Assembly: GCF_000242875.2 (NCBI RefSeq)
Contig: NZ_AEXL02000090.1
Coordinates: 62,001 to 126,000, forward strand
Direction of reading: 5' to 3'
Length of the DNA: 64,000 bases
Origin: Candidatus Nitrosopumilus salarius BD31
GTDB lineage: Archaea > Thermoproteota > Nitrososphaeria > Nitrososphaerales > Nitrosopumilaceae
The notes under the pieces were generated by a model. It searched no databases. It worked only from the letters and a program-made list of their open reading frames with translations, and was not told the origin of the DNA. Below, one piece after another: positions 1 through 64,000 of this stretch. Position numbers and translations under genes: made by a program. Numbering within the stretch: position 1 is the stretch's first letter; every line of letters begins with the position of its first letter.

Positions 1-237
1 CTCCCATACAAATTCAATCTCTCCAAGATTCTTGTCAAAGAATCCTTCAAGATCTGTCTTCATTGCAATGTGTGAGAATTGATACTGTGTGTTTTTCTCA
101 TCTAAAAGTGGAATCAAATCTACCCTTCTTCTATATGCTAATAACTCCCCACTCTCACCAATCACGCCTACAAATCTGATATAAGGGCTAATTCCAATGA
201 TTGCATTACAGATATCTTCAGAGTCTTTCCTTTCCAT
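1..237 (-). CDS. Roadblock-like DUF6659-type protein (3' end cut by window edge)
   Basis: The 79 visible codons start at an ATG on the minus strand and run off the left edge without a stop. The visible part includes IRFVGVIGESGELLAYRRR, which has the same pattern (IRFxGxxxxxGxLxAGxxR) as the two complete proteins at 41550 and 47458. I take all three to be one short family common in ammonia-oxidising archaea, probably DUF6659, with a roadblock/profilin-like look. The role is unknown. A sensing or signalling adaptor is only a guess from the fold type. Confidence 0.7.
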   Translation of the reverse strand, partial: MERKDSEDICNAIIGISPYIRFVGVIGESGELLAYRRRVDLIPLLDEKNTQYQFSHIAMKTDLEGFFDKNLGEIEFVWE

Positions 238-321
238 TTGCTAAAGATGTGAAATGAATGTTATTTTAATGATTTCTCGGTTCTAGTTTTAATTAAATAC
301 TGCCTGCAAACAGTCTGATTT

Positions 322-954
322 GTGGATTTTGTTGACCTGTTTCCATTTGCACCGGAAGTAGGTTATCTTAGTTTGTCACTTGTAAATTTTTTTGGTTCAC
401 TGATACCTTTTGTTCCATTACCTGGTTTTCTGCTTTTAGCAACAATGTCCGTTGGTGATACATTTGATCTTCACATCTTGGCATTGTCCTCAGCTATTAC
501 TGCCACTGTTGCAAAACAAATTATTTTCTATGTTAGCTATGGGGGGCGAAAAATAATCAATGAAAAGACTAGAAAGCGAATGCGCCCCTTTGAAAGACTA
601 GTTAAAAGATATGGTGCAGCAGCTGCATTCTTTGCTGCAGCAACTCCGATTCCTGATGATTTGGTGTATGTCCCACTTGGTTTGGCAAAGTATAACCCTA
701 AAAGATTTTTTATTGCGACACTAACTGGAAAAATTGTTCTAAGTTACGTGATAGTTTTGATTTCTCACTATTTGGGATTGTCATTAGTTGAGCCATTTCT
801 TGAAAATATTGATGATGCAACTCCTGTTTACATTGGAATAGCTATCTTTGGAGTCATGATGACTGCTGCAGTTGTATTGTTATTGAGATTGGATTGGGCA
901 AGAATCCTTGGAAGGTTTGCACCATGGACTCTAGATGAGAATCAAGAGGACTAA
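322..954 (+). CDS. DedA/VTT-family integral membrane protein
   Basis: A 210-residue multi-spanning membrane protein with a GTG start. It has hydrophobic segments around residues 15-45, 50-70, 100-120, 130-155 and 165-190. The glycine/proline-rich stretch FFAAATPIPDDLVYVPLG near residue 105 matches the re-entrant loop of SNARE-associated/DedA (VTT) proteins, which in other organisms act in lipid scrambling or membrane homeostasis. The basic loop before it (KTRKRMRPFERLVKR) should be cytoplasmic. It converges with the glycosylase at 951, overlapping by four bases. The substrate cannot be told from sequence. Confidence 0.75.
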   Translation: MDFVDLFPFAPEVGYLSLSLVNFFGSLIPFVPLPGFLLLATMSVGDTFDLHILALSSAITATVAKQIIFYVSYGGRKIINEKTRKRMRPFERLVKRYGAAAAFFAAATPIPDDLVYVPLGLAKYNPKRFFIATLTGKIVLSYVIVLISHYLGLSLVEPFLENIDDATPVYIGIAIFGVMMTAAVVLLLRLDWARILGRFAPWTLDENQED

Positions 955-1508
955 ATTTTTATTTTAAAATTCCACAACTTGTCAGTTGCCTCTTTAATTC
1001 CTATTCTTGGTGATGCTGTGATCTTTTTTGGCTTTATTCCTTCTGTGATGTATAGTGTCGATTTTTTTGTCAAATCCAAACCATAGTGTTCTTTTGTAAT
1101 TTGCATGGCTTGTGCTAGCTTTGCAGGGCCATTTGTAAGATTTTGTAATTTTACATCCCTCCTGTTTTTTATCATCTCCTCAATCCCTTTTTCAGGTTCT
1201 ATTGCACGAATAAGCACTGCACCTGCAGCAGTTTTTGAATTCCTTGCTACAACATTAAAACAATAATGCATCCCATATGTGAAATATACGTATGCAACAC
1301 CTACCTCCCCAAACATTACCTTGTTCCTATCCGTAATTTTTCTAAATGCATGACTTGCAGGATCATCTGTATGTCTGTAGGCTTCCGTCTCTGTAATAAT
1401 TCCTGATATTGTATTGTTTCCTATTTTTCTGATGATTCTTTTTCCTAGTATGTTTTTTGCAACCGTAACTGTATCACATAAATAAAATTCTCTAGGAAGA
1501 ATACTCAA
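951..1508 (-). CDS. 3-methyladenine DNA glycosylase (AAG/MPG family)
   Basis: A 185-residue base-excision enzyme that removes alkylated or deaminated purines from DNA. The family active site is visible: ETEAY with the catalytic Glu at about residue 42 and Tyr44, His53 in the DDPASHAF motif, YGMHYCFN with Asn85, and LIRAIEP with Arg101. The length is typical of the microbial form, which lacks the eukaryotic N-terminal extension. Its start overlaps the end of the uracil-DNA glycosylase gene by 17 bases, so the two are probably co-transcribed and translationally coupled as a base-excision-repair unit. Confidence 0.93.
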   Translation of the reverse strand: MSILPREFYLCDTVTVAKNILGKRIIRKIGNNTISGIITETEAYRHTDDPASHAFRKITDRNKVMFGEVGVAYVYFTYGMHYCFNVVARNSKTAAGAVLIRAIEPEKGIEEMIKNRRDVKLQNLTNGPAKLAQAMQITKEHYGLDLTKKSTLYITEGIKPKKITASPRIGIKEATDKLWNFKIKI

Positions 1509-2079
1509 TGTCTATTTGTATCTCTTTATTGTTTTTTAACTCTCTGATTACATCAAACAACTTTTTGATATCATTGTTTAGTACTGTTATTAATTCTTGA
1601 TTGTAAATTGTAGCTGCTGGATGAACTGTTAAAAAATACAATTGGTTGTCTTTTCTTACAATTTTCCCACGGAATTTTGTGATTTCAGAGCCACCTAGTA
1701 TTGAATTAAATGCCGTATTGCCCAAGATGCATATTATTTTTGGTTTGATTATGGAAATTTCTTGCTTGATGTACTCTTTGCATGTATCTCTTTCAATTGA
1801 GTTTGGAACTCTGTTGTTTGGCGGTCGGCATTTTACAATGTTTGTGATGTATACATCATCTCTTGACACTCCTGCTTCTTCAAGTGCAGCTGAGAGTTTC
1901 TTTCCTGCCACTCCTACAAATGGCTCTCCGTTTTTATCTTCATTTCTTCCTGGTGCCTCTCCTACAAAAATTACATTCGATTGAAAATTACCTTTTCCTG
2001 GTACGGAGTTTGTTCTTGTGTTACAAAGATCGCACTTTGTACAATTGATGACATTTTCTCTGATTGTTTCTAGGTTCAT
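1492..2079 (-). CDS. Family 4 (Fe-S) uracil-DNA glycosylase
   Basis: A 195-residue enzyme that removes uracil from DNA. The family 4 signature GEAPGRNEDKNGEPFVG is at about residues 40-56 and the second active-site motif HPAA is near residue 153. Cys13, Cys16, Cys84 and Cys100 have the spacing of the [4Fe-4S] ligands. It lies between tldD (stop adjacent to this start) and the AAG glycosylase (17-base overlap), so the three genes form one minus-strand transcription unit. The last ~20 residues are poorly conserved and charged. Confidence 0.94.
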   Translation of the reverse strand: MNLETIRENVINCTKCDLCNTRTNSVPGKGNFQSNVIFVGEAPGRNEDKNGEPFVGVAGKKLSAALEEAGVSRDDVYITNIVKCRPPNNRVPNSIERDTCKEYIKQEISIIKPKIICILGNTAFNSILGGSEITKFRGKIVRKDNQLYFLTVHPAATIYNQELITVLNNDIKKLFDVIRELKNNKEIQIDIEYSS

Positions 2080-3483
2080 TTAGTTTACACTCTTTACTGT
2101 AGCAGTTCCACGTATGGTTGGGCCACCATTGCCCATTATCATTGATTGCATAGGATCTCCTTTACCGCAATTGGTAATTGGTCTTACTGTAAAGTCATCT
2201 CCACAAGCATCAATTGATTCAAAGAAATCAGGTGCAGTACCTAATACAATTACGTCTCTTAGCAAGTCTGTTATCTCACCATTTTCGATTTTTTGTGCGT
2301 ATTGGCATGATATGCTCCAATTGTATCTCTTCATATCAATTGATGGAATTTTCATGTTTGAGATATAGTAGCCATTTTTTACCTCTTTTACTATCTCGTC
2401 TACTTTCCAATCTCCCTTTTCTATGCATGTGCATGCCATGCGAATCAATGGCATGAATCTATAGTTTGTAGCCCTCATGTTACCTGTAGGTGCACTATCA
2501 AACGTTACAGCTGTCTCTCTGTTTTGCATATGGTTTTTCAAAACTCCATTTTCTACAAGAGTTGTTTTTTTGGTTTCAACCCCCTCATCATCAAAATAAT
2601 ACCATCCTAAACTTTCTTTGATGGTAGGATCATCAAAGACATTTAAGTTCTCAGAACCTATTTTTTGATTTATCTTTCCTTTCCACCATGCCCCTCCTGC
2701 CCATGCCATTTCTTTACCAAGAACTCTATCAGCTTCTGATGGATGGCCTAATATTTCATGTGTCAACAATGATACAAAGTCTGGATTCATCACCACTGTT
2801 GCTTTTTCTTCTTTTGTATGTTTTGCATCTAATAGTTGTGATGCCTTTAGTGCAATTTCCTGTGCACTGTAATGACTGTTTATGATTTGTTCTAACCCCC
2901 CTCTTCCTCCCTCTGTGATGTTTATTGATTGTGTTAATCCTGATTCATGTGCTGTTGCTACCATGTCTATAATTACATCTGTAAATATCTGTGTGATTTC
3001 TGAACCCTCGCTGTTTGCAAAGTATTTTGAATTGTTTGTGTACCATGGACTTACAATTGATTTGATTATTTTTGATGTGTTTGTAATGATCTTATTGCAT
3101 TCCATTCCAATTTTTATTAACTCTTCTAAATCTGGTTTTTTTAAAACTGGGAAATCTATTTTTGTTTTATTTACTACGTTTGGATAAAGATTGTTTTTAT
3201 TTTTGGTACCATGTCCTGCATTTTTCATTGCAGCATCTATTGCCTCTTTAATTTGCTCAAATGACTCTGGGTCAGTTATAGAACAAAATCCCCACACTCC
3301 TTTTTTTACTAGTCTGATTCCTATCCCTCTATCGTTGTTTGTTCTGATATGCTCTATCTCTTTATTCTCTATCAATACTGACTTTCGTTCTTGTTGCTCT
3401 GCTCTTGCGTCGCAATACTGGGCTCCAGAATCCCTTGCATATCTTATTGCCTTATCTGCTAGGTCCTGTAACTCAACATCCAT
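2080..3483 (-). CDS. tldD: TldD-type metalloprotease
   Basis: A 467-residue member of the TldD/PmbA family, which processes modified peptides or degrades proteins in the cytoplasm, in bacteria as a TldD-TldE heterodimer. The zinc-binding HEILGH lies at residues 242-247, followed by PSEAD. The C-terminal family region carries GDPMQSMIMGNGGPTIRGT. No signal peptide is visible. No TldE/PmbA partner is encoded next to it; the neighbours are a short ORF upstream and the DNA glycosylases downstream. The peptide substrate is unknown. Confidence 0.9.
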   Translation of the reverse strand: MDVELQDLADKAIRYARDSGAQYCDARAEQQERKSVLIENKEIEHIRTNNDRGIGIRLVKKGVWGFCSITDPESFEQIKEAIDAAMKNAGHGTKNKNNLYPNVVNKTKIDFPVLKKPDLEELIKIGMECNKIITNTSKIIKSIVSPWYTNNSKYFANSEGSEITQIFTDVIIDMVATAHESGLTQSINITEGGRGGLEQIINSHYSAQEIALKASQLLDAKHTKEEKATVVMNPDFVSLLTHEILGHPSEADRVLGKEMAWAGGAWWKGKINQKIGSENLNVFDDPTIKESLGWYYFDDEGVETKKTTLVENGVLKNHMQNRETAVTFDSAPTGNMRATNYRFMPLIRMACTCIEKGDWKVDEIVKEVKNGYYISNMKIPSIDMKRYNWSISCQYAQKIENGEITDLLRDVIVLGTAPDFFESIDACGDDFTVRPITNCGKGDPMQSMIMGNGGPTIRGTATVKSVN

Positions 3484-3522
3484 AATTTGGGTAGTTCTAA
3501 TATGTCCTAAATCTTGCGCTTT

Positions 3523-3663
3523 CTAGTGATTTGAAATAGCAGGCATGGTGAAGTAATACTCATCTTCAAAAGCATAGTCTGTTGTGCCTTTTTTTCGCAA
3601 AAATTCAAAATAAATTGTACAATTTTTATAAAATTCTTGGTTTTTTACATTAGTTTGTTCCAT
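3523..3663 (-). CDS. Small ORF upstream of tldD, 46 residues, unknown
   Basis: An ATG-to-TAG ORF beginning MEQTNVKNQEFYKNC, with a basic LRKKG middle and an acidic, aromatic second half (YAFEDEYYFTMP). The frame is closed by a stop upstream, so this ATG is the only reasonable start. The amino-acid mix (aromatic and charged, few rare residues) looks coded rather than random. It is on the same strand as tldD and 39 bases before it, so it could be the first gene of that operon. I recognise no family. Confidence 0.45.
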   Translation of the reverse strand: MEQTNVKNQEFYKNCTIYFEFLRKKGTTDYAFEDEYYFTMPAISNH

Positions 3664-3731
3664 GAGTAGTTTGTATGAATCTCCATTTTTTAATGAGAGT
3701 GAGTGTTTTTAGTTCTGAAAGTTTGTTTTCT

Positions 3732-5627
3732 TTAAGCAATTCCTAGTGGTGATTTAGTCTCAGAAGGGTTTTTTGGAATTGTAAAGTAAAATGTAGAGCC
3801 TTGATTTGGGATACTCTCCATTCCTATCATTCCCAAATGATTCTCCACAATTCCTTTGCATATTGCTAATCCCAGTCCACTTCCACCTTTTTCTCTTGTT
3901 AGAGATGCATCTACTTGATAGAATTTTTTGAACAAATCCTTTTGTTTTTCTGGTGCAATTCCTACTCCGTTGTCTTTTACACTAATCTTGACTTCGGCAG
4001 GGTGATTCTCTACCGTTACATCAATCTTGCCAGAATCTGATCTTATTGCATTAATACTGTTTTTGATCAGATTTGTAATGACTTGATTAATTCTATCTGA
4101 ATCATAATCTAACATAATGTCTTCTGAATTCAAGTTGATTTTGATGTTCTTTGATTCAGATTCAGGTTTTATTGTTTCAATTGCTTTCTCTAGAGTTTCT
4201 TTGATGTTGTGATTTTCTTTTCGCATTCTTAGTTGTCCTAATTCTAATTTCTGTGCATCAAGTAAATCTGAAATAATTGACAACAATGCCTCAGAACTTG
4301 ATTTGATAATATTTATTCTCTCTCTTTGTTTATCTGTAAGTTTTCCCAAATGCTCACTAAGTAAAATGTCAGAGTATCCTTGAATTGGTACTAACGGTGT
4401 TTTTAATTCGTGAGTAATCATTGCAAGAAATTCGTCTTTTGCAATATCTGTTTTCTTTGCCTCTTGTTCTTTTTCTTTAATTGTGTCAGACATTATGTTG
4501 AAATTATTTACTAATTCTCCCACTTCGTCAGTTCCAGAATAATCAATTTTCTCTCCATACACGCCTTCTTTTACTTTGGACAACGCTTTAGTGATTGATT
4601 CTAGTGGTGAAAATGACTGCTTAATTATATAGAGTACTAGGAAAAATACTGCGATATCTACTACCAACAATACTTGTATGATCATTTGCTCCTCTGAATT
4701 TTGATTAATAATTACATTATTCCAAGAGTCTAACAGATTATCAATGTCCTCAAACAAAATTAATTTCTGTGCATTCATTTCATTTTTTGCAGAATTGTAT
4801 TCTGGTGATAAAATTGTTCTATCTTCTAGAATTTGGAGTTTTAATCGCATAGATTCCCACAGTGGATCCAATGTTCTAAGTGATTCTGAATTTTCTCTTG
4901 GAATGGGTATTAATTCTTCATGTGTCATTCCTACACTCTCTACATCCAAATCCGCAGTTGAAATTTGTAATAATTTTCTAATTCCTATCTCAAATCTGAG
5001 ATTTTTATCTCTGATCTCTTCCTGTGCATTTTCTCCTTCTCCAATTGACATTAGAAGACTTTGTTCTCCGATTATCTTTGCACATGCTGCTAAATCTTTT
5101 GCAATACTTTTATGATCGTTATAATCTCTATCCAATCCTTCTAATTCTTTAACAAGTCTATCTGTAACTAACACTAACTCCTGATTTTTTTGTAACACAT
5201 AATTCATTGCGTTCGTGGCTTCTGAATCAAACAATGTTGTCTTTTCTGCTTTCAATACACTTGATTTGTAAGACTCCCATGAATCCGAAACTTTATTGTA
5301 TTTTGATGAAAGCGATAATGGGATTTTTTCAAGTGTTTGATCTTTTATGTTACCACCATTTTTGATAATTGTTAACAATGACTGTGTTTCTTCAATTTGA
5401 TTCTGAAGGATATCTTTGTCTGCCAAGTTTCCACTTGCAACTGATGTTGCTAACGCTGAAATTGATTCACTTTTCACTTTAATATCTCCTGCATTGATAA
5501 TGGAATATGATTGAGAAACTGTTGAATTCTGATCTTGATATAACAAGTACAAGTTGAATACTGCTGCAATGATTAGAATGGCAATCAAAATATACGCCTT
5601 GCTGACTATTCTCATAATTCCAAGCAT
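3732..5627 (-). CDS. Membrane sensor histidine kinase (HAMP-HisKA-HATPase)
   Basis: A 631-residue two-component sensor. It has TM1 at about residues 10-30, a ~285-residue extracytoplasmic sensing region, TM2 at ~317-337, a HAMP domain to ~390, HisKA with phospho-acceptor His406 (ITHELKTPL), and an ATPase with the N box (NLIKNSINAI), DNGVGIAP and GGSGLGLAICKG. There is no receiver domain. A TATA-like box at 5639-5648 is 28 bases from the second ATG (5615, MRIVSK), which may be the true start. It is divergent from the Hpt and receiver genes, which are its likely partners. The signal is unknown. Confidence 0.92.
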   Translation of the reverse strand: MLGIMRIVSKAYILIAILIIAAVFNLYLLYQDQNSTVSQSYSIINAGDIKVKSESISALATSVASGNLADKDILQNQIEETQSLLTIIKNGGNIKDQTLEKIPLSLSSKYNKVSDSWESYKSSVLKAEKTTLFDSEATNAMNYVLQKNQELVLVTDRLVKELEGLDRDYNDHKSIAKDLAACAKIIGEQSLLMSIGEGENAQEEIRDKNLRFEIGIRKLLQISTADLDVESVGMTHEELIPIPRENSESLRTLDPLWESMRLKLQILEDRTILSPEYNSAKNEMNAQKLILFEDIDNLLDSWNNVIINQNSEEQMIIQVLLVVDIAVFFLVLYIIKQSFSPLESITKALSKVKEGVYGEKIDYSGTDEVGELVNNFNIMSDTIKEKEQEAKKTDIAKDEFLAMITHELKTPLVPIQGYSDILLSEHLGKLTDKQRERINIIKSSSEALLSIISDLLDAQKLELGQLRMRKENHNIKETLEKAIETIKPESESKNIKINLNSEDIMLDYDSDRINQVITNLIKNSINAIRSDSGKIDVTVENHPAEVKISVKDNGVGIAPEKQKDLFKKFYQVDASLTREKGGSGLGLAICKGIVENHLGMIGMESIPNQGSTFYFTIPKNPSETKSPLGIA

Positions 5628-5676
5628 TCACCATAGACTATAAAAATAATGGGCAAATTTTGTTAAACTGTATAGC

Positions 5677-6033
5677 ATGTCTGATGAATTTATCAAAATT
5701 GCAACAAATGAAATTAATGATGATATTTCTCAAATGGAGCGTATTTTAGAATCTTGCATAAATGATGAAACCATAAAACTAAACGCAGAAAAATTTCAGA
5801 AACACACTCACAAAATCAAGGGCTTGGCTCCGATGATGGGAAAAGAAGAACTTGGCAGTATTTCCGCCTTGCTTGATGAAATTTTCAAAAAATTCATTCA
5901 AGGAGAACACTTTGATGGAATTTTTGAGGTTTTACTTGCAACCATACCTGCTATGAAAGATTCTGTCATGGATGCTAAATATGATCTCGACTCCATCACA
6001 AATCAAGTGAAAAACATCTTGTCAAAACAATGA
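5677..6033 (+). CDS. Stand-alone Hpt phosphotransfer protein
   Basis: A 118-residue all-helical protein with the histidine phosphotransfer signature HKIKG, giving phospho-acceptor His45, as in the P1 domain of CheA. No other domain is present. It is divergent from a sensor kinase and followed 39 bases later by a lone CheY-like receiver. The three genes look like a split phosphorelay. Because the kinase has no receiver domain, either the lone receiver passes phosphate to this protein or an unlinked hybrid kinase does; this is inference. Confidence 0.88.
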   Translation: MSDEFIKIATNEINDDISQMERILESCINDETIKLNAEKFQKHTHKIKGLAPMMGKEELGSISALLDEIFKKFIQGEHFDGIFEVLLATIPAMKDSVMDAKYDLDSITNQVKNILSKQ

Positions 6034-6072
6034 TTATGAATATTTTTTATATGAATCGATAAATGTAATTTT

Positions 6073-6441
6073 ATGGCAGATATCTTGATTGCTGATGATT
6101 CTGATGCAATTCGTTTGGTGCTAAAGGATATTTTGTCTATTGGAGAGCATGATGTGGTGGCAGAAGCAATTGATGGTGAAGAAGCTGTTAGTCTATATCA
6201 GAAACACAATCCACAAATCCTTTTACTAGATTTGGCAATGCCGAAAAAAGATGGATTTGTTGTTGTAAAAGAAATAATCAAATATGATCCTAAGGCAAAG
6301 ATAATTTTGATTACTGCAAGTGATGATCAAAAAATAATTAATCAATGTTTAGACAATGGTGCAACCACTTACATTTCAAAACCTTTTGATTTTAACAGTG
6401 TCTTAAAATCAATATCTGATATTTTGGTTCAGTCAAGTTGA
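6073..6441 (+). CDS. Single-domain response regulator (CheY-like)
   Basis: A 122-residue receiver domain only. The acidic pair Asp8/Asp9, phospho-acceptor Asp53 (LLLDLAMPKKDG), Thr81 (LITAS) and Lys103 (ISKPFDF) are all in place, so it should be phosphorylatable. No DNA-binding or enzymatic output domain is attached, so output must go through protein-protein contact or through the neighbouring Hpt protein. It is co-directional with the Hpt gene and probably in one operon with it. The start is an ATG after an AT-rich leader. Confidence 0.93.
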   Translation: MADILIADDSDAIRLVLKDILSIGEHDVVAEAIDGEEAVSLYQKHNPQILLLDLAMPKKDGFVVVKEIIKYDPKAKIILITASDDQKIINQCLDNGATTYISKPFDFNSVLKSISDILVQSS

Positions 6442-6516
6442 TTATCTATTATAAAGCTAATAATCTAATTTGAGAAAGTAATTTAGGGAATACAATTCCT
6501 GAGATTTGTTAGAAGC

Positions 6517-8337
6517 ATGTCAAAAATTGTAGCTGATACTAGTGTTATCATTAATGGTCAACTGGTAATTCAGATTGAATCTGGATCTATTAGAAATTCT
6601 GAAATAATTATTCCTCAAGCAGTTTTTGATGAATTACAATCACAAGCCTCTGGGAACAAAAAACAAGGTTTTGTGGGATTGGAGAAAATTCATAAACTCA
6701 AAGAATTGTCAGGTAGTCATGGGTTAGTAGTGTCTTTACAAGGTGAACATCCATCCATTGAAGATATCAAACTTGCAAGTAGTGGTAGAATTGATGCTAT
6801 GATTACTGATTTAGCTAAACAACATAATGCTGTTCTTTACACCTCAGATAATGTGCAACATCTAGTTGCACAAGCTAAAGGGATTGACTCTGTTTTTCTT
6901 CAACCTGTAATTAAAACAGAGTCTATGGAATTTTTGAAATTCTTTGATTCAGAAACAATGAGTGTGCATCTAAAAGAAAATCAGTACCCCCTGGCAAAAA
7001 AAGGAAAACCTGGCGCATTTTTATTAACTAAACTTAACGATGACATTCTTTCTCGAAGTTATCTTGAGATGATTTCATCCCAAATTCTGGATTTTGCGCG
7101 TATCTCTGACTCAAGCACCATTGAGATCTCCAAAGTGGGTGCATCCGTGGTTCAACATCAAGATTATCGAATAGCAATAACTTATCCTCCCTTTTCTGAG
7201 TCTTTTGAAATTACAATTGTTCATCCCATTGTAAAATTGTCCATTGATGACTACACTGTTTCCGAAAAATTGATGACACGTTTTTCTGACAGTGCTGAAG
7301 GAATTGTAATTTCTGGTGCACCTGGTTCTGGAAAAAGTACACTAGCTTCTGGACTTGCAAATTTTTATCACAATAAGGGAAAAATTGTTAAAACATTTGA
7401 ATCCCCACGTGACTTGCAAGTAGATCCTGGAATTACTCAGTATAGCAAACTAGATGGAAGTTTTGATAACACTGCTGATATTTTACTACTTGTTAGACCT
7501 GACTATACAATTTTTGATGAAGTTAGAAGGAGAGAAGACTTTAGAACTTTTGCTGATTTGAGATTAACCGGTGTTGGAATGGTTGGTGTGGTTCATGCAA
7601 ATTCACCATTGGATGCAATTCAACGCTTTATTGGAAAAATAGAACTTGGCATCATTCCAAATATTTTAGATACTGTGGTGTTTGTCAAAGATGGAGAAAT
7701 TAAAAAAGTATATGACTTGGAATTAAAAGTCAAAGTTCCTACTGGGATGACTGAATCTGATTTAGCCAGACCTGTTATTGAAATTAGAAATTTTGAAGAC
7801 AATGTATTAGAGCATGAAATTTACACTTTTGGGGAAGAAAATGTCATTGTACCAGTTTCAGCAAAAGTTCAAAAATTTGGTATTGAAAAACTTGCTGAAG
7901 ATAAGATAAAAGAAACTTTCAAACGATATGATCCAAGGGCAGAAGTTGAAATTTTGTCTGATAACAGAGTCAAAGTCATGGTGGATAAACAATGTATGGC
8001 ATCAATCATTGGAAAGGGAGGCTCAAACATTAATGAAATTGAAAAATATCTTAATGTTCACATTGATGTTGTTGAAAAGAATTCTAAATCTCTGTCTTTG
8101 TCATCAAATGACTTACCATTTACTTTTTCAGAATCTAAAACAGCATTACTTCTAACTGTAAATCGTGAATTTACTTCAATGCATGCTGATATTTATGCTG
8201 ATGGAAAATTTGTGAACTCTGTTAGAATTGGTAAAAAAGGACAAATTAAAATCCCAAAACGTTCTGACACTGCACGAACATTAATGGATCTTTCATCATC
8301 TCAAAATGATATTCAAATTTTTCTTAAAGATTTTTAA
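6517..8337 (+). CDS. PIN domain - ATPase - KH domain protein
   Basis: A 606-residue archaeal composite. A PIN-type nuclease domain (VADTSVIINGQ start, conserved acidic residues) covers residues 1-130. A secretion-ATPase-like module of the VirB11/PilT type follows, with P-loop GAPGSGKST at about 267-275 and FDEVRRRED as the Walker B/Asp box. A KH RNA-binding motif (MASIIGKGGSNINEIEKYL) lies near residue 495. The combination suggests ATP-driven RNA handling or degradation in the cytoplasm. The family is conserved in archaea, but I know of no firm function. It overlaps the convergent DtxR-like gene by 14 bases. Confidence 0.88.
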   Translation: MSKIVADTSVIINGQLVIQIESGSIRNSEIIIPQAVFDELQSQASGNKKQGFVGLEKIHKLKELSGSHGLVVSLQGEHPSIEDIKLASSGRIDAMITDLAKQHNAVLYTSDNVQHLVAQAKGIDSVFLQPVIKTESMEFLKFFDSETMSVHLKENQYPLAKKGKPGAFLLTKLNDDILSRSYLEMISSQILDFARISDSSTIEISKVGASVVQHQDYRIAITYPPFSESFEITIVHPIVKLSIDDYTVSEKLMTRFSDSAEGIVISGAPGSGKSTLASGLANFYHNKGKIVKTFESPRDLQVDPGITQYSKLDGSFDNTADILLLVRPDYTIFDEVRRREDFRTFADLRLTGVGMVGVVHANSPLDAIQRFIGKIELGIIPNILDTVVFVKDGEIKKVYDLELKVKVPTGMTESDLARPVIEIRNFEDNVLEHEIYTFGEENVIVPVSAKVQKFGIEKLAEDKIKETFKRYDPRAEVEILSDNRVKVMVDKQCMASIIGKGGSNINEIEKYLNVHIDVVEKNSKSLSLSSNDLPFTFSESKTALLLTVNREFTSMHADIYADGKFVNSVRIGKKGQIKIPKRSDTARTLMDLSSSQNDIQIFLKDF

Positions 8338-8788
8338 AATTTTCAATAATCTTTGGATTTGCTTTTAGAAATGTGATGAACTTTCGTAATTGTTTGATTG
8401 TTTTTGGATTGAGATGGTGCTCTATTCCCTCAGTGTCTTGATTTGCAGTATCAAATCCAACTCCTAAAATCTCAAAAAATTCTAACAATATCCCATGTTT
8501 TTGTCTGATTCCTTGAGCTATGTTTGCACCTTTGATTGTAAGATTTATGCCGTGATATTTCTCATATTCTAAAAATCCATTTTCATCTAACCTTTGAAGC
8601 ATTTTGGTAACGCTTGGGGCGCTCACATTCATGTACCTTGAAATATCTAATGTAGTTGCATATCCCTTTAACTCTACTAACTCTGAGATGATTTCTAAAT
8701 AGTCCTCCATTCTTGTACTTGAACGAGTTCTTTCTGATTTGTGAGCTGCTTTGATTGAATCTAGTCTTTTGGAATTTTTGGATTTCAT
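8324..8788 (-). CDS. DtxR/MntR-family metal-dependent transcriptional regulator
   Basis: A 154-residue protein. A basic N-terminal tail is followed by a winged helix at residues ~25-90 (MEDYLEIISELVELKGYATTL, then VSAPSVTKMLQRL) and a dimerisation/metal-binding region with the typical HGILLEFFEILGV and EGIEHHLNPKT segments. Proteins of this family sense Fe2+ or Mn2+ and repress uptake genes or activate storage genes. No SH3-like third domain is present. It is convergent with the PIN-ATPase gene. The target genes are not evident in the window. Confidence 0.9.
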   Translation of the reverse strand: MKSKNSKRLDSIKAAHKSERTRSSTRMEDYLEIISELVELKGYATTLDISRYMNVSAPSVTKMLQRLDENGFLEYEKYHGINLTIKGANIAQGIRQKHGILLEFFEILGVGFDTANQDTEGIEHHLNPKTIKQLRKFITFLKANPKIIENFKNL

Positions 8789-8919
8789 GTAATCTTTGTT
8801 TCTAAACTCAATCCTGTATTTGAGTGTCTTTTCTGGTGAGTTAGTTACTCTTTATTGACTGTGGAGTGACAGTTGTTGATCTTTGTTTCTTAACTAATCC
8901 TTTCTAAATTGAGATTGGA

Positions 8920-9270
8920 ATGGTTGACCCCTTAAAGGAACGACTCGACAAAATACGAAAATTCTCTGATTCTGCTAAACGCAGAGCAAATTTGTATAGT
9001 GAAGTCAATGGAATTCATAATGAACATGCTTCTAGCTCTTTAGGTGCACTTCAGAAAGCGCCCGCACCTGGCAAAAAACTCCAAAAAATTGGATTTTTGA
9101 TGCTATGGATTCCTGAACCTACTGGCGTTACTTGTGCCATTGGAGGTCCTATGATAGTTGCAGGAAGATATCTTGACAAGAAATACAACGGTTCAACCCT
9201 CCATGATATCGGTCATGAAACAAAGAGTACTATTTCTTCCCTCAGTGACTTTAAGAATTCTATAATGTGA
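8920..9270 (+). CDS. Conserved hypothetical protein, one possible membrane segment
   Basis: 116 residues. The N-terminal ~50 residues are charged and helical (KERLDKIRKFSDSAKRRANLY). A hydrophobic stretch around 68-95 contains WIPEPTGVTCAIGGPMIVAG, which could be a membrane-associated or buried segment, and the tail is polar. I recognise no family. It is followed within 40 bases by a DUF192 protein on the same strand. A cytoplasmic protein associated with the membrane is plausible but unproven. Confidence 0.65.
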   Translation: MVDPLKERLDKIRKFSDSAKRRANLYSEVNGIHNEHASSSLGALQKAPAPGKKLQKIGFLMLWIPEPTGVTCAIGGPMIVAGRYLDKKYNGSTLHDIGHETKSTISSLSDFKNSIM

Positions 9271-9309
9271 ACTCCCTTAGTTTTTAAAAGGATTAATACA
9301 AATCATGAT

Positions 9310-9801
9310 ATGACTACTAGGACTCAAGCATTAGTGCCAATTACAATTGCTGCTGTAATTATTGGTGTAGTGGGATTAATGTCTATTCCAGGTGACAGTA
9401 AATTGGAATCAGTTGAATTTCCTAGGGGTACAATTAAGATTGATGACATTCCCATTGAAGTGCAAATTGCAGATTCTGAACCAAGACGTGTTCGTGGATT
9501 GATGTTCCAAGATCAATTGCCTTTTGATCAGGGAATGATTTTTGTGTTTGATCAACCTGGTCTTTACTCACTTTGGATGCTTAACATGCAATTCTCGCTT
9601 GATATGATTTGGTTTGATGAGAATGGAAAAATAGTCTATATTGAAAAAGACGTGCCTCCCTGTAAATCTGCACTAGAGATTACTACTTGTCAAAGTATAG
9701 TTCCTGATAATGAGGCACTTTATGTTCTTGAAGTTACATCTGGATTTATTGATCTTCATAATGTTACCAAAGATTCAATTTTAACTATAATTTCAATTTA
9801 A
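9310..9801 (+). CDS. DUF192 family protein, membrane-anchored
   Basis: 163 residues with an N-terminal hydrophobic anchor (residues ~8-26) and a DUF192 domain from about 40 to 163. Family landmarks are RVRGLMFQDQLPFDQGMIFVFDQP and LDMIWFDENGKIVYI. The fold is a compact beta-barrel whose biochemical role is not established. The anchor places the domain outside the cytoplasmic membrane. It is the first of several same-strand envelope-type genes ending with the TauE-like permease. Confidence 0.85.
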   Translation: MTTRTQALVPITIAAVIIGVVGLMSIPGDSKLESVEFPRGTIKIDDIPIEVQIADSEPRRVRGLMFQDQLPFDQGMIFVFDQPGLYSLWMLNMQFSLDMIWFDENGKIVYIEKDVPPCKSALEITTCQSIVPDNEALYVLEVTSGFIDLHNVTKDSILTIISI

Positions 9802-9833
9802 AATTGCAAAGCCTTATCTTGGAATCTTCTTAA

Positions 9834-10478
9834 ATGATTTTTATGAATAAGAAAATTATAATTCTAATTTTGATTCCTGTAATTGTTATCCCTTTGATAT
9901 TTTCAGTTTATCTGGAATTAATGTCAGAAAAACAATCCCTGCAAACTTTTGAAAATAATTTCATTTATTCAGATACTGAGAAAATTCAGAAAATTCTTGC
10001 AACTAAAAATATTTCAATGTCTTCTCCATCTGTAATCACTGATCATACCATTAAACAATACTGCACTTTCTTTGATGATGATGGTGTGCAACAATTTGTG
10101 TCTTATTGTGTTACTACTGCCATCTTGGATTCCGAAGGAAAGCCTTTGGGAAATATCAACATGGGTGGCAATCCAATTGAGCCTAGTATGGCGCTTGCTC
10201 TAGTTGAGACTGGCTCATCTTTTGATTCTAAATCTGAAGAAATTGGCTTTATTTTTGAAACCATGATTGACACTTTGGTATGTGACTGTTGGGATGAGAA
10301 AAAGCCTGGAGGATTTGAATCTGTTTCTGCATGGATTCATACTGCAGAGCAAAAGTATGGTGAATCTTCCCAGTCTACTCTAACATCAAAAATTAATGGG
10401 TTGGCCCAAAAACAACTAATTTTGGAGATTACTCCTTCTAACGATTCATATCTTTGGACATTGATTATTCTCAGCTAG
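9834..10478 (+). CDS. Hypothetical signal-anchored extracytoplasmic protein
   Basis: 214 residues. A strong N-terminal membrane segment (KKIIILILIPVIVIPLIFSVYL) is followed by a soluble domain with four cysteines (YCTFF, SYC, VCDCWD) that could form disulfides or bind metal outside the cell. A second ATG at 9843 (MNKK) gives a cleaner signal anchor and may be the true start. I know no named domain. It lies between DUF192 and TauE/SafE genes. Confidence 0.65.
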   Translation: MIFMNKKIIILILIPVIVIPLIFSVYLELMSEKQSLQTFENNFIYSDTEKIQKILATKNISMSSPSVITDHTIKQYCTFFDDDGVQQFVSYCVTTAILDSEGKPLGNINMGGNPIEPSMALALVETGSSFDSKSEEIGFIFETMIDTLVCDCWDEKKPGGFESVSAWIHTAEQKYGESSQSTLTSKINGLAQKQLILEITPSNDSYLWTLIILS

Positions 10479-10518
10479 TCTAATTATATACGACAAAATT
10501 CTTTGATTGACAATTACT

Positions 10519-11292
10519 ATGATTGACCAGTTATGGCTTGTTATTTTGGGGTTTGCAGCTGGAGTTCTGGGCTCTATGATTGGACTAGGCGGTGGCATAA
10601 TCATAGTTCCAATATTGACTTTTCTAGGATTTCCTCCTACTGCTGCAGCAAGTAACAGTCTTTTTGGTGCGTTAAGTAATGCAATTGCATCTACAATCTC
10701 ATATTCCAAACAAAAAAGAATTGTTTATTCATTAGGTCTAAAGCTTGGATTGCTTTCAGTTCCTGGAACTATCATGGGAGCATTCCTCTCCACTGATGTA
10801 ACTCCTGATATTTTTAAAATCTTATTTGGATTTGTATTGATTGCATCTGCCGTTTACATCTTTGTTCGAAAAAAAATTGACAGCGCTGAAAAAACTTTCT
10901 CAACACAAATGATGATTTTTGCCGTAGGCGCTAGCTTCTTTGCGGGATTGATCTCTGCATTTTTTGGAATTGGCGGTGGCATAGTCTTTGTTCCTTTAAT
11001 GGTTGTTGGAATGGGAATGGGAATGAAAAAAGCCGCTCCTACATCCCAATTGATATTACTGTTTTCATCATTATCAGGAGTAATCACTCACAGTTTATTG
11101 GGACATCCTGATTTTATGCAGGCAGGACTTTTAGCCATTGGTTCTTTTATTGGAGGATTGATTGGTGCGAGATTATCTTTAGATGTAAAAGAACGCTATT
11201 TGCAAATTATCGTGTCAGTTGTAATTTTAATTGCTGCTGGTAAATTATTTGTAGATTCTTTAACTGGAAATCTGAATTTGTTTGGATTTTAG
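10519..11292 (+). CDS. TauE/SafE-family membrane permease
   Basis: About 257 residues with seven or eight hydrophobic helices. The glycine-rich family repeat appears twice: GSMIGLGGGIIIVPIL near the N-terminus and SAFFGIGGGIVFVPLMVVG in the middle, showing the internal duplication typical of the family. Members export sulfite, sulfoacetate or related anions; the substrate here is unknown. I chose the ATG at 10519 (MIDQLW) over an in-frame TTG 12 bases upstream because the hydrophobic helix begins directly after it. Confidence 0.88.
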   Translation: MIDQLWLVILGFAAGVLGSMIGLGGGIIIVPILTFLGFPPTAAASNSLFGALSNAIASTISYSKQKRIVYSLGLKLGLLSVPGTIMGAFLSTDVTPDIFKILFGFVLIASAVYIFVRKKIDSAEKTFSTQMMIFAVGASFFAGLISAFFGIGGGIVFVPLMVVGMGMGMKKAAPTSQLILLFSSLSGVITHSLLGHPDFMQAGLLAIGSFIGGLIGARLSLDVKERYLQIIVSVVILIAAGKLFVDSLTGNLNLFGF

Positions 11293-11480
11293 CCTTAGAA
11301 TTTTTTTTGTGTTTTTATACTGATTTTCTAATACATGTTGTTCATTAGATCTTTGGATCTAAAATCTGGTGAGACTATTTGGCTCTGGTATTTTTGTTTT
11401 AAATTTTTTAATTTAATGACTATTCTCATCAAATGATAATGGAAGTCATGATATTATATGAAACTTAACATGTATTATTA

Positions 11481-11687
11481 TTGAATAAAAAAATTCTGAT
11501 AGGAATTGCAATTGTGATAATTGTCACTGCAGTTGGAATAGCTGGTGCCAAATCCATGCTTGGAGATGATGCTACCGAACTTCCCTTTGAAGAAGAAGCT
11601 GAAAAAACACTTGATCTTCAGGAAGGTGATGAATCATCTGAAATTGGTGAATCTGAAGAAGACGAATACCGAGAAAACAATCCATAG
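11481..11687 (+). CDS. Small membrane-anchored acidic protein
   Basis: 68 residues from a TTG start. Residues 4-24 form one membrane helix (ILIGIAIVIIVTAVGIAGA) and the remaining ~40 residues are almost all acidic or polar (EEEAEKTLDLQEGDESSE), giving a highly negative extracellular tail. Small acidic tails of this type could bind cations at the cell surface, but that is inference. The 188 bases before it hold a T-rich stretch (11299-11316) that may terminate the permease transcript, and nothing else I can identify. Confidence 0.6.
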   Translation: MNKKILIGIAIVIIVTAVGIAGAKSMLGDDATELPFEEEAEKTLDLQEGDESSEIGESEEDEYRENNP

Positions 11688-11703
11688 TTTCACTTTTTAT
11701 TGT

Positions 11704-12156
11704 TTATCTTGGAGGTTCTTTTTTAATTCTATAGATGTTTTTTTTGGAAAGAACTATTGTCTCTCCTTCTTGGTTTGTTCCTTCATAATCTATTCCAATT
11801 TTTCCAAATTCTTCATCAATGTCTTCTTTTGAGGATACACTGAATTTTAATTTCAACACTTGATCTGTATAGAATGGTTTTAGAAATCGTGTGTTTCTGT
11901 TTTCCCATCCTGAATCCCCATCAGTTCCAAGAAAAATTATGTGATTTCCATAAATTTGGCTCAGTCTTGTAAACTCTCCTTCCATCCTTGATAATATTGC
12001 TCTTCCTGAAACTAATTGTTGGTCTCCCTTTGATTTGTTTTCCAGAAATGCGTTTCTTACTCTAGAGAAGTTGAGATATTCTTCTAATTCTTTTTTTGAT
12101 ATGCTACATGTTGAATAAAATGAGTCCCCTACTCTGAATTCTGAAAATTTCTTCAT
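11704..12156 (-). CDS. MaoC-like hot-dog protein
   Basis: A 150-residue single hot-dog domain of the MaoC/N-terminal dehydratase type. It starts FSEFRVGDSFYSTCSISKKE, the usual beginning of these domains, and ends in a beta-rich segment (GETIVLSKKNIYRIKK). Members hydrate enoyl-CoA or act as hydroxyacyl dehydratases; I do not see a clear D-x4-H catalytic pair, so activity is uncertain. It follows the tandem SDR gene by two bases, so the two are very likely co-expressed and may act on the same acyl-thioester substrate. Confidence 0.75.
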   Translation of the reverse strand: MKKFSEFRVGDSFYSTCSISKKELEEYLNFSRVRNAFLENKSKGDQQLVSGRAILSRMEGEFTRLSQIYGNHIIFLGTDGDSGWENRNTRFLKPFYTDQVLKLKFSVSSKEDIDEEFGKIGIDYEGTNQEGETIVLSKKNIYRIKKEPPR

Positions 12157-12158
12157 TA

Positions 12159-13928
12159 CTATCTTACTTCATCAACACAGAAAGTAACTTCAGATGATGA
12201 TGCAGAATTATCTGAGACGAGGAAATTAAATGCGTCTGCAATTCTTTGGTTGTTTGGTTCTGTTCCTGTCACTGAACCTGGGAAAATTGTGAATATTCTA
12301 ATTTTTGAACTTAACACATCACTTAATTCTTGATTGACTGTTGTTGTAAATGGTCTTAGCGCTCCTCTGAACACTTCTACTTGAGCTCTTTGAGTGCCTG
12401 TTACTTTTTTACCTATTGGCAAGTCTGGACCAATAATCATTATTGCACCTTTGACATCTTTGTAAAGGCGAGGATCATTACTTCCTCCTGGAACAAACTG
12501 TTCTAGAGTTCTTTGTGCAACTGTAGCTGGTGTTGAGATGAATTTATCGGTTAGTTCTTCCCATTTTGCTCTTGATAATTCTGTTAATTTTGATATTTCT
12601 GGTAATTTTCCTGTAATGTGAATAACTCCAAGAATTTCTCCAATGTTTGTCTTTGCAGTGTTTAACCATTTTGCTACCTCATCTGGATTTTTGATATCTA
12701 CTACATGCGAGTGGAATTTTCCACTAATGTATTCTTGAAGTTCAGTTGGTGTGGACTGTGAGATAAAACATGCAACCTTTCCACCATTCTTTTCTATGTG
12801 TTGCGCTAAAAATTCTACTCTTTGGGCATCTGTTTTGTCTGTGGCATCAATTGTGAATACCACTGTTTTGCCTGTAAAATCTGGTTGATGAACTCCAGGT
12901 GTCGTGGTCCCAATATGTGGTTTTACTGGATAAAATACTCTGTCTCCTGGAATTACTTTTCCATTTAGAATTTTTGCTATCTCATCATCACATAAATTCA
13001 AAACTGATTCTGCAACTTGTCCTTGTGACAGAAACTCTCGATTTGCAATCATATGAGATGTATTGTTTTGTACTTTTTCTGCAATACTCTGAATTTTATT
13101 TAATAAATTTGTAAATGTCTCAGTAAGTTTGGATATGTCTTTTCCATTTGCTAATTTTTGTGCAGCTTTGGAAATCCCCTCTTTGACAGTATTTTCATCT
13201 TCCCCTAATAATGGGAGTAATTCTCTGTTTGCAGCATCTACTTCTGTTGGAACTAAATCTTCAAATCCACTAACTCTCATAAACTCTGCAGCAGCTTTTG
13301 GATAAACTGTCTTGTAAATTCTATCTGAGTGAACCGGACCTGGATTTGTTGCAATGGATATGATTCCTTTATCTGTTAATTCCCATGACATTAATTCTGC
13401 CAATCTGTTCTTTGCTCCTTGTGCTGCGGTGTATGGGCTTCTGAATCTGTATGGTCTTTGTTCTAATGGACGCTCTTCTGTAAAGAATGTTGAAATTGTA
13501 ATTATTTTCCCCTCTTCTTTCATTACTTTTAATGCTTGAACTGAACCCCAAAAAGTACCTGTTAAGTGAATCCCAATTGTACTTTTGAATTCTTCTAGCG
13601 ATGCATTTGCAAAACACGTAACAGGACCAGAAACTCCTGCATTATTGATAATGTAATCTACAGTTACATTTTCTGTTTTTAATGTATCAAACATGTTGTT
13701 CATTGCTGTTTCGTCAGCAACATCGACACCTGCAAAAATTCTAACTGATGAATTTACACCTTGAGGAATGCTTGCTTTGAGTTCTTTTGCCGCTTCTTCT
13801 AACGGTTCTTTTCTTCTTCCAAGAATGATTACGCTTGCTCCTTCCTCGATGAATTTTGTAGCAATGGCTTTACCTATTCCTGTTCCGCTTCCTGTAATCA
13901 GGGCAATTTTATTTTGGAATTTTAGCAT
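12159..13928 (-). CDS. Tandem short-chain dehydrogenase, malonyl-CoA-reductase-N-like
   Basis: About 589 residues with two Rossmann-type halves. The first has the cofactor motif TGSGTGIGKAIA, NNAGVSGP and ISTFF. The expected YxxxK reads YTAAQ, so the catalytic Lys position holds Gln and a Lys comes only three residues later. The second half (from ~350: KTVVFTIDATDKTDAQR) lacks a YxxxK. A double SDR of this kind with an insert resembles the N-terminal half of Chloroflexus malonyl-CoA reductase; the resemblance is from memory of that family. I chose the ATG at 13928 (MLKFQNKIALITG) over an upstream TTG. It is paired with a MaoC gene. Confidence 0.7.
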   Translation of the reverse strand: MLKFQNKIALITGSGTGIGKAIATKFIEEGASVIILGRRKEPLEEAAKELKASIPQGVNSSVRIFAGVDVADETAMNNMFDTLKTENVTVDYIINNAGVSGPVTCFANASLEEFKSTIGIHLTGTFWGSVQALKVMKEEGKIITISTFFTEERPLEQRPYRFRSPYTAAQGAKNRLAELMSWELTDKGIISIATNPGPVHSDRIYKTVYPKAAAEFMRVSGFEDLVPTEVDAANRELLPLLGEDENTVKEGISKAAQKLANGKDISKLTETFTNLLNKIQSIAEKVQNNTSHMIANREFLSQGQVAESVLNLCDDEIAKILNGKVIPGDRVFYPVKPHIGTTTPGVHQPDFTGKTVVFTIDATDKTDAQRVEFLAQHIEKNGGKVACFISQSTPTELQEYISGKFHSHVVDIKNPDEVAKWLNTAKTNIGEILGVIHITGKLPEISKLTELSRAKWEELTDKFISTPATVAQRTLEQFVPGGSNDPRLYKDVKGAIMIIGPDLPIGKKVTGTQRAQVEVFRGALRPFTTTVNQELSDVLSSKIRIFTIFPGSVTGTEPNNQRIADAFNFLVSDNSASSSEVTFCVDEVR

Positions 13929-14024
13929 CAGATACTGTGTCAAAAGTTTTGTGATATTTAATTCGATTGATCTCTGCTGTTTTTTCTTGATATCTTTATT
14001 TGTGGGTATGACTCACGATTTTTA

Positions 14025-14261
14025 ATGCATGATACTGAATCCGATACATTTGTCTATCAAACATGGCCTGAGAAATTTAGTGGGATGTTAAAGAAGATCG
14101 GCATTGATTCTGAATCTAAGGAAATAGGAACTGACAATGTCGAAAAAAATGATTACTATAGTAGATATTTTGCTCAAACTCCTAGAATGATAACTAATAG
14201 GGGATGTCTTGATGTCAAAAATTCCAATATTGACGTGATACAAATTATTCAAAAGGGGTAA
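14025..14261 (+). CDS. Hypothetical protein, 78 residues
   Basis: A polar 78-residue protein (MHDTESDTFVYQTW start) with no membrane segment or motif I recognise. It ends two bases before the ATG of the next gene, and its last codons supply a purine-rich GGGG sequence just ahead of that ATG. Tight linkage to the next gene makes a real coding role likely. It may be a partner of the 125-residue protein. Confidence 0.55.
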   Translation: MHDTESDTFVYQTWPEKFSGMLKKIGIDSESKEIGTDNVEKNDYYSRYFAQTPRMITNRGCLDVKNSNIDVIQIIQKG

Positions 14262-14263
14262 AA

Positions 14264-14641
14264 ATGCAAGATCCAAATCCACTTCCATGGGGCGCTTTAG
14301 ATAGATTTCAAGCACATTTCATTGTTAGAAAAGATGCTGGTGCATCTGTGAAGAATTATGTTGCAAGAACAATTCTTACTACCAAAGGACACTTTGGCAA
14401 CAAATCTGTTGTTAAAGTACACTGGGATGGACCTGGAAGCTTAGCTTCAAAATTAAATTCTGATACTGAACTCAATGATATGATTGCAAAACAATCCCTC
14501 AAAGATGCAACAATCTATGTTGAACCTACTGATGGGGCTGTCCGAATACGAGGAAAATGGGATAATCACATTGCATTTGGTATTACTAAAGAACTCTTTG
14601 AGATCTATGACCGAATCGCAGGCCACATAAAATCAGTCTAA
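14264..14641 (+). CDS. Conserved hypothetical protein, 125 residues
   Basis: A soluble alpha/beta protein starting MQDPNPLPWGALDRFQAHF. It has a beta-rich middle (SVVKVHWDGPGSL) and a helical end (ITKELFEIYDRIAGHI). No catalytic motif is evident and I recognise no named family. It is probably in an operon with the gene before it and converges with endA, overlapping by four bases. Confidence 0.65.
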   Translation: MQDPNPLPWGALDRFQAHFIVRKDAGASVKNYVARTILTTKGHFGNKSVVKVHWDGPGSLASKLNSDTELNDMIAKQSLKDATIYVEPTDGAVRIRGKWDNHIAFGITKELFEIYDRIAGHIKSV

Positions 14642-15174
14642 GCTTTCCACCAGTCTAGTGCAAGAAAATCTACTTTGTCTTTGCCTTTAGGAATTGCTAA
14701 AATGAATTGCTTTCTTACTGTAGTTGCAAGTCGTCCTGCAAGAACAATTCCTGTTGATGTAATTGATTCACTTCGGTTATACACTTGAATCAAAAATGGT
14801 GCATGATCAATTCCTGGCCCCTTTTCATACACTGCAAAGTCGCACCCAAATTTTATTCCTGGATTTATGATGTATCCTTTATCTCTAAAATTTTTGTAAA
14901 CTAAATATTTTTTATCAAATTCATGAACTTCTTTTTTACAAATTTCAATCATTTCATCTACTGATATTTTTTGGTTTGTTTTGTTGATTGTAATTTTTTT
15001 ATTCTCTAAAAGATACAACCCTTCTATTAAATCTAAAATTAATGGAACATCTATCTCATCAAGTTTTGGTTTAGGCATGCCGATTGGTTTTCCATAATAT
15101 CCTTGACTGAAAAGTTTCCGTGAATCTTCAATATTCCATACTATGATTCTATTCTCAATTAATTCACTTTTCAT
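14638..15174 (-). CDS. endA: tRNA-splicing endonuclease EndA
   Basis: A 178-residue subunit of the archaeal splicing endonuclease, which cuts the bulge-helix-bulge motif of pre-tRNA and pre-rRNA. The catalytic triad is complete: Tyr116 and His124 in GCDFAVYEKGPGIDHAPF and Lys155 in TTVRKQF. The length matches the short homomeric (Methanocaldococcus-type) form. It should also act on the rRNA processing stems at 32275 and 33937 in this window, as EndA does in other archaea. Confidence 0.95.
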   Translation of the reverse strand: MKSELIENRIIVWNIEDSRKLFSQGYYGKPIGMPKPKLDEIDVPLILDLIEGLYLLENKKITINKTNQKISVDEMIEICKKEVHEFDKKYLVYKNFRDKGYIINPGIKFGCDFAVYEKGPGIDHAPFLIQVYNRSESITSTGIVLAGRLATTVRKQFILAIPKGKDKVDFLALDWWKA

Positions 15175-15270
15175 TATTTTTGTGAAATATTATGTGTATA
15201 TGAATTCTCTAGTTTGGATAGGCTTCTTTTTTATTGATAAAAATAAATTAAAAGTGAAAAATGTGTTTGT

Positions 15271-15924
15271 TTACAGGCTTAGTGCTAACAATATGAAAGA
15301 ATCTGAAACTCTTTGACATTTGTCTGACATTTCTTCAATTCCCTCTATTACATCCTTAATCAACAATAATTCTTTTGTGTTTGTTACCTCGTTTAGAAGT
15401 TTTATCGTAGTTTCTCTGTATTTGATATCTATTTCTCTTTCAATTGTTTGTGTTTCTTGTGCTAATTCAATTGCGTTGGCTGTATTTGTATTTAGACTTC
15501 GAATGATTTCATTTAGTTTGTAGACTTCATCTACTACTAATTCGATCAGTTTTGTGATGTCTTGATCAAGCTTTGCACTTTTGAGTGTAGTTATCTTTAC
15601 GTTTGAAAGTTTGAATGAAATGCCTGTAATGTATCCTGCAATTTCATCCATGGTGTAAGCTGTGTTTAGAAGATTTTCTCTATTCATGATTAATCCTCCA
15701 ACATCTGCTACTTCTCTTGTAATTTTTCTTCTTAGATTCTCCACTTCTTCTTCGATGGTTGATATTTGTTCTAATGTGTTCTTGATTCCTGTCTTATCTT
15801 TTTTCATCATAAGCTCAGGTAGTGTTGCAAGTTCTCTGGAAGCATTTAGAATTCTGTTGATTTCGTCTTGTAAAACTGCTATAGCCTTTCTTTTTGCTTG
15901 AACTTCAAGCTCTCCGCTATACAT
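15271..15924 (-). CDS. DUF47/PhoU-like helical protein
   Basis: A 217-residue, entirely helical and highly charged protein with regular heptads. The pattern (LQDEINRILNASRELATLP start, EIRSLN middle, IKDVIEGIEEMSDKCQRVSD end) fits the DUF47/YkaA family, which is related to PhoU and often sits beside Pit-type phosphate permeases. No transporter gene adjoins it here, so regulation of phosphate uptake is only inferred. It is preceded on the same strand by DNA ligase. Confidence 0.82.
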   Translation of the reverse strand: MYSGELEVQAKRKAIAVLQDEINRILNASRELATLPELMMKKDKTGIKNTLEQISTIEEEVENLRRKITREVADVGGLIMNRENLLNTAYTMDEIAGYITGISFKLSNVKITTLKSAKLDQDITKLIELVVDEVYKLNEIIRSLNTNTANAIELAQETQTIEREIDIKYRETTIKLLNEVTNTKELLLIKDVIEGIEEMSDKCQRVSDSFILLALSL

Positions 15925-15991
15925 AACATAAGCCAGAAAAGCTCTAGGTAATTTAAATCCTCTATGATTTTTGGTATTTTTTGAGCACGAA

Positions 15992-17758
15992 TCACATCAA
16001 ATTTTTGTCATGTGCTACTTTGGTTTGTCCTTTGAATAATGTTATGACTTCTTCATTAGTTGATGCATCTTCAGCTGCTTTTTCAACTCTAATCTTCCCT
16101 GTAAATTTTGGAAATCTCAAAGCAAGACCTGTGTCTTTTCTTATTTTATCTCTCGCAGCTTTGTGAATTGGACTTAATGTGATATCTGAAGCTACTACTT
16201 CTATTACTAATTCTGGTTCAAACCACACATCTGCTTCCATCTCACTATTTATTCGTGGATTTTTTTTGATTGTAACTTTGGGATGAAGAATTTGAAAAAG
16301 TTGATCTAAATCTTCATCTGAAAATCCTGTCCCAACTTTGCAAATACTTGTGAATTCATCATCATCTTCATCATATGTTGCAAGCAAAAGTGTTCCATAG
16401 TTTCCAGTTCTTCTACCTTTGCCGAAATATCCTCCTATCACAACAAGATCTAAACTATCTCCTAATTCATTTTGATATTCTCTTTTGAGTTTTAACCAGT
16501 GACTTCCTCTTGAACCTGCTTGGTATGGCTTGTCTAGCATTTTTAGCATCAACCCTTCACTTCCTGCATTAATACTATTTTCCATAAACTCTGTGATTTC
16601 ATTTTCATTTCTAACAATACACATGGGGATGTATTTTACAAATTCATTTTCTGTGATGTTTTTTTCAAGTTTTTCTCTCCTTTCTTTATATCTTAATTCT
16701 AAACAACTTCTACCATTATGATACAAAATATCAAAAAAATTCACTGTGATTGGATACTTTGTGACAGCTTTTTCTATCTTGTATTTTCTTCTTCTATGCA
16801 TTAATTCTTGAAAAGGTAAAAATTCACCGGTGTTTTCATTAATTGCCACTATCTCTGCTTCTAAAATTATATTATCTCCTTGAATGACTTTGGGGATTTT
16901 CTCAATAATATCTGGATAATAACTTGAAATATTTTCTAAACTTCTGGAAAACAGCACCACTTTTTCTCCTTCTATGTGTAGTTGAACTCGTTCTCCATCT
17001 AACTTGTATTCTGCTGCAAATTCATTTCCCATTTTTTCAATTGCTTCTTTTTCACTCTTTACTCTATCTGCAAGCATTGGTCTAATTGGATTGAACAAAA
17101 TTATTTCAAATTTTTCTACTCCTTCGAGACCTTTGGTTGCAATAGTTTCTGCAACTTTACCTAGATCACTTGATACATTGTATGCATGCTGTAGAATTTT
17201 TCTATTATCTTTGTTCCCTGAGAATGTAATTGCTAATGCATCCATTACTGTGTTTTCGGCAATCCCTAATCTCAAAGTTCCCAACAAAATTTTTAGAATA
17301 TAACTTGCCTCTAATGGGGTTGCATCGTTTAACAAACTCGATATGTATTTCATCTTCATATCCTGTGAATGAGATCCCTCTAAATTGGCAATTTTGAACA
17401 ATGTTTCATAAACTCGTTCTATTGTAATGTCTTCTACAAGAAATGTTGTCTGCGTTTTTTGTTCTAATATTGTTGATGCTGCATGACCTAAATCTCCACT
17501 TTCTCTGTACTCTTCTTCAATCCGTTTAACTGGTATTCCTGATGACTTTGAAATTGATCTTATTGCAAGTTTTTCAGCAACTCCTAACTCAATTCCTTCA
17601 AAGTCTGGTCTTAGTTTCCCTTGCAATAGATAGACAATCTTTGAAATTATATCTTCTGGTGTTTTCTCAAATAATTCTACAAGATATTGTGTTAACTCTA
17701 ATCTTTTTCTGGTTGACTCCATTTTATAAAATGCATCAGCTAAGATAGAAAATTCCAT
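15992..17758 (-). CDS. lig: ATP-dependent DNA ligase
   Basis: A 588-residue archaeal replicative ligase. An N-terminal DNA-binding domain (to ~210) is followed by the nucleotidyltransferase core with adenylated Lys252 in EYKLDGERVQLH (motif I), motif III FFDILYHNG, motif IV EGLMLK and motif V (SHWLKLKREY), then an OB domain ending near residue 570. It seals nicks in Okazaki fragments and at the end of base excision repair. The length is normal for the family. Confidence 0.95.
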   Translation of the reverse strand: MEFSILADAFYKMESTRKRLELTQYLVELFEKTPEDIISKIVYLLQGKLRPDFEGIELGVAEKLAIRSISKSSGIPVKRIEEEYRESGDLGHAASTILEQKTQTTFLVEDITIERVYETLFKIANLEGSHSQDMKMKYISSLLNDATPLEASYILKILLGTLRLGIAENTVMDALAITFSGNKDNRKILQHAYNVSSDLGKVAETIATKGLEGVEKFEIILFNPIRPMLADRVKSEKEAIEKMGNEFAAEYKLDGERVQLHIEGEKVVLFSRSLENISSYYPDIIEKIPKVIQGDNIILEAEIVAINENTGEFLPFQELMHRRRKYKIEKAVTKYPITVNFFDILYHNGRSCLELRYKERREKLEKNITENEFVKYIPMCIVRNENEITEFMENSINAGSEGLMLKMLDKPYQAGSRGSHWLKLKREYQNELGDSLDLVVIGGYFGKGRRTGNYGTLLLATYDEDDDEFTSICKVGTGFSDEDLDQLFQILHPKVTIKKNPRINSEMEADVWFEPELVIEVVASDITLSPIHKAARDKIRKDTGLALRFPKFTGKIRVEKAAEDASTNEEVITLFKGQTKVAHDKNLM

Positions 17759-17795
17759 TCTATTTCTTTACGTAATCCTGAATAAAAGTCTGAAT

Positions 17796-18206
17796 CTAAA
17801 TATATCTAAAAATTGTTGGTTTGTCTGTTTTTGGAAGATCTGATACTAATGCAAAATTGTATAGTGGATACATCTCCTTGTATTGTTTCATAAAACTCCA
17901 TGCGACATCATGTGTTTTGAACATTGTTCTGATACCCTCGATCTTACTCTTTTTTCCAAATACATCAAATGGTACTACTGTGTATTCTTTGGGGCGATTA
18001 TGTGGTCTTGCTTTAAGGAACCAAGCAAGTGCAAAAATGAAAACTGCTCCTAAAATCACATACACTCCTGCAACTTTGAAAAATGTTAGGATAATCCCTG
18101 GAATCGTCTGTCCAAATAATATTGCTACAAAAGTTGAAAATGAAATTACTGCTAATGCTGTGAAAATGTACGTTTTCCAATCAAAGATCTTTTGAAATGC
18201 ATTCAT
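17796..18206 (-). CDS. Hypothetical two-helix membrane protein
   Basis: About 136 residues. Two hydrophobic helices (residues ~15-32 and ~37-62) are followed by a soluble cytoplasmic domain with basic and aromatic residues (RPHNRPKEYTVVPFDVFGKKSK; TMFKTHDVAWSFMKQYKEMYPL). I chose the second ATG at 18206 (MNAFQK); a start three codons earlier is possible. No family is recognised. It lies between DNA ligase and FBP aldolase/phosphatase on the same strand. Confidence 0.65.
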   Translation of the reverse strand: MNAFQKIFDWKTYIFTALAVISFSTFVAILFGQTIPGIILTFFKVAGVYVILGAVFIFALAWFLKARPHNRPKEYTVVPFDVFGKKSKIEGIRTMFKTHDVAWSFMKQYKEMYPLYNFALVSDLPKTDKPTIFRYI

Positions 18207-18269
18207 AAGATACAATCTATAACATTCATTTTGATTTAACTATTTCCTATGATTTCTAATGTTGAAAGT

Positions 18270-19403
18270 CTAGTCTGGATCTTCGTAGTTTTCTTTCTTT
18301 TCACCAGCATGTGTGTCTTCCATTGGTTTCATCTTTGTTTCAAGAATATCCATTCTTGCTCTATATCCTTCAGCATACTCTAATTCGGATGGGACTAATG
18401 TTGCTGGGTGGATGAATCCTTGACTTCTAATTGCCATTGCTTTCTTTGTTGCAATCTCTCTGATGTAATCCCAATCTGGTGTTGAAAATCCGTCAAATGG
18501 CCCTGTGAGTTTTCCATTATGCATGCTAAATACCAACGCTTCTACAATTGGAATGCAAAAGTTGATTGTTGCTGCAGAGTTTAGTTTTACAGGCATTAAT
18601 GGCATGTTATGACTTCCCCTTGTATTCCCTGCAACAAAGTGTGGATTGTTAAACACACTACCAACTTCTTCTGTTGCTGGGAAGTTTTTCTGAGTTCTAA
18701 CTAAGCATATTGGATCATCTTTTCCAACATATGTTCCTGCAATATTGTGTAGTCTATCTGTTGATGCATCAAGTATAGGTTCGCCATCTTTTGTGTATAC
18801 TGAATCTACAACATATCTTCCTGGATACATTAATGCTGCTTCAATAGTTGGTTTGTCTTCCCATAGATGGAGCTCTGCAATTTGAGCTTTTTCAACATCC
18901 ATGATGTGCATTGTTACTCCTGCTGCAAGACTTTTGTTTACAATTAACCCTGTATTGCTTAGTGCATCTACAAACATTCTGTAAATTGGATAGTTAAATG
19001 CACCTGGCTCTGTTTTGTCAGCCGCAAAAACTGTGAATGCTTCATTTGGCCTTTCTTCAAATTCCATTTCTGCAACTCCAGGACCCATACCTTTCACGTT
19101 ACCTGAAAAGGAATCTTTCAATAGATCTTGTCCTGCACCATACAATCCCTCTGCTTTTGCAACTTGAGTTCCTGCCATGAAAGCATCCCATGCTAATTTG
19201 TGAATTTGTTCATTGTCTACTCCATGTGTATGAGTCATCACAATGTGGGTGTCGTCTCCACAATACCCTATGTAATAATCAATTAGTAAATCTGCTGAAT
19301 TTTTGATGGTATTTCTAATTGCTTCAATTAGTCCATCACTTGGTTTTGTATGTCCACCAACTCCCCCAACATCGGCTTTGATAACGGAAACTGTAATTTT
19401 CAT
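18270..19403 (-). CDS. fbp: Bifunctional fructose-1,6-bisphosphate aldolase/phosphatase
   Basis: About 377 residues. This archaeal enzyme condenses triose phosphates and dephosphorylates the product to fructose 6-phosphate, making gluconeogenesis one-directional. It starts MKITVSVIKADVGGVGGHT, the family N-terminus whose Asp and His bind substrate and Mg2+; DDTHIVMTHTHG, GPGVAEMEFEERP and RGSHNMPLMPV are further family blocks. I chose the ATG at 19403 to match that N-terminus. In an autotroph it carries fixed carbon into sugars. Confidence 0.94.
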   Translation of the reverse strand: MKITVSVIKADVGGVGGHTKPSDGLIEAIRNTIKNSADLLIDYYIGYCGDDTHIVMTHTHGVDNEQIHKLAWDAFMAGTQVAKAEGLYGAGQDLLKDSFSGNVKGMGPGVAEMEFEERPNEAFTVFAADKTEPGAFNYPIYRMFVDALSNTGLIVNKSLAAGVTMHIMDVEKAQIAELHLWEDKPTIEAALMYPGRYVVDSVYTKDGEPILDASTDRLHNIAGTYVGKDDPICLVRTQKNFPATEEVGSVFNNPHFVAGNTRGSHNMPLMPVKLNSAATINFCIPIVEALVFSMHNGKLTGPFDGFSTPDWDYIREIATKKAMAIRSQGFIHPATLVPSELEYAEGYRARMDILETKMKPMEDTHAGEKKENYEDPD

Positions 19404-19533
19404 AAATCCCATTTTTATCCCTTTGATTAATGTGTTTTTAGCAAAGCTCTATGATCTAAAAATAATTGAAAAAATTTTCATTTTTCTTCAAAAATTCATA
19501 ACAGTAATAAATGCCCTCAGTTAGGCTTTTCAT

Positions 19534-20832
19534 ATGGCAGATAAACCACACTTGAACCTGATTGTTACAGGACATATTGATAATGGAAAATCAACTACTA
19601 TGGGTCATTTTTTGATGGATCTTGGAGTTGTAGATGAAAGAACAATTGCAGCTCACGGAGCAGAATCCGAAAAGACCGGAAAAGGTGATACTTTCAAGTA
19701 CGCTTGGGTTATGGATAACATTAAAGATGAAAGAGAAAGAGGTATTACAATCGATCTAGCTTTCCAGAAATTCGAGTCAAACAAGTACTTCTTTACTTTG
19801 ATTGACGCTCCTGGTCACAGGGACTTTATTAAAAACATGATTACTGGTGCTTCTGAAGCCGATGCAGCTATTCTAGTACTTTCTGCAAAAGAAGGTGAAA
19901 CTGATACTGCAATCGCAGCAGGTGGACAAGCAAGAGAACACGCTTTCTTGTTGAAAACACTTGGTGTAGGCCAACTAATTGTCGCCATCAACAAAATGGA
20001 CGCAGTTGACTACAAAGAAGATGCTTTCAATGCCGCAAAAGAGAAAGGTGAAAAACTAGTAAGATCTGTAGGTTACAAACTAGAAAACGTACCATTCATT
20101 CCAGTTTCTGGATGGAAAGGCGATAACTTGGTTAAAAAATCCGAGAACATGGCTTGGTACAAAGGTAAAACATTGCTTGAAGCATTTGATGACTTTACTG
20201 TATCTGAAAAACCAATTGGTAAACCACTACGTGTTCCAATTCAAGATGTATACACCATCACTGGTGTAGGCACTGTACCTGTAGGTAGAGTAGAAACTGG
20301 TATCATGAAGACTAATCAAAAAATCATTGTTATGCCTTCGGGTGCTCTCGGTGAAATCAAATCTATTGAAACACACCACACTGAAATGCCAACTGCAGAA
20401 GCAGGTGACAACATTGGTTTCAACTTGAGAGGTATTGAAAAGAAAGATATCAAGAGAGGAGATGTACTTGGAACTCCTGATGCACCACCAATGGTTGCAA
20501 AAGAATTCAAAGCACAAATCATTGTAATTCATCACCCAACAGCAATTGCTCCTGGTTACACACCAGTTATGCACGCACACACTGCACAAGTTGCAGCAAC
20601 TGTTACTGAGTTCCTTCAAAAGATCAACCCAGCAACTGGTGCAGTTGAAGAAGAAAATCCAAAATTCCTTAAAGTTGGAGATTCCGCAATTGTCAAAATC
20701 AGACCGGTGAGACCAACTTGTATCGAAACTTTCCAAGATTTCCCTGAAATGGGTAGATTTGCTCTTAGAGATATGGGTGCAACTATCGCAGCAGGTATCG
20801 TTAAGGAAATTACCGAAGAGTACAAACCATAG
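19534..20832 (+). CDS. tuf: Translation elongation factor EF-1 alpha
   Basis: A 432-residue GTPase that delivers aminoacyl-tRNA to the ribosome. The G motifs are GHIDNGKST (residues 13-21; most relatives have Val for the Ile), DAPGHRDF, NKMD and SGWKG, followed by the two beta-barrel domains. Codon use is visibly different from neighbours, with more C-ending codons (AAC, TTC, ATC) as expected for a very highly expressed gene. It is followed after nine bases by S10, the classic archaeal order. Confidence 0.98.
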   Translation: MADKPHLNLIVTGHIDNGKSTTMGHFLMDLGVVDERTIAAHGAESEKTGKGDTFKYAWVMDNIKDERERGITIDLAFQKFESNKYFFTLIDAPGHRDFIKNMITGASEADAAILVLSAKEGETDTAIAAGGQAREHAFLLKTLGVGQLIVAINKMDAVDYKEDAFNAAKEKGEKLVRSVGYKLENVPFIPVSGWKGDNLVKKSENMAWYKGKTLLEAFDDFTVSEKPIGKPLRVPIQDVYTITGVGTVPVGRVETGIMKTNQKIIVMPSGALGEIKSIETHHTEMPTAEAGDNIGFNLRGIEKKDIKRGDVLGTPDAPPMVAKEFKAQIIVIHHPTAIAPGYTPVMHAHTAQVAATVTEFLQKINPATGAVEEENPKFLKVGDSAIVKIRPVRPTCIETFQDFPEMGRFALRDMGATIAAGIVKEITEEYKP

Positions 20833-20841
20833 GCGGATTTT

Positions 20842-21150
20842 ATGACTCAAACCGCCCGTGTCAAACTCACTTCTACCAGTCTGCCAAAATTAGATGGTGT
20901 TTGTGGGGAGATAATGGGAATTGGTAAAAAAACGGGTGTTAAAGTTAAAGGTCCAACTCCACTCCCAGTAAAAAGATTACATGTTGCTACAAGAAAATCC
21001 CCTTGTGGTAGTGGTACTGAAACCTATGAAAAATGGGAAATGAAAATGCATAGAAGAATTATCAATATCAACGCCGATGACAAAGCAATTAGACAACTCA
21101 TGAGACTTAAAATCCCAGATGATGTCTACATTGAATTGTCTTTGACATAA
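20842..21150 (+). CDS. rps10: 30S ribosomal protein S10
   Basis: A 102-residue small-subunit protein of the ribosomal head. It carries the family signature KVKGPTPLPVKRLHVATRKSP and the conserved RRIININADDKAIRQLM segment. It is co-transcribed with EF-1 alpha nine bases upstream, an arrangement shared across archaea. The length is typical. Confidence 0.97.
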   Translation: MTQTARVKLTSTSLPKLDGVCGEIMGIGKKTGVKVKGPTPLPVKRLHVATRKSPCGSGTETYEKWEMKMHRRIININADDKAIRQLMRLKIPDDVYIELSLT

Positions 21151-21188
21151 TCTGTTATCCTTAAATTATAGAAATCTTGATGATAAAC

Positions 21189-21383
21189 ATGGTTGAAGAA
21201 AACATTGACGAAGTAGAAGAAACTCCTGTTGAAACTTTTGAAGTAAATTATGCTTGTCTTAGATGTGGCACTGCTGTTTCAAATACTGAATTGTCTCGCT
21301 TACCTGAAATCAAATGTATTTGCGGCTTTAGAGTATTTACTAAAGTAAGGCCACCAGTAGTTAAAACCGTAAAAGCAATCTAA
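21189..21383 (+). CDS. rpoP: RNA polymerase subunit P (Rpb12-like)
   Basis: About 64 residues with a zinc ribbon, YACLRCGTAV and KCICGFRVFTK, the hallmark of RpoP, which stabilises the D-L assembly platform of archaeal RNA polymerase. The acidic N-terminus (EENIDEVEETPVE) is variable in the family. I prefer the ATG at 21189: a TATA-like box at 21160-21171 is about 24 bases upstream of it, while the in-frame TTG (21177) and ATG (21180) are too close to that box. Confidence 0.9.
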   Translation: MVEENIDEVEETPVETFEVNYACLRCGTAVSNTELSRLPEIKCICGFRVFTKVRPPVVKTVKAI

Positions 21384-21384
21384 A

Positions 21385-21609
21385 CTATCTATCTTTTTTG
21401 TAACTGTGCTCTCTTTGCAAATGTGTTCTCATATCTTCCATATTTGAAAAATATTTCTTACATTCTTTACAATCATATTTTAAATCCTTACCATGAACAA
21501 TTTCCTTGTGGTTCATAATTTCTTCTTCCTTTGAAAATTTTTTCTCACAAATCTCACATTTGATTTTTTTAAAAAATTCCACTTTACCCAAACTCTTCTT
21601 TCTTTTCAT
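21385..21609 (-). CDS. Small two-finger C2H2 zinc protein
   Basis: Up to 74 residues with two classic C2H2 fingers: CEICEKKFSKEEEIMNHKEIVH and CKECKKYFSNMEDMRTHLQREH. It likely binds nucleic acid or protein. The start is unsure: this ATG (MKRKKSLGKVEFF) overlaps the upstream zinc-ribbon gene by 26 bases, while a GTG immediately after that gene's stop (MEFFKKIKCEICEKK) would give a coupled start. It ends one base after the rpoP stop on the opposite strand. Confidence 0.75.
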   Translation of the reverse strand: MKRKKSLGKVEFFKKIKCEICEKKFSKEEEIMNHKEIVHGKDLKYDCKECKKYFSNMEDMRTHLQREHSYKKDR

Positions 21610-21994
21610 CCCAGCATTTTCTGCAAAGCTGACCTTCAATTTTCCAATCCCCTTTTGGGTTGTATCTGATCAGCCCTAATTGCGCCTCACACAATGCACA
21701 AAAATTCTTCTTTTTTCCATGATCTTCTTCTTTTTTATCAAAACATTCTTTGCACAACAAACCTTCCATGTCCCACTGCCATCTAGGTTCCCATAAATCA
21801 GTAATTTTTTGAGTTGTTCCACATATGACGCATGGCTGCCTTACTTTGCCTTCGTAATATTCTTTAGATTTTTCAAAATGACAGTCACCACAAAGCTTCC
21901 CCTTTAGATTCCATTCTCTTTTTGGTTTGTGTTTGTGAGTTAATTCTTTATTGCAGATAGTACAATATGTTGGTTTTTTACTAAATAATCCCAT
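21584..21994 (-). CDS. Multi zinc-ribbon protein
   Basis: 136 residues with three repeats of a CxxC - W - CxxC unit: CTICNKE/WNLKGKLCGDC, CVICGTT/WQWDMEGLLCKEC and CALCEAQ/WKIEGQLCRKC, spaced about 45 residues apart. Each repeat should bind one zinc. The fold resembles treble-clef or ribbon modules found in many archaeal small proteins. The role is unknown. It is translationally linked to the C2H2 gene that overlaps its 3' end. Confidence 0.8.
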   Translation of the reverse strand: MGLFSKKPTYCTICNKELTHKHKPKREWNLKGKLCGDCHFEKSKEYYEGKVRQPCVICGTTQKITDLWEPRWQWDMEGLLCKECFDKKEEDHGKKKNFCALCEAQLGLIRYNPKGDWKIEGQLCRKCWDEKKEEFG

Positions 21995-22055
21995 TTGATC
22001 TTACCTATGTGTCTTATTCTATAAATGTAAACAAAATAAAAATAACAAAAAATGT

Positions 22056-22178
22056 CTATTGTTCTAAGATTTTTTCAAGAGCTTGGCTTGCATTAAGCAT
22101 TCCATTTCTCTTGGCAAATTCTTCGATCATTTTGTATTGTTTTTCAGTAAAACATACTGGCATTGAGCGATTTCCCAT
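22056..22178 (-). CDS. Small conserved-looking protein, 40 residues, ribbon-helix-helix-like
   Basis: A 40-residue ORF that reads MGNRSMPVCFTEKQYKMIEE at its start and ends NASQALEKILEQ. The pattern of a short beta strand (SMPVCFT), a helix (EKQYKMIEEFAKRNG) and a second helix (NASQALEKIL) is that of a ribbon-helix-helix DNA-binding monomer, the fold of Arc/CopG regulators. It is divergent from the LOG-like gene at 22254. The fold call is by eye only. Confidence 0.6.
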   Translation of the reverse strand: MGNRSMPVCFTEKQYKMIEEFAKRNGMLNASQALEKILEQ

Positions 22179-22253
22179 ACAGTATAACTGAATTTTTTAC
22201 TAATATCTTTTTCTCTTAGAAAGATATTTCAAACCACTTTCTCTATCACGTTT

Positions 22254-22763
22254 GTGGTTAAGAAACGACAGATCTTAGTTATCGGTCACAACACAAATGG
22301 TTGTACCCCAGAACATGAAAAGATTGCATACGATGTCGGAGTTGAGATTGCCAAATCTGGTTCTGTCTTAATTTCAGGTGGATTGGGTGGGGTGATGACT
22401 GCTTCTGCTCATGGTGCCAAAGATGCAGGTGGTTTGACTGTCGGTATTATTCCTCAAGATGATGCTTCTGAGGCCAATGAATTCTGTGATGTTGTTATTC
22501 CTACTGGAATGGGGTTGACTCGTGATTTTTTGAATGCTCTAAGTGCAGACGGTGTAATTATTGTGGGTGGTGGCTCTGGAACTTTGTCTGAAACATGCGC
22601 TGCATATATGAACAAAAAACCAATGGTGGCAATTCGAAATCTAAATGGACCTGTCATGCAGTATATTGATGGATATTTGGATCATAGAAAAAATGTCAAA
22701 ATTATCGGTGTTGACACTGCTCAAGAAGCTGTAAAGAAAATTTTAGAATTAATTACTGCATAG
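22254..22763 (+). CDS. LOG-like Rossmann protein (TIGR00725 type)
   Basis: A 169-residue single-domain protein with the nucleotide-binding motifs of the LOG/MoCo-carrier-like fold: ISGGLGGVMTASAHGAKDAGG, IPTGMGLTRDFLN and VGGGSGTLSE. Related proteins cleave cytokinin-like nucleotide monophosphates or bind molybdenum cofactor; neither role can be assigned here. It starts at GTG. Its last 11 bases overlap the convergent hydroxyacyl-CoA dehydrogenase gene. Confidence 0.85.
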   Translation: MVKKRQILVIGHNTNGCTPEHEKIAYDVGVEIAKSGSVLISGGLGGVMTASAHGAKDAGGLTVGIIPQDDASEANEFCDVVIPTGMGLTRDFLNALSADGVIIVGGGSGTLSETCAAYMNKKPMVAIRNLNGPVMQYIDGYLDHRKNVKIIGVDTAQEAVKKILELITA

Positions 22764-23892
22764 AAACAAGTAATGGGTCTGGTCTATAAAACTCACCATG
22801 CTCTTCAGCAAGTTTGTTTAATTCATCCACAATCTTTTTGATTCCTATTTCTTTTGCTGTTTCAAATAATGGTTTCTTTAATCCTAATCCTAACTGTGCT
22901 GCTTTTTCAATTTCTTCAATATCGCTTGCACCATTAGTTACAAGCCATGCTGCATTATTCAGTATGTTTGCAACTAATTGTATTGGATTACATTTTTCTG
23001 CTAATTCTTCTGAAAGTGCAACTCTTTCATATTTGGTATCGGAATACTTGTAGTATCCTTCTCCTGATTTTTGTCCTAACTTTTTCTCATTGAACATTTT
23101 CTCAACGAGTGGATGTGGGTGGATGACTTTCTTGTCTCGTAAATGCATTTCAACAGTAGCTTTGTGAATTACATCCATGCCTGTAAAATCCGCTAATTCA
23201 AAAATTCCCATTGGAAATCCAAGTTTGAATTTTACAGCTGAATCAATCTCTTCCAAAGTTGCTCCTGTCCTATCTTTTACAAAACATGCTTCGTGAACCA
23301 TCGGTATGAATAATCTGTTTATTATGAATCCTGGAACATCTTTTCTACAAACTACTGCTTGTTTGTTTACTGATTTTACATATTCTAATGTCATCTCTGT
23401 TACTTCCTTTGATGTCTTTTCACCTGGAATAACTTCGACTAATTTCATAAGTTGTGGTGGATTGAAGAAATGTATTCCTATGAATTTTTCTGGACGTGAT
23501 GTTGTATTTGCTATTTCAGTAATTGGCAATGTACTTGTGTTTGATGCAAAAATTACTTCTGGTGCTGCAACTTTGTCTAGCTCTGCGTAAACTTTTTTCT
23601 TTAAATCCATAATTTCAGGAACTACCTCAATAACAAGTTCTGCATTTTTTGTTGCCTCGCTCAAATTAACAATAGGTGTAATTCTTGCAAAAATCGTATC
23701 GCCTTCTTCTTTTGATATCTTTTCTTTAGAGACTAGTTTATCTAAACTCCATTTTATTTTCTCCATTGCTTTATCTAAAAATCCTTGTTCGATATCTCGT
23801 AAAACTACATTATATCCAGCTGTTGCTGAAACTTGGGCAATCCCATGTCCCATTACGCCAGAACCTAAAACTGTGATGTTTTTTATTGCCAT
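22753..23892 (-). CDS. 3-hydroxyacyl-CoA (3-hydroxybutyryl-CoA) dehydrogenase
   Basis: About 379 residues. An NAD-binding domain with GSGVMGHGIAQ (residues ~10-20) and the HFFNPPQLMKLVEVIPG and DVPGFIINRLFIPM blocks of the family are followed by the helical C-terminal domain. It oxidises 3-hydroxybutyryl-CoA to acetoacetyl-CoA; in ammonia-oxidising archaea this is a step of the 3-hydroxypropionate/4-hydroxybutyrate CO2-fixation cycle. I prefer the ATG at 23892 (MAIKNITVLG), since the Rossmann strand begins directly after it. Confidence 0.93.
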   Translation of the reverse strand: MAIKNITVLGSGVMGHGIAQVSATAGYNVVLRDIEQGFLDKAMEKIKWSLDKLVSKEKISKEEGDTIFARITPIVNLSEATKNAELVIEVVPEIMDLKKKVYAELDKVAAPEVIFASNTSTLPITEIANTTSRPEKFIGIHFFNPPQLMKLVEVIPGEKTSKEVTEMTLEYVKSVNKQAVVCRKDVPGFIINRLFIPMVHEACFVKDRTGATLEEIDSAVKFKLGFPMGIFELADFTGMDVIHKATVEMHLRDKKVIHPHPLVEKMFNEKKLGQKSGEGYYKYSDTKYERVALSEELAEKCNPIQLVANILNNAAWLVTNGASDIEEIEKAAQLGLGLKKPLFETAKEIGIKKIVDELNKLAEEHGEFYRPDPLLVSMQ

Positions 23893-23991
23893 CTTTTTTA
23901 ACAAAACCTTGCATCCTTTATAATGTATTTGACTTTTGATTCATGGTCCCAAACCATAATTGTTTTTATTTTATAATTGACTAGTGTTGAT

Positions 23992-24462
23992 ATGGAAACG
24001 AACATTGGTATTCCACATGATAACGCAAAAAATATCGTCGATATTTTGAATCGCCTGCTAGCTGATGAATACATTCTGTATACAAAAACTAGAAACTATC
24101 ATTGGAATGTTACAGGAATCCAATTCAATGATCTTCACAAGTTCTTTGAATCTCAATACGTGGAGCTAGACGCAATAATAGACGAAGTGGCTGAGCGAGG
24201 AAGATCGTTGGGTGGAAAGACAAAGGCAACCCTTTCTGAGTTTATTAAAAATAGTAGGCTCAAGGAACAACCAGACACATTTCCAGAAGCCCCAACAATG
24301 TTGAGGAATCTTCTACTTGATCATGACTCCGTTATTCAAGCATTGAGACAAGATCTTGAAACTTGTACTAAATTAGGAGATGCAGGAACATCTGATTTTC
24401 TTACTGGTCTTATGGAGCAACATGAAAAGATGGCTTGGATGTTCAGATCATTCCTAGAATGA
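23992..24462 (+). CDS. dps: Dps-family ferritin-like protein
   Basis: About 156 residues forming a four-helix bundle. The ferroxidase ligands shared between Dps subunits are visible in YHWNVTGIQFNDLHKFFE and VELDAIIDEVAERGRSLGG (His, His, Asp, Glu). It stores iron, uses H2O2 as oxidant and may protect DNA. The ATG at 23992 fits a leaderless transcript: a TTTTATTTTA box lies about 26 bases upstream, whereas an in-frame TTG at 23977 lies too close to that box. Confidence 0.93.
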   Translation: METNIGIPHDNAKNIVDILNRLLADEYILYTKTRNYHWNVTGIQFNDLHKFFESQYVELDAIIDEVAERGRSLGGKTKATLSEFIKNSRLKEQPDTFPEAPTMLRNLLLDHDSVIQALRQDLETCTKLGDAGTSDFLTGLMEQHEKMAWMFRSFLE

Positions 24463-24533
24463 CCCTTTCTTTTTTTAAGAATGCGCAAGCAATTTCGTAT
24501 CATTTTTAATGTATTTCAAATTTTTATTGTTAT

Positions 24534-24701
24534 ATGGGCTTGTTTAAACGTAAAAAAGAAAATGATACCCAAACAAAATGTGATGTATGTGGTACTGAAT
24601 TACACGAACCAGAGCGTTTGAAAAAACATATGAAAAAAGCACATGGAAACGTCCCTGCAAAGAAACTAGATCCAAATTCAGGTGACGGTGGTACTTGGTA
24701 A
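24534..24701 (+). CDS. Small single-finger C2H2 protein, 55 residues
   Basis: MGLFKRKKEND start, then one C2H2 finger (CDVCGTELHEPERLKKHMKKAH) and a short Gly/Asn-rich tail ending GGTW. The basic N-terminus could contact nucleic acid. Its start resembles that of the zinc-ribbon protein at 21584 (MGLFSKK). The next gene starts two bases after its stop, so they are co-transcribed. Confidence 0.75.
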   Translation: MGLFKRKKENDTQTKCDVCGTELHEPERLKKHMKKAHGNVPAKKLDPNSGDGGTW

Positions 24702-24702
24702 A

Positions 24703-24981
24703 ATGCAACTTGGCTCAAGTCAAAAAACAACTCTAGTTTTTCTATGTGCTTTTGTCACTGCCGGCATTGTACTGTCCACAATGGTTTTCCCCTTTTGGAA
24801 TCTAATTCGTGAAGACGTGTTTGAAGAAGTGACAATACTGAATAATGATAACGGTGTATGCTATGTTGAAACTAAGGATGATATTCCAAAAATCATTGAA
24901 GACTGCCTGCTAAATTCTGGTGATGTTGTAACTATCAAGTACGGTGAAGGTCTTGCCTGGGCTACTGTAGTTTCTCCTTAA
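24703..24981 (+). CDS. Small membrane protein, 92 residues
   Basis: Starts at the ATG directly after the zinc-finger gene (MQLGSSQKTT). One hydrophobic helix (LVFLCAFVTAGIVLSTMVFPF) anchors a ~60-residue soluble domain with two cysteines (GVCYVE, EDCLL), probably on the outer face. The domain is beta-rich and unknown to me. An upstream in-frame start at 24682 would overlap the zinc-finger gene and is less likely. Confidence 0.65.
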   Translation: MQLGSSQKTTLVFLCAFVTAGIVLSTMVFPFWNLIREDVFEEVTILNNDNGVCYVETKDDIPKIIEDCLLNSGDVVTIKYGEGLAWATVVSP

Positions 24982-25012
24982 GCAATGATTTAATATTTTG
25001 AAAATTTGGTAA

Positions 25013-25426
25013 ATGAATATGGACTGTATTTTTTGTAAAATTGTTTCAGGGGAAATTCCTGCTAAAATTCTTAAAGAAACTTCTAATTCTGTTTCTTTTT
25101 TAGATGCATTTCCTCTTGCAAAGGGTCATCTGCTTGTAATTCCAAAAAATCACCATCAAAAAATTCAGGACATGTCCATTGAAGAAAACACTGATTTGTT
25201 TTCCCTTGTTCACTCTATGATTTCTAAAGTAGATTCGATAACTGGTTCTACCTTAATTGCTGTACATAATGGAGCAGATGCAGGTCAAGAAGTTCCACAT
25301 GTTCATGTACATCTAGTTCCACGAAGCAAAGATGATTCAGCAGGTGCAATTCATAGCATGTTTAACTCTGCCTTGAAACTGTCTGATTCTGAAATTAATG
25401 ATCTTTATACTAAATTAAAAGTCTAA
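25013..25426 (+). CDS. HIT-family nucleotide hydrolase/transferase
   Basis: A 137-residue histidine-triad protein. CIFCKIVSGEIPAKI at the N-terminus includes the zinc-type cysteines, and the active site HVHVHLVP lies near residue 100. The HINT-type group hydrolyses nucleoside phosphoramidates or AMP-linked compounds. Two in-frame ATGs (25013 and 25019) are possible starts. It converges with the J-domain/ferredoxin gene, overlapping by four bases. Confidence 0.93.
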   Translation: MNMDCIFCKIVSGEIPAKILKETSNSVSFLDAFPLAKGHLLVIPKNHHQKIQDMSIEENTDLFSLVHSMISKVDSITGSTLIAVHNGADAGQEVPHVHVHLVPRSKDDSAGAIHSMFNSALKLSDSEINDLYTKLKV

Positions 25427-26100
25427 TATGGGTACATTCTTTCGTTGGTGTCTATGTTTTCTACGATGATTGCTTTTGTTGGACATGTTTCAGCAGCATT
25501 CATTATTTTGTTTACTCCTGCTCCTTTTTGATTAATTACTGAGGATTTTGGGTTTGACATACTTTCTTTATTTATCTCAAATACATCTGGTGCAATAATT
25601 TCACAACTACAACATCCTATGCAGCGAGTTTTATCTACATCTACAAACAGATTTGGTTGTTTTTTGGGTTCCTCTGCTTTCTCATACTCTCCATTTTTTC
25701 CATCAGGACGTACACGTGCATTGTATTCTTCCCAAAACTTTCTTTCATATTCCTTCCAAAAGTCCGGATCTCCTTCTTCAAACTCTTTAGTGAATTTACT
25801 CCAATCTTGTTCAGGAATTTTTTGATCTTCTGGAGCTCCCCATTGAGGTTTTTGCTTAAAGTTTGTTTTTGTAGAATTATTTTTTGTATGGTCTTGATAT
25901 TTCAAATCTTTTTTTTGAACGTAATTTTGTTTTAGATAATTATATGCTTCTGTGATTTTTTTAAATTCTGTATCTTCTATTTTGTCTTTATTTTTATCTG
26001 GATGTAGTTCCAGTGCCATCTTTCGATATGCTGCCTTGATTTCCTCTTGGGATGAATCTGCATCTACATTCAAAACTCTCAACGCTTGATATGTATTCAC
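25423..26100 (-). CDS. J-domain - ferredoxin fusion protein
   Basis: About 225 residues. A J domain (residues ~1-65: YQALRVLNVDADSSQEEIK, HPD in ALELHPDKN) is joined by a charged linker to a C-terminal ferredoxin-like domain (CIGCCSCEIIAPDVF, then CPTKA), enough for one Fe-S cluster. Such DnaJ-Fer proteins are known from Nitrososphaerota and chloroplasts. They should stimulate DnaK and may sense redox state. I prefer the GTG start at 26100: it gives the canonical J-domain beginning, and a TTTTTAAG box lies about 24 bases upstream; the ATG at 26139 lies upstream of that box. Confidence 0.9.
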   Translation of the reverse strand: MNTYQALRVLNVDADSSQEEIKAAYRKMALELHPDKNKDKIEDTEFKKITEAYNYLKQNYVQKKDLKYQDHTKNNSTKTNFKQKPQWGAPEDQKIPEQDWSKFTKEFEEGDPDFWKEYERKFWEEYNARVRPDGKNGEYEKAEEPKKQPNLFVDVDKTRCIGCCSCEIIAPDVFEINKESMSNPKSSVINQKGAGVNKIMNAAETCPTKAIIVENIDTNERMYPY

Positions 26101-26160
26101 TAAAAGTATCAGTCTGTTATTTCTTAAAAATAATTGCATACTGTTTTGCGTTAAACTGGA

Positions 26161-26523
26161 TTATTCTAGCATGATCTCGGCATCTGCCTTCCATGCAGGC
26201 TCTACAATACATAAAAATTTCAGATTTCCTTTTCCTGTATTTTCAATGAATTGCTTTGAGTTTGGAGGAACATAAACAGAATCATTCTTTTCAAGATGAT
26301 GTATGTCTCCTTCGATCTTTAGCTTTCCACTGCCTTCTAGGATGTAGTAAATTTCCGAAGATCTTATTTTGTGAAGTTTGGACTTTTTTCCTGGCTCTAA
26401 TGTGAACTGTGCTAAACTGTAATTGATTCCATTTAGCGTATTATGTGGATGAAAATACTGTTTTATCTGTGTCCCTTCATTACCTTGAATTGATTTTATT
26501 TCAGAGTCTCGTTGTACTGACAT
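26161..26523 (-). CDS. Small cupin protein
   Basis: A 120-residue single cupin barrel. Metal-site positions appear in motif 1 (KLHKIRSSEIYYILEGSGKL, with His and Glu) and motif 2 (KNDSVYVPPNSKQFIEN, where the usual His is replaced by Gln), so metal binding may be incomplete. It starts five bases after the preceding cupin gene ends, on the same strand. The substrate is unknown. Confidence 0.85.
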   Translation of the reverse strand: MSVQRDSEIKSIQGNEGTQIKQYFHPHNTLNGINYSLAQFTLEPGKKSKLHKIRSSEIYYILEGSGKLKIEGDIHHLEKNDSVYVPPNSKQFIENTGKGNLKFLCIVEPAWKADAEIMLE

Positions 26524-26528
26524 TTCGA

Positions 26529-26984
26529 CTAGATAATTTCTGAAACATTAGTTTTGAAATCTGATTCATACCATGTTGTTTTGTATGGCATATTTTTTTT
26601 TGCCAAGATGTTTATTGCAATATGCGCAAATTCTTTTTTCTTATCTACTGAACCATGCGTGTGAAGTGTTTTTGCTGGGATATGAACAATATCCCCTTCA
26701 TTGAGTTTGATTGTTTCAGTTTTCTTTATTTTGAAATTGGTTTTGCTTGAACCGTATTTTCTAAAGATTTCAAGGCTGCCTTTTCCTTTTGTTGCAATTA
26801 GTACTTGATTCCCATCATGTGAGTGTAGTTTTGTTCTAGATCCTTTTTCAAAGTGAACATGATAAATATCTTGATCTTTTGATTTTATTTTTTCTGATAG
26901 TACCTTCATCCATGTTTTATTTGTGAACCAACTTGGATTTACATTTCTTTTATCATTGACACCATGAATGTTTGACTTGTTCAT
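26529..26984 (-). CDS. Cupin protein, complete metal site
   Basis: A 151-residue cupin. Motif 1 reads KLHSHDGNQVLIATKGKGSL, and motif 2 is GDIVHIPAKTLHTHG with the second-site His. The complete His set suggests a metal-bound, possibly enzymatic or sensing cupin. It is the middle gene of a tightly packed minus-strand trio (SHOCT protein, this cupin, second cupin) with gaps of one and five bases, so the two cupins may cooperate. Confidence 0.85.
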   Translation of the reverse strand: MNKSNIHGVNDKRNVNPSWFTNKTWMKVLSEKIKSKDQDIYHVHFEKGSRTKLHSHDGNQVLIATKGKGSLEIFRKYGSSKTNFKIKKTETIKLNEGDIVHIPAKTLHTHGSVDKKKEFAHIAINILAKKNMPYKTTWYESDFKTNVSEII

Positions 26985-26985
26985 T

Positions 26986-27351
26986 TTAAATCCTTGATAA
27001 AATCTTCTTTTTCTTTTCTTGGAATTCTTTTTCTGTTAAAACCCCTGCCTTTCTTAATTTTCCAAGTTTTTCTAATGTGACTAAATCCTCATCTGCTTTT
27101 CCTGATATCATTCTTGCAGTAGCCATACCCTCGTTAATTTTTTTAATACCTTTTGCCTGTATTTTCTCTTTTTCTTTAATTGCTTTTTTTGTTAATTCGT
27201 CACTAGTTTTTTTTGCTTGACTTGCAGCCATTTCTCCAAATTCTACTGCATCATCCAATGCCTCATCTGCTCTTTTGATTCCTTCTTCAATTGCTTTATC
27301 TGCTTTTTTAAGAAATCTGTCAATGTATCCTCCCTTCTTTGTTTTTGCCAT
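26986..27351 (-). CDS. Coiled-coil protein with C-terminal SHOCT domain
   Basis: 121 residues. A Lys/Ala/Glu-rich helix (residues ~10-85) is followed by the short SHOCT module LEKLGKLRKAGVLTEKEF. SHOCT domains are short oligomerisation motifs often found at the ends of membrane or phage-type proteins. The helix is amphipathic, so membrane or nucleoid association is conceivable. It is the first gene of the cupin operon. Confidence 0.8.
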   Translation of the reverse strand: MAKTKKGGYIDRFLKKADKAIEEGIKRADEALDDAVEFGEMAASQAKKTSDELTKKAIKEKEKIQAKGIKKINEGMATARMISGKADEDLVTLEKLGKLRKAGVLTEKEFQEKKKKILSRI

Positions 27352-27426
27352 GTTACTTGTTTCATTTCAATTCTATTATTTCTTTCCTACCGGAATTGAT
27401 TTAATAGCAGGAATTGCCTAGTCATA

Positions 27427-28140
27427 ATGATTTTGACTAACAATGATTTCGACGTAAAAACAATTGTGATTAAAAAAAGTCTTGAAGAATCAGATGCGAT
27501 GGAAATTGTCGAACAAAAGAAAACCGATCCCTTCAAATCTTTACTTTCTAGACCTAAAAAAGAAGACATCCATGTTGATTCTCTAAAATTGATTTATGAG
27601 GGTTCTCTGATAGTGTCTGGAAAATATAGTGCTAATTATTTTAGAAAATCTCTTCATACAATAGATGTTGATTCAAATGTTCATGGAGTTGTTTTAGGCG
27701 ATGGTGTTTTTCCAGTAAGATCAAAATCTGGTCTTGAAAAGGCATTTGTTGGAAAACGTGGCAAAAATAAAATTGATCTTAACTTAGAAGAGCATGTTTT
27801 TGTTGAGGGTGAGGATGAGTTGATCTTTGATCATCATGGTCTAGAAGTGGAATTACCTTTCAAAATTGATTCAAAGAATATTGAAAACTATCCTGATAAA
27901 ACATTGAATGAAAATCAAACTAATGTTAAAAAACCCGAATTTTCATATGAGTCTGCCATTGAAAAACTAAAAATTCATTTGAAAAAACCCCTTGAAGAAA
28001 ATGTTCGAGATCTAAAGGATGAATTCACATTACATGATATCACTGAGGTCTACATTCCAATTTTTGAAGCAAGATTGTCTGATCTCAAAAAGAAAGTTGA
28101 GATTATTAGAATAGATGCAGTAAGAAAAAAAATTCTATAG
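27427..28140 (+). CDS. Conserved hypothetical protein, 237 residues
   Basis: A soluble protein with a beta-rich central part (residues ~45-150; SLIVSGKYSANYFRKSLHTI, GVVLGDGVFPVRS) and a charged, helical C-terminal half. No membrane segment or catalytic motif was recognised. It is a single gene between the cupin operon (divergent) and a TPR protein (convergent, four bases apart). The function is unknown. Confidence 0.65.
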   Translation: MILTNNDFDVKTIVIKKSLEESDAMEIVEQKKTDPFKSLLSRPKKEDIHVDSLKLIYEGSLIVSGKYSANYFRKSLHTIDVDSNVHGVVLGDGVFPVRSKSGLEKAFVGKRGKNKIDLNLEEHVFVEGEDELIFDHHGLEVELPFKIDSKNIENYPDKTLNENQTNVKKPEFSYESAIEKLKIHLKKPLEENVRDLKDEFTLHDITEVYIPIFEARLSDLKKKVEIIRIDAVRKKIL

Positions 28141-28144
28141 GTGT

Positions 28145-28966
28145 TTAAATTTTCAAAAGTTTTCTGAACTGGTCATTATTGCTTAGTTTTTTAAATATTG
28201 GTTCTTCTTTTGCCCATGAACGAATTACTTTTGAGTTTTTAGATATCGCCTGTTTAAGTAATTCTAGTGATTCTGAATAGTTTCCTATCTCTGCATAACT
28301 TCTTGATTTTGCATAAATTATGTTTACATTGTCTTTATGTTTTGATAAAATCTTGTCAAAGATTTCAATTGCTTTTTCATGTTTGCCTATCTCTGCTAAT
28401 TCAATTCCTTTGTGAAACAATGCATCCATGTGGCTTGGGTTGTTTTTGTAAACATTATCAAAACAATTCAACGCCTCCTCATGTTTCTTTATTTTACCTA
28501 AAATGATTCCTTTGTAAAATAAAGAATTTGGTTTTCTTGGTTCTAATGCTATTGCTTTGTCTAACACTTGAATTGCCTCCTCATGCTCTTGCAATTTATC
28601 AAGTAGGACACCTTTGTTAAAATATGATGCAGCGTGTTTTGGATCTGCTTCTATTGCTTTATCGTAACACTCTGCGGCGCCTTGAATGTTTCCCATCTCT
28701 GCCATTGCAATTCCCATGTTGTTAAACGCTTGTGCATCTTTTGGGCTGATTTCAAGCAATGAATCAAAACATGTGATGGCATCACTGTATTTTTTTATTT
28801 GATTTAATGCTAAACCTTTGTTAAATAATGCTGATGTGTTTTCAGGTTCTTGTTTTAAAATTTTATTAAATAACGAGATGGCTCCTTTTGGTTGATTTTT
28901 CTCCATCATCAACATTGCGTTATACATCAAATCCTCCGAATTGTCTTTCGAACCAAACAAACCCAT
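28145..28966 (-). CDS. TPR-repeat protein
   Basis: 273 residues, with about seven tetratricopeptide repeats from residue 12 onward, e.g. ALFNKGLALNQIKKYSDAI, AFNNMGIAMAEMGNIQGAA and SYFNKGVLLDKLQEHEEAI. They form a superhelical scaffold for protein binding. There is no signal peptide, so it acts in the cytoplasm. The partner is unknown. The start (MGLFGSKDNSEDL) is well placed, as TPR spacing begins right after it. Confidence 0.92.
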   Translation of the reverse strand: MGLFGSKDNSEDLMYNAMLMMEKNQPKGAISLFNKILKQEPENTSALFNKGLALNQIKKYSDAITCFDSLLEISPKDAQAFNNMGIAMAEMGNIQGAAECYDKAIEADPKHAASYFNKGVLLDKLQEHEEAIQVLDKAIALEPRKPNSLFYKGIILGKIKKHEEALNCFDNVYKNNPSHMDALFHKGIELAEIGKHEKAIEIFDKILSKHKDNVNIIYAKSRSYAEIGNYSESLELLKQAISKNSKVIRSWAKEEPIFKKLSNNDQFRKLLKI

Positions 28967-29003
28967 GAACTAAGACAAATAATATTGTTAATGAAAGTTT
29001 GGC

Positions 29004-29123
29004 TTATCCTAATGATTTGAATTTCTTAATGGCCTCTTTTGCCATGTTTTCTTGTTCTTTGGCTGATGTCTTTGTGGGATCATCGGTTGCATATGCTTCC
29101 TTTGCTTCTTTCTTTTTTTCCAT
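29004..29123 (-). CDS. Small charged protein, 39 residues
   Basis: An ATG ORF that starts MEKKKEAKEAYATDDPTKTS and ends KEAIKKFKSLG. It is lysine-, alanine- and glutamate-rich and would form one or two helices separated by the DDPTKTS turn. The composition looks coded. It lies alone in the 270 bases between the TPR gene and the 71-residue gene at 29237. The function is unknown. Confidence 0.5.
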   Translation of the reverse strand: MEKKKEAKEAYATDDPTKTSAKEQENMAKEAIKKFKSLG

Positions 29124-29236
29124 GATTATCTACAACAGTTTTTCTTTTTTACTTTTTCTGAACAATTCATGAAATAATGACTAATCTCATGTGATTTCTT
29201 CTTAAAGTTATTATCTTATTTCCTGAATTCCTAAAC

Positions 29237-29452
29237 ATGAAACAAAGCGATATTGATGAGATTCTTAGTCATATCAATGAAAAATTTAACGATGATGTTC
29301 CTAGTCTTGTAAAAATCATTGTCAGAAAAAAGATTACTAAACTAGAAAGATTTGAAATTAATTCTTTGCCGTCCTCTCTAAGAGAATGCACTGTTGAAGA
29401 TTTGATAGAAATTGTAAAAAATGGTCTTGTTTCTGGTAACTTGAAACTATGA
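29237..29452 (+). CDS. Hypothetical helical protein, 71 residues
   Basis: A small soluble protein (MKQSDIDEILSHINEKF start) with a repeated hydrophobic/charged pattern suggesting three or four helices (VPSLVKIIVRKKIT; TVEDLIEIVKNGLV). No motif is recognised. It starts with ATG and is expressed on its own or with the next gene 70 bases downstream. Confidence 0.6.
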   Translation: MKQSDIDEILSHINEKFNDDVPSLVKIIVRKKITKLERFEINSLPSSLRECTVEDLIEIVKNGLVSGNLKL

Positions 29453-29523
29453 TTGAAAATATTTGATCAACTAATTTGCATATTCAAGGATATGTTTAAT
29501 TTGATTTAGTACTGACTTTGATT

Positions 29524-29877
29524 ATGTCTGAAATAAAATATTTGGCTGATAAGGTATTTGTTCACAGATGGCCACATGACACTCCACTATGGGATTCCTT
29601 TACGAAAGACAATCTTGATGATCATATTAATAAAAATCCAGAAAAAAAACAGATCATAGTTAAAGACAATACGATAACAATTGAAAATATCGAGTTTTTC
29701 TCTCTTAAAAAAATTGGAATTTCAGTGCCTTTTTTTAAAGATGAATGTACTATGATCTTTGAAGGTAGATTCGGTGATCTTTTTGGCCATGCTCATATTA
29801 CCATTAAATCTGGAAATTACCTTGATATCTTTAATCAGTTAATCCAATGGAGAGAAAATCTTCAAAATAATTCCTAG
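29524..29877 (+). CDS. Hypothetical protein, 117 residues
   Basis: A soluble alpha/beta protein starting MSEIKYLADKVFVHRWPHD. It has two conserved-looking aromatic/His clusters (HRWPHDTPLW; FGDLFGHAHITI) that might coordinate metal. I prefer this ATG over one two codons upstream. The family is unknown to me. It converges with the LEA-type gene with three bases between. Confidence 0.6.
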   Translation: MSEIKYLADKVFVHRWPHDTPLWDSFTKDNLDDHINKNPEKKQIIVKDNTITIENIEFFSLKKIGISVPFFKDECTMIFEGRFGDLFGHAHITIKSGNYLDIFNQLIQWRENLQNNS

Positions 29878-29880
29878 TTT

Positions 29881-30606
29881 CTATTTTAACAGATCATCGA
29901 TTTGTTTTTTTATCTCATCGAAAATTCCTGCAACTCCCTCCATTATGCTATCTGGAATACATTTTCCGTTTTCAATATGGGTTCCATTTCCACATGTTAG
30001 AGATTTTGGATTTTGTTCTGCAAGATTTTTTTGGATTTCCGCATTTATCTTATTTCTTACTTCGTCATAAATTGAGATCTGTTTGATTGATTCAAATGGT
30101 ATTGGCATTTTCCATGCAAATAATTGAAAGTATGCTGTCCCTTTCACTTTGACATTCATCACGCCATCTGCATTAATTATGGAGATGGCAGCTGGTGCCA
30201 TCCTGTTTTTTTGAATATTTTGAAATGATATGATCTCTTTTGTTTCACCGGGGTTGATCATGGTGTTTATTTCACTATCTCCATATCCTATGGGAACATC
30301 ATTAATCAAAACATCATAATGCAAATCTGGAATATATACTGGAAGTAATCCGTTATTGCTTAGACCAAATATCAAATTCAGATTAATTCCATGAATCAAG
30401 TCAAATGCCGCATTAAACCAATTTCCTGATAATGTGTTTAGTCCTACTCTAAGCAGCGTTTCCCAACTAATTGGTTCCCAGTCTATGCTTTGAAATTCAA
30501 CCTTGCTAAGATTTACTCCAAGTTGAGTGTAAGAATATGCAAATAATCCTAATATGATGACAACTATTGCAAGAAAAACTATTCCGCCAATTGCAAATCC
30601 ATTCAT
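29881..30606 (-). CDS. Membrane-anchored LEA14-like (WHy) protein
   Basis: 241 residues. N-terminal membrane helix (GGIVFLAIVVIILGLFAYSYT), then a beta-sandwich resembling the LEA type 2/WHy domain with the pattern LVNNGLLPVYIPDL...VLINDVPIGYG...INPGETKEI, seen in archaeal stress-protective proteins. The tail has a short Cys pair (LTCGNGTHIENGKC). It likely sits on the outer face of the membrane. The domain call is by pattern only. Confidence 0.7.
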   Translation of the reverse strand: MNGFAIGGIVFLAIVVIILGLFAYSYTQLGVNLSKVEFQSIDWEPISWETLLRVGLNTLSGNWFNAAFDLIHGINLNLIFGLSNNGLLPVYIPDLHYDVLINDVPIGYGDSEINTMINPGETKEIISFQNIQKNRMAPAAISIINADGVMNVKVKGTAYFQLFAWKMPIPFESIKQISIYDEVRNKINAEIQKNLAEQNPKSLTCGNGTHIENGKCIPDSIMEGVAGIFDEIKKQIDDLLK

Positions 30607-30672
30607 ATTTTTTTGAAATTCTTTGTCAACTTAAGCATATTGAAAAATATGTTTTATTTAGAGTCTGGCGAA

Positions 30673-31974
30673 TTATGATTCTGATTCCTCTGATGCTAAA
30701 ATCATTTTTTTAATATCTTCTTTAGAATGGGCATTAGATATAGCTCCAAGTTTTCCAGGCAAAAAGAATATCTTATCTTTGCTAATCATCTGAAAATGAT
30801 ATTTTTGTAATTTTTTGGTGTCACATTGAGCAGCGTCTGCTGAATTTTTAATTTGACCCATCCTGTTTTTTGTAAAATGTGTCATAAACAAAGAACCTTT
30901 CCCTGTAACTATCACCTTACCATCAAATGATTTGCTCAATTCCTTTCTTGCATATTCTCCCAATGAATTAATTTTTGAATAAATTGATTTACCATTTTTT
31001 AATATTGATAATGTTGCATACCCTGTAGTCATAGATGCTGGGTTTGCAGAAAATGTTCCACCGCCAACATAACTTCGCTCTGATTTTTTCTTTCCAGTAG
31101 TGTCTGCAAATTCCATGATCTCTTTTTTTCCACACATTGCTCCAATTGCCATTCCGCCCCCTACAATCTTCCCCAAAGTTACAATGTCTGGATCTAACTT
31201 CATAGTGGGATAAAGACAACCATATCTGAATCTAAATCCAGTAACAATTTCATCTAGAATGAATAATGAATTATTTTTCTTGCAAAATTCTTGAATTCCT
31301 TTCAAATAATCTGATTCAGCTGGAATGCATCCGCCTCCACCTAACACTGGCTCAATTATTACCCCAGCTAAATCTTTTGAATGTTTTTTCAAAATGGAAA
31401 GAGATTTTTCTAAATTGTTGTATGGGATTGAAACAATTTTTTCTTCATTTACAACTCCGCTACTCTCTGATTCTGTAAATGGCCAGTTTACTGATTTTAA
31501 CAAATCTGAAGTATAACCATGCCATCCCCCGTCAATTTTCGCGATAATTTTTTTACCTGTTACAGAACGTGCTAATCTTACAGAGTACATGGTAGCTTCA
31601 GTTCCAGATGTAACATAACGAATCTTTTCAGCTACTGGGACTGCTTTTGAAATTAATTCTGATAATAATATGGTCTGCTCGTTTACTGTTCCATACATCC
31701 AGCCTTTCTCAATTTGTTTTCTCAAAGACTCTTTGACCTTTGTTGGTGCATGTCCTAGAATCAGACTCCAGTGACCCATCCAGTAATCTACGTACTTGTT
31801 GCCATCTACGTCTACAAGATTTTTTCCTGTGGCTGATTTTACAACAAATGGGTAAGGTGCATAATATCTTATGTTATGAGAAACACCATTTACGTGAAAT
31901 TTTGAAGACTTGGAAAATAGAATGGATGATTTATGAGTTTTTTTCTTGTAATTTTTTATGTAATCCAAAACCAA
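30673..31974 (-). CDS. Class III aminotransferase, glutamate-1-semialdehyde aminomutase-like
   Basis: A 433-residue PLP enzyme. [17 protein letters not shown] binds the cofactor phosphate, [15 protein letters not shown] holds the Asp that pairs with the pyridine nitrogen, and the Schiff-base Lys is in [15 protein letters not shown]. The closest known family is HemL (glutamate-1-semialdehyde 2,1-aminomutase), but the N- and C-terminal parts are less typical, so it may be a paralogue with another amino substrate. No heme genes adjoin it; it is divergent from the rRNA operon. Confidence 0.85.
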
Positions 31975-32125
31975 ATTGACATGACTGTCCCTGTCATTTT
32001 AACCCTCAAAAAATGTTCTAAATTTGCCCTTTTTTATGAACAAACTGTGATTGGAGGAAATTTGCTGAAAAAAAACATGAAATTTTTTCAATTTTTTGTC
32101 CGATCAGGCACAATTTCACGTATGG

Positions 32126-32133
32126 TTTATATG
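32126..32133 (+). promoter_or_regulatory. Probable TATA box of the rRNA operon
   Basis: The TTTATATG box lies about 220 bases before 16S, within the 375-base gap between the aminotransferase and 16S. Transcription would start near 32155. No protein-coding gene is supported in this gap; a 93-codon frame through it has no family features. The rest of the gap is leader RNA, including the left arm of the 16S processing stem. Confidence 0.55.
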
Positions 32134-32274
32134 GATTCCGTATACTTCACCTTCTGCATACGTAACGCAATAGGCGGCGCCCTTGATGATGTATGGCAAT
32201 ATGCCACTTTGTGATTCATGGGCCTCCAGTTACGCATACAAGAATGAGGATTTGATTGCAAGATCAATATCTGA

Positions 32275-32298
32275 AATGTGAAGATTATGTGCATCCGT
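32275..32298 (+). other. 16S rRNA processing stem, left arm
   Basis: These 24 bases can pair with 33838-33861 downstream of 16S in one uninterrupted helix with only two G-U pairs. Such stems around archaeal 16S are cut by the splicing endonuclease (EndA, encoded at 14638) and the ends ligated. This arm sits 53 bases before the mature 16S 5' end. Confidence 0.85.
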
Positions 32299-32350
32299 CA
32301 ATTCCAATTAAAGTACAAATGTACTTCAATAATCAAAATTACAAAACAGA

Positions 32351-33820
<1,470 letters not shown>

Positions 33821-33974
33821 TAGACATGGAAAAGTGTACGGGTGTACATAATCTTCACATTGAATCATCGATGCAATGCATCACGAAAGTGGTGTATGAA
33901 GGATGTAGTGGGTCTCTAGCCGGAGACTTGCAATGATCGTCGTGCATAGTCGTGTAATATGTGGCTGAATATAC
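33821..33974 (+). other. 16S-23S spacer with processing arms, no tRNA
   Basis: The spacer is about 154 bases. It carries the right arm of the 16S stem (33838-33861) and the left arm of the 23S stem (33937-33951 and 33961-33969, which pair with 36981-36995 and 36963-36971). I find no cloverleaf or T-loop sequence, so the tRNA-Ala common in many archaeal spacers is missing here. Confidence 0.85.
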
Positions 33975-36953
<2,979 letters not shown>

Positions 36954-36962
36954 ACACATCAG

Positions 36963-36995
36963 TTCAGCCACTTACATAGAGACTATGCGCGATGA
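36963..36995 (+). other. 23S rRNA processing stem, right arm
   Basis: Two segments, 36963-36971 and 36981-36995, pair with 33961-33969 and 33937-33951, leaving an internal loop of nine bases on each side. This brackets 23S and is the expected substrate of rRNA-processing endonucleases. No 5S rRNA is found in the sequence that follows; a T-rich stretch at 37042-37055 may end the transcript. Confidence 0.75.
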
Positions 36996-37096
36996 ATCAT
37001 TTCAATTCATCAAGTGGAACATATACACGACTTGTACGATGATTTTATTTTTAATCACACTAGCGAATGCTATGCATTTTTTTTGTGATTTTATTT

Positions 37097-37210
37097 TTAG
37101 TATTTTTGTAATTGGAATTTTCTCTTACAATTGGGGCAAAATCTTTGCTTGGTCTTCTTAGTTTCAGTCCCTAAAGGGGCTCCACATCTATCACATTTTT
37201 CTTTAATCAT
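37097..37210 (-). CDS. Mini zinc-ribbon protein, 37 residues
   Basis: A very short ORF that begins MIKEKCDRCGAPLG and continues with a CPNC pair, so it has the full set of four cysteines (CDRC, CPNC) for one zinc ribbon and a basic tail (KRKFQLQKY). It lies on the opposite strand just after the rRNA operon. It could be an RNA- or DNA-binding microprotein. The four-cysteine pattern makes chance unlikely. Confidence 0.7.
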   Translation of the reverse strand: MIKEKCDRCGAPLGTETKKTKQRFCPNCKRKFQLQKY

Positions 37211-37421
37211 TACTGTTTTTTCAATTCCTAATCCCTCTTCTCTTTAGTGACCCTTAATGAATGGAGGCTATGCTTGTATTTTTGATGATTTTAATTCATT
37301 TTGTGCCTATTTGTTGTTTGGCAGCTCTCTCTTGAATCTAAAATGGTAGATTGATATTTTTTTAGTGTGTAATAGGGACTAACAGACAACCAATTGTATT
37401 ATATCAAATGAGAATTTTCTT

Positions 37422-38549
37422 ATGAATATGGGTGTCGCATCCTTGAAAAATCTTAATTTAGATATAGATGCTTTAGAAAAAATTTTCTCTGACCATTCTA
37501 TATCTACTATTACTGATAAGGATGGGACAATTATTTATGCAAACCAAAAATTCTGTGAGATTTCAAAATATTCTGAGGATGAATTACTTGGAGAAAATCA
37601 CAGACTTTTAAAATCTGATGAACATTCTCCAGATTTTTATGCAAAACTATGGGATACGATATCTGATGGAAAAATCTGGAATGGGGAAATAAAAAATAGG
37701 GCAAAGGATGGTTCCTATTACTGGGTTAAAACGACTATAACTCCGCTGTTTGATTTTAATCATAATGTACAAAATTACATTGCCTTGAGAACTGATATAA
37801 CAAAAGAAAAAGAAATTCAACAAAATCTTGAAAAAATGGAAGCGAAACTACTTTCTCAAAATGAAAATTTGCTTTCTATGGTTGAACAAAAAAGCAATGA
37901 ACTAGTAAAATCTGCAAGATTAGCTACTATTGGTACTATGGCAAGTAGAGTAGCCCATGATTTGAAAAACCCTCTGACTATCTTGCAAACATATGCAGAC
38001 ATGCTTACTCCTGAAATAATCACAAAACTAAATTCTAAAGATAGAGAAAAATGGTTTAGGATGCAAACTTCTATTTCTGATATGAATAGAATTATTGAAG
38101 ATGTTTTAGAATTTGCAAGAACTAGTGAAATTAAAAAAACCCCGTCTTCGCTTTTGAGAATTTTAAAATTAGCCCTAAACCATGTGGATTACTCATATGG
38201 TATTGTGATCAATCTTCCTGACGATGACGTTTCTATAAACTGTGATCCTAGAAAATTAGAGGGTGTATTCTCTAATTTACTTGATAACGCAGTTCATGCA
38301 ATAAATGGTCATGGTGAAATTGATGTTTCAATATCTTTTGATTCTGAGTTTACAAAAATTCAGATTAAAGACTCAGGTCCTGGAATCTCTGATGAAAATT
38401 TGAAAAAAATTTTTGAGCCTATGTTTACTACAAAAACAACTGGAACTGGTTTGGGATTAGTAATTTGTAAAAGTATTATTGAACAACATGGGGGTAGTAT
38501 TTCTGTAAGTAACAAACCTACTACATTCACTCTTGCATTGCCCCGATAG
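37422..38549 (+). CDS. PAS-domain soluble histidine kinase
   Basis: 375 residues with no membrane segment. One PAS domain covers ~20-140 (ITDKDGTIIYANQKFCEIS; GSYYWVKTTITPLF). A coiled linker leads to HisKA with phospho-acceptor His179 (VAHDLKNPLTIL) and an ATPase domain (LLDNAVHAINGHG, DSGPGIS, TGTGLGLVICKSI). It should sense a cytoplasmic signal such as redox or a small ligand. No receiver gene adjoins it. A second ATG at 37428 is about 26 bases from a TATTATAT box and may be the true start. Confidence 0.92.
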   Translation: MNMGVASLKNLNLDIDALEKIFSDHSISTITDKDGTIIYANQKFCEISKYSEDELLGENHRLLKSDEHSPDFYAKLWDTISDGKIWNGEIKNRAKDGSYYWVKTTITPLFDFNHNVQNYIALRTDITKEKEIQQNLEKMEAKLLSQNENLLSMVEQKSNELVKSARLATIGTMASRVAHDLKNPLTILQTYADMLTPEIITKLNSKDREKWFRMQTSISDMNRIIEDVLEFARTSEIKKTPSSLLRILKLALNHVDYSYGIVINLPDDDVSINCDPRKLEGVFSNLLDNAVHAINGHGEIDVSISFDSEFTKIQIKDSGPGISDENLKKIFEPMFTTKTTGTGLGLVICKSIIEQHGGSISVSNKPTTFTLALPR

Positions 38550-38570
38550 ATAATTGTGAGTGTTTTCCGA

Positions 38571-38645
38571 TTATTCTTCTAACTCTATATCTTTTTGAAG
38601 CTCTTTTGGTAATCCTACCCACCATTCTTTCAGGTTTTCAGACAT
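38571..38645 (-). CDS. Possible microprotein, 24 residues
   Basis: The ORF reads MSENLKEWWVGLPKELQKDI and ends ELEE. The two tryptophans and the alternating charged helix look coded, but 24 codons is too short to be sure. It lies between the PAS kinase and the RDD gene in a gap of 175 bases. No family is known to me. Confidence 0.3.
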   Translation of the reverse strand: MSENLKEWWVGLPKELQKDIELEE

Positions 38646-38724
38646 GCTTTGAAAAGATCTTTAGTTGCTAATAGATCTGTCGCTTAACTCCTTAAAGCAA
38701 TTGTTAAAGAAAATCTGACCCAAT

Positions 38725-39210
38725 TCAATCCTTTATGAATCTTATATCTTGTGTGTTTTTTGATTCGTCAATTTTAACAATTATAGTGTCTCCCAATTTG
38801 TTGAAAATTCTTTGTCGTCTATCATTAGTTAAAATCCATCCTAATATGACATCTATTGGTAATAGAAATGATTTTCCAAAACTGCTGATTATAATACTTT
38901 TTAAACTTGGATTTAATCCATCAGTATCTGTTATTTTTAAATTTAGAATTTTTTTACCTATTGTTTGACCCGTTTTGTATTCTAAAATTATCCAGTATAG
39001 AAAGAAGATGATGCTCGTAGGGATATAATGGATACTTTCTGCCCAAAAAATATCTTCTTCTATATCATAATATGATATCCCAAATAATGCAAAAATCAGC
39101 ATTGTTGTTATGCTTGAAATGATAATAAAATCAATTAACCATGCAATAAATCTGTCAGTCCATTTTGCAAGAATTATCTTTGATGGTCTTTCAGCGTCTG
39201 AGTTGTCCAT
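38725..39210 (-). CDS. RDD-family membrane protein
   Basis: 161 residues with three or four hydrophobic helices. The family landmarks are visible: RFIAWLIDFIIISSI (Arg, Asp) in the first helix and TGQTIGKKILNLKITDTDG after the third. RDD proteins are small integral membrane proteins, some acting as Na+(Li+,K+)/H+ antiporters; the role here is unknown. Confidence 0.88.
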   Translation of the reverse strand: MDNSDAERPSKIILAKWTDRFIAWLIDFIIISSITTMLIFALFGISYYDIEEDIFWAESIHYIPTSIIFFLYWIILEYKTGQTIGKKILNLKITDTDGLNPSLKSIIISSFGKSFLLPIDVILGWILTNDRRQRIFNKLGDTIIVKIDESKNTQDIRFIKD

Positions 39211-39307
39211 ACCAATATTGTTTATCTCAAATTAATAAAACATGTTGATCAGTGGTTGACATTGGTTATAACATAGTTGATTTATGTACGTTTGATAATT
39301 AAAATTC

Positions 39308-39439
39308 ATGAAAGCAAAATTTGCGACATTTTGTATCTCATGTGGTGATAAAATTCAACCCGGTAAAGAGATAGCAAAAAATAAAGATGAGAATTGGGTG
39401 CACAAACATTGCGTAGATGACTCTGAAGGATTACCTTAG
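39308..39439 (+). CDS. Small zinc-binding protein, 43 residues
   Basis: Begins MKAKFATFCISCGDKIQPGKE and continues with WVHKHC. The CISC pair plus the HKHC pair provides a Cys2/His-Cys zinc site. The short KIQPGKEIAKNKDENWVHKHC pattern resembles a LIM-like or prokaryotic half-finger that is repeated in other archaeal small proteins. It lies between the RDD gene and a methyltransferase. Function unknown. Confidence 0.65.
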   Translation: MKAKFATFCISCGDKIQPGKEIAKNKDENWVHKHCVDDSEGLP

Positions 39440-39480
39440 AAATTAATAGTCTTGCCTTTCAAACATAATTAGAATTATTT

Positions 39481-40242
39481 TTGGCGTCGATAAATCCTAT
39501 TGAATTATTTTTATGGACATTTCGCAGAAACGAAAAAGATGTTGTGAATCTTTACAATTCGTTATCCCCTTTAATGCAATTAGCTACTGGTGGCTCTATG
39601 CTTAATTTTGGTTATTGGTCTCCAAATCACATTGATCCTATTTCTGCCCAAAACAATCTTTGTATGGTTTTTGCAAATTTAGCTGAATTATCTTCTGCAA
39701 AAAATGCAGTGGATGTAGGTAGTGGATTATCTGCTCCATCAAAACTTTGGAGAGATAACTATTCAAATTTAAATCTGTATGATGTTAATATTAATTTCAA
39801 TCAATTGACATTCTCTGGACAACAAGAACGTGTAGAGTTTCTTAATTCCAGTTCTACAAAACTTCCTTTTGCTAATAACTCCGTTGATCGTGTTTTGGCT
39901 TTAGAATCTGCTCAGCATTTTAAACCTCTTTCTGATTTTCTTTCTGAGTCTAAAAGAATTTTAACAAAATCCGGTTTACTTGTAATGGCAATCCCTGTAA
40001 CAACAGGAAATTCATCTCTGGATAAATTTGGATTGTTGAAATTTACTTGGTCATCAGAGCATTATAGTATAGATTATGTCAAAAATATGATATCTGCATT
40101 TGGTTTTATCATTTCCGATGAAAAATTAATTGGCTCTAATGTGTATGAGCCTCTCGCAGATTATTATTTTGCAAATCGTACCTTTCTAAAAAGATCTATT
40201 TTAAAAAATTATTCTTCTTGTGTTGAAAAAAATTCTTTTTAA
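39481..40242 (+). CDS. SAM-dependent methyltransferase
   Basis: 253 residues from a TTG start (MASINPIELFLW). A class I Rossmann fold has motif I VDVGSGLSAPSKL, motif II LYDVNINFNQ and post-II LPFANNSVDRVLALESAQHF. The N-terminal MLNFGYWSP segment is like that of sterol/tocopherol-type C-methyltransferases, so a lipid or quinone substrate is possible. There is no operon partner. The 73 bases after it hold only a 19-codon ORF that I do not trust. Confidence 0.85.
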   Translation: MASINPIELFLWTFRRNEKDVVNLYNSLSPLMQLATGGSMLNFGYWSPNHIDPISAQNNLCMVFANLAELSSAKNAVDVGSGLSAPSKLWRDNYSNLNLYDVNINFNQLTFSGQQERVEFLNSSSTKLPFANNSVDRVLALESAQHFKPLSDFLSESKRILTKSGLLVMAIPVTTGNSSLDKFGLLKFTWSSEHYSIDYVKNMISAFGFIISDEKLIGSNVYEPLADYYFANRTFLKRSILKNYSSCVEKNSF

Positions 40243-40315
40243 ATCTCTTCTAAAAATGAAAAAAGTATCTAAAGAAAACCTCATTGATTATGCTTTAATA
40301 AAATGTCATTTGTAA

Positions 40316-41395
40316 TTATACTCTGATGATATTTCGTGAAATTAAATTTTCAATTGCTCGTAGATATTCTGATTCTGAAATTTTTTCATCTAATAACCAA
40401 GCAGTTGTTGTTTTCCACCATTTTGGAATTACTGTTTGATGCAATGCCATGTCATATTTTGTATCAAAAAAATTGGTATCTGTGATATTTGTTTTTTCAC
40501 CCACTCTTAATACTTCTGTTTCGTGAAATTCATATGAGAATACTAGCCCTGTTTTTTTGTCTATTATTTTTACATTTTGACCTGTTGAATCCCGTGCTAA
40601 CCATGATTCTCTTACTTGATTATCTAAAATGTATGTAGTTGTTGCTACAATTTTCATACTCTTTGAGATGTTAGTTCCTATTTCAATTGGCATCGGTATT
40701 AAAAATTCATAGTTACAACATTCATTTGATTTATTGGTGCCATTTTTACTTAAAATCATCTCTTCATTTATGGCTCCCTCATCGGAAATTTTTTCAATGT
40801 TTAGGATGATCTCATCATCATTTATTGATTTGACTGTGTGCTTGATAGTATCTCCATTCCCAAACTTATCAAAGTGTGAATATTTAATGTAATCATCTTC
40901 TTGAAAACATAATCTTTCATTTATGCACTTTCTTTCTGATGGTTCTAATTTTATTACTCCTGCTTCTAATAACGTTCTAATTGAAAATGCAAATCCTTTA
41001 TCTTGATTTTCGTTATTAATCCACAATCTGGATTCTCTTTTGATCCAGTCTGGTATTGTATCCGAATATCCTACATGCCTTTCTTTGATGTATGATGAAT
41101 CTACTAAAAATTTTTCAATTTCTGCAATTAATACTAAATTCCTTCCAGGATGTGAACTATTCCATGCTATGTGGTTGTATAATATCGTGCATAGTCTTAG
41201 ATTTGGAAAATTTTGATGTAGATCAGCAAGTGCATACACTCCCAACAATTGATATTCATCATAAAAAAATTCGCAAAACCTCAAAACATCCTCGGATGTT
41301 TTTACTTCAAAATCTGGAGAATGTGCTGAAATATTTTGAATGTTAAAGCTTCCAATTATCACTAGTCCAAAAATCATAAAAATCACTTTATTCAA
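40316..41395 (-). CDS. Secreted protein with degenerate W-repeat module
   Basis: 359 residues with a cleavable-type signal (KVIFMIFGLVIIGSFNIQNISA). Two W-rich modules are present: IPDWIKRESRLWINNENQDKG around residue 115 and IPKWWKTTTAWLLDEKISESE at the C-terminus. They match the module IPxWVKNNAGWWA-x6-F-x2-GI-x2-LI shared by proteins at 41985, 49625 and 62598. Several Cys pairs (ECC, KCINERLC) may form disulfides. A surface-exposed role is likely; the function is unknown. Confidence 0.7.
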   Translation of the reverse strand: MNKVIFMIFGLVIIGSFNIQNISAHSPDFEVKTSEDVLRFCEFFYDEYQLLGVYALADLHQNFPNLRLCTILYNHIAWNSSHPGRNLVLIAEIEKFLVDSSYIKERHVGYSDTIPDWIKRESRLWINNENQDKGFAFSIRTLLEAGVIKLEPSERKCINERLCFQEDDYIKYSHFDKFGNGDTIKHTVKSINDDEIILNIEKISDEGAINEEMILSKNGTNKSNECCNYEFLIPMPIEIGTNISKSMKIVATTTYILDNQVRESWLARDSTGQNVKIIDKKTGLVFSYEFHETEVLRVGEKTNITDTNFFDTKYDMALHQTVIPKWWKTTTAWLLDEKISESEYLRAIENLISRNIIRV

Positions 41396-41549
41396 TAAGA
41401 CATCTTCTGAAGTTTTGACTTATTAATTTCATGTGAAAAATTCTAAAACATAGTGACCAATTTGGAATTTTAATTCAAAATTTGATATGTGTATTCTTTT
41501 TTCTTTAAATTGGCTAGGTTTTTATTTTTGATATCTTAAATAGAATATC

Positions 41550-41924
41550 ATGTCTGATGTAATGAAATTATATGATGAAAAATGTCGTCAATTACTCACA
41601 GAGTCCGAGATCCGCTTTGCTGGAATTGTTGATAAAGACGGACAACTAGTAGCTGGGGGTTTCAAAGAAGGATTGACTCCACATGAAGGTGATGAGACTC
41701 GACTGCAATCTTTTTTGGAGTTTGTATCTAAAGCCTCCATAAGAAAAGAATATGATGAAAGTTTAGGACCTATTAACTATCTTGCTGCAAGACGAGATAA
41801 AGCAGTTTTAGTAAGTTTCCCTTTCCCAATAACCCAAATTCTATTGTTGATTTCTGCCGAACCCACTGCAAATATTGAAAATCTTGCCAAAAAGGTTGTA
41901 GAAATATTTACTGATGTGAATTAA
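41550..41924 (+). CDS. Roadblock-like DUF6659-type protein
   Basis: 124 residues, no membrane segment. The middle (IRFAGIVDKDGQLVAGGFKEGL) and end (KAVLVSFPFPITQILLLISAE) match the partial protein at the left edge and the protein at 47458. The alternating strand/helix pattern resembles roadblock/profilin-like small domains. A TATA-like box near 41537 would fit a leaderless start at the in-frame ATG 41562 better than the one given. Function unknown. Confidence 0.75.
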   Translation: MSDVMKLYDEKCRQLLTESEIRFAGIVDKDGQLVAGGFKEGLTPHEGDETRLQSFLEFVSKASIRKEYDESLGPINYLAARRDKAVLVSFPFPITQILLLISAEPTANIENLAKKVVEIFTDVN

Positions 41925-41984
41925 ACTTTATTGAATAATACTGCGAATTCTTTAATTATATCTGATCAATTCTGGTCTTTGATT

Positions 41985-43010
41985 ATGTCGTCATTTTTTG
42001 CATTTTTTTTACTATTGCTGCTTGCCCCCTCAGGTTCTTTTCTTGCTTTTGCAACTGTTAATGATTTTACAACTGATAAAACACTATATCACACTGATGA
42101 CTCTCTTACGATTTCTGGAAATGTGGATTATGATCCCACTCGTTTCTCAATAATTCTTCAAATTATAACCCCCAGTGGAAATGGACTTGCTCATGTTGAC
42201 AGTATTATGCCAAAAAATGATGGTACTTTTTCAAAAACCATTCATGTGGGAGGACCTACTTGGTATGACGATGGCAGATACACAATAAAAATTTCCTATG
42301 GTGGAAACCTGGAAAAGTATATCGATTATGAAAAAATATCTGATTATGTACCTGATTCTTCTTCAAGCCGTTCTTCTTCAAGCAATTATGTTTCCAACAG
42401 TGCTGATACAGTCTCATCCTCATCTGAAAATCCAAATGTTGCATTTTCAGAAAATCCAAAAATGAGAATCTTGGGATTTCCCTCCTTTGACAAATCTCCT
42501 CAATACTATATTGACAGATATCAAAATGAACCTGATTACAAATCATGGTTTGATTCTCAATTTGCATCATATGCTATTGATGAAGTTGTGGGATATTCAT
42601 CCACACATGTTCAAAATTTTCCCTCCTTTGACAAATCTCCTCAATACTATATTGACAGATATCAAAATGAACCTGATTACAAATCATGGTTTGATTCTCA
42701 ATTTCCAGACGAAACCATTTATAATATATTAGGATTCTCCACTTACATCCCTGATTGGATTAAGACATATGCTCAAAATTGGGCTACTGGTGAAATTTCT
42801 GATAATGAGTTTATGATTGGATTGGATTTTATGCTTCAAAATAAAATTATTGTAATCTCTGATTTCAACTATTCTCATTCTTCTATAGATGATATTCCTT
42901 CTTGGTTTAGAAATACGGCTCATTGGTGGGCTGCTGATTTGATTTCACAACAAGAATTCATCAATTCAATAAAATACCTTATTCAAGAAGATATTATCCT
43001 GATTGATTAA
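41985..43010 (+). CDS. Secreted repeat protein with two W-modules
   Basis: About 341 residues from the ATG at 41985, which directly precedes a signal peptide (SSFFAFFLLLLLAPSGSFLAFA); an upstream TTG at 41931 would place polar residues before it. After a beta-sandwich-like domain (~25-125) and a Ser-rich linker come two identical 29-residue repeats (FPSFDKSPQYYIDRYQNEPD...), then two W-modules (IPDWIKTYAQNWATGEIS; IPSWFRNTAHWWAADLIS). Most likely cell-surface. Function unknown. Confidence 0.75.
   Translation: MSSFFAFFLLLLLAPSGSFLAFATVNDFTTDKTLYHTDDSLTISGNVDYDPTRFSIILQIITPSGNGLAHVDSIMPKNDGTFSKTIHVGGPTWYDDGRYTIKISYGGNLEKYIDYEKISDYVPDSSSSRSSSSNYVSNSADTVSSSSENPNVAFSENPKMRILGFPSFDKSPQYYIDRYQNEPDYKSWFDSQFASYAIDEVVGYSSTHVQNFPSFDKSPQYYIDRYQNEPDYKSWFDSQFPDETIYNILGFSTYIPDWIKTYAQNWATGEISDNEFMIGLDFMLQNKIIVISDFNYSHSSIDDIPSWFRNTAHWWAADLISQQEFINSIKYLIQEDIILID
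42477..42704 (+). repeat. Perfect 87-bp direct repeat inside a secreted-protein gene
   Basis: Bases 42477-42563 and 42618-42704 are identical over 87 bp, 141 bp apart, in frame (29 identical residues, period 47). Identity at synonymous positions points to a recent duplication or gene conversion. Confidence 0.95.
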
Positions 43011-43049
43011 TTTAGAATGCTTTTAATTTAATACATTCCAATATTATTT

Positions 43050-43505
43050 ATGAAAGCTACTTTTGGCGCAGGATGTTTTTGGCACGTTGAAGATTTACTT
43101 GATAAAACTAAAGGTGTGAAATCTACTACTGTAGGATATATTGGTGGACAATTACCAAACCCCACTTACGAAGAAGTGTGTACTGATAAAACAGGCCATG
43201 CTGAAGCAGTGGAAGTAGAATATGATCCAAAAGAAATCTCTTATCAAGAACTTCTTGATGTGTTTTGGAATAATCATAATCCTACAACATTAAATCGTCA
43301 AGGTCCTGACGTTGGAATTCAATATCGCTCAGCAATTTTCTATCATAATGAAGAACAAAAAGAAATTGCTGAAAAGTCAAAACAATTCCTTGAGCAGTCG
43401 GGAAAATATGACCGTCCAATTGTTACTGAAATTGTTCCAGCACCATTATTCTACAAAGCAGAAGAGTATCATCAAAAATATTTTAAAAAGCACGGATTTT
43501 CATAA
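43050..43505 (+). CDS. msrA: Peptide-methionine (S)-S-oxide reductase MsrA
   Basis: A 151-residue enzyme that reduces methionine-S-sulfoxide in oxidised proteins. The active site GAGCFWHVE is at residues 6-14 (catalytic Cys9, general-acid Glu14), with the family GYIGG and the H-x-N-P-T segment ([21 protein letters not shown]). No second resolving Cys is present near the C-terminus, so a one-Cys mechanism with an external reductant is likely. No MsrB domain is fused. Confidence 0.96.
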
Positions 43506-43507
43506 AT

Positions 43508-43939
43508 CTATTTTACAACAACTACTGGGATCTTCGATGTGTGTATAACATAATTTGATACGCTTCCAAAGAACATCTCCTTAGCTGAACTTCTTCCACG
43601 TGAGCCTATGACGATCATATCAAAATTTTCTTTACCGTGTGCAAGTTTGATAATATTATACCCTATTTCTCCTCGTATTATTTTTTCTTTAAACACAATT
43701 CCATTCTGAGCTGCTAGTATCTTGGCCTGTTCCATGAATTTTTTTACTTCTTTACTTAGTGATTTTTCCACCGAACCCACACCTCTGAATTCTGAATGTG
43801 GGGGTGCGTAAATTGCATAAACTCCCGTAATGATGGCACCACAATGTCTTGCCAATATTATGGCTGTCTCGAGACCTCGAAATGAGTTTTTTGAGCCGTC
43901 TAAAGGAACTAAAATTTTTGAAATTTTCTTTTTTAACAC
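43508..43939 (-). CDS. Universal stress protein (UspA family)
   Basis: 143 residues with the Usp alpha/beta fold. It begins ISKILVPLDGSKNSFRGLE and has the ATP-binding G-x2-G-x9-G(S/T) motif as GSRGRSSAKEMFFGSVS. It probably binds ATP and acts in stress response. It converges with msrA, two bases apart, so both oxidative-stress type genes lie together. Single-domain cytoplasmic form. Confidence 0.93.
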   Translation of the reverse strand: MLKKKISKILVPLDGSKNSFRGLETAIILARHCGAIITGVYAIYAPPHSEFRGVGSVEKSLSKEVKKFMEQAKILAAQNGIVFKEKIIRGEIGYNIIKLAHGKENFDMIVIGSRGRSSAKEMFFGSVSNYVIHTSKIPVVVVK

Positions 43940-44066
43940 ATTATTCGAATATTTCTCATATTAAAAAACATACTTCATATCACTGGTTTAAAAAGTAAGA
44001 TATAACTAATGAACTGATCGCCAAATTGACTAAAACTTATCTAGTCAGCTAATTGAAGCTAAAATA

Positions 44067-44858
44067 GTGGAAGAAAAATTTATTCAAATCGATGGCAATA
44101 AAATCCGCTATCTTGAGTCCGGAAATTCTAAAAAAACATTGGTACTAATTCATGGGCTAGGTGCTTCAGCTGAAAGATGGAGTCAAGTTATTCCTATATT
44201 TGCAGAACAATTTCGTGTTGTAGTTCCAGATCTGATAGGATTTGGATATAGTGATAAACCTCTTGTTGATTACACTCCTGAATTCTTTTTAGATTTTCTG
44301 GAAAAGTTTTTTGTTGAATCTAAAATTGATTGTCCTAATATTATTGGTTCTTCATTAGGTGGTCAATTATCTGCAGAGTATGCATCGTCCCATTCTCAAA
44401 ATATTGAAAAACTTGTCCTAGTGTCTCCTGCTGGAGCAATGAAACAATCTACCCCTGCACTTGATGCGTATATCATGGCTGCATTATATCCAAATGATCA
44501 AAGTGCAAAAAACGCCTTTGAAATGATGGAAGCATCTGGGGAAGATATAGAAGATGAAATTGTTAGTGGTTTTGTAGAACGTATGCGATTGCCTAATGCA
44601 AAGCTTGCATTCATGTCCACTGTATTAGGTCTAAAAAATTCTGAATTGATTACATCCAAACTTCCTTCAATATCTGTCCCAACTCTAATTATTTGGGGCG
44701 CAAATGATCCAGTAATCCCAATAAACTATGCCGATGACTTTGTTTCTTCAATTCAGGATTGCAGGTTTTTTAGAATGGATGGATGTGGACATACTCCATA
44801 TGTTCAGGATCCAAATGTTTTTGCATCCAAGGTTTTGGAGTTTCTAAATGGGATTTAG
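44067..44858 (+). CDS. Alpha/beta hydrolase linked to the PHA genes
   Basis: 263 residues from a GTG start. The fold is complete: HGLGASAERW oxyanion loop, nucleophile Ser in GSSLGGQLS, acid Asp in WGANDPVIP and catalytic His in DGCGHTPYVQ. It lies 37 bases before the phasin-like gene on the same strand. A role as PHA depolymerase or a thioesterase releasing monomers is plausible by position, not by sequence. Confidence 0.85.
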   Translation: MEEKFIQIDGNKIRYLESGNSKKTLVLIHGLGASAERWSQVIPIFAEQFRVVVPDLIGFGYSDKPLVDYTPEFFLDFLEKFFVESKIDCPNIIGSSLGGQLSAEYASSHSQNIEKLVLVSPAGAMKQSTPALDAYIMAALYPNDQSAKNAFEMMEASGEDIEDEIVSGFVERMRLPNAKLAFMSTVLGLKNSELITSKLPSISVPTLIIWGANDPVIPINYADDFVSSIQDCRFFRMDGCGHTPYVQDPNVFASKVLEFLNGI

Positions 44859-44894
44859 ATCTACTTAAATAACAGTTGTTTCCTACCATTACCA

Positions 44895-45320
44895 ATGAAT
44901 GGTAATCAAAACCTCTATGATCCTTCTGAGATGTTCAAGTCTTGGATCCAAAAAAGTGGACGTGCTCAAGCAGAATTTATGAAAAATTTTGGTGCGTTGA
45001 TGACAAATCAACCTGGTCAAACTTTCAATCCTTTAGAGACCCTAAAAGGAGTTTCTGACAGTGCTAGACAAACTCAATCCAACATGATGGAAAACATGTC
45101 TTCAATTCAAAGCAAAAGTATGGATACCATGTTCAACATCGGCCAAATGCTTCCTTCCTTTATGAATTGGGGTGCTTACAAAACTACCATTAGTAGTAAT
45201 GGAAGAATCTCTATTCCTGAAGCTGAACGTAATGCACTTGGTTTAGGTGACGGTGATTTGGTTCAAGTCATTATTTTGCCAATAGCAAAAAAATCAAAAA
45301 ATAAGGAGGTGAAACAATGA
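44895..45320 (+). CDS. Phasin-like protein with AbrB/SpoVT-type C-terminus
   Basis: 141 residues. The helical, Met/Gln-rich N-terminal part (residues ~1-95) resembles a phasin that would coat PHA granules. The C-terminal ~40 residues (TTISSNGRISIPEAERNALGLGDGDLVQVIILP) are a swapped-hairpin AbrB/SpoVT DNA-binding domain. A protein that binds both the granule and DNA would resemble bacterial PhaR autoregulators, but the domains are different; this is inference. The 3' end holds the next gene's ribosome-binding site. Confidence 0.75.
   Translation: MNGNQNLYDPSEMFKSWIQKSGRAQAEFMKNFGALMTNQPGQTFNPLETLKGVSDSARQTQSNMMENMSSIQSKSMDTMFNIGQMLPSFMNWGAYKTTISSNGRISIPEAERNALGLGDGDLVQVIILPIAKKSKNKEVKQ
45303..45312 (+). 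promoter_or_regulatory. Strong Shine-Dalgarno site of the phasin gene
   Basis: AAGGAGGTGA pairs with all ten bases of the 16S 3' end (TCACCTCCTT at 33812-33821) and lies four bases before the ATG at 45317. It is inside the preceding coding region. Full-length complementarity is unusual in this window, where most starts look leaderless. Confidence 0.92.
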
Positions 45321-45745
45321 GTAAAAACGAAACAACACAAACAAATTCCAAAGATATATTTTCTGCATATCAAGAAAGTGTAGACAAACTCTTCAATGGT
45401 ATTAAACAATCAGTACCACAGTATCATCAATCAATTACTAACGTACAACAAGAATACCTACAAGCATATGAAAATGTAGTAGATTCAAGTATCTCACTAC
45501 AAAAAGAATATGTAAAGAAAGCAGGTATTGCATCAAACATTCCTGAAGCAACACTAAAAGTAATACATGATACAACTGAAGAATTTATGAAGGCAGCTTC
45601 TATACAAAATCAAGTGGCACTTGCAACTATCGATGCAACACAACAAAACATTAAAACATTCAACGATAATGCAAAGTCATTTGCTGACCTAAATAAGAAC
45701 ATTCTACAATCTTGGATTTCAGCATTCACCACAAAGAACAACTAG
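45317..45745 (+). CDS. Phasin (PHA granule-associated protein)
   Basis: 142 residues, all helical and amphipathic, Gln/Asn/Ser-rich, without Cys. It matches the pattern of phasins, which cover polyhydroxyalkanoate granules (YQESVDKLFNGIKQSVPQY; EEFMKAASIQNQVALATIDATQQNIKTF). Codon use is enriched in ACA, AAC and CTA relative to neighbours and the ribosome-binding site is perfect, so high expression is expected. It overlaps the preceding gene by four bases. Confidence 0.85.
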   Translation: MSKNETTQTNSKDIFSAYQESVDKLFNGIKQSVPQYHQSITNVQQEYLQAYENVVDSSISLQKEYVKKAGIASNIPEATLKVIHDTTEEFMKAASIQNQVALATIDATQQNIKTFNDNAKSFADLNKNILQSWISAFTTKNN

Positions 45746-45750
45746 TGGTA

Positions 45751-45773
45751 TTTTTTTATTTTTTTATTTTTTT
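45751..45773 (+). terminator. Triple T7 terminator between phasin and phaC
   Basis: Three runs of seven T separated by single A residues begin six bases after the phasin stop. Archaeal RNA polymerase terminates on oligo-T, so this should end the phasin transcript. It touches the stop codon of the convergent phaC gene. Confidence 0.8.
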
Positions 45774-46836
45774 ATGACCTTTCAGCCAACCATTGTCCTA
45801 GCTCCGGTAAAACCTTCTTTTGTGATAATGAACTAGCAATCATTCCTACATGGCCTGTTGGATACATCCTCAATGTTTTATCTTCACTTCCTACTGCATA
45901 ATGTAATGGCATGCTGCACTCTGGTGAAACTAAATGATCTCCCACGGCAATCTGTGTGAAAATGGGCATATCGATTTTCTTCAAATCTATGTGTTCGCCT
46001 CCAACATACATTTTATTTTGAATAAGAAGATTTTCTTGATAGATATCTTTAATCCACTGTTTGAATAATTCTCCTGGTATTGGTGGTGTGTCACCTAGCC
46101 ATTTTTCTACTCTGAGAAAATTATCCACGAACTGTTTATTGTCTATATTTTTAAAAAATTTGACATATTTTTCAATTCCTTGCTCAAATGGTTTGAGTAC
46201 TGAAAAGCAATAATACATAAATTCTGGAGGCATGTTTCCTATCGTATCTACCATTTTATCTACATCCATATGCTTTGCAAGATTGCTTATCACTGTAGTA
46301 TCGCGCCATCCGTCAATAACTGGTGCTGTTGCTATGTAGTTTTTCACACTTTCTGGATGCAATGATGCATAAGTAGTAGCAATTGTCCCTCCAGTACAAT
46401 ATCCTTGCAATGAAATTTTTTCAGAAGATGACTCGTTTTTGATATGTTCTACAGATGAATCCAAATAACCATTAACATAATCATCAAAATCAAGATATTT
46501 GTCCATGCTGGTGGGCGTACCCCAATCTAACATATACACATCAAATCCTTGTAAAAGCAAATTCCTCACCCAACTTTTTTCTGGTTGAATGTCTAGTATG
46601 TGATATCTGTTAATCAGTGCATATGAAATTAACAATGGTGTCTTATGCTGTTTCTCAGTAAGTGGTCTGTAGTGCAATAATCTTGTTTTATCTATCTGTT
46701 GTACAATATCATGTGGTGTGACCTCTAAACTAATTTCATCCGGAGCTGAAACTAATTTTGGTGCATTAATAACATTTTTGCTGAATTTTAAAATCTCTTC
46801 TACAATTTTTGGGTCTATATGTGATTCACTTTGCAT
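45772..46836 (-). CDS. phaC: Class III poly(3-hydroxyalkanoate) synthase subunit PhaC
   Basis: 354 residues, the normal class III length. The catalytic Cys147 lies in the lipase-like box GYCTGG; Asp (VGDHLVSPECS) and His (PTGHVGMIA) complete the triad. It polymerises hydroxyacyl-CoA to PHA storage polymer and needs PhaE. It starts within the end of phaE (11-base overlap), so the two subunits are translationally coupled. It converges with the phasin gene. The monomer could come from 3-hydroxybutyryl-CoA of the carbon-fixation cycle. Confidence 0.95.
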   Translation of the reverse strand: MQSESHIDPKIVEEILKFSKNVINAPKLVSAPDEISLEVTPHDIVQQIDKTRLLHYRPLTEKQHKTPLLISYALINRYHILDIQPEKSWVRNLLLQGFDVYMLDWGTPTSMDKYLDFDDYVNGYLDSSVEHIKNESSSEKISLQGYCTGGTIATTYASLHPESVKNYIATAPVIDGWRDTTVISNLAKHMDVDKMVDTIGNMPPEFMYYCFSVLKPFEQGIEKYVKFFKNIDNKQFVDNFLRVEKWLGDTPPIPGELFKQWIKDIYQENLLIQNKMYVGGEHIDLKKIDMPIFTQIAVGDHLVSPECSMPLHYAVGSEDKTLRMYPTGHVGMIASSLSQKKVLPELGQWLAERS

Positions 46837-47404
46837 TTTTCTTCATCTCTTGTTTTTTCAATTCTAATTCTAATTTTGACACTCTTTTTTTAAGAGAATG
46901 CATTTCTTTATACACTTCGTCAATTTCTTCCTTACTGGGAAGATTAACTGATTGCAAAATTACATTTGTGATGTTATTCCAATGTTTAGTTAATTCAAGT
47001 TCCTTGGATACTAATTTTCCATAATTTTCTCCAAATTTTTCCGAATCAAATAATTCTGTAAAATCATTATCAAAAATATCTATCCATATTCTTTTGAACG
47101 CCTCAATTTGCTCAACATCTTGAGGTATGTCTGGAACTTTTAGATTTGTTTTCTTTTGTGCAATGCCCCATGTGTCTGCAAGTTGTTTGTAATATTCAGT
47201 AAGATACTGATTAAATTCCATGAGGTCATCATTTATTTCAATTAATTCTGTTGATATTTTCTTTGAATTAGATGCAAATGCTCGCATTGGTCCAATTGAA
47301 CTGAGAGCTTGAGGCTTGCTTGACATCAAATGAATGATATCTGTCCAGAAAAGCGATAAATGCTTGTAATAATCGGTAGTATTTTTTGATGGTTCTGATT
47401 GCAC
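46826..47404 (-). CDS. phaE: PHA synthase subunit PhaE
   Basis: 192 residues, helical, with no enzyme motif. It activates PhaC in class III synthases. It has the family segment WIDIFDNDFTELFDSEKFGENYGKLVS followed by a C-terminal coiled coil (KKRVSKLELELKKQEMKK). It is directly upstream of phaC and overlaps it. Archaeal PhaE is much shorter than bacterial forms, and this length fits. Confidence 0.9.
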   Translation of the reverse strand: MQSEPSKNTTDYYKHLSLFWTDIIHLMSSKPQALSSIGPMRAFASNSKKISTELIEINDDLMEFNQYLTEYYKQLADTWGIAQKKTNLKVPDIPQDVEQIEAFKRIWIDIFDNDFTELFDSEKFGENYGKLVSKELELTKHWNNITNVILQSVNLPSKEEIDEVYKEMHSLKKRVSKLELELKKQEMKKNAK

Positions 47405-47457
47405 AGCTATCTATAAACAGAGATCTCAATAAATAGTTCGCTTGTAAAACTAGACCC

Positions 47458-47850
47458 ATGGATGATACCGAAACACTCGAAAAAATCTGTAAAAAACTCT
47501 TGAAATTAGATCTAAAAATGCGCTCTGCTAGATTCATCAATAACAGAGGTCATTTAATAGCTGGGGGGATGAAGGAAGGGTTACTCTCACTTGAAAATCA
47601 AAAACAAGATGAAATGATGTTCATGGAACTTGCATTACGTGTTAGGATGAGACATGAATTTGATAAAGAATTCGGTGAGGTTCATTTTTCAATGTCTTAT
47701 AGAGACAAGGTAATTGTAATGAGTTTCCCTCTGACAAATGATGATGTCTTGCTACTTTCTTGTGAAAAAGACATTAACTTTGGTAAATTACCCTTTAAAG
47801 TTCTTAAAATTATAGACCCTCTAAAAAAATCTCCAATGAAGACCTTCTAA
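47458..47850 (+). CDS. Roadblock-like DUF6659-type protein
   Basis: 130 residues. It matches the proteins at 41550 and 1-237 in MRSARFINNRGHLIAGGMKEGLL and DKVIVMSFPLTNDDVLLLSCEK. It is divergent from phaE and followed by a phosphoribosyltransferase. Three members in 64 kb shows a family expansion. Function unknown. Confidence 0.75.
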   Translation: MDDTETLEKICKKLLKLDLKMRSARFINNRGHLIAGGMKEGLLSLENQKQDEMMFMELALRVRMRHEFDKEFGEVHFSMSYRDKVIVMSFPLTNDDVLLLSCEKDINFGKLPFKVLKIIDPLKKSPMKTF

Positions 47851-47889
47851 TCATAACAACTTAATCTTACTACTATTGGTTGTGACTAT

Positions 47890-48303
47890 ATGGCTTTGGA
47901 ACAAAATGTGAGTTGGTCTGAAATAGAATCAATGATAAAAGCACTTGCCAAAAAAATCTCCAATTCTTCACGAACCTATTCTAGTATTACTACTCTGAGT
48001 AGAGGCGGTTTGGTTCCCTCACGTTTATTAGCAGATCATTTAGGGATTAAAAAAATCCTTGTTGATAAAAAATCCATCTCATCAAATTCATTGTTTGTAG
48101 ATGATATTTTTGATACTGGTGACACCTTTGCTAAAATTCTGCCTAAAGTAGACAATCCTTCAAAATTAACTTTTGTTACGCTATTTGTACGTCGTGAAAA
48201 AAAATATCCAAAACAACTAATCTACGCAAAAAAAACTGCTAGCAAACAAGGTTATGTTGTTTTTCCTTGGGATAGATTTGAATTTCAAAGATCTAAAAAA
48301 TAA
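47890..48303 (+). CDS. Phosphoribosyltransferase-family protein
   Basis: 137 residues. The PRPP-binding motif LFVDDIFDTGDTF is clear, and the type I fold starts with TTLSRGGLVPSRLLADHLG. It resembles archaeal Gpt/Hpt-like xanthine or guanine PRTases but is short and the hood region is minimal. It could be a nucleobase salvage enzyme. It converges with the GIY-YIG-like gene. Confidence 0.85.
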   Translation: MALEQNVSWSEIESMIKALAKKISNSSRTYSSITTLSRGGLVPSRLLADHLGIKKILVDKKSISSNSLFVDDIFDTGDTFAKILPKVDNPSKLTFVTLFVRREKKYPKQLIYAKKTASKQGYVVFPWDRFEFQRSKK

Positions 48304-48307
48304 TCTT

Positions 48308-48601
48308 TTAATTCATACACTCTGGGGCTTTACCCTCGTGACGTTTCTTATACTCTGCGATTAATTCGTTTTTTATCCTTCCAAAATCTTTTTCCTTTCT
48401 GTATCTGAATCTTGTAGCATTAGAAACACATTTTTCAGAAATGTCCTCAATTGTTTTTTTCATATTTTCTGACCCTCCGATATACAATATTTTCATGGCT
48501 GCATGCATCATGAATACTCCTGATGCTTCAGGAACTTTTGAAACCATATCTTGGTTAAAGTCTAACCAGTCAGACCATTCTATCTGCTGTATTTTATTCA
48601 T
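48308..48601 (-). CDS. Small GIY-YIG-like protein
   Basis: 97 residues. VPEASGVFMMHAAMKILYIGGSENMKKTI has the shape of a GIY-YIG nuclease start, with GVF in place of GIY and LYIGGS in place of YIG. A Glu is available downstream (KNELIAEY), but the Tyr of GIY is missing, so activity is uncertain. It overlaps the end of tfb by eight bases and is likely co-transcribed with it. Confidence 0.6.
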   Translation of the reverse strand: MNKIQQIEWSDWLDFNQDMVSKVPEASGVFMMHAAMKILYIGGSENMKKTIEDISEKCVSNATRFRYRKEKDFGRIKNELIAEYKKRHEGKAPECMN

Positions 48602-49505
48602 TTAACATCTTTCTTAATCCTGCACATCTGTTTCTAATGGTTACTTCTGTAACCCCTGATGCTATTGAGATGTCTTTTTGTGATTTTGTTTCTCCCGTAC
48701 TAATACATGCAAGATATAGTGCTGCAGCTGCTATGCCCATAGGATCTTTTCCTGCAACCATCCCAATTTCTTTTGCTTGATTTAAGATTACAATTGCCTT
48801 CCGCTTACTTTTTTCACTCAACTCTGCAATACTTGCTATTCTTGACACACCTTTTACCGGATCTACTACTGGCATTTTTAACTCCAATTCTCTGAAGATT
48901 AATCTGTAACATCTTGCAACATCCTTTCTTCTAATGTTGATTCCCTTTGCAATATCATCTAACGTTCTAGGCGTTTCCGTGTTTCTACATGATGCGTAAA
49001 GACATGCAGCAACTAATCCTTGAATTGATCTACCTCTGACCAATTTTTTCTCCATTGCTTTTCTGTAAATGTAAGCTGCTTTCTCAACTACTGAATCTGT
49101 CAATGCAAGTTTGTCTTTTAATTTATCCATTTCATTTAATGCTTGTCTTAGATTCCTATCCGCAGAAGAATGTGCTTGTGTCCTGCTGTCCCAAGTTCTC
49201 AATCTTTCGATAGAGCTTCTCACGCTTGCAGACAGTGGCTTACCTGTTGAATCTTTGTTTGCTGCACCAATTATGGTTGATAAACCCATGTCGTGCATTG
49301 TTAGTGACGTTCCTGCTCCTACTCTAGTTCTATTACTTTCATCATTTGAAAAAGAACGCCATTCTGCACCTGTTTCTGCAATTTTATCTGTAACTACTAG
49401 TCCGCATTTACCACAGAATAACTCTCCTGTAGTTTGGTCTGTGACCATTTTTTTGTCTCCACATGATGGACATTTAGGACCTGAAATCATTGTATTTTTA
49501 AGCAT
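48594..49505 (-). CDS. tfb: Transcription initiation factor B (TFB), canonical
   Basis: 303 residues. The N-terminal zinc ribbon is complete (CPSCGDKKM...FCGKCGLVV). The B-reader follows (GAEWRSFSNDESNRTRVG), then two cyclin folds ending GVTEVTIRNRCAGLRKML, the DNA-contacting helix that reads the BRE. It recruits RNA polymerase to TBP-bound promoters. The start could also be the ATG at 49490 (MISGPKC). The window has a second, divergent TFB at 55409. Confidence 0.96.
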   Translation of the reverse strand: MLKNTMISGPKCPSCGDKKMVTDQTTGELFCGKCGLVVTDKIAETGAEWRSFSNDESNRTRVGAGTSLTMHDMGLSTIIGAANKDSTGKPLSASVRSSIERLRTWDSRTQAHSSADRNLRQALNEMDKLKDKLALTDSVVEKAAYIYRKAMEKKLVRGRSIQGLVAACLYASCRNTETPRTLDDIAKGINIRRKDVARCYRLIFRELELKMPVVDPVKGVSRIASIAELSEKSKRKAIVILNQAKEIGMVAGKDPMGIAAAALYLACISTGETKSQKDISIASGVTEVTIRNRCAGLRKMLNE

Positions 49506-49588
49506 AATGCAGTAAATTCGTACAATTACCTTATTACCATTTTACCTAATTTCAACAGGTTAATTGTGTGTAGGTTCAGCTAACTCTT

Positions 49589-49606
49589 ATTCTAAATTTT
49601 TAGAAT
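49589..49606. repeat. Perfect 8-bp inverted repeat upstream of tfb
   Basis: ATTCTAAA and TTTAGAAT are separated by two T. The repeat lies between the stop of the metalloprotease gene and the start of tfb. It may be the hairpin/T-rich end of the former or an operator of the latter. Confidence 0.5.
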
Positions 49607-49624
49607 GAGATTCCAATTTTGAAT

Positions 49625-51064
49625 TTAGCTAAGTAAACAGTAAGCATACGACGGAGTGAATGCTGGATACATAATATTATTTTGTTCATCTACATGCTTC
49701 AAACCGATCGAATGACCTAACTCATGAGTCATGATAGTTTCAACACTTTGCACATCATACAGTTGAAAACTCCCATCGCAATTATAATCTCCCAATGTTA
49801 CTTCTACTACTCCTTTTCCAAGATGTGCATGTCCTAAAACCCCCTCTCCAATATCACGAACAACCCACGTGACCCAAACATTTGCTTCATATTTTTGATT
49901 TGTAACTTCAAATTTCATTTTTATCTTTTGGTTGTCTGTACTAAGTTCCTGTCCTTCCCAAAATGCAAATGAATTTTTTAATGTACTGACATGATCTAAT
50001 GGAAGTCCGGTTGGTTGATCATTAATGAATACTTTGTAGTGAACAATGTATGTCCCGTTAATTATCTCGTATGTTGGATTTGGAAATTTTTCTGATGCTT
50101 TTTTGACTTCTTCTTCAAAATTCCATTTAATATAATCTCTTAGGAATTTTTTAATAACATCTTGGCTAGGATTGGGGTATTCGATATATCGTTTTTCTTT
50201 GGAAATATTATTTGATATGTCTCTAAGATATTTCTCAAACAAATAAAATTCGTGCTCTAACTCCTCCTGTGATTTTTGAGGCTCTTTATTGTCATTGATG
50301 ATGATCAATCCGCTTTTTATCATGTATTGAATACCCGAAACAAATGCTTCATCATCGATTTGCTCATCTGCCCACCAACCGGCATTATTTTTAACCCACT
50401 CTGGGATGTTTTCTTTGGATTCCATCTGAGTTTTTACTGGTGGAATTTGAATTATTTTATTTTCTATTAAATATAATAACGCTGAAATAAATTCACTATC
50501 TTCAATATTTCCAACTGACCACCATTTTGCTATTGGTTTTATCCACTCTGGAATGGATGTAATGTATGTTTTTTCTAAATCTTTTGGCTTTTCTGTTGGT
50601 GTGTATGGATATTTTGTAATTACTTTATTGATAAAGTCATTATAATTTTTAATTACTGTGCTATTTGGTTTTTCATCAAGTGCTTTTTGAAAATATAATA
50701 TGGATTCTTGATACTCTCCAAGATTTCCAAATCCTACGCCCATCCCAGTTAATGAAATTACATCGTTTGGTTTGTATTGCAAAACCTTGAAAAATTGTTT
50801 AAGGGATTCATTGTGTTGATCTAGATTGCTTTGAGCAATTCCTTTCATTTTCAAAGTTGAGATGTTATTTGGTATGATTTCTAAAATGTTATCATATATT
50901 GTGATTGCTTGTTTGTAATCTCCTTTTACAAAATACTCTTTAGCCTCATTAAACATTAATTCTGCATCTTGTTCCGTTTGTGCAAATACTTCTGTTGAAA
51001 TAATGGACAAATTTAACAAAATTAATATCAACAAATAAAATCTTGGCATGATATCTTTCCTCAT
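49625..51064 (-). CDS. Secreted TPR / W-module / matrixin-type metalloprotease
   Basis: 479 residues. Signal peptide (FYLLILILLNLSIISTEVFA), about three TPR repeats (residues 30-135), two W-modules (IPEWIKPIAKWWSVGNIE; IPEWVKNNAGWWADEQID), and a C-terminal zinc protease with HELGHSIGLKH and Met-turn IMYP, the metzincin (matrixin) signature. It should be secreted and cut extracellular protein. I know no described enzyme with this domain order. Confidence 0.85.
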   Translation of the reverse strand: MRKDIMPRFYLLILILLNLSIISTEVFAQTEQDAELMFNEAKEYFVKGDYKQAITIYDNILEIIPNNISTLKMKGIAQSNLDQHNESLKQFFKVLQYKPNDVISLTGMGVGFGNLGEYQESILYFQKALDEKPNSTVIKNYNDFINKVITKYPYTPTEKPKDLEKTYITSIPEWIKPIAKWWSVGNIEDSEFISALLYLIENKIIQIPPVKTQMESKENIPEWVKNNAGWWADEQIDDEAFVSGIQYMIKSGLIIINDNKEPQKSQEELEHEFYLFEKYLRDISNNISKEKRYIEYPNPSQDVIKKFLRDYIKWNFEEEVKKASEKFPNPTYEIINGTYIVHYKVFINDQPTGLPLDHVSTLKNSFAFWEGQELSTDNQKIKMKFEVTNQKYEANVWVTWVVRDIGEGVLGHAHLGKGVVEVTLGDYNCDGSFQLYDVQSVETIMTHELGHSIGLKHVDEQNNIMYPAFTPSYAYCLLS

Positions 51065-51185
51065 TTCTTTGATTTTAGATATAGTTTATTTCTAATTTAT
51101 ACTCAATTTGGCTTTGTTTTTACTTTATCCAGATTGACTGTGCCTATTATGAAAATCTTTAATTTATTTATGATTATGTGGTTTT

Positions 51186-51572
51186 GTGTTGACAAAAATT
51201 GGCGTTGGGGAAATAATTTACAGTCTACGTAAAAAAATCCATGACATTCAATTTGAATTAGATCAATTAGATAACCCGTCATCTGAAATTCCTGAATTAA
51301 TTGACTCTGCAAATCAATTGCGTTTAAACGAATATTTATCTAAAGTCAATGATAAGAAAACTGATCTCTTATCTGCCTATGAACAATATTCAGTAGCTTT
51401 GGAGGAATTATTATCAACAGTATTTGATATACAAAATGAACTAAAAGATATTTTGAAAGAACAATCGTTAATGATTAGCTCGAAATCACAAAAATCACAA
51501 AAATCACAAAAATCACAAAAATCACAAAAATCACAAAAATCACAAAAATCACAAAAATCACAAAAATATTAA
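51186..51572 (+). CDS. Coiled-coil protein with nine SQK repeats
   Basis: 128 residues from a GTG start. Residues ~1-98 are helical and charged (a likely coiled coil or helical bundle, VGEIIYSLRKKIHDIQFELDQLDN). The C-terminal 28 residues are a pure (SQK)9 tail coded by the 9-bp tandem repeat at 51486. The tail is basic and disordered and rich in possible phosphorylation sites. The family is unknown. It is convergent with birA. Confidence 0.65.
   Translation: MLTKIGVGEIIYSLRKKIHDIQFELDQLDNPSSEIPELIDSANQLRLNEYLSKVNDKKTDLLSAYEQYSVALEELLSTVFDIQNELKDILKEQSLMISSKSQKSQKSQKSQKSQKSQKSQKSQKSQKY
51486..51566 (+). repeat. 9-bp tandem repeat, nine exact copies
   Basis: TCACAAAAA repeated nine times without error, in frame, coding Ser-Gln-Lys. 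Copy number can change by slippage without shifting the frame. The perfect identity shows recent expansion or homogenisation. Confidence 0.95.
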
Positions 51573-51581
51573 AAAATAATT

Positions 51582-52589
51582 TTATTTTGATAAATGAATA
51601 ACATCCCCTGCAATAACTCTGCATGTTTTACCCTTATCTAAAATTACCAATGCCCCATCTTCGTCTATTCTAATTGCCTTTCCTTTAATTTTCTCATCTG
51701 TTGTGTTTAACTCTACATTCTTTCCAATTGTTGATGATCTCTTTGACCATTCTGAAATAATTTTCTTTATTTGTTTTGCATTGAGTGCTTTGTATATTTT
51801 TTCTAATTCCACTAAAAATGTTTGAACTAAATGAATTGGTTTTACATCTACCTTTTGTTCGCTTAGTGATGTGACTCCATAAAAATTTGGTGTACCTTTG
51901 AGATTTTTTTCAATCTCTTTTGTATTCACGTTGAAATTAATTCCGACTCCTAAAACTAAACTCTCAATTTTATTTGATTCTAATGAAACGTCTACTAACA
52001 TGCCTGCAACTTTCTTTCCGTTAAGTGTTAAATCATTTGGCCATTTTAATTCAGGAGTAATCGAGAATGTTTTTTCTATTGCAATTGATAATGCCAGCGC
52101 TGATGCAATTGGAAATAATGTTGTGATTGATATGTCAAACTTTGGTTGTAATATGATAGAAATCCAAATGCCCCCTTTTGGTGAAATCCATTGTCTTCCT
52201 GATCTTCCTCTCCCACCTGTTTGTTTTGATGCCACTATCACTGCCCCGTTATTTGCAGGATCGTGTGCCATTTTTAGCGCCTGATTTTGAGTAGAATCTA
52301 TAGAATCAAAATAATATGCTTGTTTTCCAATTATTTTGGTTTTTAGATTTGATGTAATTTCCCACGGTAAAAGTAAATCTGAATTTGCTAAAAGTTTGTA
52401 ACCTGATTTCTGTTTTGATTCTACTTCGTATCCTAACTCTTGAATTTTCTTGATGTGTTTCCACACTGCTACTCTACTAATTCTTAAAACATCGCTCAAA
52501 TCTTGTCCTGACAGATATTCGGTATTGTGAGTTTGCAAAAATGTAAGCACTTTCACTAATCCTGGATTGTCAAAAGAATTGTAAATCAA
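51582..52589 (-). CDS. birA: Biotin-protein ligase with N-terminal HTH (BirA)
   Basis: 335 residues. A winged helix (~10-65; SGQDLSDVLRISRVAVWKHIK) is followed by the ligase domain with biotinyl-AMP loop GGRGRSGRQWISPKGG, the LKWPNDL motif and a C-terminal SH3-like part. It biotinylates acetyl/propionyl-CoA carboxylase, a key enzyme of archaeal CO2 fixation, and the HTH may regulate biotin genes as in E. coli. Confidence 0.95.
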   Translation of the reverse strand: MIYNSFDNPGLVKVLTFLQTHNTEYLSGQDLSDVLRISRVAVWKHIKKIQELGYEVESKQKSGYKLLANSDLLLPWEITSNLKTKIIGKQAYYFDSIDSTQNQALKMAHDPANNGAVIVASKQTGGRGRSGRQWISPKGGIWISIILQPKFDISITTLFPIASALALSIAIEKTFSITPELKWPNDLTLNGKKVAGMLVDVSLESNKIESLVLGVGINFNVNTKEIEKNLKGTPNFYGVTSLSEQKVDVKPIHLVQTFLVELEKIYKALNAKQIKKIISEWSKRSSTIGKNVELNTTDEKIKGKAIRIDEDGALVILDKGKTCRVIAGDVIHLSK

Positions 52590-52625
52590 CTATGTATGGT
52601 TTGAATTTCAAGTATAAAATGCACA

Positions 52626-53132
52626 CTAGAATCCGATATCAATATCAAATCCACCGTCATCCATACCTGGATCATCCATACTCCCTTCATCCATTTCTGG
52701 CATACTGTCTGCTGGAATGTATTCTGACATTTCCATCCCCATCATGCTGAACATCATGGAGAACATCATCATATCCATCACTCCAAAGAACATCATATTT
52801 GGAAACAACGATTTGTTCTCATCCATCTGTTGTTTCAATTTTTCCTTATCTCCTGTTTTGTAAATTAATGACATTTGATTCCACTTGTCTTGTAATTCAT
52901 GAACTCGTTCATCTACTTCTTTGGACCCTTTCTCTGTGGGGATGATTTCAATTTTCATTCCTAACCACCCCTTTTTTTTCTCCACCTGGATAAACCCTCT
53001 TTTTTCTAGCTTTTCTAAAATTGAATTCAATTCCTCAGATTCAATATGTGTGGTTTTTTGAATTTTATCAAATTTTCTGATTCCATGTTTAATTGCACCT
53101 AGAACTATCAAATCTTTTGGTTCTGAATCCAT
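52626..53132 (-). CDS. Winged-helix protein with methionine-rich tail
   Basis: 168 residues. N-terminal winged helix (~5-80; MarR-like recognition helix SEELNSILEKLEKRGFIQV), a linker, and a very Met-rich stretch near residues 112-135 (MMFFGVMDMMMFSMMFSMMG) followed by an acidic, Gly-rich tail (SMDDPGMDDGGFDIDIGF). The Met run could bind Cu(I) or insert in the membrane. It may be a metal- or membrane-responsive regulator; this is inference. Confidence 0.7.
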   Translation of the reverse strand: MDSEPKDLIVLGAIKHGIRKFDKIQKTTHIESEELNSILEKLEKRGFIQVEKKKGWLGMKIEIIPTEKGSKEVDERVHELQDKWNQMSLIYKTGDKEKLKQQMDENKSLFPNMMFFGVMDMMMFSMMFSMMGMEMSEYIPADSMPEMDEGSMDDPGMDDGGFDIDIGF

Positions 53133-53208
53133 ATTTTCAATTCTTACTATGACTAAAAAATTCTTTGTTTATTCAGATTGTTTCAAAAATTATATTCTTC
53201 ATGATTGA

Positions 53209-53631
53209 ATGTTTACTGTGGAGCAAGACTCTCATACTGATGAAGAAATCCGTAGAATTCTCTCAATGACTAATGTGGCTGTAGTGGGAATGTCTAAGAA
53301 CTTTACGAAAGCTGCTCATTATGTGCCAAAATATCTTTTAGAACATGACTATAATGTAATTCCTGTAAACCCCACCAGTGACAAAATTTTGGGCCAAAAA
53401 TGCTATAATTCTGTTTCAGAAATATCTGAGGATGTTGAAATTGTTAATGTGTTTAGGCCATCAGAGCATGTCTTACCTGTTGTTTTGGATGCCATCCAGA
53501 AAAAACCCAAAGTAATTTGGTTACAAGAAGGAATTCATAACCCAGAAGCTGAAGATCTAGCAAGAAAAGAAGGAATTGAAATAGTTTTCAACCGATGTAT
53601 GTTTGCTGAACACCAGAGATTGTTAAAATGA
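53209..53631 (+). CDS. CoA-binding domain protein
   Basis: 140 residues with the Rossmann fold of the CoA-binding family (VAVVGMSKNFTKAAHYVPKYL; NVFRPSEHVLPVVLDAI; WLQEGIHNPEAEDLARKEGI). It resembles the N-terminal domain of succinyl-CoA synthetase alpha but has no catalytic part. It is coupled to the next gene by a four-base overlap. Confidence 0.9.
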   Translation: MFTVEQDSHTDEEIRRILSMTNVAVVGMSKNFTKAAHYVPKYLLEHDYNVIPVNPTSDKILGQKCYNSVSEISEDVEIVNVFRPSEHVLPVVLDAIQKKPKVIWLQEGIHNPEAEDLARKEGIEIVFNRCMFAEHQRLLK

Positions 53632-53993
53632 CAAGTTTCGAAAATTTTTACCATGATTTGCTTGAATTCCTAAAAAAATATGAGCATCTTAATACTCCTC
53701 TGAGAGTTGAAAAAGATCTTGAAAATGACATTGTAAAAATATTTGGTGAAAAAATTACATCATTGGCCAAGGCACAAAATGGTCTAAATGATGTAACTGA
53801 ACTTGCATACACTACAGCTGAACATCATCCTTATTGGAATTTGATTTACAACTGTGCTGAAATTGCAAACAGTGTATTAGAAAAATGGAAAGAAACTCTG
53901 ACTGAAGATGATTTGGCAGATATAGATTGGTCTCTAAAAGAAATTAATCAAACTCTTGAAAAAATTAAAACAAAGAATGGCCCCTTATCCTAG
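53628..53993 (+). CDS. Hypothetical helical protein, 121 residues
   Basis: An all-helical, acidic soluble protein (MTSFENFYHDLLEFLKKYEH start). The ATG overlaps the stop of the CoA-binding gene, so they are co-translated and may form a complex. No motif is known to me. Confidence 0.7.
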   Translation: MTSFENFYHDLLEFLKKYEHLNTPLRVEKDLENDIVKIFGEKITSLAKAQNGLNDVTELAYTTAEHHPYWNLIYNCAEIANSVLEKWKETLTEDDLADIDWSLKEINQTLEKIKTKNGPLS

Positions 53994-54027
53994 ACAGAGA
54001 TAAATATTCTGAGATGGCAATCTTTGT

Positions 54028-55239
54028 ATGTCTATCAAAATTGGTTTGATTGGAAAAACCAATACTGGCAAGACGACGTTTTTTAATTCTGCGACTCTTT
54101 CTTCTGAAGAAATTTCATCATATCCTTTCACTACTAAAAAACCCGTATCTGGTGTTGCACATGCAATTACTCTTTGTGTACATCCTGAATTTAAAATTCA
54201 AGACAACCCCAATAATTCCAAATGTCTTGATGGGTGGCGTTATATTCCAATTGAGTTAATTGATTTGCCCGGACTCATAAAAGATGCCTGGAAAGGAAAA
54301 GGTCTTGGAAATCAATTCTTGTCGATTGCTGCACAATCTGATGCACTACTCCATGTAGTTGATGCATCTGGAGGGATTGATTCTACTGGAAAAATCACTG
54401 AGGTTGGCACTGGAGATCCAATATCCGACTTTGCAGATATTGAGGAAGAATTGATCATGTGGTATCATAAAATTTTAGAAGGTAACCGAGAAAAAGTTTC
54501 TAAACTGATAAAATCTGGCTCTCACATTTTTGATGCAATTACTGATCTTTATCGTGGAATTGGTGTGAACAAAGCTCATGTTAAAAAAACAATTTTAGCT
54601 ACAGGGCTTGAAGACAAAAATTTTGATGATTTTGATATGGTTGATAGTAAAAAATTTGCAACATATCTTAGAAAGATTTCAAAACCAACATTAATTGTTG
54701 CAAACAAAGTTGATGTTGAAGGTGCTGACAGAAATTTCGATAGATTACGAGAGAGATATAATGATTCAATTATAATCCCTGTAAGTGGCGATAGTGAATT
54801 TGTTCTTAGACGTGCAGAACAAAAGGGATTGATAAAATACTCTCCTGGCTCAGAACAATTTGAAATTCTTAAAGCTGATGAATTGAATGAAAAACAAACT
54901 AACGCACTAGATTTTATCAAAAAAGGTATAATGGGCGAATATATGAGAACAGGAGTTCAATTTGCAATAAATGTGGCTGTTTTTAAATTACTGAAAATGA
55001 ATTCAATTTATCCAGTTGCAGATGAAAAAAACCTCTCTGATAAAAAAGGGCGAATATTGCCTGACTTGATTTTGTTAAAAGATGGTGCAACAATAAATGA
55101 TCTTGCAAAAGAAATTCACACTGATTTGACAAAAGGATTGCTTTATGCAAAAGATTTGAGATATGGTTTAAGATTGCCTACTGACTATCAGCTAAGAGAT
55201 AGAGATGTGGTGTCTCTGGTAAGCGCTGCAAAAAAATAA
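54028..55239 (+). CDS. ychF: YchF/Obg-type GTPase (ATPase)
   Basis: 403 residues. G1 GLIGKTNTGKTTFFN, G3 IDLPGLIKDAWKGKGLG, G4 NKVD, followed by a helical insert and a C-terminal TGS-like domain (RDRDVVSLVSAAKK). Archaeal YchF-family members bind ribosomes and hydrolyse ATP or GTP. A 19th-residue Thr replaces the usual Asn/Val; otherwise normal. It converges with the small zinc protein. Confidence 0.93.
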   Translation: MSIKIGLIGKTNTGKTTFFNSATLSSEEISSYPFTTKKPVSGVAHAITLCVHPEFKIQDNPNNSKCLDGWRYIPIELIDLPGLIKDAWKGKGLGNQFLSIAAQSDALLHVVDASGGIDSTGKITEVGTGDPISDFADIEEELIMWYHKILEGNREKVSKLIKSGSHIFDAITDLYRGIGVNKAHVKKTILATGLEDKNFDDFDMVDSKKFATYLRKISKPTLIVANKVDVEGADRNFDRLRERYNDSIIIPVSGDSEFVLRRAEQKGLIKYSPGSEQFEILKADELNEKQTNALDFIKKGIMGEYMRTGVQFAINVAVFKLLKMNSIYPVADEKNLSDKKGRILPDLILLKDGATINDLAKEIHTDLTKGLLYAKDLRYGLRLPTDYQLRDRDVVSLVSAAKK

Positions 55240-55425
55240 TCAATCTTTTTTCTTACTTCGAGGCTTTGTTCTTAATACTGCTTTACAACAAACACATCTT
55301 GTATCCTCTGATGACAAAAATATCCCACAAAACGTACATCTTTTTTGTCCAATTTCATACCTAATTTTGTTTGGAACTGGCTCTGCTTTATGCATCTGGC
55401 AAATTCCCCTACATGTTCGACCCAT
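55240..55425 (-). CDS. Small zinc-ribbon protein linked to tfb2
   Basis: About 61 residues (MGRTCRGICQMHKAEPVPNK start). Two Cys pairs plus extras (CTFCGIF, CVCC) give a zinc ribbon in a basic protein (KPRSKKKD tail). The start overlaps the end of the divergent TFB by 17 bases, so it is co-expressed with that TFB. It may be an accessory factor, or a free-standing ribbon for the TFB that lacks a complete one; this is inference. Confidence 0.75.
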   Translation of the reverse strand: MGRTCRGICQMHKAEPVPNKIRYEIGQKRCTFCGIFLSSEDTRCVCCKAVLRTKPRSKKKD

Positions 55426-56329
55426 TAATTTCACCTCCTATTCTTTCTTTGATCTCCTTAGTTCTGTCTCTGATGGTAACTGAGCTAATTCCTGATACTT
55501 TAGAAATTTTTACTTGAGATATTTTTTCATGATTTATCGTAACTGCTAAATTAACGGCTGCAGCTGCCATGCCAATAGGATTTTTGCTTGTTGAAATGTT
55601 TTTTTTTGCTGAAATTCTGAGTATTTTAAATGCGAGTCGTTCTGTTTTTTCTGAGATATTCGCTGCTGTAGCAATTCTTGTCACAAATTCAATTGGGTCA
55701 TATGATTCAGGATTAATTTGTAATTCTTTTACAAGAAACCTGTATGTTCTTTGTAAATCCCTCTTCTTGATGTTGCCAGCATCTGCAACATCTTGTAGTG
55801 TTCTAGGGATGTTGGTACTTCTGCAGGCAATGTATATTGTAGCACAAAGTATTCCTGATGTGGATCTTCCTGTGAGAATTTTTTTAGCAGCAATTTTTCT
55901 AAATAGATATGCAGTGTGTTCAGTAACTGATTCTGGTAATGCCAGTTTTGATGAAATTCCGTCTAATAATGTAAATGCTTTTTGAAATGATTTTACTGCA
56001 TTAGATGAGCGACTATTTCTATCCCACATTCTTAAGCGGTAAAACATACGACGATTCTCTACTGATAATGATTTACCTGTGGAATCTCTGTCTTTTGATT
56101 CGATAATTGTTGACAGACCCATGTCTATCATCTTCAAAGAAATTTTTTGCCCACTTCTACTGTTATTCTGATATTCTTCACTAAAGTAACCTGATCTTTC
56201 TACCCCTGAATCAATAACTCTTTCAGAAAAAACTGAACCGCAGCTACCACATGCAATTTCACCTGTGTAAGGATCTGTGATCAAGCTATTTTTTTTACAG
56301 TTTTTTTGATGCACTAATTTTGTTAACAT
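55409..56329 (-). CDS. Divergent TFB paralogue with incomplete zinc ribbon
   Basis: 306 residues. The two cyclin folds and the C-terminal recognition helix (GISSVTIRDRTKEIKERI) are clear. In the N-terminal ribbon, the second knuckle CGSCG is intact but the first, CPxC in normal TFBs, reads HQKNCKKN with one Cys only. The B-reader is also altered (SGVERSGYFSEEYQNNS). It may bind the same TBP but choose other promoters. A small zinc-ribbon gene follows it. Its promoter has a TTACCACTAG element. Confidence 0.9.
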   Translation of the reverse strand: MLTKLVHQKNCKKNSLITDPYTGEIACGSCGSVFSERVIDSGVERSGYFSEEYQNNSRSGQKISLKMIDMGLSTIIESKDRDSTGKSLSVENRRMFYRLRMWDRNSRSSNAVKSFQKAFTLLDGISSKLALPESVTEHTAYLFRKIAAKKILTGRSTSGILCATIYIACRSTNIPRTLQDVADAGNIKKRDLQRTYRFLVKELQINPESYDPIEFVTRIATAANISEKTERLAFKILRISAKKNISTSKNPIGMAAAAVNLAVTINHEKISQVKISKVSGISSVTIRDRTKEIKERIGGEINGSNM

Positions 56330-56349
56330 ACTGTATTCTGCGCTGTAAA

Positions 56350-56455
56350 TTATTTAAGGTCAGGATATTTTTTTAACTAGTGGTAAATTATACCTAAAAT
56401 TCATGTTAATTTAGCAATCTTGGCACTAGTTCAATTTTTGTCAATCGTATAAATA
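56350..56455. promoter_or_regulatory. Divergent promoters of tfb2 and 56480 gene with TTRNCACTAG elements
   Basis: Minus strand: TATA-like box at 56350-56358 (about 25 bases before the ATG at 56329) and TTACCACTAG at 56377-56386, leaving 18 nt between them. Plus strand: TTGGCACTAG at 56420-56429, 18 nt gap, then TATAAATA at 56448-56455. A weaker TTGTCAATCG (8 of 10) abuts that TATA box. The same layout recurs at 57.7-57.9 and 62.5 kb. Confidence 0.7.
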
Positions 56456-56479
56456 AAAAAATTAATGAACATATTTAGC

Positions 56480-56839
56480 ATGCCCCATATTGTTTTAGAT
56501 CAACAAATTGATCTTTTTGATTATTCAAAAAAGTTCAGTCCTGTTTTCCAAAAATCACCTCTAATTAAAATTCCAACCATCTATGTTGAAAAGGATGGCA
56601 ATGTTGCAATATTACCAACTATTGTAATTGACGAAAAACATCAGGAGTTTTTTATTCAAATTATTACAAATGCTAAAAAAACTACTATTAGGTTATTGCC
56701 TCAAACAGATCCTGAAAAAACTGATTCTGTCAAATTTTCATTAGTCAAAGTTTACGATCAAATGAAGTACAACTATCCTAACATCTCAATATCAAAATCA
56801 AATTTATTTGATTATGTCCAAATGCATGAATCTATGTGA
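56480..56839 (+). CDS. Hypothetical protein with TTRNCACTAG promoter
   Basis: 119 residues from the ATG at 56480 (MPHIVLDQQIDLFDYSKKF). The ATG at 56465 is only about 13 bases from the TATA box centre at 56452, while 56480 is 28 bases away. The protein is soluble and alpha/beta, with a likely domain of repeated hydrophobic strands (VAILPTIVIDEKHQEFFIQI). I do not know the family. It is divergent from tfb2. Confidence 0.65.
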   Translation: MPHIVLDQQIDLFDYSKKFSPVFQKSPLIKIPTIYVEKDGNVAILPTIVIDEKHQEFFIQIITNAKKTTIRLLPQTDPEKTDSVKFSLVKVYDQMKYNYPNISISKSNLFDYVQMHESM

Positions 56840-56860
56840 ATAACATCCTTTATGTAATTA

Positions 56861-57706
56861 TTAATTATATTTTCTTATAATTTTTGGAATTTCTTCTAAT
56901 GTCCCATCACGAATAATCTCTCCATCAAATTTTGGAATTTTGGTTGTCTGAATGGCGTATCCTCCAATTAATATCGGATTTTTATATTTTTCTTTTATTT
57001 TTTTTACTAATCTTTGACCAGCTCCTAAATTATCTTCAAGTGTAATTGAAATCAGAATTATGTCTGGTTTATTATTTTGAATAAAATTCAGAACGGATTC
57101 TGTAGGAATCGATGTACCTATGTTGTACACTTTGAATCCTTTAATTGTTAGATATGTTTCTAATACGTCACAGCCTAAATGATGTTCTTCTCCTAATGGG
57201 ACACAAATGAGGATCTTTTTCTTTTTTCCTGAACCTGAGACTCTATCCATTATTATTTTGACTAATGTTTGAGCAATATTGCTTGCTACATGTTCAGTTG
57301 CAATGCTTATTTTACTACTGGCCCAATCATCTCCAATTTTATACATTACAGGCCTTAAAATTTTATCAAAGAAATCTGACTCGTTAAAAATTTTAATATA
57401 TTCTTCATAAATTTTTACACAATATTCGATATTGCCCTCTGTTAATTTCTTGTATAGTTGTTGTTTTGATTTTTTAGTTGCGTCTTCTCTTTTTTTGATG
57501 TCTTTTGGATTGTATGATGCTAGCATCGATAATACTTTAGGATCGTTTCTGAAATCAGGTGGAATATCCTCTTTAACAACTTCTGATGCTTTGCCTAGAT
57601 ATTTCACGATTTCTTGTTTTGAAGTGCTTTTTTTGGAATCCCATACACTTTTCACTAAGTAAAGATATTGATCAGATTTCACTTTTTTGGCTCTAATGTA
57701 CACCAT
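56861..57706 (-). CDS. CarH-like cobalamin-binding regulator with unusual N-terminus
   Basis: 281 residues. From ~82 on it matches the B12-dependent photoreceptor fold: helical cap with Trp128 and Glu138/His139 (DDWASSKISIATEH), then a Rossmann domain with the lower-ligand loop E-x-H-x-x-G (LGEEHHLG, His175) and GTSIPTESVL. In CarH a His follows the Trp and forms the light-state upper ligand; here it is Ala129. The MerR HTH is replaced by ~45 residues (QYLYLVKSVWDSKKSTSKQE, KYLGK) like the N-terminus of some transposases. Its own promoter bears two TTRNCACTAG-like elements. Confidence 0.85.
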   Translation of the reverse strand: MVYIRAKKVKSDQYLYLVKSVWDSKKSTSKQEIVKYLGKASEVVKEDIPPDFRNDPKVLSMLASYNPKDIKKREDATKKSKQQLYKKLTEGNIEYCVKIYEEYIKIFNESDFFDKILRPVMYKIGDDWASSKISIATEHVASNIAQTLVKIIMDRVSGSGKKKKILICVPLGEEHHLGCDVLETYLTIKGFKVYNIGTSIPTESVLNFIQNNKPDIILISITLEDNLGAGQRLVKKIKEKYKNPILIGGYAIQTTKIPKFDGEIIRDGTLEEIPKIIRKYN

Positions 57707-57725
57707 GTATTTCGTTATTTTTTTA

Positions 57726-57762
57726 GTATATAACTAGTGATAAAATATGTTTATAGTGCTAA
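57726..57762 (-). promoter_or_regulatory. Promoter of the cobalamin regulator with two CACTAG elements
   Basis: Minus strand: TTATATAC TATA box (57726-57733), with TTATCACTAG (57734-57743) directly against it. A 9-of-10 match, TTAGCACTAT (57753-57762), lies 19 nt upstream of the TATA box. Proximal and distal spacing equals that at 57821 and 62540, suggesting autoregulation. Confidence 0.7.
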
Positions 57763-57820
57763 TAAATAATATTTGAATTTTTTCACCATTTAATTTGAAA
57801 TGATGCTTGTGTTCTATTCA

Positions 57821-57856
57821 TTACCACTAGAATAAAAAATTATCACTAGTTTAAAT
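57821..57856 (+). promoter_or_regulatory. Promoter of the 57879-58149 genes with two CACTAG elements
   Basis: Plus strand: TTACCACTAG (57821-57830), TTATCACTAG (57840-57849) and TATA box TTTAAAT (57850-57856). The ATG at 57879 is 26 bases from the TATA centre, fitting a leaderless start. The 173 bases between 57706 and 57879 hold only these two divergent promoters. Confidence 0.75.
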
Positions 57857-57878
57857 GATTTATTTTCTAAGTTATTAT

Positions 57879-57950
57879 ATGGACTACAAAAAAAATCTAA
57901 ATTCTGAAACGTTTTTAAATCAATTTGACATGGAGTGCTCTTTGAATTGA
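57879..57950 (+). CDS. 23-codon ORF at the promoter start, overlapping the next frame
   Basis: Reads MDYKKNLNSETFLNQFDMEC, then SLN and TGA. The ATG is placed exactly where a leaderless transcript should start. The stop overlaps the start of the next open frame, which has no ATG, GTG or TTG start at its beginning. Either it is a short leader peptide coupled to the next gene or it is the true N-terminus of that gene, separated by a frameshift. Confidence 0.5.
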   Translation: MDYKKNLNSETFLNQFDMECSLN

Positions 57951-58146
57951 TAAAACCCTATTATTTGCAGGTGTTGCATTGCTGATACTCGGTACATGTT
58001 TTTTAACTGCTCAATCAATTGAAAATTCCCTTAGCGATGCATTTACTGTCGGCGAATATCTTTGGTTAGTATTAGGTGGATTGACAATTACTTTTGCAAT
58101 TCGTGCGAAACATGAAAAAAATAAACAGTTGGGAGTATTGAGATAG
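57946..58146 (+). CDS. Small two-helix membrane protein with non-standard start
   Basis: Open frame of 66 codons after a stop, beginning with ATT (57946): IDKTLLFAGVALLILG. Two membrane helices (LLFAGVALLILGTCFLT; YLWLVLGGLTITFAI) and a basic tail are intact. The first usable TTG (57979) would cut the first helix. It ends two bases before the next gene's GTG, so they form an operon. Possible AUU initiation by coupling, or a frameshift joining it to the 57879 ORF. Confidence 0.6.
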   Translation: MDKTLLFAGVALLILGTCFLTAQSIENSLSDAFTVGEYLWLVLGGLTITFAIRAKHEKNKQLGVLR

Positions 58147-58148
58147 TA

Positions 58149-59531
58149 GTGGAAAAAATTATCTCCGGTGAACTTTTCACTCAGTCTTCTCCTTTCTCTA
58201 TTTTGGTAACTGGGTCCACTGGTTTTATTGGGTCTAGGTTAATTTCATCACTTGCTAAATCCGGTTATACTATAACAGGCTTGAGTAGAAAAAAACTATC
58301 TGACACAAAAAATGTGAAATATGTTCAAGCTGATGTATTTGATATTAATCAACTTACCAATGCAATGAATGGTATAGAAATTGCATATTACTTACTTCAT
58401 TCTATGGAAGGGGGTAAATCTGACTGGAAAGAATTTGCTTCTCGAGAGAAGATACAAGCTCAAAATTTTCTCAAAGCTGCCTCAAAATCTGGTGTAAAAA
58501 GAATAATCTATCTTGGAGGCTTGGTTAATGACAGTTTAGAATTGTCCCCCCATATGCAAAGTCGTAAAGAAGTTGGAGCAATTCTTGCTTCTGGAAATAT
58601 CCCAGTTACTGAATTACGTGCATCTCTGATCATTGGGGCTCAAGGAGGATCTTATGCAATGCTTCGTTATCTTGTAGAACGTTTACGAATAATGGTGTGC
58701 CCCTCTTGGGTAAAATCTCTTGCACAACCAATTGCAGTTGATGATGTTATTTACTATTTATCTGAGTGTCTTAAAAAACCCGAAACACTAGGAAAAATTT
58801 TCGAAATAGGTGGCCCTGATAAAATGACATATGAAGAGTTAATGCGTGTTTATTCTGCATATTTGAACAAAAATTTGTTTGTCTTACAAATTCCATTTTT
58901 AACTACTCGTCTTTCTTCGTATTGGGTTGATTTGATTACTCCTGTTAAGGCATCACTTGCAAGACCTCTGATTGATAGTCTTGTTCATGATACAGTTGTA
59001 ACAAATAATGAGATCACAAAAATTATTCCATTGAGATTAAAATCTGTTCGTGAATCTATTGATATCGCTACTAAAGAAATGAATTCATCCCCCCCTCTGC
59101 AATCTGAATTTAAAGAAGAAAAAACTGGCTTTAAAATTAATCAAACAGTTATCCAGATATCTCTTTTTACATTGGCCATAATTGGTACTTCTTATTATTG
59201 GTTAGATGATAGACCAGAAATTTATCAACCTTTGTGGTTGTTTGGATCTTTTGTTTGGTATGTTGCAATCTTTACTGCGATTATCTTTATTCGTAATAAT
59301 GCTCGTTTGGGTTATCTGATAGCTGGTGTACTATCTTGGGTAACATTGATGTTTTGGTTATTTGATAATTTTTATGTTGTTTTTAATACCTCCTTAATAG
59401 CAAACCAGCCTAGTGCAATTATGACTCTTAGGAATTTCACAGGTATTGCAGCTGCGTCAATAACTGTAATTGCCTCTCACAATCTTTTTCACAAAGTAAT
59501 TGATTATCAGTATAAGGGTACGCCTATCTGA
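58149..59531 (+). CDS. Membrane-anchored atypical SDR (NmrA/YbjT-like)
   Basis: 460 residues. The N-terminal NAD(P)-binding domain (residues ~15-300) has TGSTGFIGSRLIS, VQADVFD and YLLHSMEGGKSDW, the last typical of YbjT/TMEM-linked atypical SDRs; the catalytic YxxxK is not obvious. From ~320, four hydrophobic helices form a membrane domain in place of the usual DUF2867 tail. YbjT-type SDRs are linked to quinone or stress responses. It is in an operon with the small membrane protein under CACTAG promoter control. Confidence 0.8.
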   Translation: MEKIISGELFTQSSPFSILVTGSTGFIGSRLISSLAKSGYTITGLSRKKLSDTKNVKYVQADVFDINQLTNAMNGIEIAYYLLHSMEGGKSDWKEFASREKIQAQNFLKAASKSGVKRIIYLGGLVNDSLELSPHMQSRKEVGAILASGNIPVTELRASLIIGAQGGSYAMLRYLVERLRIMVCPSWVKSLAQPIAVDDVIYYLSECLKKPETLGKIFEIGGPDKMTYEELMRVYSAYLNKNLFVLQIPFLTTRLSSYWVDLITPVKASLARPLIDSLVHDTVVTNNEITKIIPLRLKSVRESIDIATKEMNSSPPLQSEFKEEKTGFKINQTVIQISLFTLAIIGTSYYWLDDRPEIYQPLWLFGSFVWYVAIFTAIIFIRNNARLGYLIAGVLSWVTLMFWLFDNFYVVFNTSLIANQPSAIMTLRNFTGIAAASITVIASHNLFHKVIDYQYKGTPI

Positions 59532-59541
59532 TGTCTGTTTT

Positions 59542-59634
59542 TCACTGAATTTCTTTCTTTAATTTGATTAAAATATTGTTTGTCATTTTTAGTAATCCGT
59601 TAATACTGGGATCTTCAGCAAAGTCTCTTGTCAT
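59542..59634 (-). CDS. Possible microprotein, 30 residues
   Basis: The ORF reads MTRDFAEDPSINGLLKMTNN and continues with a basic helix (ILIKLKKEIQ). It lies in the 190-base gap between the SDR and BtuF-like genes. The coding look is moderate; no family. It could be noise. Confidence 0.3.
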   Translation of the reverse strand: MTRDFAEDPSINGLLKMTNNILIKLKKEIQ

Positions 59635-59721
59635 AAATTTTAATTGAAATTTTCTCACTTAACAAATAGTGTGTGTTATAATATTACAATCTAGTATTTT
59701 GAGCCTATCTTCACTATCTAA

Positions 59722-60648
59722 TTAAATATGAGAATATGTATTTTCTTCTATTTTTAGATCTTGGAATATCTTCGGTTGAATTATTTTTGCTAATATCTCC
59801 AATCCATCTATTGTTCTAATGCTTGGTTTGCTGAAAAACGAATTTGCATCAACTGCAAAAACCTGTTTATTTTTAACAGCTTTTAATGAGTTCCAATCAT
59901 GATTTTCTTTTAGTGTGATATTATATTCTAAAATTACACGACTTGTGTCAAATCCACACGGCATCATGATAATTATGTCTGGCTCTGCTTGTTTGATTTC
60001 CTGAAAATTCAATCTTCTTGAATGTTCCCCAACTTTGCTGATCATGTTGATCCCACCTGCAATTTCTATCATTTCGGGAATCCAATGACCCGCAGTAAAA
60101 AATGGATCAATCCATTCAATTGCTAGAACTTTTGGTTTTTTATTTGTAGATCTTTTTTGTATGTTTTGTATTCTGTTTTCAAGCGAATCTGTAATTTCTT
60201 TTGCTTTACTTTCTTTTTCTAATATCTTTCCCACTTTTCTGACTGAATCAATGATTTCATGTAGATTATGTGGATTCATTGAAACTACTGTTGGTCTTTT
60301 TTCAAGAATTTCAATTGCATTGTTCACATGGTTGGTGTATGCAGCACAAACTTCGCAAGTTTCTTGCGATATGATTAGATCCGGATTTGCATCTTTGAGA
60401 TTCTTTTCGTCTAAAATGAAAATGTCTTTGTCATCTTTAAGCAATTGACAAGTTATTGCATCGATCTCTTTGCTGGTTAGTTCATTTGATTTAATTGCCG
60501 ATCTTATTACTTTTAATTTTGATGTCGCATCAGGTGGATGTTTGCATTCATGTGTAACTCCATAAAGCATATCTTGTACTCCAAATTCATAAAGTAGTTC
60601 AGTTGCGCTTGGTAGAAATGAAACAATCCTCTTAACTGACATATTCAA
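59722..60648 (-). CDS. BtuF-like cobalamin-binding protein, cytoplasmic form
   Basis: 308 residues with the helical-backbone binding-protein fold (IVSFLPSATELLYEFG; VVSMNPHNLHEIIDSV; IIMMPCGFD). There is no signal peptide. The HECKHPPDA loop (HEC-x2-P) marks the cytoplasmic cobalamin-binding protein family rather than a transport BtuF, so it may carry or sense corrinoid. It lies within the B12-regulator neighbourhood. The start could be two codons later. Confidence 0.85.
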   Translation of the reverse strand: MNMSVKRIVSFLPSATELLYEFGVQDMLYGVTHECKHPPDATSKLKVIRSAIKSNELTSKEIDAITCQLLKDDKDIFILDEKNLKDANPDLIISQETCEVCAAYTNHVNNAIEILEKRPTVVSMNPHNLHEIIDSVRKVGKILEKESKAKEITDSLENRIQNIQKRSTNKKPKVLAIEWIDPFFTAGHWIPEMIEIAGGINMISKVGEHSRRLNFQEIKQAEPDIIIMMPCGFDTSRVILEYNITLKENHDWNSLKAVKNKQVFAVDANSFFSKPSIRTIDGLEILAKIIQPKIFQDLKIEENTYSHI

Positions 60649-60741
60649 AGTTTGATATTATCCCTTAAACACCATACGTTTACAAATCGTCAATTTTGGT
60701 AATCAGGCAACTTAATAGGCTCATTTTAGGCACAATTTGCA

Positions 60742-61899
60742 TTGCCTTCCGAGTCTCAAAATATTCGACGTGCAATTTTATCTAACTGGCATGAGACTCT
60801 TTCAAAATATGGCAATCTGTTTTCGTCGGATTCTATTAGTGGTTCTAGCCCGCCATCAGTTTTTGTAGGTTCTCACAATTATCCCAAAGTTTTTGTCGGT
60901 CCGATGCTTCCACCAATCCACGGCGATACAAGCTTGCTTGATATTCCTGAAAAGTGGAAAGGAAAATCTTTGGAAGAGATTGTTAATTTTAGATTGAACT
61001 TAGTTCGCGGAATACAAAAAATTTCAATTGATCAAACTGAGGGAAGATACATTGAAAATCTTCAAGAATTAACAATGTCCTCAAAACCTACTGACACTGA
61101 TATGGTATTTTCAAAACCAACGTCATCTAATATCGCACTTGATGGTGAAAGTGCTCCGTTTGGCCCTGTTGGAGAAATTGCCTCTGCAAAGTTTTCTGGA
61201 ACCACTTCTATCAAATCAATTGAAAAAACATTCTATGATCGAGACTTAAAAGCCGAAGAAGCTGTTTTAAGTTTATACAATTCTGGAATTGAAATTTCAA
61301 AAATTCAAAAATGTTTTAGTATAGGCATGCTGGGGAAAAAAAGAAAACTTGTTCCAACTAAATGGAGTATTACTGCAACTGACGATATAATTTCAAAATC
61401 TCTTGTATCTGAGATTCTAGATTACAGCTTGATTGATTCTTGTAGAGTTTTTTCTTATGAACATTTAGGTAATATCTTCACAATTGTTTTGTTTCCTCAC
61501 CGATGGGTATATGAGATGATTGAGGTATGGCATTCAGATGATGTTTTGATCTTTGGCTCTGATTTTGAAGATGCGCGTGGAATTGATCACCCACCTGCCA
61601 TCGCTGGAGCTTATTTTGCAGCAAAATTAGGTGTTTTGGAATACCTACATAAAATGAAAATTCAGGCTGGAGTTGTCGTTTTGCGTGAAATAAGACCCGA
61701 ATATGTAATTCCTGTTGGTGTATGGCAAATCCGTGAAGGTATTCGTGAAGCAATGAATCAAAATCCTGAAATTACTGCGATTTTTGATGATGCAATACTT
61801 TTGGCATCAAACCGAACGAGCATAAGTAAATTTGAATGGCTTTCTCATGGAAATATTTTGAAATTAATGCGACAAAAAACACTTGTTGATTATTTTTAA
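60742..61899 (+). CDS. nreA: Archaeal DNA repair protein NreA
   Basis: 385 residues from a TTG start. It has the family hallmark VGPMLPPIHGDTSLLDIPEKW and the C-terminal WQIREGIREAM plus SKFEWLSHG. NreA proteins take part in archaeal DNA repair and contact PCNA through a C-terminal PIP box; the C-terminus KLMRQKTLVDYF fits a PIP-like Q-x2-L-x2-[YF]F. It lies between the cobalamin-binding protein and YbgA genes. Confidence 0.92.
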   Translation: MPSESQNIRRAILSNWHETLSKYGNLFSSDSISGSSPPSVFVGSHNYPKVFVGPMLPPIHGDTSLLDIPEKWKGKSLEEIVNFRLNLVRGIQKISIDQTEGRYIENLQELTMSSKPTDTDMVFSKPTSSNIALDGESAPFGPVGEIASAKFSGTTSIKSIEKTFYDRDLKAEEAVLSLYNSGIEISKIQKCFSIGMLGKKRKLVPTKWSITATDDIISKSLVSEILDYSLIDSCRVFSYEHLGNIFTIVLFPHRWVYEMIEVWHSDDVLIFGSDFEDARGIDHPPAIAGAYFAAKLGVLEYLHKMKIQAGVVVLREIRPEYVIPVGVWQIREGIREAMNQNPEITAIFDDAILLASNRTSISKFEWLSHGNILKLMRQKTLVDYF

Positions 61900-61905
61900 G
61901 TGAAT

Positions 61906-62448
61906 TTAATCAATTTTATTTCTTAAAATTTGGAATATGTTGCCCATATCTGGATCTGAATATAATAAAAAATATGTTTGACTGGCAAGATATGTGTTGT
62001 TGAATCTGTAAATAACTGGATTTATTTCCGATAACATATTTCCAATAGTGATCTTCTTATCTTGAAATTGATTTAACAAATTAAAAAATTGTTCTTTTTC
62101 TAACTGGCTAAAATTTTTAGAAAAAAATCCAAAGATATGCATTATTACATTACTATGTGTTTTAATTGTAGGGACACTATCGAGTGAAATTTTTAAATGT
62201 TCTTCATATTCTGCAAGTATTTCTGAAAATGACACTTTTTTATTGCTTGCCACAATGTTACCTAAAATCTTTAATTCGTTTTGATTGTGTGCCATTATCA
62301 TGTATTTGTTCATTGCCTGAAATGAAATCAAGTCTTTTATCTTATTGCTTTTTTTTACATCTTCAAATCTTTCCAACACAAATTCTTTAGCATCGCTTTC
62401 TGAAATTTTTCTAATCTCCTTGCTTTTGGATTCTTGTGTTTCATTCAC
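61906..62448 (-). CDS. ybgA: YbgA/DUF1722 family protein
   Basis: 180 residues. It fits the DUF1722 pattern: KYMIMAHNQNELKILGNIVAS, EYEEHLKISL, HSNVIMHIFGFFSKNFS and QTYFLLYSDP. In E. coli ybgA is next to the photolyase gene phr, and family members often occur in light- or B12-regulated loci. The promoter has a TATA-like box at 62472-62479 and a reversed TTACCACTAG 20 bases further upstream. No photolyase is in the window. Function unknown. Confidence 0.85.
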   Translation of the reverse strand: MNETQESKSKEIRKISESDAKEFVLERFEDVKKSNKIKDLISFQAMNKYMIMAHNQNELKILGNIVASNKKVSFSEILAEYEEHLKISLDSVPTIKTHSNVIMHIFGFFSKNFSQLEKEQFFNLLNQFQDKKITIGNMLSEINPVIYRFNNTYLASQTYFLLYSDPDMGNIFQILRNKID

Positions 62449-62499
62449 TTTTCAAGTTCATTCTGATTTGCATATAAAGAGAAACAACTTAATTTCACA

Positions 62500-62575
62500 T
62501 TACCACTAGATCTTGTTATTCTGATTTGTTTTTTAAAAGTTACCACTAGAATGTAATTTGGCACTAGCTTAAATA
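62500..62575 (+). promoter_or_regulatory. Promoter with three TTRNCACTAG elements upstream of 62598
   Basis: TTACCACTAG at 62500-62509 and 62540-62549, TTGGCACTAG at 62558-62567, then TATA box CTTAAATA at 62568-62575. The ATG at 62598 is 26 bases from the TATA centre. The first copy may also serve the divergent ybgA gene. The 149 bases between the genes are fully used by these elements. Confidence 0.75.
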
Positions 62576-62597
62576 CCATCATTGATTAATCGTAACA

Positions 62598-63497
62598 ATG
62601 AAAACCACAATAACTGCAATAACTACGATACTTCTGGTTGCTTGGACTGCTTCATATGCTTATGCGGAAGTTCCATCTTGGGTAAAGAACAACGCAGGCT
62701 GGTGGGCCGATGGAACTATTACTGAATCTGAATTTCTATCTGGAGTGGCATTTTTGATAAATGATGGTATTATCATTGTACCTCAAACATCCGTTGTCTC
62801 TCAGAGTGATGAAGGAGTTCCATCTTGGGTAAAGAACAACGCAGGCTGGTGGGCCGATGGAACCATAACTGATGGTGAATTTGTCAATGGAATACAACAT
62901 CTGATTAAGATTGGATTAATTTCAGTCGCTAATTCTGATTCATCTGAAATGAATTCCCAGGACCTGCAAACTCCTGATTCTGAATTGACAACACTTGAGG
63001 CAGAACTAGAAAAATGCTCTGAAATCAAAGTGGGTTACAAAAGATTAGATTGTGAAAAACCTCTCAAAAAAGCAATTACCTTATACCAGTATAAGACCAA
63101 TGCTCAGAAATTTGAAATTGGTCCTATAACATACTATTGGTTTGGTGTCGGTTCTGAAGGTAACGAATTTGTAATTAACCCCTCAGGACAAGCTATCCTC
63201 TCAATTCGTATGTTAGCTGAGAACACAAGTTCAAAAATCACTGCTATGCATTGCACAAGCCCCTCTATATGCAGCTATGATGTATGGGATGGATCAAAGG
63301 CATTCAAATATTCTGGAATGGACTTTACCAGTGGGGAAATTGTGTTGAATCCAGGTGATTCTAGAGAATTTAACATTCTCTTTGGTCCAAATATTGGATA
63401 TGGTGGAACAAAGTTTGAATACGATTCTTCAAATACATATTATTTTAGAATCAATGAACCCTTTGGAAGCACAAACATTCTTCTAGAATTGGAGTAG
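62598..63497 (+). CDS. Secreted protein with two near-identical W-modules
   Basis: 299 residues. Signal peptide (ITTILLVAWTASYAYA), then two modules VPSWVKNNAGWWADGTIT (residues ~25-60 and 74-108), then a beta-rich domain of ~180 residues with Cys pairs (KCSEIK, HCTSPSIC). It is exported and probably surface-bound. It is the gene with the most complete CACTAG promoter. The domain is unknown to me. Confidence 0.75.
   Translation: MKTTITAITTILLVAWTASYAYAEVPSWVKNNAGWWADGTITESEFLSGVAFLINDGIIIVPQTSVVSQSDEGVPSWVKNNAGWWADGTITDGEFVNGIQHLIKIGLISVANSDSSEMNSQDLQTPDSELTTLEAELEKCSEIKVGYKRLDCEKPLKKAITLYQYKTNAQKFEIGPITYYWFGVGSEGNEFVINPSGQAILSIRMLAENTSSKITAMHCTSPSICSYDVWDGSKAFKYSGMDFTSGEIVLNPGDSREFNILFGPNIGYGGTKFEYDSSNTYYFRINEPFGSTNILLELE
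62669..62863 (+). repeat. Perfect 48-bp direct repeat coding the W-module core
   Basis: 62669-62716 and 62816-62863 are identical, 147 bp apart, in frame. They code the core of the W-module. Identity at synonymous positions suggests a recent duplication or conversion. Confidence 0.95.
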
Positions 63498-63587
63498 CCT
63501 CTCCTTTTTTCTTTTTATTAAAACTCTGATTTGGTCTGTACATTTAATGAGATGAATTAAATCCAAGACTGCTATGATTGCTCGTAT

Positions 63588-64000
63588 ATGAGTAGTGATA
63601 ATTCAGAATCTACCTTATCTGATTATGGGATTTATAAAATCAGTGAAAAACATGAATTCACGCTACCTGACATTGAGATCAAAATTGAAAGAATAGGAGA
63701 ACATGTTTTTTCTTACATTCGAAAAGATGCTGAGGATAATATCCTCAAAAAAATAATTCCGATCACCTCTTCTGATTTGACTATCGAGTTATGTCCAATT
63801 AGACCATTAAATTATCCTGCTCACAGAACTAATCATGTTTATTTGGATTTTGAATCTCCTATCTTTCTATCTAAAGATTCAGCTGCCACCGTTTTTGTTA
63901 GGTGTCCGATAGAAGTTGGGATATTTTTAGTCCATGATGGGCATAAAGACTCTCTTGATTGGTTCACATGTGATCCTTTGAACTCTAGATTTTGTTTATA
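63588..64000 (+). CDS. DUF432-like protein (5' part, cut by window edge)
   Basis: 137 codons are visible from the ATG at 63588 with no stop before the edge. Pattern: YGIYKISEKHEFTLPDIEIK, then repeated beta segments (SDLTIELCPIRPLNYPAH; TVFVRCPIEVGIFLVH). It resembles archaeal DUF432, of unknown function, but the assignment is tentative. Soluble so far. It is 90 bases after the W-module gene. Confidence 0.65.
   Translation, partial: MSSDNSESTLSDYGIYKISEKHEFTLPDIEIKIERIGEHVFSYIRKDAEDNILKKIIPITSSDLTIELCPIRPLNYPAHRTNHVYLDFESPIFLSKDSAATVFVRCPIEVGIFLVHDGHKDSLDWFTCDPLNSRFCL

Follow-up and report, generated by a model that had tools for sequence, protein, structure and literature searches.

A candidate adenosylcobalamin-dependent light switch in ammonia-oxidizing archaea joining a CarH-type sensor to a transposase-type N-terminal sheet

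A CarH-like B12-binding protein encoded in a 64,000-nucleotide stretch of DNA from Candidatus Nitrosopumilus salarius BD31 (referred to as the window) is, on balance, an adenosylcobalamin (AdoCbl)-dependent and probably light-released regulator, which would act in the manner of CarH/LitR through a DNA-binding domain that is not of the MerR type. The more specific proposal, for which the scales are evenly poised, is a one-protein AdoCbl light switch of ammonia-oxidizing archaea that combines a CarH-type sensor with a transposase-type three-stranded DNA-binding sheet, controls a regulon including a dedicated archaeal transcription factor B (TFB), and acts through an operator of direct repeats 19 bp apart at the TATA box. 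New here is this TTRGCACTAG direct-repeat operator, which is located at Trp-type promoters and flanks the genes of the surrounding island. Because operator sites lie among light-damage genes next to a CarH-like sensor, the system is probably a light-controlled gene switch. The features concerned are collected in Table 1.

Table 1. Positions in the window of the CarH-like protein, its domains, the putative operator sites and the putative target genes
Feature	Position	Strand	Support
CarH-like B12-binding protein, CDS, 281 aa	56861..57706	-	ORF list, Pfam, residues, orthologues; AF2 pLDDT 88.6
IS1634-transposase-like N-terminal module, residues 1-40, putative DNA-binding domain	57587..57706	-	AF2, searches
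B12-binding_2 four-helix bundle, residues 82-156, with Wx9EH cap (W128, E138, H139)	57239..57463	-	Pfam, AF2
Rossmann B12-binding domain, residues 160-281, lower-ligand His175 (E173-x-H-x-x-G178)	56864..57229	-	Pfam, fold search
Putative own-promoter operator, TTAGCACTAT (57762-57753) and TTATCACTAG (57743-57734), 19 bp apart, then TTATATA	57734..57762	-	73/76 Trp-type promoters
Putative operator directed towards the divergently transcribed SDR gene, TTACCACTAG and TTATCACTAG at 19-bp spacing, then TTTAAAT	57821..57849	+	
Half-site TTACCACTAG ahead of the TFB gene	56377..56386	-	21/36 TFB promoters
Half-site TTGGCACTAG ahead of the 124-aa gene	56420..56429	+	28/29 promoters
Three half-sites (62500, 62540, 62558) between the DUF1722 and secreted-protein genes	62500..62567	+	
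TFB paralogue, putative target	55409..56329	-	Pfam TFIIB 4e-32
124-aa conserved protein, putative target	56465..56839	+	site in 28/29 promoters
SDR / NAD-dependent epimerase-like protein, putative target	58149..59531	+	Pfam Epimerase 2.2e-12
DUF1722 protein, putative target	61906..62448	-	PF08349 7.9e-33
Secreted-type protein with VPxWVKNNAGWWADGxI repeats, putative target	62598..63497	+	

Pfam searches of the protein returned B12-binding_2 at residues 82-152 (6.5e-11) and B12-binding at residues 165-254 (1.2e-12), with no HTH or MerR family and, for residues 1-53, no match even at E<=10. Its top match was the NCBIfam CarH model (residues 78-254), which scored 60 bits where the cut-off is 400. 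The AF2 model, built from 47 sequences, consists of a sheet (residues 2-39) followed by the four-helix bundle and the Rossmann domain, and each of the top 50 PDB folds is a photocobilin, Thermus thermophilus CarH or a MerR-type B12 protein from Chloracidobacterium, the nearest being photocobilin and CarH with E ~1e-11. Both the Wx9EH cap and the D/ExHxxG lower-ligand motif are present. The original prediction had placed the cap at Trp128 and Glu138/His139 and the lower ligand at His175, and these residues were found as described, with Wx9EH at 128-139; together with P201, they are invariant in 76 of 76 distinct Trp-type members. That the upper-ligand His position, His132 in CarH, is occupied by Ala129 was likewise confirmed by direct reading of the residue, and His is absent from the six commonest classes at this position (A49, E9, S6, D3, K3, V2), which cover 72 of the 76 members. 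The signature reported for light-responsive cobalamin-binding domains, namely GxxW, EH, GxxH and GxxxP (PMC11796333), is present in the window protein as G125-W128, E138-H139, G172-H175 and G197-P201, position 197 being G in 57/76 Trp-type members. By fold matches and island content, a CarH-like cobalamin-binding domain (CBD) rather than a methyltransferase corrinoid protein is supported.

The 1.57-Mb genome holding the window, from Nitrosopumilaceae, encodes the adenosyltransferase CobA/BtuR, so that the AdoCbl cofactor can be made; a PduO-type adenosyltransferase was looked for in this genome and is absent. For T. thermophilus CarH, there is disagreement over what the upper His does: the H132A variant was found to stay mostly tetrameric after light, while disassembly had been reported earlier (PMC10442372). 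Since residue 129 is not an upper-ligand His and H132A stays mostly tetrameric, CarH-style disassembly may not apply to the archaeal protein, and the photochemistry of a regulator lacking the upper His may differ from that of Thermus CarH.

Relatives were collected from 50 GTDB loci (53-87% identity) and orthologues were sought in 61 related genomes. As 45 of the 50 relatives are full length, the remaining five running off contig ends, and 26 of the 61 genomes hold an orthologue, the ORF is not a chance frame. A more distant relative, L072, comes from another family and shares 33% protein identity.

Among Trp-type members, the most conserved region is formed by residues 1-40 (mean identity 90%), where R5, K7, Y14, Y16, L17, V18, S20, W22, Q31, Y36, L37 and G38 are invariant. 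AF2 predicts three antiparallel strands here (E2-9, E12-23, E28-39; pLDDT 92) and not an HTH, which, together with the Pfam result, agrees with the earlier proposal that the MerR HTH has been replaced. When the L072 N-terminus was searched by tblastn against 7.3 Gb of plasmids, 26 records were obtained (E from 3e-3), of which the annotated ones are nearly all IS1634 transposases; of seven annotated transposases examined, five have the match starting at their residue 1. The L151 N-terminus retrieved one record, an IS1634 (E=1), and a reversed-query control gave a single match at E=6. The window protein's own N-terminus had no match in the plasmids, the bridge to IS1634 being made only via the more divergent L072 and L151 relatives. 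Profile-profile comparison by hhalign of the module with IS1634 N-termini, a set chosen as matches and thus favouring the score, yielded a probability of 96.8% and a score of 48.3, against a best score of 20.1 and a probability of 24% in 200 column-shuffled controls, in line with the resemblance to IS1634 transposase N-termini that had been noted originally. A PDB fold search with residues 1-53 gave nothing significant (best Ctf19-Mcm21 and PC4, E>=1), a PDB profile search with the N-terminus gave no matches, and no solved DNA-binding domain significantly matches the predicted fold of residues 1-40.

The same module starts a Fic/DOC protein (L171) of a related archaeon (G149 C1:1012207-1012320). 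Judged by these similarities, the module is common to IS1634 transposases, a Fic protein and the CarH-like regulator. The suggestion that a transposase segment had been domesticated is in keeping with the IS1634 likeness, but as the Fic/DOC protein begins with the same module, it is only one possible origin. N-terminal profile matches in other archaea (L167-L170) were weak and judged unconvincing.

The promoters of the regulator genes carry TTRGCACTAK-N9-TTRGCAYTAGTTAWATA, i.e., two direct copies of which the second touches the TATA box (in the window TTATATA, about 57733-57727), and in all but one of 51 distinct promoters (50) the distance between the copies is exactly 19 bp. With further genera included, the TTRGCACTAG pair is found in 73 of 76 Trp-type promoters (70 at 19 bp, two at 20 and one at 18), and the L072 promoter bears the pair at 18 bp. 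Sites in the window start at 56377, 56420, 57734, 57753, 57821, 57840, 62500, 62540 and 62558, the last two being 18 bp apart and followed by TTAAATA. Over the fetched loci (518 kb), 281 strong single sites were counted versus five for the reversed motif, and the pair spacing is 19 bp in 62 cases and 18 bp in 18, with 0-8 at each other spacing from 12 to 31. Scanning of the 61 genomes revealed 43 tandem sites versus three in the reversed control. They occur in 23 of the 26 genomes with an orthologue and in none of the 35 without, a co-occurrence that is not phylogeny-free, as most gene-bearing genomes belong to one genus. Among the 35 genomes lacking a site, G021 and G053 contain divergent Trp-type relatives; that of G053 has the operator at 18-bp spacing, which the pattern misses.

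By promoter class, strong sites in the fetched loci precede the genes for DUF1722 (37/37), the 124-aa protein (28/29), the regulator (43/47), the secreted protein (34/38), TFB (21/36), SDR (19/38) and FAD oxidoreductase (9/32); some of these counts depend on one another, since in several cases two divergent genes have a promoter region in common, and the loci themselves share ancestry. None of 91 control promoters of eight other neighbours has a strong site, and no operator lies directly ahead of the photolyase gene (0/8). Such a conserved operator would fit a DNA-binding role for the CarH-like protein.

The genes of the island commonly run secreted< DUF1722> (photolyase>) SDR< regulator> FAD-oxidoreductase< small gene< 124aa< TFB>, with DUF1722>photolyase> in L019, L020, L027, L037, L038 and L039. 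The window's island lacks the FAD oxidoreductase and the small gene after it, and the place taken in other genomes by the photolyase is filled here by an Nre gene together with a BtuF-like gene. The conserved genes of the island include no recognisable methyltransferase, and the predicted regulon showed no gene for B12 synthesis. The LitR regulon of Pseudomonas includes phrB, a short-chain dehydrogenase (SDR) and an FAD oxidoreductase (PMC9758184), and RudS with DUF1722 has been reported in a bacterial LitR regulon (PMC11417400). By analogy, the photolyase, SDR, FAD oxidoreductase and DUF1722 genes of the island match the bacterial LitR light regulon, and it is mainly this shared gene content that points to light as the signal.

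Several neighbouring features deserve mention in their own right. The BtuF-like Peripla_BP_2 protein (59722-60648), found in the island of the window's subgroup, starts MNMSVKRIVSFLPSATELLYEFG and apparently lacks a signal peptide; none of 15 BtuF-like gene promoters has an operator. The archaeal Nre gene (Nre_N, Nre_C; 60742-61899) adjoins the island and is also without an operator. Between the operator and the SDR gene (57862-58148) lies a short membrane-protein-like frame (~67 aa, IDKTLLFAGVALLILGTCFLTAQS...) that has no clear standard start. Two TFB paralogues (48594-49505 and 55409-56329) are located 6 kb apart, of which only the second has an upstream operator in the window. Farther away are a PhaC-like polyhydroxyalkanoate synthase gene with a likely partner gene adjoining (45772-47404; PhaC_N 2.5e-12), the 16S and 23S rRNA genes (32350-36966), within which the listed protein ORFs are spurious, and an ORF with a long SQK tandem repeat at its end (51186-51572).

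Several of the same genomes also encode a paralogue family, B (~37% identity), which has lost the W, E and H of the cap (G128, Q138, T139) and kept His175, with 60% identity over residues 1-40 versus 23% over the helix bundle. Its genes (L065 6402-7265, L069 11968-12831 and relatives) have a divergently oriented MEDS-domain gene as neighbour, joined in several of the genomes by a photolyase operon, and a different conserved block around ACTCATCAAGGTGCGTAATTGGATTAAATAC is found in their promoter. A myxobacterial CarA-type paralogue that is B12-independent and lacks the Trp has been described (PMC9304148), which family B by analogy resembles: the photolyase-linked family B likewise has no cap Trp, keeping the lower His and the N-terminal domain. 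However, Myxococcus CarA retains the EH lost in family B, which is also without MerR and belongs to a separate cluster with the MEDS protein.

For the Trp-type regulator, we infer binding to the operator, AdoCbl as cofactor, light as signal, and repression rather than activation. The C-terminal half would hold AdoCbl between the Wx9EH helix bundle and His175, while the three-stranded N-terminal sheet would bind the TTRGCACTAG direct repeats, spaced by 19 (or 18) bp, beside the TATA box. The predicted targets are its own gene and a light- and oxidative-stress island (SDR, FAD oxidoreductase, DUF1722 plus photolyase, TFB), with photolyase control going through the DUF1722 promoter. In the dark, an oligomeric AdoCbl form would sit on the operators, masking BRE/TATA and blocking TBP/TFB; in light, breakage of the Co-C bond would release or remodel the regulator and induce the island, and the dedicated TFB could relay the signal onward.

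The closest alternative is a corrinoid-based sensor of redox state or B12 that governs the same genes, that is, a DNA-binding regulator responding to cobalamin availability or to redox/oxygen state instead of light. We regard this as unlikely though by no means negligible: the missing upper-ligand His and the BtuF-like gene in the island of the window's subgroup speak for it, but that gene lacks the operator, B12 synthesis genes are not seen in the predicted regulon, the island shares its photolyase, DUF1722, SDR and FAD oxidoreductase genes with the LitR light regulon, and the light-responsive CBD signature is present. A corrinoid carrier for a methyltransferase is scarcely credible, the weak matches to MtaC/MtgC-type corrinoid protein models being outscored by the CarH model (itself far under its own cut-off), with an invariant Wx9EH cap, no recognised methyltransferase in the island and no methyltransferase corrinoid fold among the top 50 PDB matches; it was rejected on model scores, PDB folds and island content. 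Of the two findings that the original prediction named as speaking against it, a known non-DNA-binding domain at the N-terminus and a methyltransferase-type B12 fold with a methyltransferase nearby, neither was encountered.

The other two alternatives concern who contacts the DNA. The N-terminal module might be a protein-protein or RNA-binding element whose transposase likeness is that of a generic beta meander, as a three-stranded sheet without a significant fold match and its occurrence at the start of a Fic protein would allow. This appears quite unlikely, given an hhalign score of 48 against at most 20 in the shuffled columns, the lack of anything comparable from the reversed query, matches that start at transposase residue 1, and a conserved operator at the promoter of a regulator with no other candidate DNA-binding part. 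Decidedly unlikely is that the operator is read by another factor, such as the island TFB or a further regulator, with the CarH-like protein as a co-regulator making no DNA contact. The second repeat does abut the TATA box, where TFB binds the BRE, and a TFB gene is present in most fetched neighbourhoods; yet neither the inverted copies nor the repeat located 19 bp upstream occupy BRE positions, the operator is kept in L053, whose regulator neighbourhood yielded no TFB, the 18-bp version lies ahead of L072 despite its different family and low identity, and the island core contains no further recognisable DNA-binding protein.

Compared with known systems, the AdoCbl-dependent regulator proposed here shares with CarH/LitR (T. 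thermophilus CarH, PDB 5C8D/5C8E) the four-helix bundle and Rossmann CBD, the Wx9EH cap, the lower-ligand His, direct-repeat operators overlapping promoter elements and a photolyase-linked regulon, but has a three-stranded sheet, no MerR domain and no upper-ligand His. In CarH homologues, the His after Trp, which is the light-state upper ligand, occurs in many but not all. The operators differ in unit and spacing, tandem 11-bp nnnnTnnACAn repeats in CarH contrasting with the putative archaeal 10-bp unit at 19 bp beside TATA. As no MerR winged helix-turn-helix was found, the protein is not classed as a CarH/LitR member. Photocobilins, which provide the best fold match (8j2x), have in common GxxW/EH/GxxH/GxxxP and, in the alignment, no His after Trp, whereas the archaeal protein has no bilin domain. 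The outputs described for light-responsive CBD proteins (SignatureFinder) comprise HTH, diguanylate cyclase, bilin-binding, GAF and MEDS domains, and a sheet of the present kind is not among them. With the IS1634 transposase N-terminus, the protein shares the core YxYLVxSxRD...RQxxIKxLGR from residue 1; it differs in lacking a DDE catalytic domain by Pfam and in having the module fused to a B12 sensor, while the Fic/DOC protein carries a Fic catalytic domain instead of the CBD. Neither a CarH-like regulator with a transposase-type sheet nor a light-dependent regulator in ammonia-oxidizing archaea was found described in a literature search that took in a minority of subscription papers and preprints.

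In the sea, ammonia-oxidizing archaea rank with the most abundant of all cells, and light inhibits them. Their light response becomes directly testable once a protein, its putative operator sequence and the predicted target genes can be named. If the proposed switch is true, the B12 light sensor would be a portable module that can be joined to an unrelated DNA-binding domain, and one that operates in the archaeal TATA/TFB setting instead of the bacterial sigma-factor one.
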